Origin: Pachyseris speciosa
Taxonomy: Eukaryota > Cnidaria > Anthozoa > Scleractinia > Pachyseridae
NCBI GenBank assembly: GCA_016490735.1
Contig: JAEMWC010000445.1
Coordinates: forward strand, 287,501-351,500
DNA length: 64,000 nt
Direction of reading: 5' to 3'
Shown in pieces: positions 1 through 64,000 of the stretch. The translations under genes and the position numbers were made by a program. Positions within the stretch are counted from its first letter, which is position 1. Each line of letters opens with the position of its first letter. The notes under the pieces are model-generated. The model saw only the letters and a program-made list of their open reading frames with translations. It was not told the origin of the DNA and ran no database searches.

Positions 1-330
1 ATTTTCAGAAAGAGCTAGATGAAAAATGCTAACTTGCCAAAAATCAACATTTAAAGGCAACTTGGCTCGGAGATATTAGCACCGTTATGCTCTGCTGACT
101 CCATACAAATCCTTCTAAATTTGACTCAGTTCATAATGTTATAAGCCAAGTAAAATTTAGAAGGATTTGTATGGAGTCAGCAGAGCATAACGGTGCTAGT
201 ATCTCGCTCTCAAACAGTCAGAAAATGCTGATTTTTGGCAAGTAGGTCTTTTTGATCATGTTCTTTCTGAATATCCAAACAAATCCCATAATTTCAAAAC
301 TTCAGTTTTTGTTACATCACTTCAGTACTC
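1..330. repeat. Palindromic MITE, copy A
   Basis: A long imperfect inverted repeat. The arm TCTGCTGACTCCATACAAAT near 93-112 is repeated inverted near 167-186, and the outer arms (CTTGCCAAAAATC at 37 and its complement near 233) also pair. The same family occurs at 37436-37750 and 39284-39540. The left end may lie outside the window. No coding capacity is seen, so it is a non-autonomous foldback element. Confidence 0.75.
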
Positions 331-413
331 TATTCTGAACAGTACTATGGGTTAACAGAGTACAATGAAAGGTCACACATAAAAAAAAACTCCAGAAAAC
401 TGTTTATATACAT

Positions 414-419
414 TTTATT
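414..419 (-). promoter_or_regulatory. Poly(A) signal of RPL38
   Basis: AATAAA on the minus strand, 24 bases past the RPL38 stop codon, in a sensible position for 3' end formation of this short mRNA. Confidence 0.7.
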
Positions 420-442
420 GGCACTGTTGAAACAAAACCTTT

Positions 443-3400
443 CTACTTCAGGTCCTTCACGGCCAAACCTGCAAAACGAAAGAATTGAAAAATTTATTTT
501 CAATTTCAGATAGGTGAAGAAATGGGAAATAAGAGGAACTTAAAGAGATGTTACTAGAGATGTTAATATATGGAGAACAATAATGTAATGCTTTATGCTT
601 TCATTTCGGTTGGGCTGCGCTAAAACCTCTATAATTTCATTGACTCTATAGGCTCTTTATAGCGCTAGATTCTGTTGTTCTTATTATTTGTTTACTGTTT
701 TTTTTTGCAACCAATCCTGTGAGGTCTTGCAAATGGTACAGGTTGCCCCTTTCACTTGAGAGTCAAAGTAATTTCCATGTACTTTGGTTTTGCATTCCTA
801 AGTTCTTCAAGTAGTTGACAAAGCTCATTACAATGGCTTTCTCAGTTGTAATAAACACACACCTGGAGGCAATGACTGCTTGAGTTTGTCAGCCTTTTCT
901 TTGTCCTGAATGACCAGCGTGTAAAGATAGCGGCTGCATCGCACCTTAAACTTTACAGTGTCCTTGATCTTCTTTATCTTCACAGCTGTAACAGTTAACG
1001 AAAGTTCAATTTAGTGCAAAAAAACCTTCAGCGTGAGGTAAGGTAAATGATTTTTTCAATTTCAATGAAGAAATTCACAGTAGTACTACAGGATAGGGAC
1101 AGTTAGGAAACAATGAAATCCCAGATAGTTGTAACAGCTTTTGAATCTCTTTACAGTGGCCGATTTACATTATCAGCTCAGTTGATAAAACCAAATTTCC
1201 ACGTTCCACTTCCCCACTGATACAGCACCAAAGTTTGTTAAGAAACTAGCCGCCTTTATTCATTTGGAATTTTCATGTACAAATAAACCCAGGTCAAGTA
1301 AGCACATCTCCTTATTATGCAATGTTTACTCAGTTTTAAAGCCAAATTCACACAATTTCTATCTGCAATTATAATTATCGCAGCCTCTAAAATACAGATC
1401 TTATGGTACAGCTGTACTTCTTATGAGTGAAGAACCCAGGAGATTAGACCGACTTACAACTGAAACACCTGTCTTTACAGTTATCAGTGGTTTTGAGATG
1501 TTACACAATAGAATGTTGCATTATTGCATTTAAACATCGCCCAGAATGCTATTGTTTTTCGCAACATGTACTTACAGCGCCCAGTTTTTCAGCGCGGCAT
1601 AATGATTTGCATATCCAGAAATAGTTGGCTGTAATTGGTAGATAGAGTCCGCTTTGGGAATACTCGAGTTGCTTCAAGATTTCTGCTGCTGTCAATCAAA
1701 CCCTTGGATGCGTGAACTGAGATCCCAAGACGCGATGTAGATAACAAAGGCGCTCTAGTTAAAGGCGGGCCGCAAATCAAATTAAAAAGTTGAGCGAGGT
1801 TAAACTTTTACGTTTACGCACAGCTTTTCACACATCCCCGCTATTTTATCTACGCAGGTAAAGCCAATTCTAATTTACGTCCTTGCACACGTGAAAATTA
1901 CGCGAGAGTGGAAATCCACCGCACAAGTTCGCACGCAGCGACATCTTTTAATTTGTCCCAAAGGACTCCCAATGGTCAAAACGTTATCCGAAGTTTGCAC
2001 AGAATAAGGTTGCTAATTTTAGTGTAAAAGCCTGATGAGTAACTGCAGAATATCCTACCACTACAGCTCTTCGGGCTTGCGAAATGTTTTCGCAGTTTTG
2101 AAAAACGCATGCCAAGGCCGAGTTGTTTCTGGCTGCGTAGCTGGCGGTTTTGTTGGGGAGAGCGCCGCGGCGAGCGAACGGCGAATTCGCGAGGAGAATG
2201 GAGTTTCGCTGCTCGCTCGGTCACGCTCCCCAGCAAAACCGCTAGCTACGCAGGCGAAGTTAAGCTGTTTGAAAGCTGATTAAACCACAATTTAAAGTTA
2301 CATGTAACCGAGGATTTTAAGTGAACGGTAAAGAAAAATCTTGTTCAACTTAAATTTCACGGCTGATTAGTGATTGAACAAAACTTATACTCTCGCGGGA
2401 AGTTTAAAACTGGCCAACTAAATACCCATGGGAGATTTGAAAAAATGAATTTGCATGTAAGTTCATGGCTGTAGAAGATGGTTTCAAGAAAGCTACAAAA
2501 AATAATACTTCCACCAGTCAGAATTCTGCAAAACTTCGGGAGGTGAATCTTTAAGTGTTAAACAAAAAAAACCATATGAAACCTAAATTGCTCGCCCCTT
2601 TTTTATCAAGATTTTCCACCTGAAAGTGTCGAGGCCATACAACCAAAGTGTCCATAAAGCTACTTTTGTAGCCAGAAAAAATATTGCTTCTCAATGAGCC
2701 ACCAACATAAAAGTAGTCGCATTTTCTTTTCTAACTTCTCAACTACAAAAGCCATATGAAACCTAAATTGTCAACTGAATAATTATCCCTTGAAGGACGA
2801 TTTTCCAAGCGGTGCTTGCCAGTTTTTGGCCGATTTTCTCTACTGTTTGCGTACGTCTTCTTCAATAGCTTTCGAATTGAGCGCCAGAAAGCGCGGAAAA
2901 GTCCCGGATATGTTGCGCCATTCTGCGCGATGAACTTGTTGTGTGACAGCATGTGGACAACTTTTAGCAAAGCAGTTTGTTGCGCCGACAAATTGCAAGC
3001 TTTTTATGTCTTCAAAGCAGGTTGCAATGTGTTGCCACAGTTTACAGTTGAGCTGTGAGCACAAGCTCTGCTGAGTTAAAAAAAGTTCCCTGTGTAACAT
3101 CACATTTAGGTACAACATTTTATTTTTTAACCTGCGTGACTGAAAGCCAAGAATTGACAACCTGACTTTTGCCCCAGTCTGATGTATTTGACGCCATTTT
3201 GTGAGCAATCAGTGATTTTTGTATCCTCGGTGGGGATACACATATCACTGTGACACCGGTACTTACATTTGGCATCCTTGCGTCTTGCGGTGAGGAGGAA
3301 ATCTTTGATTTCGTGAATCTGTTTAGGCTGCAGCAGGGGAAGGTAAAATTTCATGAGTAAGCATCAAACTTTTTAAATTGGATCTTAAAGGCTGACGCAG

Positions 3401-3466
3401 CAAGCTCCATTATGCCGAGCAAGAACAAGTTCATCAAGAAAATGTCAAATAAGAACAACTTACCAT
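443..3466 (-). CDS. RPL38: Ribosomal protein eL38, 4 exons
   Basis: Cytosolic 60S ribosomal protein eL38. Coding exons, in minus-strand order, are 3464-3466, 3267-3327, 863-985 and 443-468. They sum to 213 nt, or 70 residues plus stop, the same length as human RPL38. Exon 2 reads [19 protein letters not shown], exon 3 [19 protein letters not shown] followed by [19 protein letters not shown], and exon 4 ends LAVKDLK. All introns are GT-AG. The first coding exon holds only the ATG, directly followed by GTAAGT, an arrangement I recall from other animal RPL38 genes. No frameshift is seen. The gene is head-to-head with POP7. The large intron 986-3266 contains a foldback element at 2131-2255. Identification is secure from sequence and length. 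Confidence 0.96.
2131..2255. mobile_element. Short foldback element in RPL38 intron 2
   Basis: The arms GGCTGCGTAGCTGGCGGTTT and its near complement ending at 2255 enclose a GC-rich centre. The ends resemble the TAGCCTGCG-type elements at 30477 and 43084. No clear target duplication is visible. Confidence 0.6.
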
Positions 3467-3767
3467 TATGAAACGGTCGTGATGGAAAAAAACCTAGAGA
3501 TAACATGACAGAAAGAGACCTGATTACCGACTTGAAGAACGAAAAACAGTATATATTTTTAGAGAAAACTAAGGGAAGTTCAAATATCTTTTCTATACAC
3601 GGAAAAAGGGAAGACATTTTTACGGGATGGCTATGATTTACAAGGATTTTATTATCGTCACTCAATACCTTCTAAGCAAGCCAAGATGGAAGTTCAAAAG
3701 GACGATCATTGCTCACGCGCCTGCTTTTCAATCCCGCCGTACAGCGGTTTCGTACGCAAAAATCAAA
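3467..3767. promoter_or_regulatory. Divergent promoter region, RPL38 / POP7
   Basis: The two start codons are 301 bases apart on opposite strands, so one short region should serve both genes. The POP7 ATG sits inside AAAATGGCGGAC, which resembles the YY1-type element found at the start of many animal housekeeping genes. The RPL38 side carries pyrimidine stretches that could be a 5' TOP start, but no transcription start can be fixed by eye. Confidence 0.55.
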
Positions 3768-6700
3768 ATGGCGGACAGAAGTGGTTGTAAGTGAACTCTG
3801 CTTAAAGTCCCGTTTTCTTTGTTGTAAAACATTGACTAATTGTTATGTCTGAAATTTATTAGATGCTGTTAAAAAGAGACCACCCCATAAAGGACAAAAA
3901 CGTCGAAATGATGTTTACGTAAACAGGAAGACAGACTTTGCCGCTCAACTTGAACGATGTCAGAAGTCACTCGATTCAAGGTTTGTGATGTTTTCAGTGA
4001 GGTCGCAAGCTCTTTTACTCGACTTTTTTTTTTACTTTATTAATGTGTCTACAAAGATTTAGCATTGCTGCTAATTGGGGACACTTAAGATAAGTTACAA
4101 TATATCAAAACTATGTACAAGATGAATCAAGATAAAAGCTGTTTACAAAAGGAATGAATATTAAAAATATATGTATCAGAGTAAGACTATAAAAGCTAAT
4201 AACAGTTAATATTCAAGTTGAACACAGATGACATTTACACCCAGTGCCCACGTCAATTAAGGGGCTTAAATCCCTATTTCTAATGTATTTTTTAAAAGTC
4301 TTTAAGTTGACTGATTTAATATTATTGGGTATCCTGGCCCATAACTTTGGACCCAAATACGTCACTGAATGTTTTCCATACGTTACTGTGTTAAATCTCG
4401 GCAAAATAAAATTAGCGTTTCTTAGATTATGGTTGCTTTGTTGTCTTTTAAAAAGATTGGTAATATATTGTGGGCATAGGTTATTCTTAACCTTAAACAT
4501 TAAAATGGCAATGTCTTGAAGTCTAAGATTGAACAATGTTGGGAGACCAGCGGCAGCCAGCAGCTCCTCATAACTTGACACTTTGTCACAGTAGATAGCC
4601 CTAAGAGCCTTATCTTGGATCCTCTCTAGCTAACGTGTATCAGAAGCTTTCAGAAAATGCCATACAACGGAACAGTAAGTTAAATGTGGTAAAATTGCCG
4701 TTCAATACAGCTGAAGTTTGACTTTCTCTGGAATGAGATTTCTTAGGCGCAGTATAACACCCACAAGTCTCCCTGCTTTGACCACAATTGATTTAACATG
4801 TTCAGTAAAATTCAATTTATCGTCGATAATCATGCCCAAGAGTTTCATAAGATTAGTAGGCTCTATTGGTGCTGTATCATCAACTCGATGCTGTGTTACA
4901 ACATCGTCACCTCCCTAGAAATAAGTCAACCAGACAATATATGGGCCACAGTTCCGGTAAATTGAGGGTGCATGTTTTATGCGTGTAAGCTAATATTGGT
5001 TGTTTGCATGTTACGTCATCGCCGCCCTGAGGGTTGACATAAAATATGGATCTGTCATTAGCTCCTTTTGTTCGTCCAACAGTATTTGTTAGTTTCACCA
5101 TTGTTATCTGTGTCTCTAGAGATTTGCAAACCACCTATACAACAGTAGAAAGAACATGAAAGAAACAACGTCTTGCCATACAGACATGGGCACCCAACGA
5201 GCCAAATCAACCAAAAGCTGTGGAAAGGCATTTTTAAGTGCCATATGGTGTTTGACGTCTGTTTAAGGTGATGTTTTCATAAGCAAGAAGAAGTTCATTT
5301 GTTCAGATTTCCCTAGCTGAAATTTTAATTGCCCGAAAATGTTAGGGAACAAAATATGCAAGCTGAAATTAACTTTCCATGAGCTTTCTAGGGAACTATT
5401 TTCTTTCCTAAAGTGCTAGCTGACATTTTTGACTGCCAAAAACAGCAATTACAACCTTTCTGAAAACCTCAGAGGCTATGATTTCCCAATTTCAAATCTT
5501 TTAGGCCACGTTTTGGTAATGAAAATCGGAGTGCACTCTTTAATCGAAGCTGAAAGCCCAAGGCAAATTACCCTCCACCAAACAGATATCTACCGAAACT
5601 TGTCGTTGGGTGCCCCTGGTACAGACTATGTGGAACTGGTGCCTTAGGAACCACGAGAGTACAACTTTAATGCTTTTAAGAGCATTTTGTTATGTTACAT
5701 GAAAGAACTAAACTGAACGAGAAACCTGACAATATTAATGTGCAGGGGAGGTGGTGGTTAGGGTAGGATGGGGGTGGGGTGGGATTAGAGTGCACCTCAC
5801 TCCCAGGGTTGTCAAATATACAAACCGATAGCTGGCAAATTTCCACTGTCTGTCGGACTGCATTTCACCTCTACTTTGACTTTGACTTTGTCCCAATAAT
5901 TTAATATTTAGTATTTGTTTTTTAATATACTATGGCTGTTGATTAATACCAGCCCTGCTTTTCTGCAGCTTCCCTAAATAATTGTAGAGACAACAACAAC
6001 AACAACAACTTTATTGACCCTTATACTTGAAAACCTTGCACTCGTCACAAAATAACTCCCATGTGCAAGCCATTCGTTATTATCACAATTTATAGTGCTA
6101 TTTCATGTTAAACTGGAGAACCTTTTTTTTTTTCAGTGAGCAAGAAGTTACTATACATGGCCTGGGGGGTGCTATTAACCGTGCAATCAATCTGGCACTG
6201 CAGCTAGAACACAGGGGACAAGGCACTGTGGAGGTGATGTAAAAGTTCTCTTCTTTTATGGAAGTCATTTTCTCTTCTCATATCTTTGAGTACTACCAGC
6301 CCTCTCCTATGTTGTGATATTGGACTTTTTCTCATAAATGACGAGTCAACACATACTTTTCCTTGAGAAAACAGAATTCTGATCAACTGTACCGACCTTA
6401 CAGTATATGGGGGGCTATTTTCAAAAGAAGCTGTAGTATTGTTTCTTTTGTGAAGAGGAAACAGATATTTGGTTATCTCAGTGGCATTTATGAGTGCTTT
6501 GGTAACTTTGCAGCCATCAGAAACTGAAATGCTGATTCCAAGTACTAGCCTTTTGTCTGTCTGTTTATTTAATCTGTATCTGGGTGGTTTATTAATTCTG
6601 CCACACAGAAAAACTGCACTTGTGTTACAATGAGTACAATGACTATTCAAAATAAGGAAGTACCCCACAGCATAGCTGACCTAGTATTATTCTATGCTGA

Positions 6701-8484
6701 TGATATGATCATTAGTCTTAACTTATAAGAGGCTCTCACTCATTCACCACGAAAAGTTGGCATTAAAGAAACCCTAGACTTGAGGGAGTGATAATGTGTT
6801 TTATAAGAATGAATGTTTGCTGGGTACTTTTCTGTGATAAGGCAAGGGTCAGATTAAGAGGGGGGCTGAGGGGCCCCATTTTTTCCTGTATTTTTTATTT
6901 ATTTATTTTTTTTTTTTTTTTTTTGAAAAAAAGTTTCTGTAACCAACTGACTTTCAAGTGGTATTGTGCATCAGATGGTTTTATTATATTTTAGTTTAGT
7001 TTCAGAGCTCTTCTTATTTTAAATACATTTTGACTGGGTGGTGGTAGGAGGGGGGCAGTTGTGCGCTCTCGCTGCAATTTCTTCGGCCCCCTCTTTCGGG
7101 ATTTTCTGAATCCACCCCTGTAAGGTCCTTGACAACAAACACTTGAGAACTGCCAGTGATGATTACTGATACCTATCACCACTGATAAAACTTCTGCTCT
7201 TGCATTTTTACTACAGTTTCCCCTGAATAATTTTCAGTGAAGGATTCTTGCAATAAAATTTAATGTTGAATTCCTTTTAAAATGGCAGGTATCAGCAACA
7301 ACATCCAGTGTTAAACTAGTTGATGATTTTGAGCCTGAGGATGATGTAAGCTGGTCAGATTTTTTATTTGAAGAAAACTGCATTTCTCTAGTTTGATTTT
7401 AGTTTTGACCATACATTAATCATTACATTAATCACTGTAATATGGGCATGTAAAAATGAAGACATTTTGCCTTTAGTAACTGTTTTGCTTTCTTCTCATG
7501 ACCTTTATGTATTTGTTCAGATGAGTTCAATGCTTATTTCTAATGGGACAACAATGGCTTACTAACTTAATAACCTGGGATGTTACAGCACCAATGCTGC
7601 AGTCAGGAGTAACGTTCACTTTTAACAACCCTTTCAGGCAGGGCGGTAATTGCTTGTAATGGTCGTCATCTAGAGTGAAGATGACCAATCGAAGGGTTTA
7701 TGCAAAACTGTTGTAAGTGGCTTTTTTGGTCAAATATTCAGATTTTCCCAAAATGCCTGAATTTTTGTAAGCCAGTGGAAACATTGTTCTTTCAGGGCCA
7801 CAGGTAAAAGTTCAGGTATTTTGGGCAAATATGAAAAATTGATCCAAAAAAGATCATTTACGACAGTTTTTCATAAAACCCCTCAAATTACTTCCAAGTT
7901 TGAAAAGGACCGAAAAAAAAAACAACAACAGTTTTCTTGTGGATCCACAGACTGTGTAAGCTTTATAAGAATTAAAAAAGGACACTGTCAAATTTTAGCC
8001 AAGGGGGTTAAGGATTTCTTGAAAGTAATATTAGAATCTTTTTTTTTTCATATGACACATCCTTTTGGTGATGATTTAAACCCTCTTATTTGTTAATTAA
8101 TTTATCTTACTAAATGCAAACTGACAACAGCTTGTGAACGCAGACATATGCCCAGCTTTCACTTCTTGTTTCTATTCTTTTTGGAGGAGAGAAGCCACAG
8201 GCAAAGATATGTCTGCATTCCTCAGGTTTCCTTGTTGTTTATCAATGTTGCCATTGATAAACACTATTCTTGTTACATTAGTAAGCTTCTGCACTTATAC
8301 ACCCCAAATAGCTTATTAAGGTCTTGATCTAAATTTCTGCTTCAAGTTCCAACATCAAATCTGAAAACTTATGGAGCCCGAGCATTTTCTGTATGTGCCC
8401 CCAAGTTATGGAACTGCCTTCCTAACTACATTAGGCATAGCTCCAGTGTCAGCACTTTTAAATCATCTCTGAAAACTTATCTTT

Positions 8485-8519
<35 letters not shown>

Positions 8520-9042
8520 TTAAAGATATTTTTACAGGATTGCTGCATCAGTTTTAAGAAAAACTGCTATCAATGCAGGTCCTGTAGAAAAACAAAAGAA
8601 TACAAAATATAAATAAAGCAAATTACAATGATATAAAATGGTACATTAAAAAGACAATTCGAACAGTTATGAATTCTCAGTATTATTAAAAATGTTTGCA
8701 CCTTTGTAGAAAAAAGTGCACTTGGTGCATTCTAAATTATTCTAAAATAAGGTCATTATTTTATTTATTAGGTAAGGTAAGTATTGTTCTATTTTCTTCT
8801 TATATTGTGAAGAGCTTTAGAACTTTTGTACAAAGCACTATATAATAATAATTATTATTATTATTATTATTATTATCAATTATTTGCAACCAATTTAACT
8901 TGTTAATGTTTTATTCATAATTTTCATCTAGGATCATGAAGGATATTCCAAAGTACGAACAAACTCAGCAATCCACATTAGAGTTTACAAGAAAAAACTG
9001 TCTGAAGTTACTTCAGAGGGAGCTTCAAAAGAAGTTACATAA
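3768..9042 (+). CDS. POP7: RNase P/MRP subunit POP7 (Rpp20), 5 exons
   Basis: Subunit of nuclear RNase P and RNase MRP, an Alba-fold protein that binds the RNA with Rpp25 and acts in tRNA and rRNA processing. Exons are 3768-3786, 3863-3980, 6137-6233, 7289-7345 and 8932-9042, giving 402 nt and 133 residues (human 140). All junctions are GT-AG and phases agree. Recognisable pieces are NDVYVNRKTDFAAQLERCQK, then VTIHGLGGAINRAINLALQL and VRTNSAIHIRVYKKKL, all close to human Rpp20. The start is chosen because it opens exon 1 immediately before a GTAAG donor, with good spacing to the conserved Tyr codon split across the intron. Introns hold LINE debris at 4023-4920 and 8340-8880. It is divergent from RPL38 and convergent with METTL23. 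Confidence 0.94.
4023..4920 (-). mobile_element. Degenerate non-LTR retrotransposon 3' end
   Basis: Minus-strand translation gives the C-terminal part of a LINE reverse transcriptase: LLGMIIDDKLNFTEH near 4800-4850, then LERIQDKALRAIYCDKVSSY, then NLRNANFILPRFNTVTYGKH followed by SVTYLGPKLWARIPNNIKS. In-frame stops interrupt the upstream part, for example near 4630. A poly(A) tail, seen as T-run 4023-4033 on the plus strand, marks the 3' end. It is a dead 5'-truncated copy in POP7 intron 2, of CR1/L2/jockey type; the clade cannot be settled by eye. Confidence 0.85.
5188..5615. mobile_element. Putative MITE with GGGCACCCAACGA ends
   Basis: A 13-base perfect inverted repeat, GGGCACCCAACGA, lies at both ends. 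The interior has no convincing coding capacity; a 72-codon open frame at 5429-5647 is judged accidental. Confidence 0.5.
5992..6010. repeat. (CAA)n microsatellite
   Basis: Simple CAA repeat of about six units in POP7 intron 2. Confidence 0.85.
8340..8880 (+). mobile_element. LINE (L2/CR1-like) 3' fragment with ATT tail
   Basis: Plus-strand translation at about 8355-8490 gives YGARAFSVCAPKLWNCLPNY followed by IRHSSSVSTFKSSLKTYLF, the standard C-terminus of L2/CR1-type reverse transcriptases. The 3' UTR-like text near 8805-8850 (GTGAAGAGCTTTAG then AAAGCACTATATAA) is followed by an ATT-type microsatellite, typical of L2 tails. A second AAT microsatellite at 8487-8519 separates coding end and tail, so something was inserted there. 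It lies in POP7 intron 4. Confidence 0.75.
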
Positions 9043-9564
9043 ACTCCCTTTCAAAGTGTAATTCTTTCAACGGCTTCTACCAAGTTTCTCCTCAAAACTT
9101 TTAACATTGAAGAGTAAAAGGGTTATGCAAACGCAAGGCATATATTTGTCTTGACTTATACACTTGAGAAGAAAGTAAATTGCTTTGCTCAAAGGGGATA
9201 AACCACTCCAGACTCTTGTAACATTTGCTAATCCTAACAGTAGGCAGGATGTGCACTATGACAAGGTCCAGTCTAGAACAAAGTGGACCATTCACAAGTC
9301 AGATGAAAAGGTACAAACTGTTTGTAACCTTGGATAGAATCTGGAAACAAGGCTGCACCTGCTGATGGCAGAAAATGCTCCTGTCAGTTGTTTGTTCTTT
9401 GATGGTTTGCATCCCAGGCTGTCTATTACCTAGGCCTCATTCATATTAGCAAGGAAAACTGTTGCAGGGTGATCACAAGTGAGGAAAAACAGCTACCACA
9501 TCAATGGCAAAACACATTCAGGTTACATGGTATTTGCCACTGATGTCCATGGACTATCCATCAG

Positions 9565-12500
9565 CTATGCTTCATCTATCTCTTGCATGAATTTGTCGCC
9601 AGTTTCCTGTTGATGTGTTATCTCCAGCATATGAATAGTGTGTAAATCAGACAGGTTGGAGCCTCCAACGTTGCCTTGATCAGCTCCAAATTCCTCCAGA
9701 GGGATCTCAACTCCTCGGAGACCCCACTTACGTAGGAGATCCTCAATGGAGCGACTAGAACTAGAAAGAGATAATACATATTACTGATTCAATTTATAGA
9801 AAGATGCTTAAATGTGCAGCATATTTTAATGTGTTTCCTTTTTCCAGGATGATTCTGCTTTTAGCTGCAGTAAAACAGATTTTTGCAGTTTCTTAGTGCA
9901 AACTTGGGTTTCACAACATTCTATTTAACCAGTTAAGTGTTTCTGTTAAGGGACAATCAGCTGATAGTTACATACAGAAATTTGATGTTCCTAAAACAAT
10001 ATTAGCCCATTAAGTGAAACTTTGAGGATTTATCTGCTAGTTTTAAGTATATCAAATTTCCATTTAGGGTAACTATCGGTGTGTTCTGAAATAGAAATTA
10101 ATGATTGTTTGTTTGTTTTTTATCATCTTTCACTGCTATTGAAGTTTTCTTTCAAACAAAAGGCACTGAAACTGCCATTTGGAATTTACAGCTGACCAGT
10201 ATAACTGTACAAACAGTCAAAATAAAAAAGACAAAAAAAAGTTGTAAAAGATAATTTAAGACAATAGTACTTTCCTTGTAAACAAACTACTTGTCAATGA
10301 GTTACAAAGATAAACAGGTGGATTTTTCATGGACAAGTACTATCCATCTGGGCATTTTCCCCTGATGAACTTTATTACCTGATAGAGTCTCTGAAAGAGT
10401 CTCTGATCAGATACAGAGCCATAGCTATTATGAGGCAAACCGAGGCATTTACCTTGGTAAAAAGTTTTAATTTACACTATATTTTCCCTTCCTTGTGTGC
10501 GTGTCTTACGAAAAAATAAGCAGACTGTGTAGTTTCACAGAGGCGTAAGCATGTTTTGATGTTTCTCTAAGAGGCTATACATTGAAAAATAACAAATGAA
10601 TATTGAACAGGTGTTTTTTTTTAGCCATTGCCTCTGTGAGAATTTTTGTCTTGCTACAGCCAGATGTGACTAATCTAAACCAATCAGATTCTGAAAAAAA
10701 AATTGTGCTGACTTATAATGGGCCTTAGGGGTTACGGTAGAAGTAGCCTCCTTCGCAGACGTCTTTTGGCTCGTCACGCGTTCCTTGCCCACGAACGTCT
10801 GCTGAACTGAACTACCACTTCCGTTCACAGCAGTTAGCCAATCATAGTTTGTTGTCCAATTTATGGAAAGTAGGGGCGCTTTCTATTTGGATGGAAAACC
10901 CGGTAATTCCAGAAAGAATTCAAATAGAATGGTTCATCCCAGTGGAATGTGTTCGGAAAAAAAGGTAATACCTTTCGAGGTATTCTTTGATTGAGGAATT
11001 GCCCTGTTCCTTTTGATCGAAAATTCTTCCTGGTTTTTCCATTCAAAATGAAAACGCTCTAGGACTTCGACCCCCGGATTATTTTCACAGACGATGCATG
11101 TGAATCGGGTGTCAATTTCCATTCTTACGCAGCTTGTTATTGGTTTCTTCAAAACAAAGGCTAACCGCCGGCGAACAGAAGTGGCAGTTCAGTTCAGCAG
11201 ACGTTCGTGGGCAAGGAACGCGTGACGAGCCCAAAGACGTCTGCGAAGGAGGCTAGGGTAGAAGCAATTATAACAACATTCCTTAGAAGAAATAATTTTC
11301 TTGTAAAAGGGCTACCAACTCCCTATGCTTTCTTCATGTTATTTTACAACATTAAGACTGACAATATTTACTCATATACCTCCTTTCTTGATAGGTTGTC
11401 CAAAACTTTGCTTTCAAATTTTTCTCAATGAGAAAGGAGACAGTAGCAAGAATGTCATCAAAATCTAGCAGACATAACAGGAAATAAAAAAGGATTATAA
11501 AATAATTATTATAATATTGGCATTATTGATCAGAGAATCAGTAAAATAGAATTTAGATCTAGTTTAGAATAACCTGTGATTGACTATTGTAAACTTCTTT
11601 CCAACTTCAAACTATGGAATTAAGTATAAAATATGCCATTACGACATTAAACAGTATTGTTGGTAATCCTCACTGAAATGAGACTGCACATCGGTAATCA
11701 CATCATTGAAACAGGGACTTGGATGAGTAACAAAAGCTCTCATAAACTTGTGGTGTAAAAACTATTCTTGATGTCAGGCTCACATTACTCGCAATCATTA
11801 CACACATCAGGATAAACTGGCAGCCACCCATACAAGTATACTTGTTTGTCAATATGTACCTAAGTGCAACAGTGTACCAGACTACTGGAAACTTCTTTTC
11901 AAAGGCCCAGGTGCAATGTACCTTTTGTGTCATAAAAGCAATCTGAACCAAGAATAATGTCGGCTTTGGGAAGACTGAATAGATTTGGTGTGAACTGTCC
12001 CCAGGTGATTCCCACAACTTTTACTGAGTCTTGGCCATTTACATCACAGCTCTGTTGACAATTTTTGAGGCATTCTGGATATTCTTCCTTATCTGTAAGG
12101 GTAACAGAGGCACCACAAAGAGAAGCAACTATTCCAGGAAGTGATGTCCCTGCACCAATCTACGGAACAAATCAGGAAAATGTCATTGTTCAACCTCTTA
12201 CTCCTAAACCACTGACCTACAGTACATGTACACTGTAACTTCTTGAAGAGAAACACAAAATGAAAGCACTATTCATCACCTTTCATTTGATACCAAGGGC
12301 ACTCAAGTTTGAAGTTGGCAGACAGCCTTAAAGATAAGTTCACTTTGTATTTTGCTGGATATTTTATTTCAGCAGAGCGCCCTAAATTGTCCAAATATTA
12401 TTATTTTCCCATTTGTTTTTTGTTGCTTTTTTTTTTGGGGGGGGGGGGGTGCCATGAAATTCTGCCAGGTACAGTTTGGGGGTAGAAATAAGATGAGCTG

Positions 12501-13857
12501 GATACAAATTAAAAAAAAAAACACTATTGAGCCCATAGGTAGTGTACCATATTTTTTTAAGGGAATAAAGTCATGGTTCATGATTTTGTTTCAAAAGCTA
12601 CATGCAAACACCTTTCATAGTCAAACAGGTACTTGCAATCCATGGCTCAGAAATGTAAGTCTTTGAGCTGCTGTGATCTAAAACAATGCATACATTATAT
12701 TTATCCATTTTGTTCTGCAGTTGGGTGTACTTTTGCATACCGGTTTAAATAATCCAAAGAATTTAAGGGTTGAGGTAAAATAATGCATAACTTAAAGGCT
12801 GTAAAATCTGATCACTAGATTTTTCTGCTGCGTCCAGTTTAGGGTTCGGCTTTCCACAGTCGATATAATATTTAACAATTATCCTGCGAAAGCACACAGA
12901 ATATCATCTGACTCTTAGCCGATGAGCAGGGCTGTCAGCCCTTCCAAATAATCTGGAGTCTCCAGATTTTGGATCGTATCTCCCGGTCTCCAGATTAGAA
13001 TCTGAAATCTCCACCGGAGATAATCACCGGAGTTTGCCATTTCTTGTGAGACTCAACTTTCACAACAATAAAAACATTTCAAATATTTTGTGTTGTTTCA
13101 GCTATTTTACCGTTAACATGGATAACAAAATTAAAATGCTGCCTCATAAACCATCTCCAACAAACCGTTCTTGCAAGCACTGCCATAATTTGTAATAGTT
13201 ATAAGCAATGATGTGATTGGTCAGAAATAAACCAATCAGATCAAATTTTACAATGAGGCCATGTGCATTGTGACGTAATCACAATTCTCAATATTTGAAG
13301 ACTTGGGGGGTTGACAACCCTGGCACAAGGCTGTAGGTTGAGTTGGCTAAAATCAGGCGATATTCCGCAAGATTGAGCAGGATAACTGTTTTATCATTCA
13401 ACACATTATAAATGACAAAGCTCAATTTTATGCGCTTATTTAAGCTGCCATTTTTCCCCGCGAGACACAATTATGGTATATCGCAGGATATCTGTTGAGT
13501 GCGCCCGACGAATTTGAGCGCGCTATGACCATATTTGGACATTGACACAATGTGTTTCTACTAACTATGGTTAAAGTCTCATAACCTCAATAACTTGTTT
13601 TCCTTCAACTTGTTGTCTGTTTTTCCAAATGAATTGTGCCAGTACAGGAGCCGCTGGCCATGTGAACATTCCATACTGAGGGTTCACGATCTAAAAGATA
13701 AACTTTTACTTCAGTATGTAAAATATTTTTTTAAAACTAGAAATCCCCGGTTGCATATCAAACTGTTGTTTGAAATTAAATTATACCTCTGGTATTCGAA
13801 CATGTATCCAGTGCCCTCAAATTCACCTTGGAAGGAAAATACCCTCTCAGCTTGCAT
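9565..13857 (-). CDS. METTL23: Methyltransferase-like protein 23, 5 exons, one frameshift
   Basis: Class I SAM-dependent methyltransferase of the METTL21/METTL23 group; the mammalian protein is reported to methylate histone H3 arginine. Minus-strand exons are 13787-13857, 13586-13690, 11922-12159, 11380-11464 and 9565-9760. The SAM motif is EIGAGTSLPG at the exon 2/3 junction. Other landmarks are PQYGMFTWPAAPVLAQFIW, ADIILGSDCFYDTK, DFDDILATVSFLIEKN and LLRKWGLRGVEIPLEEFGAD, matching human METTL23 in order and spacing. Exon 1 starts MQAERVFSFQGEFEGTG and must change frame by one missing base near 13806 to continue as IHVRIPE; with that base restored, exon 1 is exactly 24 codons and about 231 residues result. 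The gene is tail-to-tail with POP7, 522 bases apart. Confidence 0.9.
10744..11255. mobile_element. Foldback element with about 90-bp inverted repeats in METTL23 intron
   Basis: The ends TAGCCTCCTTCGCAGACGTC and GACGTCTGCGAAGGAGGCTA begin terminal inverted repeats of roughly 90 bp. Flanks CGGTAGAAG (10735-10743) and GGGTAGAAG (11256-11264) form a 9-bp target duplication with one mismatch. An inner inverted pair lies near 10877 and 11050. Long inverted repeats plus a 9-bp duplication fit a MULE-type element; the superfamily is inference. Confidence 0.8.
12928..13322. mobile_element. Putative MITE with GGGTTGTCAACCC-like ends
   Basis: The left end GGGCTGTCAGCCC near 12929 and right end GGGTTGACAACCC near 13309 are related self-complementary ends. 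Internal text holds repeated CTGGAG/CTCCAG motifs. No coding is seen. Confidence 0.4.
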
Positions 13858-13970
13858 AAAGATGCCAAAAATAACTCGCACAATCGAAGAAGTAACAACG
13901 GAAAACAACTAGGCGTTCCCTCTCCCAGTCTTATCAGAGTACGAAACTTGGTAACTAGTTACCAGTCTAC

Positions 13971-14043
13971 TAGTCTCCTTCGCAGCCGCTCGGGCCGGAG
14001 TCACGCAACGCTCCCCGTCGGGCTGCGGCTGCGAAGGAGACTA
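13971..14043. mobile_element. 73-bp foldback element with 9-bp target duplication
   Basis: TAGTCTCCTTCGCAGCCG and CGGCTGCGAAGGAGACTA are the ends. The 9-bp direct repeat CCAGTCTAC is perfect on both sides (13962-13970 and 14044-14052). It is closely related in its ends to the 10744-11255 element and lies just upstream of the METTL23 start. Confidence 0.85.
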
Positions 14044-14702
14044 CCAGTCTACTAACGTTCATCGTGTTAATATGGCGTCGATGTTGTGGAAGTCTCAGTT
14101 TTGCAAGTGTTCGTCTCAGTTTTTGTAATACGTTTCGCTAAATCCTTTCGTGTTAACTTAAGATAAGTTAGTGAGCGTTTTCTTGTAATGTAGAATTGTT
14201 TAAACTTAATTTAGTGTTGTTACATTTTTGTGTTGTCTTTGTCCAGCTTTGTGTTATTGGTGTTTTCTGCTGATCGTCTCGTCTATGTTAAGTAAATCTA
14301 ACATCTCATTAGTTTATCTGACGCAAATGTATGCGAATGACTTTTGCTTGTTTTATAAACGACAACAGCCTCTCGATGTTGGTTGTCTTTACTCATATGA
14401 CACCATTTCGGTGAATGATTTGAACTGTCGACCAGAAGGGAAGACAGCTGTTGTCAAATTAGATATGTTGGTTTATGATGAAATTGATCTGAAACCAACT
14501 TAACTAAGTAAAAAAGTTTTCTGGTCAAGACTTGGTGTAAAATTGTGTATTCTCAAAATGTATGTTTGATTAAAATTCTTGCATACAAGTACCATCCTTG
14601 GAGGTCCAGGGGCAATAACAGTCAAGTTGCCTGAAGTTACGTCACCCGAAATCAGGTTTATGTTGCCCGAAATATTTACTTACGTCAATACCAGTGCCTC
14701 AG

Positions 14703-14792
14703 ACCTGGTGTTGCCATAAGCTGCAATCGTTACATTGAAGGGCCTGCTGGTGTGGACATACTCGATCTTGGGAAAACAGTTCATAGTTGCTG
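14703..14792 (+). CDS. Possible exon of an unrecognised gene
   Basis: A plus-strand stretch opens after GTGCCTCAG and ends at a GTATGT donor. It reads PGVAISCNRYIEGPAGVDIL followed by DLGKTVHSC, which has ordinary amino-acid composition. An upstream open frame at 14228-14503 ends PEGKTAVVKLDMLVYDEI then DLKPT and could belong to the same transcript. I do not recognise either piece and no downstream exon was found. It may be an isolated exon, a pseudogene remnant or chance. Confidence 0.2.
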
Positions 14793-14854
14793 GTATGTCG
14801 TTGTGGTTAACACAAAATGATTTTGGGCAACTTATAATTATCCTTCTTTAAATA

Positions 14855-15572
14855 CAGTGGAACTCCGTTCCACAGACTCCTGCTTAATACAGACACTTGG
14901 ATATTACAGTCGTTTGTCCCGACGGAAAGCTCATACATTTTCACAAAATTTAACCTGCTTAATACGGACACCGGTTAATGCGGACAATGGACACTTTTCT
15001 GTGTCCTGAGTGACCAAATCGTATATATTGTCAACCCCACTTTATGGACACTGGTTATGTCTGCAATGTCTGTTTTCAGTGTTTGATACTTGAACTGTAG
15101 TTTCTTACTTCCACATACGTCTACTGATCCTTGGTTGGTAGGACTACTTCGGAAGGTGATATGGAACGTGGCCGATAACTTTTCTTTTTAACACAGCAAC
15201 TGAGTTTTTACCCTCAGCATCTTTTCACTCTGGTACGTTGCAGGAGGTAAAATTTAACTGCATGTAGGAGCCCACCAGTCCTTGTAAACATGAAATCCTC
15301 TTATCCAGAAAGACATTCTTGGATAAATTACCACAAAGTTTCTTTGGTTTTGAACTTGTCAGCTACAGTTACAGTTACTGTTAAGAAATGAAACGAATGA
15401 CATTTTGTTGCCGTATGAAAAGTTTGCTTTAGTCTTTGTATCAATAAAATATGTCCGTGACGTTTTTTTTTGTTTAGTTCTTTTTTTCTGAAAGCCCGCT
15501 TAATATGGACACCCGGATAATAAGGACACTTTGGCATATCCCCTTGGTGTCCGTATTAACGGGGTTCCACTG
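14855..15572. mobile_element. Pogo/Tigger-like MITE with TA target duplication
   Basis: The ends CAGTGGAACTCCGTTCC and GTATTAACGGGGTTCCACTG are inverted repeats flanked by TA on each side (14853-14854, 15573-15574). Interior copies of 'taatacggacacc'-like text recur in both orientations. Ends and TA duplication are of pogo/Tigger type. No transposase remains. Confidence 0.8.
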
Positions 15573-16408
15573 TACTGTCACACTGGATCAAAATTTAAAT
15601 GTGACTGGCTGAGGAAACAGGTCACAACTTCATACTTTATGAATAATAAATTGATGCTAAGGACTTGAACACTTGAGTACCCAGAACTTTGTTCACATTC
15701 AGATCAGGTTCAGAGATGATGTTCGGGCTACTTGACCGGTTACTGTTGGGATGAGACGAAGAATTCATGGGCAAATTCGGGATTGTAAACTTTTGCTACT
15801 CCTGAATTCACCCATGGATTCTTCCCATCCCAACTATCTGCCTCTGAGTTTCTGAGGATGACAGGTACCCAAGTTACAGGAAGTGTAATAACAACAGAGC
15901 CTGTTTTGGGAGAAGAGGAAAATTTCTTCCGGGAATCTGGATATTTTACCAGGTAGCGGGAGACTCAAGAAATATCCAGGGAAAATGAAGAGGAAAAGCA
16001 AGGAAAAAATTTGGGAAATTCAAATCCTCATGGTAATGTCATGGAAAAAATCAGAAGGATGTTACAAATTTCCAGGAAGGACCAATTCTTAGAGTCACCT
16101 CACGTAATAATTTAATAATTTTTCTCATTCTCATGGTTTATTTTGCTGTATTTTTACAGAAGGATTTGCTCAGACAAAGGTCATGCTTAAAAACCTTGGC
16201 TTTTGAATCTCTGAGGTGGCCAATTTGAAACACACTTCTCAAAACCCTGTAAAAGTAATATTTCCACAGCCAGAAATTTCACACTTTGTTTTCTACTTTT
16301 TTGTCATTATACAGCATTTCTAACAAAGCAAACAGTTTAATTGCAACTCTAATTCCACTCTAACAAGATAAAGACATGCACATGCCCTGGGAGACCAACA
16401 TCAACATC
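15573..16408. other. Intergenic, no gene recognised
   Basis: AT-rich sequence with scattered short frames only. Nothing coding, no clear repeat structure seen. Confidence 0.5.
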
Positions 16409-16635
16409 AATTGAAGGGCTGGGGACATAAACTGCCTATGTAGAGTTTTAGGTGTTTTTTTTTGCATACGTTATTTTTCGAAAACGAAAAAGAAATCGGT
16501 GAAAAACAATACGGGACAATGTTTTTGAATCAAAATGCAGTCGACTCCACATGCAAAAATTTGGACAAATCCAAGCGAAATAAAAAAACGGCCGAAAATT
16601 CCACATAGGCAGTTTATGCCCCCAGCCCTTCAATT
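16409..16635. mobile_element. MITE with about 35-bp inverted ends
   Basis: The left end AATTGAAGGGCTGGGG continues ACATAAACTGCCTATGT; the right end is its near-perfect complement. The interior is short and non-coding. Confidence 0.8.
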
Positions 16636-17825
16636 ATGCCCTAATATTCAAATGCCTAATTTTCTGCATCATCATGTAAAGGTCATTTCCACTCCTGCTA
16701 TGTATTGCAACATCCTCCAAAATATAATATTGTTATTTCATTTTTATAATTTAGTAACATCTAAACCTGAAGAAGGCTGGTTTGGGCAGCTGAAATATTG
16801 TTCTCAAATAAATTACGTTGTATCAACCTTGCAGTAGTCTTTGAACTTCTAATCATCTATTTTTCAAGTTCGGTTGATTAGATCTCCTATGAGATCCAAT
16901 GTACAAGCAAGCAGGATCTTCGTTCACAGTCTTTGCAGTTTTTAAGTTTTTATTTCCTATTGACCTCTCTCCAGAAATTCTAAATATTGCACTGGTTTAT
17001 GAGAGTTTGTCTAAACATCAATAAATTCTATCTAAGAGAAATTAAATGCTGGTCATGAGTATTAGGACTTAAAAAAAAATAACCCACTTTACAAGGAGTG
17101 AGTGTTCAGATATCCACACCCCTACCACCCCCTGGAAATTCAAATTAAATCTCACACTTTCTATTCAAATATTAAGCTTTTGAAACCTACTTTCCAACAA
17201 CCTTTCACAGAGAGTGGGATAGGGATGTTTTTTGGACCTGTAACTTGCTACTTCCATGGATGAGATGCATGCACTAATCACAGGCTAACCCCACGCAGTG
17301 GAGAGGCAAAATGGAGTAAACTAACTCAACCTTCTTTCACATCTAATGCACCAAGCACTGCAACACCATGCCTTCGCAAAAAATAATCAGATTGGAAAGC
17401 ACAAAATAACGTATGAACTGCAAAATATCTGCAGCCTTCACAAGCTGAAGGGACACAATTTAGTAAGAAAATTACTCAGTTTTGGTCAGTGAAAGTGCTG
17501 TAATGAAGCATTGTGCCAGGGTAAATTCAGACAAGCGACATCGCCCAAAAAGTAGTGACAGCACAGAAAGTGAAATCCCGATGTGAGACATCATTCCCAG
17601 CAGAATTCCGACATTAACATCAAGGCCAAGAATTAGCTATTTAAACACCGTCACGGAAGATTTTTAAATTCAGACAAGCGACATGGCTTCATCCCCTCCC
17701 CGGCAGGGCCTCTTAATAAAGTAATCAATATTCTTGGATTAATCAATAAATGGTTAATAATTGATTAGCAACTTACCAGTAATCACTCCCTTAAAGGTTA
17801 GAGTGATATCATTACATGTGATTGA
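16636..17825. other. Intergenic, no gene recognised
   Basis: About 1.2 kb without a supported gene. The text CTGAAGAAGGCTGGTTTGGG near 16767 recurs in invertebrate retroelement tails but no flanking reverse transcriptase is visible. Confidence 0.45.
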
Positions 17826-18002
17826 TTTATTATTTAAGTTGATACAAATCAATTCTTCAGGAAAAAGAACATTTGCCCTGAGCTCTCATCAACAAAAAAA
17901 ATGCTAGAGGCAAAATTATGTACTAAGCACTAGTCATGCTATCACTGGAAGTGGAACTGTCATCATAGGATGCCGACAGACTCAATGAGCGTCCTCAGAG
18001 AG
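17826..18002 (-). other. Probable 3'-terminal exon of the TPR-CHAT transcript
   Basis: A strong minus-strand acceptor (CTTGTTTTTTTCCTACAG) ends at 18003 and an AATAAA signal lies near 17826-17831. Upstream, the CHAT stop codon is followed within about 7 bases by AAG/GTGAGC, a good donor. The simplest model is a 3' UTR intron 18003-18751. One frame reads RSLSLSASYDDSSTSSDSMT, so an alternative coding end cannot be excluded. Confidence 0.4.
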
Positions 18003-18483
18003 CTGTAGGAAAAAAACAAGGATTACATACATGATGAAAAAGACTGTATAATTAAGCCTATGTCTGACTCAAAACTGTTCACTATCAGTTCTTGAATTGA
18101 TTCCGTATGTCCTTCTTTACAGTTTCTCCTTTTTCGTTATACTAAAAATTCCACCATCTTGACCTCACACCTGATGAGTCAGTATTTAAGAAGATAAACA
18201 ACCTGACAGTGTGATAGAAGAAAATCGGCATGAAGTGCATGTCATCACGAGGCCATTCAAAGGGATGATCTGAGGCACAGGCTTCCCAAGCTCAAAATTC
18301 GACTCTGCATCAGCTTGTTTATATAGAGAATTGTATGGAAAAGTCTTTGTAGTGTGTAAATAACTATCTAATCAGAAATAAAGTTTTCCTACCTCAAATG
18401 TGTCGCGTACTTGTCTCTTGTGCCGATTTTGAAGCCATTCTGACGCCGTTTAGTGAAGTTTTTCGAAATCGTTGTCTCTCCTT

Positions 18484-18513
18484 CTAAAAGAAGTAGAATT
18501 CTACTTCTTTTAG
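18484..18513. repeat. Perfect 30-bp palindrome
   Basis: CTAAAAGAAGTAGAA is followed at once by its exact complement. Outer arms ATCGTTGTCT (18470) and AGACAACGAT (18512) extend the symmetry with an eight-base offset. Confidence 0.9.
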
Positions 18514-18758
18514 ACAACGATTTTTTTTAACTATTTTTGTTACTGACGTTTTCCAAGTAGGTGGCTACACGCCAACAATTTAACTACCCATACCAGCCAT
18601 CCCTATCCCCGCTCAAAGGAGCCGACTTCAGTGAGAAGGGATAGAGTAGTTGTCTATAAGTCTCATTCCACCATCTCACTCTGGCTCTCTCCTCCAACAG
18701 TCATAAATGAAATGCTTGTATGCGGGCACGCTATTAGTCTACTCGCGAAAGCTCACCT

Positions 18759-21415
18759 TCACTTCCCGAAGTCAAATGTCACGTTATCTCCGATCAACAT
18801 AAAAGGTGCCCACTGTACCACATCTGTGAAGCCATTCCCTCTCATCCACTTCATGGCCAGGTGAAGAGACTCACTGGCGCTTTCACCACGTACAAGGTGC
18901 CCGTAGAAAAGACGCATGAACTGCTCTGTTGCTCCATCTTCTATGGCCCACAGGGCAGCCAACACGGAGCGTGCACCAGATCCGAGGAATGCTCGAGCAA
19001 TTCCAACAACTCCCTCGGACCTTATCCGTCCTCGTGCACTGTGACAACAGCTAAGTACCACCAATTTGGCTCGCAGTTGTATTTTTGCAATGTCAGCCAT
19101 TGTCAGCAAGTAGTCTTCTTCTCTTGGAATTTCACTGATGGAACCAAGACCGGGGGCAAGAGCTATTTCTCCTCTTTCGGCATTACCATGAGCAGCGAGG
19201 TGTACCAGCGTTGCTGAACCTATGCTTTGCAATACTGCCTCCTTAGTTGCTTGCTGTCCTAACAAAGGCTGAGTGCCCAGCAGTTGCCCAATCATCTTAG
19301 CCTCTCTTCTTGCACAAGGCAGTGGGCAAAGCGTCTCAACATTTCCCTTGTAATACACGTCTCCAACGTCAGGCTCACCTACTATCAATACACCAGTCTG
19401 GCTGTGGTAGCCTGCCGGACTGTCCTGAATTAGCTTGAGGGTCGTCAACGAAGGAACAATGCGGATCCTGAATGTTTCTGACAAAGGCCTTCCTCTTTTG
19501 TCGGTTAACGCTGCAAATGGAACTTTGTACAAGGCGCGGTCAGGAACAATAATGATTTCAGGTTTGTCAAACAAATCAGCTACAGGAGCGATGAGCATCT
19601 GATAACACTCATCAAGACTTGGGTCAATTTGCAGATTTTCGTCTTCATTTTCGAGAAGGCGGGAAGTCACGGAAAGCTGAGGCTGTTGACTGGCATTTGA
19701 AAAAAACAATGATCGATCTTCACATTCTTGCAGTGGTGAAGAATGAAGCTTTCTGAACGTCTCGTTTGCAAAAGTGCTTTCCACATCTGTTCTCATGATC
19801 TCCCCTTTGTTCACCAAACAGTCATTGATGTCTACCTGTCGGAAAAGGATCGGTTTGTTTGCCTTAAGAATCCACAGAAAAAGAAATTCACCGTAGTAAG
19901 AGATGTACAGACAAGTAGAGTTATTTTCTTTTTTCATGATTCTTTCGCTACCGATCCATGAATCCGAAGGATCAACGAGTTTCAGCAGTTTTACAAAGGA
20001 GTAACGAGCCGCCATTAAGTCTGCTAGGGCTCTGGTCCGTCCAAGTTCTTCAATGTTAAGAGCTTCATTAGGGCTCCCAGTCAAACAGCACATGAAACTG
20101 AGCATTTGATAAGGGAAAATGTAATGGTCTGAAAACGACAGCTTACACTTGTCTCTGTCACTAAGGAAAAGCCGCATTTCCTCGCACTTTTCAATGCTTT
20201 CAAGGAGATATCCGAGGGATTCTTGTATGTTTCCTTTCGCAAACATGTACCCTGATAAGCGAAATAACATTGAAGCTCAATTCCAATGTGTCCCATCTCT
20301 TTACTTGTCTCAAGGGCTTTCAAGAAATATTCTGCAGCCTTGTCAGCTTCACCACGATACTGAAACATAATTCCGACGTGTAAGTAATCTAATGCCATAC
20401 AGCTTCCTTTTGCGCTGACATCCTTACCCGTCACAAGCGCTTTCTTAAAATATTCCTCAGCCTTGGCGTAATCACCTACACTTTGAAATGCAACTCCCAA
20501 ACTCCTGTAACATGCAGCTTCTGCTCGTTTATGGCCAATTTGTCTTATGATCAATAGTGCTTTCTCAAGGTGTTCTTTAGCCTTCGCATGTTCACCTTCA
20601 GCTATAAACCTTACTCCAAGAATTGCATTGCACGAGGCTTCTGATCCTTTGTCGCCAGTTTCTTTCTGCAGCTCAAGTGCTTTCTTAGCATATTTCTCAG
20701 CCTTTTCGTATGCACCAAGTGACAGGAACACATTTCCTAACATTTGGTAACAGTGTTCTTCTTTTTGATCTGCTGCCAATCTCTTTTGATATTGTAAGTG
20801 CTTTCCGAAAGCATTCTTCTGCCCTTCCATATTTACTAAGAAACACGAATGCAGAACCTAGCTTGTCATAACATGAGAATTCAATATTCTTGTCAGCAAT
20901 TTCTTTTGCTATTAATATTGATTCCTGAAAACACTTTTCAGCCTTTTTACTTTCACCAAGCTGTAGAAAAACTGTTGCTATTTTTTCATAGGATTGGGCT
21001 TTTCCATCTCTGACTCCAGTTTCTTCTACAATGCTGAGTGTTTCCTCTGAAATGCATTTTGCTTCCTTGAATTTACCTTGATGGACATAAATCACTGCCA
21101 ATTTTATTCTTGTCTCATTTTCTACAGTTCTAAAACCGCATTTGCGAAGTATGACTAGAAGATTTCTGCAGCATTCTGCAGCACTCGTGAAGTCTTGCAT
21201 CCTGGTGTATCCGTTTACCAACAGAATAAGTGTAGTTATGGAAACAAAATTGAAATCAATGAGTCCATGCTTTGTTCCAGAGGCATTGTTGTGGAGGACA
21301 ATCAAGCACTCCTTACATAACTCCATGCTTTTATGATGCGGTTGGTGTTGAGAAGATAAGTGGCAACTGTGAGGCCGATAAAGAGGACTTCTACAACATC
21401 GTCAACGTTGCCCAT
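18759..21415 (-). CDS. TPR-CHAT caspase-like protein, three frameshifts
   Basis: Predicted cytosolic protein of about 885 residues. The N-terminal two-thirds is tetratricopeptide repeats (for example AEKYAKKALELQKETGDKGS, AEEYFKKALVTGKDVSAKGS), a protein-binding solenoid. The C-terminal ~270 residues are a CHAT domain, the caspase/separase-like peptidase fold. Catalytic His is in VHLAAHG (codon 19188-19190, about residue 743) and Cys in VVLSCCHSARG (codon 19044-19046, about residue 791). The end WAPFMLIGDNVTFDFG is typical. Reading frame changes three times: a missing A in the A-run near 21330, an extra A in the run near 20775, and a missing T near 20287. Bridging them gives continuous TPR spacing without stops. 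Start is the ATG at 21413-21415, behind a TTTTTAG acceptor. Members are numerous in cnidarians and are suspected of immune or death roles; substrate unknown. Confidence 0.85.
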
Positions 21416-21517
21416 GACAGCCGGATTGACTTTTCTAAAAACATAAGGGATGAAAGTTCAACATTCAGGTTTAAGTAGTTCCCACGGTTCTCCCCTGTGA
21501 TACTTACATAAATTGGA

Positions 21518-22506
21518 GGCCTTCCAGCAAAAGGGGCGTATATCCTCTATTTGGCTTTAAAAGATCTCTCTAAATTCCCTCTACTTTGGCATACAGCCTG
21601 GTTATGGTGCCAGAAATGAAGTTCTACACTTATTTTGTGATTTAAAGGGAACCTCCACTCTTACAAAAAATTCACGCTTAATTGTTGGAATAATTACTAG
21701 ATTCCAAATTTTGTTTTGGAACGTGGATATAACATGTAAGTGTACAAAAAAATTGGATGTCATCATCGCCTATTTTAGCTTTCAAATTTCAGCAAGCAAT
21801 CTTTTAGATTTTGTTTGCAAAGTTAAGTAAGCGATTTTTTTGGAATAGATCAAAATATTACTAATATTTATTATGAGCGGGGAGCGTGACAAAATGCTTC
21901 ATGCAACAAGTGATCTGCTTTAGATTTATAAAGCTTACACTTGATTTGAGTTCTCTTCTTTAGGTTTTCTGAATTGTTTACTTTTCTCTGTATTAAAAAG
22001 GTAACCTTTACCTTTAATTAATTTAAAGAGACTTTGGATATCCGAGTTCACGTATTGAGTCGATCCTTTTTGGCAACAAACTGTATAGAAATTTTCTTCT
22101 TTTGAATAAGCGTTCCATTATACACGTAGGAAATGGTGTGGGATAAGATATGCCCCCAACAGCTGGGGATTTGACCCCTTTTGAGGCCCCGCCTAACGGT
22201 GCATTTGAAAACTGGAAACACCGGGGGGCATTTGACCAAAATTTTGCAAAATAGTTGAACGCCCGGGTGTTTGCGCGAGGTGGGGGGGGGGGGGGGGCGC
22301 TTTTGACTGATACATTACTTCTGTTGCCTGAGTTTTTGGCAGAAGTCGTAAGTTAATACTTCGAATCCTAGCCTTCAAATCACAAAATAAGTACAGAACG
22401 TCATTTCTGATACCATTTATAGGCTGTATGCCAAAGTAGAGTAGTTTAGAGAGATCCTGGATTTTAAGGCAAAAAGGCAGGAAAACGGCCCTTCTGCAGA
22501 AAAGCC
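21518..22506. mobile_element. DNA transposon remnant with about 135-bp inverted repeats
   Basis: Left arm 21518-21650 and right arm 22368-22506 are imperfect complements; CTACTTTGGCATACAGCC pairs with GGCTGTATGCCAAAGTAG. The roughly 700-bp interior has no transposase, and contains a 16-base G run near 22286. It lies just upstream of the TPR-CHAT gene. Confidence 0.75.
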
Positions 22507-23400
22507 TTCAATTTCTTATGCTTGATGGAAAGTTCAAGGATTCAAGCATTCCCCAGCCCATTCCCTCCGTGGACAATGAAAAATGGAGCAAAGGCTCTGG
22601 GTTGAAAATTAAAGCGTATGAAAGATTCTTTTTTGATATAAAGAACTATCAAACCCGGGAAGAAACGCGGCAGAAAATAAATGAAAATACGACAAAAATA
22701 TGCCGCGGAACGTGGTAGAAGCAGAGCATTTCCTCTCAACGTGACGGATTATTTTTTCGCGTGACATGTCACGCATTTCTAACAAAACATTAGTTAGTTA
22801 TCGTACGTCGGCGTACGTATGTACTGGCCATGCCATGCAGGGATTTGCCAAAGCAGCTATTTGTATAGATATATGCCTACAACTATGCCTCAAACAACTC
22901 CAGTGAAGAAAAATCGAAAATACGCATAGTAATTCGACTTGGCTTCTTGCTTCCAAGGTCGAGAGATGGCACATCGCGAAAACAGACATCTCTTGTTTTT
23001 TCGCCTTCTGTCTCTGGTAGAAATAAAACGGAGACAGCTGACGTGCTTCAAGTTACGCTAGATGGGCAATCTAAAGGCCCACGGACACAACACGAAATGA
23101 AAATACCTACCTCGATATTCACTACCAGCAAAGCGAAGACAGGAGTTGAGAAACCGCGAAAGCAGCCTATCACATTTCACAACGTCATGATTCGAAAATA
23201 GCACTTCCTGTGCCAGCTCACCTCGGACAGCCGAATTTTCGAGCGAAACGTAGCCTTGCTCAAAGCACATATATTTGTACAAATAGATTGCTAAACAACT
23301 GTTGCAGATAAAAAAATTCCCAGAATAAATAAACTCAGCATGTCCATCTTATATAACGATTCATTTTTGTGTTTCGCTTTGATGATTTGTAACAGAAGCG
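22507..23400. other. Intergenic, no gene recognised
   Basis: Short open frames on both strands, none with a recognisable product, splice pattern or repeat structure. Confidence 0.45.
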
Positions 23401-23862
23401 GGACACGACTCCTCTTCAAGGGGTATCACCCCTCCCCCACAACAGGGCGAAAGATGAGACCACAACACCGGGTGCTATGCAGACAGTGTGCAGGTTCTTT
23501 AATGTTCTACAGAGTTTGTAAGCAAGTGTTGTGAGGCGGGACCTACGGTTTATCTTCCTTAGAAAGTCTAACCATTTGCAGATCTCATTACAAGGGCAGC
23601 ACTTTCTCCTCGATTATGTTAAGACCTTGAGTGTACGTAGGTCCGGCCGGGGTTTCTACCCGCGACCTCCCGCATTTGTGACACAGACTTACCACGAGTC
23701 CTTCCAAGGGGTAGAAGCGACAAGCGACATGGCTCCTAAAACAGTTGAGTGTACGTAGGTCCGGCCGGGGTTTCAACCCGCGACCTCCCGCATTTGTGAC
23801 ACAGACTTACCACGAGTCCTTCCAAGGGGTAGAAGCGACAAGCGACATGGCTCCTAAAACAG
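23400..23862 (-). repeat. Degraded tRNA-SINE with 118-bp tandem duplication
   Basis: Text from about 23590 (CATTACAAGGGCAGCACTTTC, then GTCCGGCCGGGGTTT and CCCGCGACCTCCCGCA) matches the SINE at 40120-40373. The stretch 23627-23744 is repeated directly as 23745-23862 with almost no differences, so the duplication is recent. It carries only the T-arm part of the tRNA head. Confidence 0.65.
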
Positions 23863-37128: not shown

Positions 37129-38479
37129 CGTATCTATAACAAATTTCGGAATTAAAAATTTCTTTTGGGAAGGTCTTTTGAGCGAAAACGTCCGTAGCGC
37201 TTTCCATGTTTTGAAAACTGCAGGAAACGTTTGCAAAGGAAGCCATTAAAGCGCGCGTAATTGACGTGAAAATCACGTGGGTATCCAATTACAGGTATCC
37301 AATTACAAAAAGTTCAAATTGGATACCTGTAATTGGACACCCATGTGATCGCGCGCCGATTACGTGACAAATAGGCGCGCAGAGAACCAATCACGGTCGA
37401 GAATTTTGTTATAGATACGATTAGTGAAATTATAGGATTTGTTTGAATATTCAGAAAGAACATGATAAAAAGACTTACTTGCCAAAAATCAGCATTTTCT
37501 TAGTTTGAAAGCGAGATAATTAGCACAGTTATGCTCTGCTGACTCCATACAAATCCTTCTAAATTTTACTTTACCGAGTCAAATTTATAAGGATTATATG
37601 CAGTCAGCAGAGCATAATGGCACTAATATCTCAGAGCCAATTTGCCTTTACATGCTGATTTTTAGTAAGTTACATGTAGCATTTTTCATCTTGCTCTTTC
37701 TAAAAATCTCAACAAATCCCATAATTTTAAAAATTCTAATATTTGTGACGTCACACTTTAGCAATCTTTTGGTGGAAGGCGAGCGTTCTCACCACCTGCT
37801 AGTCCCCTGCTCACGTCATGTCACGCAATCACCGTATGAAGCAGTTACCACTTCAAAACTTCAGGACGTTCAAACAAAAATACCTTTCTTCTAGTTATTA
37901 ACATTAGCGACATGAATAGAATAAACACCTACCTCTATCGATTAAACCATCTTCAAGAGCTCTCTGTTTTCTGTGTTCCCTTTCACACAAGGCCCTTGTC
38001 TTCGTTGCCATAATATGAAGAAGATGTGTGTCACATAACTGCATCAAACTCAGCAAATAATTGGCTTTCGTCCAATACGTACTTGCTGAAAACCACTCCA
38101 AGTAGTTGTCTACAGTAACTGATAATTCGTTTTCATTTAACGCGTGGTTTGTTGGCGCACTTGAAGTATCTAAGATCAAACTCGGTTTGCTGCGTGACCG
38201 CATGTAAGTGAAGTCTTTGTACTGAAACGATTGAAGCAGAGAAGTGATGTACTCCAGCAAATCCATAGAATCAAAACGTTGAACAAGACCCAAAAGATAC
38301 TTCCTTTTCACTGGCTCCCCGCAACGACAAAACCATTCTTTGGTGTGATTCAATTTCGCGCCTAGACAACAATCCTCGCAAATTCCACAAGATTTTACCG
38401 GACTGTTGACACAGCGAAGTTGCGGTGCTCTGCTGATACTAAGCTGGTAGAGACTGGAGCTTCGTTCTGGCTGACGCAT
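25712..38479 (-). CDS. FBXW10: F-box/WD40 protein FBXW10, 12 exons, two frameshifts
   Basis: Predicted substrate receptor of an SCF ubiquitin ligase: the F-box docks on SKP1 and the WD40 propeller binds targets. Minus-strand exons: 37933-38479, 34344-35034, 33668-33900, 32495-32694, 32360-32404, 31797-31873, 30945-31012, 30157-30237, 29517-29659, 28648-28708, 27283-27380, 25712-26633. All introns are GT-AG and phases agree. Total about 1055 residues (human FBXW10 is of similar size). Exon 1 holds a Cys-rich start (CGICEDCCLGAKLNHTKEWF) and EWFSASTYWTKANYLLSLMQ; the F-box is about residues 355-400 (KYKDFLRCLPVHLSK); WD repeats about 490-760, with GGRLVVSGSYDRRVRLID and VSGCEGGKVKVWDI; a basic Pro/Ser-rich tail follows. 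One base is missing near 34478 and one G in the run near 32514. Start is the ATG at 38477-38479; an acceptor-like CTCGCAG lies just upstream. Confidence 0.92.
26711..26900. mobile_element. MITE with internal AAGCACAAGC repeats
   Basis: The ends TTTTCCTAGCGACGCAAGC and GCGTCGCTAGTGAAAA are inverted repeats. The interior is built from repeated CAAGCACAAGC/GCTTGTGCTTG units on both strands. It lies in the last FBXW10 intron. Confidence 0.75.
27401..28308. mobile_element. CCAAT-rich MITE split by a SINE array
   Basis: The left part 27401-27577 (AGAGCAGAGTTCAATTGAGTG onward) and right part 28183-28308 are two halves of one element of the family at 28309-28592 and 31390-31673. The break is filled by the tRNA-like array 27578-28169 and bounded by GATTTTGCTTCTC on both sides. 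Confidence 0.7.
27578..28169 (+). mobile_element. Tandem tRNA-like SINE array with 13-bp target duplication
   Basis: Two direct units with tRNA-like heads at 27778-27849 and 28026-28098, preceded by an inverted part-unit (27578-27692). Each unit has GCTCAGTTGGTTAGAGC (A box), GGTCACGGGTTCAAA (B box) and a tail through GTTCACAACTGCGAGGATC. The 13-bp direct repeat GATTTTGCTTCTC (27565-27577, 28170-28182) flanks the whole array, so it landed as one unit in a MITE inside an FBXW10 intron. Confidence 0.85.
28309..28592. mobile_element. CCAAT-rich MITE, second copy
   Basis: The ends AGAGCGCTTTTCAATTGAGTG and CACTTAATTGAAAACCGCTCT are inverted repeats. The interior has repeated CCAATCACAA/ATTGGTT motifs. 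It lies in FBXW10 intron 10, next to the split copy. Confidence 0.8.
30477..30563. mobile_element. 87-bp foldback element with 9-bp target duplication
   Basis: TAGCCTGCGTAGCTGGCGGT and ACCGCCAGCTACGCAGGCTA are perfect inverted ends; ATTCTGGAT is repeated perfectly on both sides (30468-30476, 30564-30572). It lies in an FBXW10 intron. Confidence 0.9.
31390..31673. mobile_element. CCAAT-rich MITE, third copy
   Basis: Same family as 28309-28592: AGAGCAGTCTTCAATTGAGTG at the left, GAATTGAAAATCATTCT at the right, with shared interior (GGCGCGAGTTTTGCTGGCCA). It lies in an FBXW10 intron. Confidence 0.8.
32780..32983 (+). mobile_element. Possible retrotransposon 3' tail
   Basis: AT-rich text ending in an 11-base A run, with GCGAGCAAGCTCTCTCGGGC just upstream, in an FBXW10 intron. 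It looks like a LINE 3' UTR but no coding part is present. Confidence 0.3.
33298..33560. repeat. Diverged minisatellite, TCTGAAATAGGGTA motif
   Basis: At least five copies of a degenerate GTCTGAAATAGGGTA-like motif (near 33299, 33329, 33472, 33508, 33543) at irregular spacing in an FBXW10 intron. Confidence 0.6.
35913..36811. mobile_element. piggyBac-like non-autonomous element
   Basis: CCCATATATTGACTCCTA and TAGGAGTCAATGGG are inverted ends flanked by TTAA on each side (35909-35912, 36812-36815), the piggyBac signature. A minus-strand frame at 36336-36578 reads WWLWDSTIDEFLDLMPHILE followed by FVSTEDDCKHKF, protein-like but not recognised. It lies in FBXW10 intron 1. Confidence 0.75.
36812..36965 (-). 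mobile_element. tRNA-derived SINE, truncated, copy 1
   Basis: Carries TTGGTTTTTGAGGAGAGGGG, GAGAACCAATAAACTCAGCC and GGAATCGAATCCGGGCCACA, the antisense of a SINE body and tRNA T-arm. The tRNA 5' half is missing. Related copies lie at 50985, 53640 and 56983. Confidence 0.7.
36985..37427. mobile_element. Composite palindromic repeats
   Basis: GTACAATTCAGGGAGTAAT near 37009 pairs with ATTACTCCCTGAATTGTAC near 37086. A second pair, TAATCGTATCTATAACAAA near 37125 and its complement near 37410, encloses a further palindrome centred near 37307. Two or more small foldback elements lie together in FBXW10 intron 1. Confidence 0.6.
37436..37750. repeat. Palindromic MITE, copy B
   Basis: Same family as 1-330: ACTTGCCAAAAATCAGC, CTGACTCCATACAAATCCTT and inverted partners, ending near TGTGACGTCAC. 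Confidence 0.75.
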
Positions 38480-38708
38480 TCTTGGTTTAGCGAAGATTTC
38501 TGCGAGAAAAATAATTGGCAATTAAACTTGTGTTATTTTGGATTAGGGGTCATCAATATAAAAGCCACGTTATGTTCGTATCAACTGCTCTTCTGTGATA
38601 GCGATTTGTTTTTTTTCCCCAAACTTGGTAACCTAGCAACTTATGGCGTGATGGCATCCAGTGATCCAGACAAAAAAAATTAAAAAAAACATAGAAATAC
38701 GTCTGGTT

Positions 38709-38933
38709 AAGGCCCTGGCAAACGAGGACACATTTTTGCTGACACATTGTTGCTCATGATGTTTCTTGGGTGAGCAAACGAGCGGGACACAACGCAAATG
38801 TTGTGTTTCGATACTGCGCAAACTGGGAAACGTTTGTTGAGGACACAATTTCTGTGTCCGCAACAAATGTTGCGCGCGGGCAAAAAGGGAATCGTCTGTG
38901 TCCGCAGCATGTGTCCTCGTTTCACAGGGCCTT
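38709..38933. mobile_element. MITE with AAGGCCCTGGCAAACGAGG ends
   Basis: The ends AAGGCCCTGGCAAACGAGG and CCTCGTTTCACAGGGCCTT are inverted, with GACACAnnn-type interior repeats on both strands. It lies just upstream of FBXW10 exon 1. Confidence 0.7.
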
Positions 38934-39283
38934 TTAAAACAGATTTTTATCCTGAAAATCGGAACGATTTTTCAGATTGCTTGAATCTTACTTGAACATG
39001 GATTAGACATATACTTATTCATTAATATCTGGTTTCATTTAGCCGGACGGGCCAACCATTCCAGAAGCCTCATTTCTGTCCATATTCCTTCGGGAATCAA
39101 TATACTCTCGACAACCGGGCATAGAACGTGAATAATAAGCATAAAATACAAATAATAAAATACAAAGTTGTTGTAGTATATTACAAGTTTAAAATTTGTC
39201 AGTTTTATTTTTCTTTTGAAAACTTGGAAACATTTTTTTCTACTGAACGAAAACGGGCTTTCAATAGAGAACTAAAGTGATGA

Positions 39284-39540
39284 CGTCACAAAAACTAAAT
39301 TTGTGAAATTATGGGATTTGTTCGGATGTTCAGAAAGAACACGATAAAAAAAATACCTACTTGCCAAAAATCAGCATTTTCTTACAGTTTGAGAGCGAGA
39401 TATTAGCACCGTTGTGCTCTACTGACTCCATACAAATCCTTCTAAATTTTACTCAGTTCATATGAACCGAGTCAAATTTAGAAGGATTTGTATGGAGTCA
39501 GCAGCAAATCCCATAATTTCAAAAATTCAAATATTTGTGC
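39284..39540. repeat. Palindromic MITE, copy C, internally deleted
   Basis: Starts TGACGTCACAAA, carries the CTGACTCCATACAAATCCTT core twice in inverted order, then jumps directly to the terminal CAAATCCCATAATTTC, so the right arm has lost about 80 bases relative to copy A. Confidence 0.75.
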
Positions 39541-40119
39541 CGTCAGTTTAACCGAAAACTGAGTATTCACAGCGGACAAAGGTTGTTAATTAACTTAAAA
39601 CACCGCTTTTTGACCTTTTTGTTGCTGAAAGTGTATACTGGTTTCACCACACTATGTTAGTTTTAAATGCAATTCCAGCCATTTCAGAGGACTTTAATTT
39701 AAAAATTTTCCGGGGAAGCATGACCGCGGAACCCCCTAGTTGACTCACGCTACTGCGTTCGAGGTTAGTCCCCTCCCCACCCCACCCCTCCCCTCCCCCC
39801 ACCCTCCCCAGTTGCAAACTTGCTGCGTGGGCCCTGCTATATAGACTCTATAAGAGCCATAATCATTTAAAGATGTGGAGGACATGCAATCGCCTACATA
39901 CTGAACGGCGATGATTATTCAGCGACATATTAGTTAATATCACTACATCAGTAACTTTCAGGCCCGGGTATATAACTGTTTGTTGATGGCTTTTAATTTG
40001 AATTTGTCAAGCAAACGAACAAACAAACAAAGAAGTCATTCACTTTATAACAGAATCGCAACATACATACATTACATACATTACATTATTACTGTAAATC
40101 CTCGGATTTTAGAGTACAC
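39541..40119. other. Intergenic, no gene recognised
   Basis: C-rich low-complexity stretch near 39770-39810 (CCCCTCCCC-type); otherwise nothing supported. Confidence 0.5.
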
Positions 40120-40373
40120 CTCAAATGCAAAGGGGTTGGGGTCAGCGATCCCCAATCCCTTAGCTTTTGACCGTGCGCCATTAATCGGACGCAAAACTCC
40201 TCTCTGTGAATATTGCCCAAGTGAAGAACCTGTATGCAGGCTAATGTCATTACAAAAGAAGCACTTTCTTCTCAATTATTTAAACATCCCGAGTGTTGGT
40301 CCGGCCGGGGTTTGAACCCGCGACCTCCCGCACGGTAGTCCGGTGCCCTTCCAACTGAGCTAACAGGACGGCA
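40120..40373 (-). mobile_element. tRNA-derived SINE (minus strand)
   Basis: Minus-strand head from 40373 reads TAGCTCAGTTGGAAGGGCAC (A box), then GGTCGCGGGTTCAAACCCC (B box) and GGCCGGACC. It is followed by a body with AGAAGAAAGTGCTTCTTTTG. The tRNA fold is imperfect in the anticodon stem, so this is a SINE and not a functional tRNA gene. The 3' limit is uncertain. Confidence 0.7.
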
Positions 40374-40529
40374 ACAATAGACGTTATAGGGCGTATACAC
40401 GTTACGTCATCACCGCCATGTTGATGTACCATGAACAAAAGATTTCTTGTTAGCTTCTTTTGTTATTGTCCACCAACATGGCCGCCAACCCATTGTCATT
40501 CGAATATCTGCAGACTGGTTGCATACCCT

Positions 40530-40695
40530 CTATTCGCTTGAACATTTTGTTTTCCCAATACAGATCATATGACGATACTCAGGTGATTTGGGTCCTTTGT
40601 CTTGTTCATTAAAAAGAGTGCATGCATGCAAATCTTCTGAGAATAATCACGTGATCTGCATTGGGAAAACAAAATGTACAAGCGAATAAGGTCTA
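40530..40695. repeat. Inverted repeat pair
   Basis: The arm near 40538-40560 (TTCGCTTGAACATTTTGTTT then TCCCAAT) pairs with the arm near 40658-40686 (ATTGGGAAAACAAAATGTAC then AAGCGAA). Confidence 0.6.
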
Positions 40696-40875
40696 TTGCT
40701 GCACGAGGGTGATTAAAGTTCACTTATCGTAGTTATAATTTGAGATGTCTGGATAAGAGCAGATATGTTAGATATTTAAGAAACAATTTTAAATTTACAA
40801 CAAAGTACAAAGTTGAATTGATAGTGTACAAGGAATGCTAATTAAATACCGACAACAAAAGGAAACATGACAATG

Positions 40876-41135
40876 GGGCCATTAATACGAGAGGAAATAT
40901 ACCGTTGCTTACTCTGGCCGCGGCTTACACAAAACGCGAAACTGAGGAACTATTTATACGAGTAAAAACGCCTAGGCCAGGATAAGTCGCAGCTTGAGAA
41001 AGCCGTGAACGTAGATTTTGTACCATTTATACGGGGTGTTCGCGTCTTATGTAAGCCGTGTCTTATGTAAGCCGCGTCTTATGTAAGCCGTGGCCATAGT
41101 CAGCATCGGCTTATTTTCTCTCGTATAAACGGCCC
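40876..41135. mobile_element. MITE with internal 17-bp repeats
   Basis: The ends GGGCCATTAATACGAGAGGA and TCTCTCGTATAAACGGCCC are inverted. Three tandem copies of CTTATGTAAGCCG-type 17-mers lie at about 41045-41095. Confidence 0.65.
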
Positions 41136-43083
41136 TAATGTATAACCGTTACAAAGAAAGTAAAAAAAAAATGGTTAAAATTAAATGGTAGCTATTCCTC
41201 ATATGACATTAGTGTTTCGATCTTCCTCCGAACTGCTCATTAGCTCGAGTTTTTTTCTTGAGATATTGTTTTCTTTAGATTCTTTATAACCCTCGCAGGA
41301 TAAAACAGTTTAAACGAGTCAGTTTTGACTGCCAGGAATTGAAGATAACATTAACTTGCCGAGCTTTAAGCCAGATTCTTTAACTAACGAAGCCAATGCC
41401 CAGAGGAAAGATGATTTTATCAGAAGTCCAAACCTTTCTGTTCAGTATCGAAAAGACTCTTTTTGAAGTGCAAAATCGACCAACAGTTTCAAGTCAGTGA
41501 TAGAAATAGCCTTTTTATTATGGCTCTTTCTAAGCTGTGAAAGCTTTACAAGTTTTCGTACTATATGAGAATGAATATATTTCAGACTGTTCTAACTTAA
41601 AATTAAAAAACATTTTAGTTGCAACTAATATAAAAATTCTTCCTACGCACATTTTCCGTACAAATTGACGGTTGTATCAGTAAAATTCAGAGAGTACAGC
41701 CATCCTCCAATGGGGGATCCACATTTTGAAGTCAATTCTCGTCTTGAGACTAACCGGTTTTTTTTCTTAATATGAATTCGGTAATTAAAATAAAATGAAG
41801 AACTGGCAAGGTAATTGAAAAGTGAGGAAATTAAAAACTCATCATCTTAAGTCAAGATTTCAAAGTTGACCGAAAAAAAGATTTTAACATATTTTGTGAT
41901 TAACTAATAAAACCATGGTGTTCATAATCATGTGAGCACTGCGAATACAATACTGTCGAATTGTTAAGTTAGACTGAATTATCTTCTTAGGATTCCAGTT
42001 TCACCTAAGCCCCACTAGAAAGAATAATAAAACTGCCACTGTTATTGAAATTAGAAGTCCCTTGGCTCAACTTAACAACGCTCACTTAATAAAAACCTAA
42101 GGATAATAATTAATTTCGAGTGAGCTGTTTGAGCATTGTCTATGAAAAAGCTTATTCAATATTTGTTGCGTTTATAGTTTTTGTAAGATTCTGGAAGCGT
42201 TCAACAAGGCTTGCCGTACAGAGAAAAAGAGACAGCACTCTTTCAACGACTTGAATATCACGTTTTGCCTACCTACTGGTTGATACTCATGGCAATTTAC
42301 TGGTCACTAAAGTTCGACTGAGCCAGTCTTGCATACAATCTGAATAATTTTCATAAGTAAGAATAAGCTTGACCTTAACGGTCTATGAGTATTGAAAGAC
42401 TGCCAGGCAGGGAAAGAACATATATGTTCTTAAAACTGAGCTTAAGAAAGGAAACCCATCCATGGTTAACTACTAAACTTAATAGTTAACTTTGATTTTT
42501 ATATCGAAGCGACCTGACATGTTTATAAAAAGTCAACTCAGTAACGTGTGAATCACTTTGTCTCTGTTTATAAAATGCGAAGCTAAAGACAATGAAACCA
42601 TACCTTCCGGAATGACTTCCAGAGTCCCCATAGTCCTTAATTCGTGCTATCACGATCGGGGTTCTTTCTTTCGCCCGTCTATACTAAGTGTTCGGTTTAA
42701 GGTTTCGAAAAATTCAACGATTAGCATAAAAGTGGCTTTGTTTATTCAAGTTGTTATGGCGTCGTTAACGTTATTCGAAGTCCTATGGGACTGTTTATCT
42801 TGGTGAAGGGTGCATAAGTAGCGGCTTTTTGTGCTTTGAAAGTTCATTGTACACAAAAGGCCAACCTTAGTAAATAACAAGTGGCCGGTATGTCAATCAA
42901 ATGTGCCAGCTCAGCTTTTCTAATTTGGCGCCGAAATCGTTTCATTTGCTATCATATAATGATTCTATTGCTTTGATTCTGTTCAGTCTTTTAGCAGCTG
43001 CTCTCAACGAGAGCCCCTCTTGGCTCAACGCTAATACAACGGTCAACTTAATAACCGTGATAAAACGAAAGGCCGAATTTAGT
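41136..43083. other. Intergenic, no gene recognised
   Basis: Nearly 2 kb of AT-rich sequence with short frames only (longest 82 codons at 42558). No domain, splice pattern or repeat could be supported. Confidence 0.5.
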
Positions 43084-43315
43084 TAGCCTGCGTCGCAGAC
43101 GTAACAAAACCCCGGTTAGTAGCGTCGGCGAAGCAGCGCCAAATTCCTTGTTCAGTACCAGAATTTGAGTACGCGTTATGATTGGTTCGTCAACAAAAGG
43201 CTTTTGTTAACGAGCCAATCATAACGTGTACCAAATTCTGGTACAGAACAAGGAATTTGGCGCTGCTTCGCAGACGTTACTAACCGGGGTTTTGTTACGT
43301 CTGCGACGCAGGCTA
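43084..43315. mobile_element. 232-bp near-perfect foldback element
   Basis: TAGCCTGCGTCGCAGACGTA at the left is matched by its complement at the right, and nearly the whole length is self-complementary. Flanks AATTTAGT and AATTTTGT could be a decayed target duplication. Ends relate it to the elements at 30477 and 2131. Confidence 0.85.
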
Positions 43316-44604
43316 AATTTTGTGTGCGTAAGCGTGACAGCGGCAGCGATGGGGTACTGTTAGGAAGTTTAGATAAACTAAAAGATGTGTTTGGAACGGT
43401 AAAATGTTGCAAAGATTTTACAGTTTCCTGCAAAACTCTTAATACAAGCACTGAAACTATTTGCGGTGGTCTATGGCCACCGATGCCGAGGAGGGAGTGG
43501 ATTAGAACCTGAAGAAGTTAGATTAACAGTTTTCAAGTTTTGTCATTGTGTCTTGGGAAACTCACTGTAAAATAATGCTAGTTTCTATTCTTCCAAGAAA
43601 TGATTTGAAATCAACCTTTTCATGTTACTCGGCCCGTTCATGTAACAGAAAAAGTACTTCTTCATGATTGAACAAACTTATAACAGGAATTGCCGTGACA
43701 TGTAAGTGCCCCAGTTAACTGACGCTGGACGAACGCACGGATCATGACTCCATTTGCAATACAGCAATACATTAAAAAAGGTTTAGGTAATGTAAACGAT
43801 AAAAGGTAAAGAAGATGTTTATTTCCGAGAGAGGCTAAAGACGCAGCGCTCGAATGCGAAAAGCCAATGCATAGTCTACCACGGCTGGACCAATCAGTTT
43901 CGTGCATTTCGATACAAACTACGGCTTAAATGCGTGCTCAACGGACAGACAAGGGGAAAAAGGTTTACAGCCTAAAAAAACGATAAAAATAAAAAAAATA
44001 AACAGAAGTTTTCGAAGTCTGATCTTTCAAATAAAATCCCATCGGTGGTCCTTCCTTCCCACGGGGATCTAATAATAAAGAAGGCGTGACCATCAGCCCT
44101 TTTCTTAGTCTTCAGCCTGTACAGAGGACTGTGTTGTGGACTCCTGACTGGTTTTTAAATAGTTTTATCCCTTCTGAATGTGCTTGTAAGGTCAACATTG
44201 CATTTTAGGCTGTACATGTCGGTATTTAATCTGCTAGGCAGCCTGAGCAGCCTTCATTTGGCGCGTCACGTTGCCTGTACCGTTGCGTTGCGTGACAAGC
44301 CAATTAACTGTTGTTTTGTGGCCTGCAAGGACGGTTTTAGAACCATATGTTAAAGGGGCCATGTCGTCAATTTTTAATATTTATTCAGCATACCATAAGA
44401 AATCCAGTTGTTTTTACGGATGGAAACCCAAAACAACGTTCCAGTTGTGTTTAAAACGAAGTACTCCACTGGTGCACTGGAACTATACCCTTGGCCACGA
44501 ATGGTACTGTAAATGAGGGAAACGCCCGATGCAACTTGAAAAAGTTGGCGGGCTCAATTTTTTCGAGTTTCCTTAACAAACCGATCTCGTTTTGTTCTCC
44601 GTTC
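43316..44604. other. Intergenic, no gene recognised
   Basis: Only short frames without recognisable products; no clear repeats seen. Confidence 0.45.
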
Positions 44605-44751
44605 AAGGATTTATCATTCTGTGAATGATATATGAAATAAATCATATATGAACAGTGGAAATGAAATCAAATGAAGAATGATCCTCGCAGTTGTGAACGC
44701 AACTTATGCAATTGCGAAAAGAAGCCTGAAAACAATTCAGGACTCGAACGG

Positions 44752-44785
<34 letters not shown>

Positions 44786-45364
44786 TGCTCTAACCAACTG
44801 AGCTATGAAGCCACCGTGATGTTGGGAGCAGGTCAATTGTGGGTTGATATGTTCCCGCAGGAGCCCATGAATAGGAGCCTCCATATGCACTATTTCCTTG
44901 AGTCAACGTTTGCGCGTATCTTTCTATTTTTAGAACGGCTTTTTCTACAGGAGGCTCATTTTACTGGGAAAATATGTTTCAGTAAATTCCGCACACAAGC
45001 ATCCGTAACAATATTGTGGCCAAAGGTGGGGAGCGCGTTGTCCCGATCCTTCTCTTGGGCGTTAAACAGTGCGTGCGAATTTAGAAACCCGCAGTGTTCT
45101 AAAAACAGAAAAGATACGCGCAAAGGTTGACTCAAAGGGCTTATATGGAGAGTGAAGCTCCTATTCATGGGCTCCTGGTTCCCGTGAAAGAATGAGTGTG
45201 AATGATATATGAAATAAATCATATTTGAACTGCGGAAATGAAATCAAATGAAGAATGATCCTTGCAGTTGTGAACGCAATTTATGTAAAATTTGCGAAAA
45301 GAAGCCTGAAAACAATTCAGGACTTCACGGGCTTTGAACCCGTGACCTCGCGATACCGTGGGAT

Positions 45365-45399
<35 letters not shown>

Positions 45400-45592
45400 A
45401 AGAGCAGGTCAATTGTGGGTTCATATGTTCCCGTGAAATAAATGAGTGTGAATGATATATGAAATAAATCATATATGACTGCGGAAATGAAATCAAATGA
45501 AGAATGATCCTCGCAGTTGTGAACGCAATTGTTGCAATTGCAAAAAGAAGCCTCATTTCTTTCACTGGAACATATGAACCCACAATTGACCT

Positions 45593-45631
<39 letters not shown>

Positions 45632-45892
45632 CTCATCGCGCCGGTATCGCGAGGTCACGGGTTCAAAACCCCGTTGAAGTCCTGAATGTTTTCAGGCTTC
45701 TTTTCGCAAATTTTACAAAATGCGTTCACAACTGCGAGGATCATTCTTCATTTGATTTCATTTCCGCAGTTCTTATATGATTTATTTCATATATCAATCA
45801 CGCTCATTTCTTTAATCTCACAGGAACATATGAACCCACAATTGACCTGCTCCAGCGTCACGTGGCTTCATAGTCAGTTGGTTAGAGCATCC

Positions 45893-45923
<31 letters not shown>

Positions 45924-46010
45924 CGTTCGAATTGTTTTCAGGCTTCTTTTCGCAGTTGCATAAATTGCGTTCACAACTGCGAGGATCATTCATCACTTAA
46001 TTTATCATTC
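44605..46010. mobile_element. Cluster of four tRNA-like SINE units in both orientations
   Basis: tRNA-like heads lie at complement 44740-44812, complement 45320-45390, 45608-45682 and 45863-45931. They belong to the same family as 27578-28169. Each carries small losses in the A or B box regions (for example 45863 has TAGTCAGTTGG). Linkers contain the palindromic ATATGATTTATTTCATATAT text. The minus pair and the plus pair face each other, making a large inverted structure. Confidence 0.8.
44858..45177. mobile_element. MITE inserted in a SINE unit
   Basis: CAGGAGCCCATGAATAGGAG and CTCCTATTCATGGGCTCCTG begin roughly 80-bp inverted repeats. The 7-bp direct repeat GTTCCCG lies on both sides (44851-44857, 45178-45184). 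Joining the flanks restores a continuous SINE unit. Confidence 0.85.
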
Positions 46011-46170
46011 TGTTGGAGTTTGGCTAAGATCATTTAAGTATGCTTATTTTGAATATGATTTGAATCTTGACCTTAAGACTTTAATAGCCCTACATAGCAG
46101 GACCGGCCACGATTTTGACGATTGGCTGATGACAGGTGTTAAAAGGTCGGCGAAATACCTTTCTTCTTAA

Positions 46171-46330
46171 CCCTTTGACTCTTACAGCGGCCAAAACCAG
46201 CCGTGCAGAACCACGTCCCATGTACCACTTGCAACGTCATCAGTTTTAACTTTACCATGTAACATGTGTAGGGAGAAGAGATATTTCAAACCATACCCAA
46301 ATGAGCACGATTCCGTCAAACAGGCCGAAG
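46171..46330 (+). mobile_element. Single piggyBac-like end
   Basis: TTAA at 46167-46170 is followed by CCCTTTGACTCTTACAGCGG, like the ends of 35913-36811. No matching right end was found. Confidence 0.4.
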
Positions 46331-46607
46331 AAAGCACAAAAAAAATCCAAGTGACTTTGACCCCAAAAATTTGAGTGAAAATCTTCTTTCACTACCCACC
46401 TGCACTTCCTTCCATCTCATCCTACGATCCTAAAAGTTTTACCCAAATCTTTTCCCACCGAAAGGAAGCCCAGAAAATGTCCAGCAAGAGAAAAAGAAAG
46501 TGAGGCAAGAAAAGCAAAAGAAAAGGGGAGGATCAGGAACAGAAGGACGCTAGGAGCTCTACAGGAAACAGAGTTTTAGGCAGTTTTTGGTTCTTTTCGG
46601 CTAGATT

Positions 46608-46768
46608 CTGACCAGAAAACGGCCCGACAAGCTTTATGAGATTTATGATTAGCGTAGGAAATTCTCCAAAATCAAGCGCTATGGCTCTAAAAGCATAGTA
46701 TGAGTCTCCCTGATAAAGCTGTACAACAGTATAGTCATAAGCTGCCATGAGTCAACTGTATGTGACTT
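46608..46768 (+). repeat. Dispersed direct repeat, left copy
   Basis: Shares ordered blocks with 50400-50590: TATGAGATT, TAGGAAA, CTGATA(A/T)AGCTGTACAACA and CTGCCATGAGT(C/G)AACTG. The two copies are in the same orientation and flank the retrozyme and BTB-kelch gene. Confidence 0.55.
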
Positions 46769-47070
46769 TTTTTAAAACATTTTTATCGCTTAGTTCAGAT
46801 CGAAACATATGAATCAGTTTAGCGGCCACTTCGCTGAATCATGCAAATTTTCTTCTACTGAAAATTTGGACCCAGTGGTTTCAAATGAGTTCAATTCACG
46901 GAAAACGTTGGTCAATCAAGTATCCTTTTAGTCTTCCGGCCTGAGCACCGAAGCATTGTGAAGCAAGGATACTTCACAAATTAATGTGATCAAGTAAGCT
47001 GAAGCCACTCAAAGGGCACTAAGGCCACAAGGTAGCGGCATTATCCCTTAAATCTACCAAAGCAAAGATT

Positions 47071-47151
47071 GAGCCCAAGCATTAGCAGCCATGGACAGCT
47101 GTTTCGGCCTTGTTAGGCCTCATCAGCATGGCATAGCTAATGCTCAGGCTC
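47071..47151 (-). ncRNA. Hammerhead ribozyme, unit 1
   Basis: The minus strand gives the core CUGAUGA (plus 47120-47126), stem II GGCC...GGCC, GAAA (plus 47102-47105), then ACAGCUGUC. Stem III is the self-complementary ACAGCUGU with almost no loop, so activity is expected mainly in dimers. Stem I is long: GAGCCUGAGCAUUAGC pairs with GCUAAUGCUUGGGCUC, then an inner CCAUG/CAUGG. Predicted cleavage follows GUC, between plus 47094 and 47095. Type I, minus-strand transcript. Confidence 0.9.
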
Positions 47152-47322
47152 AAGTACCCACATATCAATAAAACAAGCAATGAAAACGTAAAGCTTGTGG
47201 ATGTGGCTGGAGTGACAAGGATACTTCACAAATTAATGTGATCAAGTAAGTTGAAGCCACTCAAAGGGCACTAAGGCCACAAGGTAGCGGGATTATCCCT
47301 TAAATCTACCAAAGCAAAGATT

Positions 47323-47403
47323 GAGCCCAAGCATTAGCAGCCATGGACAGCTGTTTCGGCCTTGTTAGGCCTCATCAGCATGGCATAGCTAATGCTCAGG
47401 CCC
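47323..47403 (-). ncRNA. Hammerhead ribozyme, unit 2
   Basis: Same core and stems as unit 1. One change in the outer part of stem I (CTCAGGCCC in place of CTCAGGCTC on the plus strand) weakens only the distal pair. Confidence 0.88.
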
Positions 47404-47576
47404 AAGTACCCACATATCAATAAGACAAGCAATGAAAATGTAAAGCTTGTGGGATGTGGCTGGAGTGACAAGGATACTTCACAAATTAATGTGATCAAGT
47501 AAGCTGAAACCACTCAAAGGGCACTAAGGCCACAAGGTAGCGGGCATTATCCCTTAAATCTACCAAAGCAAAGATT

Positions 47577-47659
47577 GAGCCCAAGCATTAGCAGCCATGG
47601 ACAGCTGTTTCGGCCTAATGTTAGGCCTCATCAGCATGGCATAGCTAATGCTCAGGCTC
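47577..47659 (-). ncRNA. Hammerhead ribozyme, unit 3
   Basis: The core is unchanged. The stem II loop reads GGCCUAACAUUAGGCC: the two added bases extend stem II by UAA/UUA pairs, so pairing is kept although the sequence differs. Confidence 0.88.
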
Positions 47660-47709
47660 AAGTACCCACATACCAATAAAACAAGCAATGAAAACGTTTT
47701 CATTGTGAA

Positions 47710-48322
47710 AGCAGACTGTCAATAGTCAGTGATACGACTCCACTTCAGAGAGGTTTGTTGGTTTCATGAACCAAAGAACTCCGAGTACGATCGTAAAAAA
47801 CTAATGTCTGATGATTCATTTGATATAAATTGTACATATTTTTTACGAATTTTAGATTCTTAAGTCCTAATTATCATAATTTTACTTTATTTTAATTAGC
47901 TTTGTTTTAGTGTCCCCAATTAGTACTGTAATGTACTAGAATTTTATATAAAGGTTCATCATGTTCATCATCAAGATAAAAACCGTTCAACCAACAAAAA
48001 TATGACGACGGGTGAAGAATTTCAAGGCACATCGAGCTGGAAAACGGCAAAAACCTCGTGAACTACACATGGAACTGAGTCGCTTCTGTGGTACTGTCAT
48101 GAGCAGTTAATGATGTTCATTGCTTTGTACTGTTGTTCTTTGACTGATCTCTTACCATTGCATTGTCACGTCATTCCGATTCTGTGTCGCTGGTCAAAAG
48201 TATCGCAGCTCCTGACTATTGTCACGCAAGGTTACCCGTAATCGGCGTAACTGTACCCAGACAGACACAGCACGCGTGGTAAAAACAGGTACAATTAGCC
48301 TTTAAATCTAAACCTCATTTCA
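47710..48322. other. Upstream region of the BTB-kelch gene
   Basis: AT-rich. 47800-47960 contains GTGTCCCCAATTAG, also present in the 3' tail of the LINE at 4023-4920, so part may be old LINE tail. No TATA box or start site could be fixed. Confidence 0.4.
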
Positions 48323-50184
48323 ATGGAAGACCCATCTCAAACATGTCGCGAGATTCCGAGTACGAAGCAGGTCTTTATTACACTAGAAACAGCCGATCAT
48401 CCTTTCGACATTACTTTGGTGGTCGACGATGGAAAGGAATTCAAAGCTCACAGACGTGTCCTTTCAGAGGCGTGTCCTTACTTCGAGAAGCTGCTCAACA
48501 ACGACATGAAGGAGTCTAATGAAGGCGTAATTCGATTAAAAATGGTATCTGAACCTGTTATGAGACATATATTGGAGTTTATTTACACTGGTAGCGTGCA
48601 GATATCGACTCCGAATGCCCAAGAGTTGATCACTATGGGGACTATTTGGTTCTTCCGAATATGAAAACTGTTGCTGGGAACGTTTTGTCAGAGAATTTAA
48701 ATGCCTCCAATTCTTTTTCAACTTACTACTTTGCGGAAAAATATCAGTGCGAAAAGCTCCTTTCCAAATCCAAAAACTATATCCTTTCAGATTTTATCGG
48801 CGTGGTGAAAACAGATGGGTTTTTGAATCTGTCGTGCAAGGAAGTTAAAAAGTGGCTATCAAATGACGGTATTAATGTTGACGCCGAGGAAGATGTTTTC
48901 AAGATCATTTTAACGTGGATTAATCACCGAAAAAGCAAGAGGGAGCAGTATTTTGCCGAATTGTTTCAGGAAGTTCGCCTCGTCTATGTATCGCGTGACT
49001 TTCTGTTGAGTGATATCGTGACAAGTTCTCTTGTGAACGATAACGAGGGCTGTATGAATCATGTGAAGAACGCTCTGAAACTTATTGACGGTGACAGCTA
49101 TCACCATCGCAGTGTTAATCCCAGGAAGACCCTTGAGATCCCTGTTATAGTAATTGGTTGCATAAGGGGTCGGCCAAATGCAAGGCAAGACGAAATCCTA
49201 TGTTATCATCCTTGCACGGATTCATGGTCTTGGTTTCGTGGCTCCATGATGAATTACACTTATGGCACTAGAAATGCTGTCTCTTGCCACGGTAAATTAT
49301 ATTTCATATCTCAACCAGGAAACAACATGTTAAGCTATGATTCTTTTCCCAGTTATTGGGCGTCACTTCCAAATGAAGATCAAAGGAAATTTGTTAATGT
49401 ATTTGTCAGAAATGAAAATGAAATCTATGCCTTGTTGTGTGACTATGGCAGATCTTGCCCTGGCTGTGTTTCTTTGCACTCAAGTGGCATCTACTCACCT
49501 TGTACGAAAAGACATCTCTCCTACATTGTAAAATACACCCCAGAATTAAACTCGTGGGAAGATATATCGTCACATGATATGGGATTAAGGTTTGGAATTT
49601 GTGTTGTTGCAAAAAACAATTTTGTTTATTTTCTTGGTGGTACAATTAAACATGACATTGGGCACTACGAGACACTGACAGATGCTGACAGGTATGACCT
49701 CAGTACAAACACATGGGACACAATTGCTGATCTTCAAGAACCAAGAAGGGATGCTTGTGGTGCTGCTACACATGGGAAAATTGTCATTGTCGGTGGAGGC
49801 AAGGATTGTTCAATATCCTGTGAAGTCTACCATGAAACAACAAATGAATGGCATTTTATAGCAAGGCCAAAGATGACAACATACTCTAATTGTGTGTGTG
49901 CTGATGGCAAGTTGTATTTAGTGAAAGATTTTATTTCCTGTGAAGGGAACCCCCACCGACAAGACAGAGTAATTGAATGCTATGATCCTAGCAAGAATGA
50001 ATGGGATGAGAAAGCCCCAGTACCTTCAGAATGGAATGGCACAGTGCTGAGTTTAGACTATAACAACATTACTTTTGCTTGTTCAATGAGAGCCTTTAAA
50101 GGATCAAAATTCCTTCAACAAGCTTTGTATCCTGAAGGCATTTCTGTTGTTGGCAAACTGAAACACAAATGTGCCATCATGTAG
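48323..50184 (+). CDS. Intronless BTB-BACK-kelch protein, one frameshift
   Basis: Kelch-like family protein of about 620 residues, a predicted Cullin-3 adaptor: BTB (about 20-125) dimerises and binds CUL3, BACK (about 130-235) orients the complex, and C-terminal kelch repeats (about 280-600) form a substrate-binding propeller. BTB landmarks are FDITLVVDDGKEFKAHRRVL and ILEFIYTGSV; kelch signatures include VYFLGGT...YDLSTNTWDTIADL and GKIVIVGGG. The frame breaks near 48640: ATGGGGACTAT should encode MGDY, so one G of a run is missing; beyond it the frame runs to the TAG at 50182. The protein ends in CAIM, a possible CAAX-like tail. Absence of introns suggests a retrocopy or a family that expanded by retroposition. 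The KLHL orthologue cannot be named. Confidence 0.88.
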
Positions 50185-50984
50185 GCTCTGTTAGTTTTTC
50201 TTAAAAATTTCTGTTACTTTTAGCATAAAAGTGGATTTTTTTGTGGCTTTTTTTGTTTTATTTTGTTGTGTTATCAAACCGGTATTTCAGTATAGGGTGT
50301 CATTTCACAATGCTTGTGTGCTTGTCTTAGAATTCTCTTAAATATAAAGAAACTTAACTGATAAACCTACTCACCAATGATTGATCACACAACAAGAACC
50401 TGATAAGTCATTTATGGGAGTTTATGAGATTAGTCTAGGAAAATCACCACCAAGCCAAGCCCTATCAGTCTCTGAAAATATAGCAGCAGGTATGAGCAGA
50501 AGCAAATCGTCCCAATATGACATGCCTGATATAGCTGTACAACACAGTAATAGTCTTCAAAAACTGCCATGAGTGAACTGCATATGTCTTTGGACAAAGA
50601 TTACGTGATTTCCTAAAAACTCATTCCTTTCGGGATGGTAGGGGGAACAGGGGGTAAAAATCTTCCACTTTCCATAGTTTTATCTCTAGTGCTCCCACAC
50701 TTTTTGTGTTCCTCACATCCCTGATAAGTTATTTCTCTCCTGCATCCCACCCTCCCCTCTCCTGCCTCCTGCCCTCCCCCATCCTCCCAGGCCCACACTC
50801 CCTGTCCCACTCCACATCCCTCTTTTCAAACTAGAACATGTGACAGTTCTTTCTGTTATTATCATCCGTTTTAAATGTTTTGAATCAAATCAAATAAAAT
50901 TATTTAACCTCGATAGCATGGGGAGTGGCTGCCCAATCTCCTGAGCCAGGTGCGCGTGTATTAAATGTCTGAACATTCCAGATT
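50185..50984. other. BTB-kelch 3' region
   Basis: AT-rich 3' flank, with the right dispersed repeat at 50400-50590 and a C-rich stretch at 50740-50820. No gene seen. Confidence 0.45.
50400..50590 (+). repeat. Dispersed direct repeat, right copy
   Basis: Counterpart of 46608-46768 in the same orientation, on the other side of the BTB-kelch gene. Confidence 0.55.
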
Positions 50985-51145
50985 GAATTGGAAGTTAGAA
51001 GTGTTGGTTTTTGAGGAGAGAGGAAAACCGGAGTACCCGGAGAAAACCTCACAGAAGAGAGAAGAGGACCAACAACAAACTCAACCCGCATATGACATCA
51101 AGTCTGGGAATCGTACCCGGGCCACATTGGTATTTTTCCATCTTG
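50985..51145 (-). mobile_element. tRNA-derived SINE, copy 2
   Basis: Contains TGTTGGTTTTTGAGGAGAGA, GAGTACCCGGAGAAAACCTC and GGGAATCGTACCCGGGCCAC, the antisense SINE body and tRNA T-arm. Confidence 0.75.
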
Positions 51146-51634
51146 TGTGTCAAGCAGGCCAATGCTATGTGTAAGTGTTGAAGATTAAGAAAGTAGAAGT
51201 AGAAGTAACGAAACACTGGATACAATTCTGAAACTTTCTGAAAGTTCTGTTTTGAAATTTACAATGCTGATGAAACTTTACTTAATGGGGGTAAAATTGA
51301 AATTACAGCAACATGAAAAGAACTAGAAATAGACCCAAGCACTGCAAAACTGACATGATATGCACATTTACCAAAATAAATGTAGATAAAATAAAAATCC
51401 TGTGATACCATATCCTTTGGTTTTTGATATCAAAAAAGGAAACCATTTTTGTGTGGGATACCTGTGGTATCTGACACTAATGTCATCGGGTTGTAAGGCC
51501 GTTAATGCTAACGAGTTGCAAAGTTTGATACGCACAGTTGCCGAAATTAGTTTCCAAGAGAAAGTCTTGGGGCACACATTTGAGAGTAAATAAATTATAA
51601 ACCAAAGGTTGCTGTCACAAAATTTGTTCTGTTA
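51146..51634. other. Intergenic, no gene recognised
   Basis: AT-rich, with short frames only. Confidence 0.45.
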
Positions 51635-51643
51635 CTTATTTAA

Positions 51644-52900
51644 GGGTGACCTGAAAACACTGACCCCGGTCCATGGACCCCACTACTGACCGGGTCCATG
51701 GACTACTTTACGGACCGGTCCTTGGACTACCCCTACGGACCCCCTCTACTGACCCCCCTAAAAAAAGCAAGGGTAACAAAAAATGGCAACGAGATTTTAT
51801 TTGCTTACCGTTTGTCTGGATAGGCCACTCATGAGGGCGAAATTTCGACTACAGTAAAAACCCGCAACTAAGAACCTGAAAATTAACAACCTGTTAGCCT
51901 AAAATTTGGATATTATACCCCCTATAAACAAGAACCTATTTAGCCTAAAAATTGAAAACAGGTTCTTATTTTCTAAAATCATATTTAGTACATTACAGCT
52001 GCAGTGCAAGAATCCTATTTGAAGAAAAAGGCAGATTCTCATTACTGTAAAGATGAGGTTTTTTTTAATTGAAAATAGAAAATAGGCCAATAATCATCTT
52101 GTTTTGCAGCTGAGTTTTATTTGCTTTTCTCCAGAATTAAGAACCTATTTTAAGAACCTAAGTAGCCTAACATTGTGTTAACTACCATTTATATAAGAAC
52201 CTGTTTAGGCTACTTCCCAAAAATGTAGGTTCTTAGTTGCGCGTTTTTACTGTATTACTAGCTATTACGCCGCACAAATATTGCTTTACTTTGGCGACGT
52301 ATGGAGGACTGAAGAAAGTACTTCGAAATATCGCCTACGTGTACTTGCAAATGGGGTTGAGACCGGTCGAGAGCTGGTAAAGAGCACGACCGATAACTTA
52401 GTTTTACTTGTGTACTGTCCTTGTGTATTATTTACCTCCACCATTTTGTTCGCCTCATTCCCCTGCGGGTTCATTACCTCGTCCCAGGCTTCACAAAATA
52501 GTGCTCCTTCGGCAAAGAACTGAGATATGCGCGAATTTCACTGTTATGAGTTTAGTTGCCAAAAACAGGGCGACTCTGTTATGAATGATAGAGAAGGGAA
52601 AGTACTGCTAACAGAATAATTCACATATGAAAAGCAGCAACTTTTGTATCACAACAAGGAAGTACTACAGCAATATTTGCGCTGCGTAATAGTCGAACTT
52701 TCGCCCTCGTGAGTGGCCTATCCAGACAAACGGTAAGCAAATAAAATCTCTAGTTGCCATTTTTTGTTACCGTTTTTTTTTTAGGGGGGGTCAGTAGAGG
52801 GGGTCAGTAGGGGTAGTCCATGGACCGGTCCGTAAAGTAGTCCATGGACCCGGTCAGTAGTGGGGTCCATGGACTGGGGGTCAGCTTTTTCGGGTCACCC
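51644..52900. mobile_element. 1,257-bp transposon with about 220-bp inverted repeats
   Basis: GGGTGACCTGAAAA and TTTTTCGGGTCACCC begin inverted repeats that extend about 220 bp, through CCGTTTGTCTGGATAGGCCA and its complement near 52718. The 9-bp direct repeat CTTATTTAA flanks it (51635-51643, 52901-52909). Both arms carry tandem 'GGACCGGTCC/GGTCCATGGAC' motifs. Interior open frames are short, so it is non-autonomous. It contains a second element at 51852-52252. Confidence 0.88.
51852..52252. mobile_element. Pogo/Tigger-like MITE nested in the 1,257-bp element
   Basis: CAGTAAAAACCCGCAACTAA and TTAGTTGCGCGTTTTTACTG are inverted ends with TA on each side (51850-51851, 52253-52254). The interior repeats AAGAACCT/AGGTTCTT. 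Confidence 0.85.
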
Positions 52901-52909
52901 CTTATTTAA

Positions 52910-53639
52910 GTAGTTCTCAGGTCTTGGATTAAGAAAATTACAGAAACATAAATCTGATTGCCTCTCAATCAGTTCATACAAACCTTTGTATCTTCCGCCA
53001 TTTCGTCAACAATCGAACCATCATCCGTTTGAAACCGTGAAATACACTCGAATCAGGACAGAATAGCTGAGGAAGAGGTAGAATCCAAACGAAGTCTCTA
53101 GTAACTTTTTTGTCGACAACTACTGTTGAATCAGGAGGCCACTGACGCTCTGTTAGCATGATTCATGATCCCTACTTACCATTCCTCAAGCTCGTTTTGG
53201 GGAGATGGGTTTTGGGGGGGGGGGGGTGGTGGGGGGCGAAGAGCGGACGGAGAGATAGACTCAACTTCATTCCCGTCCTCAGCTCGCTTCAATTCTCTTC
53301 GCTCTTCCAGCTTTATCCGTTGACTCGATTGTTAGCCGGTAGAAACAAGCTTTCTTTCTGTTAATTGGAAGCCACTTTAAGTCTCTATCAAGGTATTATG
53401 GGCTGCATGATAGCTGACCAGCGAAAATATAATGTTCTTAACCCGAGAAGTGGAACTACGGAGAATTATACCCTACTGTTAATTGCATCAACTTTTCCTT
53501 TCAATGGACCGAGACGAAACTCAATTTAATAGCCTATTGTTGTTATCGTTCAGAAAAGGTAAAAGGTAGGTAAAGAAAAGGTAAAGAAATCGAAAAAACC
53601 TTTATTTAAGGAAACTTTATTTATACACGGTTAAGATTT
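52910..53639. other. Intergenic, no gene recognised
   Basis: A G run near 53214-53223 and short frames; nothing coding is supported. Confidence 0.45.
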
Positions 53640-53825
53640 AAAGCTGCAAGCTTGTGGGGCCGTGTGGGAGAAATGTTGGTTTTTGAGGAGAGGGGAAAAC
53701 AGGAGTACCCGGAGAAAAACCTCTCGGAGCAGAGTAGAGAACCAACAAACTCAGTCCACTTATGACGCCGATTGGTGGAAGGCGAGCGCTCTCACCACAG
53801 CGCCAACGCTGCTCCGTGCCGCTAA
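53640..53825 (-). mobile_element. tRNA-derived SINE, copy 3, T-arm deleted
   Basis: The body matches copies 2 and 4, but the text jumps from TATGACGCCGA to TTGGTGGAAGGCGAG, losing about 30 bases of the tRNA T-arm. The 5' tRNA part (CGCTCTCACCACAGCGCCA, antisense) is kept. Confidence 0.75.
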
Positions 53826-53908
53826 GTTTTTTTTTGAACAAAACTCACTAAAACTGGACCCTTGAAAGCGCAGATAAACATACGACCAATGTTGTCTAAA
53901 CATGTATA

Positions 53909-54295
53909 CCGTAAAAGCTCTATTAAGCCCCCCGTTTGGAAGCCCGTTTTTGAAATAAGCCCCCCTCTAACAAGCCCCCCCCCCCCCCTCTTAGAACACG
54001 AAGAGATTTTGTAATTAGTCCCTCCTATTCCCACTTACTAAATACACATCATGCGGCCCTGTTAGCTTGTTTTTAAACAAATATACACTCAAATACATAA
54101 TACTGTTTGCTTCTCTTTATTAAACGATAAAGTTTCACTACAGTGGTTTGAGCTTTGTACAAAAACTATTTCAAAATGAAAACGGCGTTTTTAAGATTTG
54201 AAATAAGCCCCTCTCTATTAAGCTTCCCTCTCTAATAAGCCCTCGTTAATAAGCCCCCGGGGGGTGGGTGGGGGGGCTTAATAGAGCTTTTACGG
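53909..54295. mobile_element. MITE with CCGTAAAAGCTCTATTAAGC ends, copy 1
   Basis: CCGTAAAAGCTCTATTAAGC and GCTTAATAGAGCTTTTACGG are exact inverted ends with TA on each side. The interior has many 'AATAAGCCCCCTC' motifs and a long C tract. Confidence 0.85.
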
Positions 54296-56186
54296 TAATA
54301 TATCTCCGCCTGTGGAATGCCAAGGTTAGCGAAATAATAATATGTACGTTTGTGAGGACTCTTACGTCACAATCAAAAGTGTTTATTGCTTCTGAAATGT
54401 AATTATGCATATATCGACACTCTACAAGACGTTTCGGTGGTTCCTGTAGTCACTGGACAACTTCATCGCCTTCGAGGTACTGTGTGATGTACAGCTTATG
54501 TTGTATCTATTCAAAAATGCTTTCTAGTGAATAAGAAACGACCTACATATAGTAACCCTAGTCGGGTTAAACCATGGAGGAGGGAACTCTTTAGATATCC
54601 AACAACTGGATTTCTCTGTAGTTCGGCGCTGATTTCTCGTAAAGGAAACCGAAACTACACTCAGAATTAGAACCATGTATAAAAAAAGAGGTTTCCAAAC
54701 AAGGATGGGGGTCCTATGTAAATACCTATAAAAAAAATACCTGTATCGATCATGCTTTGAGAACGGAAGTGCATACGAAGCACTTCCTCAAATCTGACTG
54801 CAAAGTACCGTTGGTTTGAGGAATATGATGTGTTTCGAGATTTATGCGGCTGCAACAATGATCGCGCTCGTGTGACTATTTTAACAGGAGTCACAACAGG
54901 AGTCACAACACCAATGCTGAAGTGAACAGCTTTGGTCACTGGCAACATCATTGGTATAATTCCGTCAGTATAGGTAATATTCTGCGAATTTGATGTGGCA
55001 CCCGAGATTTAACCTTAAGTTTATACAGTTTGTCTAAGTGAGTTCAAAAAAGTTTGCTTCTTTACATCTGCATTGTTTGGCTCGACTACGTGTACGCTGC
55101 ATTCGCAACTTTGGCGCCTTAATACCGTAGAAAGTTATGCCGTGCTTATGAAGCCGTTACAAGTAAGGAGGTCTCTGGGAGTAATTCATATTTGTCTTCA
55201 TTCCATCTGAGTGAATTTCGTCAATTTGCTTTTTTGTGATGCTTATATCAGCCCTAGTTTTCAGATGTTTGGAGATCGTTCAAGTCGTTCACTTTGAGTT
55301 ATAATGTACAGCACAGCATAAGCTCAACATCGACGCAGCTCCGACTGAACAATGGTCTCATTGTTAGTAGTTTGGCTCATGTGATGTCTTCCTCCTTTAC
55401 GTCTTTGGGTAAATCCACAGCTAGGATGAGATTTCTTTCTGTACATCCGATTGATTTCAGCTCTGTGAAGGCGAAACTCTGAAAACTCAAATCGTTTCCC
55501 CGTGTATAGGTATTGTTATTTTTGTAATATTTTGGTTGTCGTCAAGGAACGATTATATTGCCATGTTTCAATTGCTTGCCTCAGGGCTTTTACATGCTTC
55601 AATGGTTGAATTAATCAGAAAGATGCCTTTGTTTCTTAGAATCAAGGGAGAGTGTCATGCCACTTGCTTTAGTACATAGAGAATACCTACAAAATAATTG
55701 ATCCCGGGGGCACTCTCGGGGATGCTCGTCCGGCATTTTAAATTAAACCCCTAAAGGAGACCAATCTGGCGTGGCCCAAGAAACCATATTAAAACATAGA
55801 CAAATAAATGATGTTATAGAAAACTTTGATTATATGAATCTAGTTAATAAAAGGAATTTAAAATATATATATTAAATATATGTTTTTATATTTCTTCGCT
55901 TGCAACCCCCATACCCCAAAGCCAGACGACAAACACCCCGCCCTTTCATATGCAAGTCACCCCCCCCCCCCCTCCCCGTGATTGAGTGATTGATCTCGTA
56001 TGCATGCAGTTTTCCATTTTCATTTGTTCTGTTGGCGTCATTTGACCAGAACAGGACGAACACCACGAGTCATCACCAGATTCCTTGAAGGTTTGCTTTT
56101 CTTATGGTAATTAGACTTATTCCCATTTACCCCCGTCCATGATTACAAAATTTGAATAAAAGAGCAATCAAAGGCAGGGGTTCCCC
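54296..56186. other. Intergenic, no gene recognised
   Basis: Short frames only (for example minus 54667-54951, plus 55294-55482), none recognisable. A C tract lies near 55960. Confidence 0.45.
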
Positions 56187-56553
56187 ATTTGGAATTCGTT
56201 TTCTGTGATAACCCCCCCTCTCTAATAAGCCCCCTCCCCCTTTTGGGACATGAAAGTTTGTAATCAGTCCTCCATATTTCCTTGTGTGTATTAACCTTGA
56301 TGTGGCCCAATTGGTTTGTTTTTAAGCAAATATACACTCAAACACGTAATACTGTTGGCTGCTCTTTATTAGATAATAAAATTTCGCTGTAATTGTTTGA
56401 GTTTTGTACCAAACCTGTTGTAAGACGAAAACAGGGTGTTTATCATTTGAAATAAGCCGCCCTTCTCTATTAAGCTCCTCTCTCTAATAAGCCCCCTGTT
56501 AATGAGACCTGAAATTAAATAAGTCACCCGAGGGCTTAATAGAGCTTTTACGG
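56187..56553. mobile_element. CCGTAAAAGC-type MITE, copy 2, left end lost
   Basis: The right end GGGCTTAATAGAGCTTTTAC then GG is followed by TA, and the 'TAATAAGCCCC' interior matches 53909-54295. The left inverted end is absent. Confidence 0.75.
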
Positions 56554-56982
56554 TACTCGTGAATTGTATTAGCTGAATAGTATTAGTCATCCTATCAAAA
56601 GTTAGGCTAAAATATTAGTAATCAAAGAGCTATGATGAGAAAACTCTTGAACTGCAATAGTTTTTTTTAATTAGTTTTCAATATTAGTCGTCTGTGGGAA
56701 AGAGATCAGCCGTTGAAAAACGTGACATGAAAAAACTGCCAGTATTGAGCTTAAAATTTACCTATGTTTGAGCTCTGATTTGTCACCTGAAATTTGATTC
56801 TGTACTTGGTACAAAGCCCGGGAAGTTAAAACTGTACATAGCATACAGAGAAGTAAATAATAATAACTTTTTTAAGTCTCAAATCTTTGTAGCTGAGCAA
56901 TGAGTTGCTTTACTAACAGGGGATACTAAGTCAAATCAAGATCAAGTAGAAATCTAAATCAAATAGAAATCAAATCAAATCA

Positions 56983-57143
56983 AATGTTGGTTTTTGGGGA
57001 GAGGGAAAAACCGGGGTACCCGGAGAAAAACCTCTCGGAGCAGAGTAGAGAACCAACAAACTCAGCCCACTTATGATGCGAGTTCAGGAATCTAACCTGG
57101 GACACATTGGTGGAAAGCTCACCACTGCGCCAACCCTCCTCCC
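56983..57143 (-). mobile_element. tRNA-derived SINE, copy 4
   Basis: Contains TGTTGGTTTTTGGGGAGAGG, CGGAGAAAAACCTCTCGGAG, AGAGAACCAACAAACTCAGC and the antisense tRNA head GCTCACCACTGCGCCA. It ends about 130 bp upstream of the NLR-like start codon. Confidence 0.75.
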
Positions 57144-57279
57144 CCAAATTCGTTATAGATTCGCTTTTGTTTGTTTTTTCATTCCCCTTACATAGATAAA
57201 CAAGTGATCTTCCACAACTTACACCAATTGTTTTTTCGCAGATATCTCAAGGAACTCCCTGGTTCTGTGAGCAACAAAA

Positions 57280-60200
57280 ATGGCCTTGAGGCATTATCGA
57301 GACGAGGAGTTAAATTATTTCAAATTCTCCAGCCTTGTTTTGAATGAATTCCCCAAAGCCCTACGGCAGACCTTCAGAACCATGTGGGATAACGTCATCG
57401 GTGGTCGCCCTGGTTTCCAGCTCTGGGATGATTCCCCCACTGTAAGAAATATGTTCGTCTCTTTGGAGGGCGGTAAGACCAAAGTTCCTACGCACAAGTC
57501 GTATGTCGAGTGGGATTGCACCGCCTTGTTCCAGGCCACCATCTATGCGCAAACCTTCTGCAGCCCACACACACACTCAACACTCAGCTATCTGTACGTT
57601 AAGCCCCGTCATGTATCTCATGGAAGTTTCCATAGTACTGTTGTAAGCCCAGGTGGCAACAACGCGGAAACGTCAGCACTTGCGATCGATCAGCTTCGCC
57701 TTCTGAGAAACTCCATTTGCCACTCGAGTAGTTCAGAGCTGGAGAAGAAAACGTTTGATCAGTACATACAGTATGCTAAAGATGCCTTCAAAGCTCTTGG
57801 ACTCAAGACAGATGTGATTGATGCAGTTGGAGGTTTGACCGAATCGGACTTTCCTACAGCCAAACTACGTGACTTGGAGCAAGGGATGAGAGAGGAGGCT
57901 CGGAGGTACATCGAGGTTCTTGAGGACATCAGTGAACTTAAGTCACTCTTAGGTTCCTTAAAGGAGGATACAGCCAACAGAGATAACTTCCCCATTTTGG
58001 AACAAAAGATCCATGACTTAATTAAGTCTCAAGAAGAAAGTGCCAAGACCCTCAAGTCAGAAGTTGACGCGATCAGACGCAAAGTGGAGGGCCAAACGGA
58101 TATTCTGGAATGTATGAGCTCAGACATCCATGAATTTAACCAGAAAATCCTCACGCTAGAAGACAACACTGCTATCAAAGAGGAAATTGTCATCTTGCAG
58201 GAAAAGATTGATGACATAAAAAGTCAAGGCAGGGATGATACTCAGCCGAAATTCTCAGGTAAATATTTACCTTCAGGAGCCGAGCTAAAGTGCACACACA
58301 AAAAAGAGCGGTTATCGCTTTAGACAACTTAAAAACGACTGCTTACTTTGCATAATAAGAGTAAAATCCGAATCGTCCTTTGCATTGAGTCGCTAGCTTC
58401 TCGAAATGCTTTACGTCCACATGAGTCGATGGAAATGTCTTGGTATTTCGTGCACCACACTGTCTTTAAAGAGAGCGGTTATCGCTTTAGACAACTTTAA
58501 AACGACTGCCTACCTTGCACAAAAAAAAGTAAAGTTGCCGTCCACAAAAAACCTTTCGTAGATGTATTTTTATAATGCAACGGGTTGCTTGTGTGGTATT
58601 TTTATCTGTTATGTATAATGGCTTGTCTTGTCAATTTAAAATATCCACGTCAACGGACATAGTGAGCTGCGGGTTCTAAATACCAGTTTCAGTGACTTTT
58701 GTTTTGAAGTAATTAAATGTAGTGATCGACAATCAAAACAGTAGGGACTTTCTGTCTCAAGACTATCGGTCTTACAGTTACCCTGATTTCTGCATGTCTA
58801 GCCGATAGTTCCTCGACAGAATTACCCCTTTGTTGATATAGCGAATAGTGCAAAAAAAAACAACAACAACAACAACAACAAAACAATAAGATGAGATGCT
58901 AATTAATCTTCTCTTCTTGAAAGGTGCAAGAGGCCTCCCTTCCATGGTTCCTAGCTTCACTGGCCGTCAGCGAGAGTGTCAAGAAATCGTCCGTCATGTG
59001 ACCTCTGCATCTACCCGGATGTTGTCCATCTCCGGTTCACCGGGATTCGGCAAGACGTCGGTTGCAATTGCAGTGGGGCACGATCTTCAGTCTAAAGGAT
59101 TTGAAGTATGTTGGGTCTCATTGCGAGGATTTAAGTCGAAAGCAGATCTGACATTAGAGCTTCTTGGCTTGGTGCAAAAACCTGTCGCAAATCGTCAACC
59201 ATCCGCCCAGGGAATGTCAATTGAAAACGAGCTTTGCCAACTGTTCCGTGAAATTTCGAAAGAGTGTGTCTTCATTTTTGATAATGCCGATGACTTATTG
59301 GAAAGTGGCGAGTCCAATATAAAAGATGATGTCATAGAACTGTTAAAAGAACTACTCGCGGGAAATGGAAAGGTAACATTTATCTTGACCACAAGGGAAT
59401 CTTTGAAAGTCATGAAACTGAAGTTTCAAGGTCACCACGATATAAGAATAGAACCACTGGATGAAGCTTCTTCTCAATGTCTTGTTCACGAACTGCTGCC
59501 AAATGCAAGCAAACTTGACGTAAAGCGATTCACAGAAATCTGTGGAAATGTCCCTTTAGCTATCCAGCTGCTGTGTTCTTCAATTTCTGAAGACGATGAT
59601 GCTCAGCCTAGTGAATTTCTGGAGACTTTGGATGAGTCCTCTATCGTAAAGATGCTGGACGAAACAGACTATCCAGATAGCCTGCGATTGCCCATCCTTT
59701 TCGACTCTTCTTTCCAGAGGCTCTTGTCTTCCGATAAAGAAGCACTTGTGTCCTTAAGTGTCCTTCCAGCGAATTTTGATATCGAGGTCTGTGTGGCTGT
59801 TTTGGAGAAAACACACTTTGAGACCAAAAAGTTACTGCAAAGGCTTCGAAGGAAATCTTTGCTCGGCTCACGCTTAAAGCCAGGGACGTTCTTAATGCAC
59901 AAGCTTATTCAGTCATTTACGAGAGAAAAGGGAAAGCAGGAAGAAATGAAAGGAGTAGTTCTCAGATCGACAGCTCGCTTCCACGAATTTTACGTTTCCC
60001 GTTTTGAAAAACTAAATGAACAGTTTTTGACGGGCAATTCCATGTCAGCCTTTGTTACGTTCATGGACGATAAAACAAATTTCATCCAGAGTCTCACTGC
60101 AAGCTGTTCAGATGCTACAAGAGCTGACCGTGTATTCTCAATTTTAGCGAAAGCAGAACTGTTTCTAGACTCGATTTTTTGGTGTGGGAGTAACGTACAG

Positions 60201-63200
60201 TGGTTTGATTGGATATACGATTCAGCTTTGAACGCGGCCAGACTTCACGGGAAAGATGTGCACTACAGGCGCTTGCTTGTTTCAAAAGCTTTCGCCGAGC
60301 TAACTTGGGGAAGAGAAGGGATTTCACCACAGCTTCTGTGTGAAGTCAACAAACTTTATATAGCATCTTCCTTTGTTCCTTCTCATGAGAAGGGAAAATA
60401 CTCCTGCTACAACGGCATCTATCAGCTTGTCACTGGAGAAACAGAGAATGGAGTTCAGCATCTACAGGAGGCCATTTCTTTAATGAAAAACAACCCAGAG
60501 GAGAAAGTTCTCAAGATTATTGCTTTCCAAATCCTTGCCGTCAATTACAAATTTCTGACGAATGATCCTAACGCATTCGATCACTTTTACAGGAATGCAC
60601 TCCAAGCAGCCAACGAGGTGGGAGACGCGCAGCTAATAGTAATTCCTCCAAATGCCTGTGAAACACCAAGACTTAAAACTGACGTACAAACTACATTATG
60701 CAATCACCCTGCTAAATTACAAGCCATTTATCATGTGCAGAAAGCAACAAAACTCGCTTGTAATTTGGAGACCAAAATGTTCCAACGAAATATTCTGCTC
60801 ACAACGCTAAGTAAGGTTGAGACATCACTCCCCACCAGTGGACCAGGTCTTTTCAGTTTTCATCGAGTTATTGTCAGTATGCTAGAACATTTTATTAATG
60901 AATCAAAGCTAACGGAAGAAAAGCTAAGAATTTGCGAAGAAGCACTTAATAATTCCAGGAAGCGATTTGGAGAGGACCACTCCAGTACAGCAGACTGCTA
61001 CTACTTGGTGGGGGACATACAACATGAGTTGGGGGACTTCACTTCTGCTCTTCAATCGAAACAGCGCGCGCTAGAGATCCGGCGCACACTGCTTGGAGAG
61101 CAACACTCAACGACAGCAGACAGCTACGATTCAGTAGGGATCACACAACATGATATGGGAGACTTCAGTTCTGCTCTTCAATCTGCACAGCGCGCGCTCA
61201 AGATCCGGTGCACACTGCTTGGAGAGCAACACGTTAAGACAGCAGACAGCTACGATTCAGTAGGGGTCACACAATATGAGCTGGAGACTTCACATCTGCT
61301 CTTCAATATTTACAGCGCGCGCTAGAGATCAGGCGCACACTTCTTGGAGAGCAACACTTAAAGACAGCAGAAAGCTACGATTTAGTAGGGGCCACACAAC
61401 AATGGCTGGGAGACTTAACCTCTGCCCTTCAATCAAAACAGCGCGCGCTAGAGATCAGGCGCACGCTGCTTGGTGAGCAACATTTAAAAACAGCAGACAG
61501 CTACAGTTTAGTAGGGGTGACACAATATGAGCTGGGAGACTTCACTTCTGCTCTTCAATCAAAACAGCGTGCCTTAGAGATCCGGCGCACACTGTTTGGG
61601 GATGAACACTCAACGACAGCAGACAGCTACTATTTAGTAGGGATCACAAAACATAAGCTGGGAGACTTCAGTTCTGCTCTTGCATTGAAACATCGCGCTT
61701 TAGAGATCCGGCGCACACTACTTGGAGAGCAACACTTAAAGACAGCAGACAGCTACGATTCAGTAGGGGTCACACAACATAACTTGGGAGATTTCAGTTC
61801 TGCTCTTCAATCAAAACAGCGCGCGTTAGAGATCAGGCGCACGCTGCTTGGTGAGCAACACTCAAAGACAGCAGACAGCTACAGTTTAGTAGGGGTGACA
61901 CAATATGAGCTGGGAGACTTCACTTCTGCTCTTCAATCAAAACAGCGTGCCTTAGAGATCCGGCGCACACTGTTTGGGGATGAACACTCAACGACAGCAG
62001 ACAGCTACTATTTAGTAGGGATCACAAAACATAAGCTGGGAGACTTCAGTTCTGCTCTTGCATTGAAACATCGCGCTTTAGAGATCCGGCGCACACTACT
62101 TGGAGAGCAACACTTAAAGACAGCAGACAGCTACAGTTCAGTAGGGGTCACACAACATGAGCTGGGGGACTTCACATCTGCTCTTCAATCTGCACAGCGC
62201 GCGTTAGAGATCCGGCGCACACTATTTGGGGAGCAGCACTTAAAGACAGCAGGCAGCTACGATTCAGTAGGGGTCACACAACAAAGACTGGGAGACTTCA
62301 CATCTGCTCTTCAATCTGCTCAGCGCGCGCTAGAGATCAGGCGCACGCTGCTTGGAGAACAACACTCAAAGACAGCAGACAGCTACAGTTTAGTAGGGGT
62401 CACACAACATGAGCTTGGAGACTTCACTTCTGCTCTTCAATCAAAACAGCGTGCGTTAGAGATCCGGCGCACACTGTTCGGGGAGGAACACTCAACGACA
62501 GCAGACAGCTACTATTCAGTAGGGATCACAAAACATAAGCTGGGAGACTTCATTTCTGCTCTTTATTTTTCACAGCGCGCGCTAGAGATCAGGCGCACGC
62601 AGCTTGGAGAGGAACACTTGAAGACAGCAGACAGCTACGATTCAGTAGGGGTCACACAACATGAGCTGGGAGACTTTCTTTCTGCTCTTTCATTGAAACA
62701 TCGCGCTTTAGGGATCCGGCGCACACTGCTTGGAGAGCAACACTTAAAGACAGCAGACAGCTACAGTTCAGTAGGGGTCACACAAAATGAGCTGGGAGAC
62801 TTCACATCTGCTCTTCAATCTGCACAGCGCGCGTTAGAGATCCGGCGCACACTATTTGGAGAGGAAGACTTAAAGACAGCAGACAGCTACGATTCAGTAG
62901 GGGTCACGCAACATGAGCTGGGAGACTTTATTTCTGCTCTTGCATTAAAACATCGCGCTTTAGAGATCCGGCGCACACTGCTCGGAGAGCAACACCCAAA
63001 GACAGCATACAGCTACAATTCAGTAGGGGTCACACAATATGAGCTGGGAGACTTCACATCTGCTCTTCAATCTGCACAGCGCGCGTTAGAGATCCGGCGC
63101 ACACTATTTGGGGAGCAACACTTAAAAACAGCAGACAGCTACGATTCAGTGGGGGTCACACAGCATGAGCTGGGAGACTTCACATCTGCTCTTCAATCTT

Positions 63201-63748
63201 TACAGCGTGCGCTACAGATCCGGTGCACACTGCTTGGAGATCAACATTCAGCGACAGCAGACAGCTGCTTCACATTAGGGGTCACACAACATAAGCTGAG
63301 AGACTTCAGTTCTGCTCTTCAATCTGCACAGCGCGCATTAGAGATCCGGTGCACACTGTTTGGGGAGCAACACTTAAAAACAGCAGACAGCTACAGTTTA
63401 GTAGGGGTCACACAGCATGAGCTGGGAGACCTCACATCTGCTCTTCAATCTTTACAGCGTGCGCTAGAGATCCGACAATCACTTCTTGGAGAACAACATT
63501 CAGCGACAGCAGACAGCTGCTATACATTAGGGGTCACTCAACATAAGCTGGGAGACTTTACATCTGCTCTTCAATCTGCACAGCGCGCGTTAGAGATCCG
63601 GCGCACACTGTTTGGGGAGCAACACTTAAAAACAGCAGACAGCTACAGTTTAGTAGGGGTCACACAACGTGAGCTTGGAGACTTCACATCTGCTCTTCAA
63701 TGTGAACAGCGTTCGCTAGAGATCCGGCGCAAACTCTATGGAGAGTAA
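57280..63748 (+). CDS. NLR-like HEPN / NB-ARC / TPR protein, 2 exons, one frameshift
   Basis: Predicted STAND ATPase immune-type receptor of about 1,934 residues. Exons are 57280-58258 and 58924-63748 (GT-AG, phase 1). Exon 1 encodes a DZIP3-type HEPN domain with LRLLRNSICHS, the R-x4-H motif (R143, H148) of HEPN RNases, then a coiled coil (about 195-320). Exon 2 opens with an NB-ARC ATPase: Walker A GSPGFGKT (364-371), Walker B CVFIFDNADD (about 446), sensor ILTTRES, GxP-type CGNVPLAIQLL and MHKLIQSF (about 651). The C-terminus is 22 tandem 42-residue TPR units like LGDFTSALQSKQRALEIRRT followed by LLGEQHLKTADSYDSVGVTQ. Near 61283 GAGCTGGAGAC lacks one G present in all sister units, shifting frame; restoring it gives one frame to the TAA at 63746. 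A CGCAG acceptor just upstream of the ATG suggests a 5' UTR intron. Models ending at 61325 would be artefacts. Confidence 0.9.
58860..58882. repeat. (CAA)n microsatellite in the NLR intron
   Basis: About seven CAA units shortly upstream of the exon 2 acceptor. Confidence 0.85.
61029..63744 (+). repeat. 22 tandem 126-bp coding repeats (TPR array)
   Basis: Coding minisatellite inside the NLR gene. Units of 126 bp (42 codons) are highly alike at the DNA level, including silent positions. A three-unit block at about 61501-61755 recurs at 61879-62133, an offset of 378 bp, showing recent block duplication or conversion. Confidence 0.92.
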
Positions 63749-64000
63749 TAGTGAAGCAGAGAGCTACGGTAGACTCGAGACTCACAATTGTTGATTTGCA
63801 GGGTTAAGAATCAAACACGATTGCTGAGGTACTAGTCCGTGGTGGCTTCATCCTCCTATATTTGCATCCATTTAAAGAAACGCTAAACATCGTTCCACTA
63901 ATAATAATGTGTTTTGTTTCTTTTCGATATATTTTCGAACATTAGGTCCTTAACCCGTCCATACCCGGCGTAGTGACTTGTTTTTCTACGTGCCTGGTTT
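63749..64000. other. NLR-like gene 3' flank
   Basis: Probable 3' UTR and start of intergenic DNA; no poly(A) signal could be confidently chosen. Confidence 0.45.

Follow-up and report, generated by a model that had tools for sequence, protein, structure and literature searches.

Retrozymes are known from stony corals (PMC7229834), and the closest described counterparts of the element analyzed here are the metazoan non-LTR retrozymes reported by Cervera and de la Pena (2020, PMC7229834), above all those found in Acropora millepora, a stony coral. As presented in the available text of that paper, metazoan retrozymes are multicopy tandem repeats of about 150-450 bp that have a GC content under 50%, carry a type I hammerhead in every unit, lack LTRs and show target duplications that, when present, exceed 4 bp; self-cleavage and the presence of circular RNA in tissue also characterize the group. 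The LTR retrozymes of plants (PMC4918200) resemble our element in being non-autonomous, in carrying hammerheads within repeats and in having a proposed circular RNA stage (PMC7229834, PMC7761336), but differ in their type III hammerhead, their LTRs with a tRNA primer site and their 4-bp duplications (PMC7229834, PMC7761336). Both LINEs and Penelope-like elements (PLEs) have been proposed to mobilize retrozymes, with PLEs favored on the grounds of shared hammerheads, tandem copies and co-existence (PMC7229834).

PLEs follow a plan in which an inverted copy stands head-to-head with another, with an optional tail on one of them (PMC3846280). With the purified protein of an anole PLE, reverse transcription begins internally on the RNA, at two sites that bound the tail and lie in an AC-rich stem-loop, and both DNA strands are extended (PMC11167929). 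Ribozyme cleavage was not needed in this in vitro system, in which unprocessed RNA was the main substrate (PMC11167929).

Within its available text, PMC7229834 does not describe double arrays joined head-to-head with 3' ends at two preferred positions, and the word 'inverted' is absent from its main text; PMC11167929 does not mention retrozymes. Among the papers listed on these subjects, no title or abstract opening reported head-to-head retrozyme insertions or PLE-type ends. What is new in the present analysis is the insertion mode; the kind of element is already known.

A hammerhead array of the metazoan retrozyme type

The window, a 64,000-nt stretch of Pachyseris speciosa DNA (contig C445, 287501-351500), is part of a 983.7 Mb assembly of 2368 contigs. 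At least 120 homologues match the Kelch protein encoded nearby, and the 9 of those listed that have an organism name all come from Oculina, Montipora or Porites, which points to a stony coral as the probable host. Tandem Repeats Finder identified an array with a period of 252, 2.9 copies and 96% matches (Table 1). A preliminary description had counted three direct units of 252-253 bp. Two minus-strand units are indeed 252 and 253 bp long, but the third is partial (229 bp); all three hammerheads are complete, that of the partial unit included.

Table 1. Positions of the array, its junctions and other features in the window (u, position within the repeat unit)
Feature	Position	Strand	Remarks
Retrozyme array (A arm)	46964..47697	-	RNA sense on the minus strand; 2.9 units, each about 252-254 nt
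Hammerhead copy 1, type I	47088..47132	-	RF00163 33.9 bits, E 1.7e-6; predicted cut between 47094/47093
Hammerhead copy 2, type I	47340..47384	-	RF00163 33.9 bits, E 1.7e-6; predicted cut between 47346/47345
Hammerhead copy 3, type I	47594..47640	-	RF00163 32.1 bits, E 6.5e-6; predicted cut between 47600/47599
Stretch between inferred start sites B and A, u175-u128, middle unit	47173..47219	-	Coordinates by hand
Short opposite (B) arm ACGTTTTCATTG	47694..47705	+	u159-u170 with a G variant; 4-nt overlap with array end
20-nt palindrome CAATGAAAACGTTTTCATTG where the arms meet	47686..47705	.	At RNA 5' end of the array
Target-site repeat, low copy CATTGTGAAGCA	46954..46965	.	Last 2 bases common to array end
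Target-site repeat, high copy CATTGTGAAAGCA	47701..47713	.	First 5 bases common to B arm
Four closely similar tRNA-like sequences	27778-27849, 28026-28098, 44740-44812, 45608-45682		Rfam

Consistent with the hammerheads proposed for the minus strand, the Rfam type I model RF00163 matched 3/3 units at 32.1-33.9 bits, with E-values that refer to the 901 bases searched. These scores lie 0.1-1.9 bits under the Rfam gathering cut-off of 34, which is why the hammerheads are absent from a whole-window scan at gathering scores and were found by E-value. All three copies contain the motifs CTGATGA, stem II, CGAAA and CTGTC followed by CATGG, with a predicted cut at GUC/CAUGG. The long stem I noted earlier consists of 6 bp, a small internal loop and about 18 bp; stem II has 5-6 bp, and the stem-loop II of copy 3 is 2 nt longer with pairing still possible. 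Stem III is made up of two pairs with an AGCU loop, and its palindrome ACAGCUGU would allow dimers. CRISPR, miRNA and snoRNA matches in the E-value scan fell far under their cut-offs and were taken as chance.

The 106-nt hammerhead strand folds with -50.8 kcal/mol (z -5.77; 0/200 shuffles equally stable), and a related unit, taken as a circular RNA of 254 nt, with -89.7 kcal/mol, where 100 shuffles that preserved mononucleotide composition averaged -59.2. In both the unconstrained 106-nt fold and the circular minimum-energy fold, CAGC pairs with the core GCTG. A fold in which the hammerhead stems and core are enforced lies 6.0 kcal/mol above the minimum, a point that counts against the explanation favored below.

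The unit is 252-254 bp long, has a GC content of 44-45%, lacks LTRs and is multicopy. Unit size, GC content, type I hammerhead and dispersed multicopy state agree with the available text of PMC7229834, in line with the retrozyme identity suggested at the outset, and the window element fits a metazoan non-LTR retrozyme, a kind already described from stony corals. A plant-type LTR retrozyme does not fit, as the type I model matches and the flank repeats are longer than 4 bp. No ORF of at least 100 aa was found inside 46964-47697, and a 254-bp unit is too short to hold reverse transcriptase and GIY-YIG endonuclease ORFs.

A short opposite arm and a target-site repeat at the window copy

The locus had been read as a simple tandem array. 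The direct units stand, but the RNA 5' end of the array carries a 12-nt arm of opposite orientation, and a target-site repeat of 12-13 nt flanks the whole insertion (Table 1). Unit positions (u) follow the most frequent unit of L066 (C483), a long related array, with numbering that begins at the predicted cut; on this scale the RNA 3' end of the window array (46964) is u131, corresponding to the end that we call A, and 12 bases of CAATGAAAACGTTTTCATTG fit an arm ending at u170, which we call B. As judged from its sequence, the window copy is a cryptic head-to-head case that looks like a plain trimer at first. L084 may be a second such case; it is a direct array that has a 15-nt repeat, with a few bases resembling a B arm in between. 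A 9-nt flank match of the window copy, GAAAACGTT, was rejected as no clean duplication, the true repeat being the CATTGTGAAGCA/CATTGTGAAAGCA pair.

The window insertion (46964-47713) occurs three times in the assembly, in the window, at L010 (C980) and at L011 (C1682), with flanks about 98% alike; L010 and L011 have exact target-site repeats of 13 and 12 nt, respectively. The triple occurrence of insertion and flanks represents segmental duplication or uncollapsed haplotypes.

Related insertions are mostly head-to-head, with 3' ends clustered at two sites

Searching the genome with the middle window unit gave at least 149 matches (40 of 1641 candidate places scored), and a second query gave at least 99 (40 of 1038 scored). 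We mapped 56 insertions, 38 from the first search and 18 of the 39 new places from the second, all of which were kept even though shared flanks (L020/L078, 166 nt; L056/L064, 97 nt) mean that these pairs may not be fully independent. Left out before the first-set counts were L009 (the window), L010 and L011 (the same insertion), L019 (the same place as L018) and L067 (another family); L068, which gave no match, also stands outside them. Among the places skipped in the second set were long arrays on C150, C1, C48 and C91. Where an end was truncated by N or by the limit of the fetched sequence, it was kept (e.g., L042, L048.2, L086, L087, L092 and L095).

The plain-array reading falls short for these relatives too. 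In 34/56 mapped insertions both outward ends are RNA 3' ends, giving head-to-head double arrays joined 5' to 5' (25/38 in the first set and 9/18 in the second, the latter share not being unbiased because strands and query coordinates were visible when that set was chosen). Strand switches are of the 5'-to-5' sense in 27/29 first-set and 10/11 second-set cases. The lone second-set exception comes from L087, whose piece at 90-136 belongs to another hammerhead family; this piece contributes a strand switch and a 5' end to the counts of that set and was dropped only from the unit-divergence comparison.

Outward 3' ends cluster at A (about u129; interval u126-132) and at B (about u170; interval u162-176), some 41 nt apart. 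With the intervals chosen on first-set data and kept fixed for the second set, they contain 50/63 and 19/27 outward 3' ends, and 3/13 and 1/9 outward 5' ends, in the first and second sets, respectively. The 21/90 outward 3' ends that lie outside both intervals, some of them where the fetched stretch stopped, count against the mode of insertion proposed below. Of the first-set insertions, 25 have 3' ends on both sides; A is combined with B in 14 of these, none has A+A or B+B, and 9 of the remaining 11 have a B end and a different point opposite. The inner points at which the two arms join vary among insertions. The circular fold predicts a stem-loop within the u175-u128 stretch; A and C predominate on its 5' side, and B falls at the open loop and 3' side. 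A single RNA 3' end, at the left of L020, falls on u254, immediately ahead of the predicted ribozyme cut.

Target-site repeats overlap the ends of the arms

Exact flank repeats of at least 12 nt were found at 17/38 first-set insertions versus 0/1404 mismatched flank pairs, matching the metazoan retrozymes in exceeding 4 bp, and repeats of at least 11 nt at 6/18 second-set insertions versus 0/306 mismatched pairs. Insertions of the A+B type nearly always have flank repeats of 10-16 nt: the shared word is at least 9 nt in 13/14 of the first set (8 nt in the other) and 13-15 nt in 4/4 of the second. Single-orientation first-set insertions, of which only 2/13 have a repeat of at least 12 nt, are a point against the mode of insertion proposed below.

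The repeats extend into the arms, by a mean of 2.6 nt on the B side over 17 loci (1-4 nt in 14/17) and by a mean of 1.3 nt on the A side over the same loci. Such microhomology between repeat and arm would follow from a short-lived pairing of the cut DNA end with the RNA ahead of synthesis.

Two further flank matches were not clean duplications, the 47-nt flank repeat of L053 (which also has a 15-nt word) and the flank word of L056; the word of L039 is mostly arm-like sequence with a 5-nt core. At the left flank of L052, a 13-nt repeat is set apart from the array by a 20-base, mostly-A filler.

PLEs of the same genome have comparable ends

A search for GIY-YIG endonucleases gave at least 150 matches (150 of 5249 candidates scored). 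Among the 150 matches listed, opposite-strand endonuclease pairs at most 6 kb apart, reviewed by hand, have the same sense as the retrozyme arms in 20/20 cases. Five PLE copies, fetched for being such pairs, are head-to-head with arms 98.4-99.9% alike, one arm being about 85-91 nt longer. These copies share flank words of 11-13 nt versus at most 8 nt in 20 mismatched pairs, and some of the words reach into the arms. By eye, a hammerhead-like core with one extra A lies upstream of both PLE ends; Rfam did not call this core.

PLEs are like the retrozyme in their head-to-head copies, one-arm tail, target-site repeats and hammerhead upstream of the start sites, and in having start sites in or near an AC-rich stem-loop. 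The spacing of the ends differs, at 30-40 bp for PLEs in print and about 85-91 nt in the fetched copies, compared with about 41 nt in the retrozyme with its 254-nt unit. The retrozyme also lacks a reverse transcriptase or endonuclease ORF and would be a user of such machinery, not a PLE. A further point against the parallel is that the start sites of the anole PLE shared no homology with the cut DNA, while microhomology is usual at retrozyme insertions. The retrozyme unit and the arm end of one PLE copy had only short chance-level matches in common; given no shared sequence with the compared PLE and the different tail lengths, we name no partner PLE. A supposed link between a GIY-YIG fragment and a hammerhead in L007 was dropped, as the two are about 0.9 kb apart on opposite strands.

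A proposed mode of insertion and its alternatives

We consider it probable that the retrozyme RNA, which is predicted to self-cleave and circularize, is inserted by PLE machinery at sites A and B. The simplest account, drawn by analogy with PLEs, would be that this machinery copies the retrozyme RNA in trans. The tandem hammerhead units, the clustered outward 3' ends, the head-to-head joints at variable points, the target-site repeats, the microhomology at B and the like plan of the five PLE copies can be read from the genome itself; we infer ribozyme cleavage, ligation into a circle, use of the circle and not a linear multimer as template, and the identity of the enzyme. The RNA would self-cleave at the hammerhead and then ligate into a circle, of about 252 nt for this locus as proposed earlier. 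A staggered cut of the target would supply two 3' ends as primers for reverse transcription, one at A (about u129) and one at B (about u170), and synthesis from each would run round the RNA template. In the window copy, B-side synthesis may have stopped after about 12 nt, with A-side synthesis having run 2.9 turns.

Insertion ends in a single genome suggest initiation of the PLE type and indicate where its two start sites would lie, so that the enzyme question becomes testable with purified PLE protein and 254-nt RNA. If the proposal is correct, the origin of retrozyme arrays would be explained and a natural circular RNA would join the templates of PLEs. The two-end signature is simple to look for in other animals.

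A broader reading, to which we give slightly better than even chances, is that animal retrozymes are circular-RNA parasites of PLE enzymes and that a head-to-head array is the footprint of two-sided rolling-circle reverse transcription. The enzyme would grip the stem-loop of the RNA circle and open both target strands, and priming from both strands at two fixed sites would carry synthesis several turns each way.

That the template is an RNA circle is likely, but less firmly so than the use of PLE machinery, and the evidence for the circle is modest. L066 consists of 34 unit pieces on two arms that differ by 0.03%, and 13/15 of its complete plus-strand units are identical. Across loci, units are more alike within than between loci (2.1% within-locus divergence versus 2.9% shuffled, p 0.001), although by a small margin. 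The opposite arms of loci diverge by a mean of 2.7%, and in 4/21 loci the arms differ more than units of different loci do, which argues against a circle. Alternatively, PLE machinery could copy a multimeric RNA that was transcribed from an existing array and stayed linear. The anole PLE works in vitro without ribozyme cleavage (PMC11167929) and some arrays, that of the window included (2.2%), are heterogeneous, as a linear donor would allow; mutation after insertion can, however, account for part of this heterogeneity, the 34 near-identical pieces of L066 would need an equally long and homogeneous donor, and the greater likeness of units within loci also speaks for the circle. We regard a linear template as possible, at perhaps one chance in four.

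Mobilization of the retrozyme by a LINE through target-primed reverse transcription, with the inverted arms arising by LINE twin priming, appears unlikely. LINEs, too, commonly leave target-site repeats of this size, and their twin priming yields inverted 5' ends, so both features would suit a LINE. The genome contains LINE-like reverse transcriptase fragments, such as an ORF at window positions 4213-4581 that resembles one by eye, and LINEs stand beside PLEs among the mobilizers proposed in PMC7229834. Against this, two start sites about 41 nt apart, one per flank, are the signature of a PLE tail, and the paired-start pattern is seen in the PLEs of this genome, in a genomic comparison that covered PLEs only.

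A third possibility is that the arrays are satellite DNA, which rearrangements of the DNA itself have dispersed and inverted, or that their inverted repeats were misassembled. This would be in keeping with the first description of hammerhead repeats as satellite DNA (PMC7229834), with the difficulty of assembling long inverted arrays such as L066 and with the real whole-locus duplication of the window insertion, but is very improbable. Individual insertions have target-site repeats while the sequence around them differs from locus to locus, flank similarity between different loci occurs only twice among 56, ends cluster and inversions are nearly all of one sense; misassembly at a palindrome should also have inverted the flank.

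Another hammerhead family and other features of the window

The genome contains another hammerhead family (L001-L008), with RF00163 scores of up to 51.1 bits; a search for it gave at least 66 places among the matches listed, with 74 of 127828 candidates scored. One of its members, L004, comprises two copies of opposite orientation with 109-nt arms that are 98% complementary, so this family may insert likewise.

At gathering scores, the whole-window Rfam scan returned only four tRNA matches (Table 1). These tRNA-like sequences are tRNA-Thr where ARAGORN calls them, and two of them lie in a 249-bp tandem duplication. The target of the L065 insertion resembles them. Elsewhere in the window, a 126-bp unit that encodes TPR repeats recurs 21.9 times (60987-63745) behind an AAA/NACHT-like domain, and a 118-bp direct duplication with 99% matches occupies 23627-23862.
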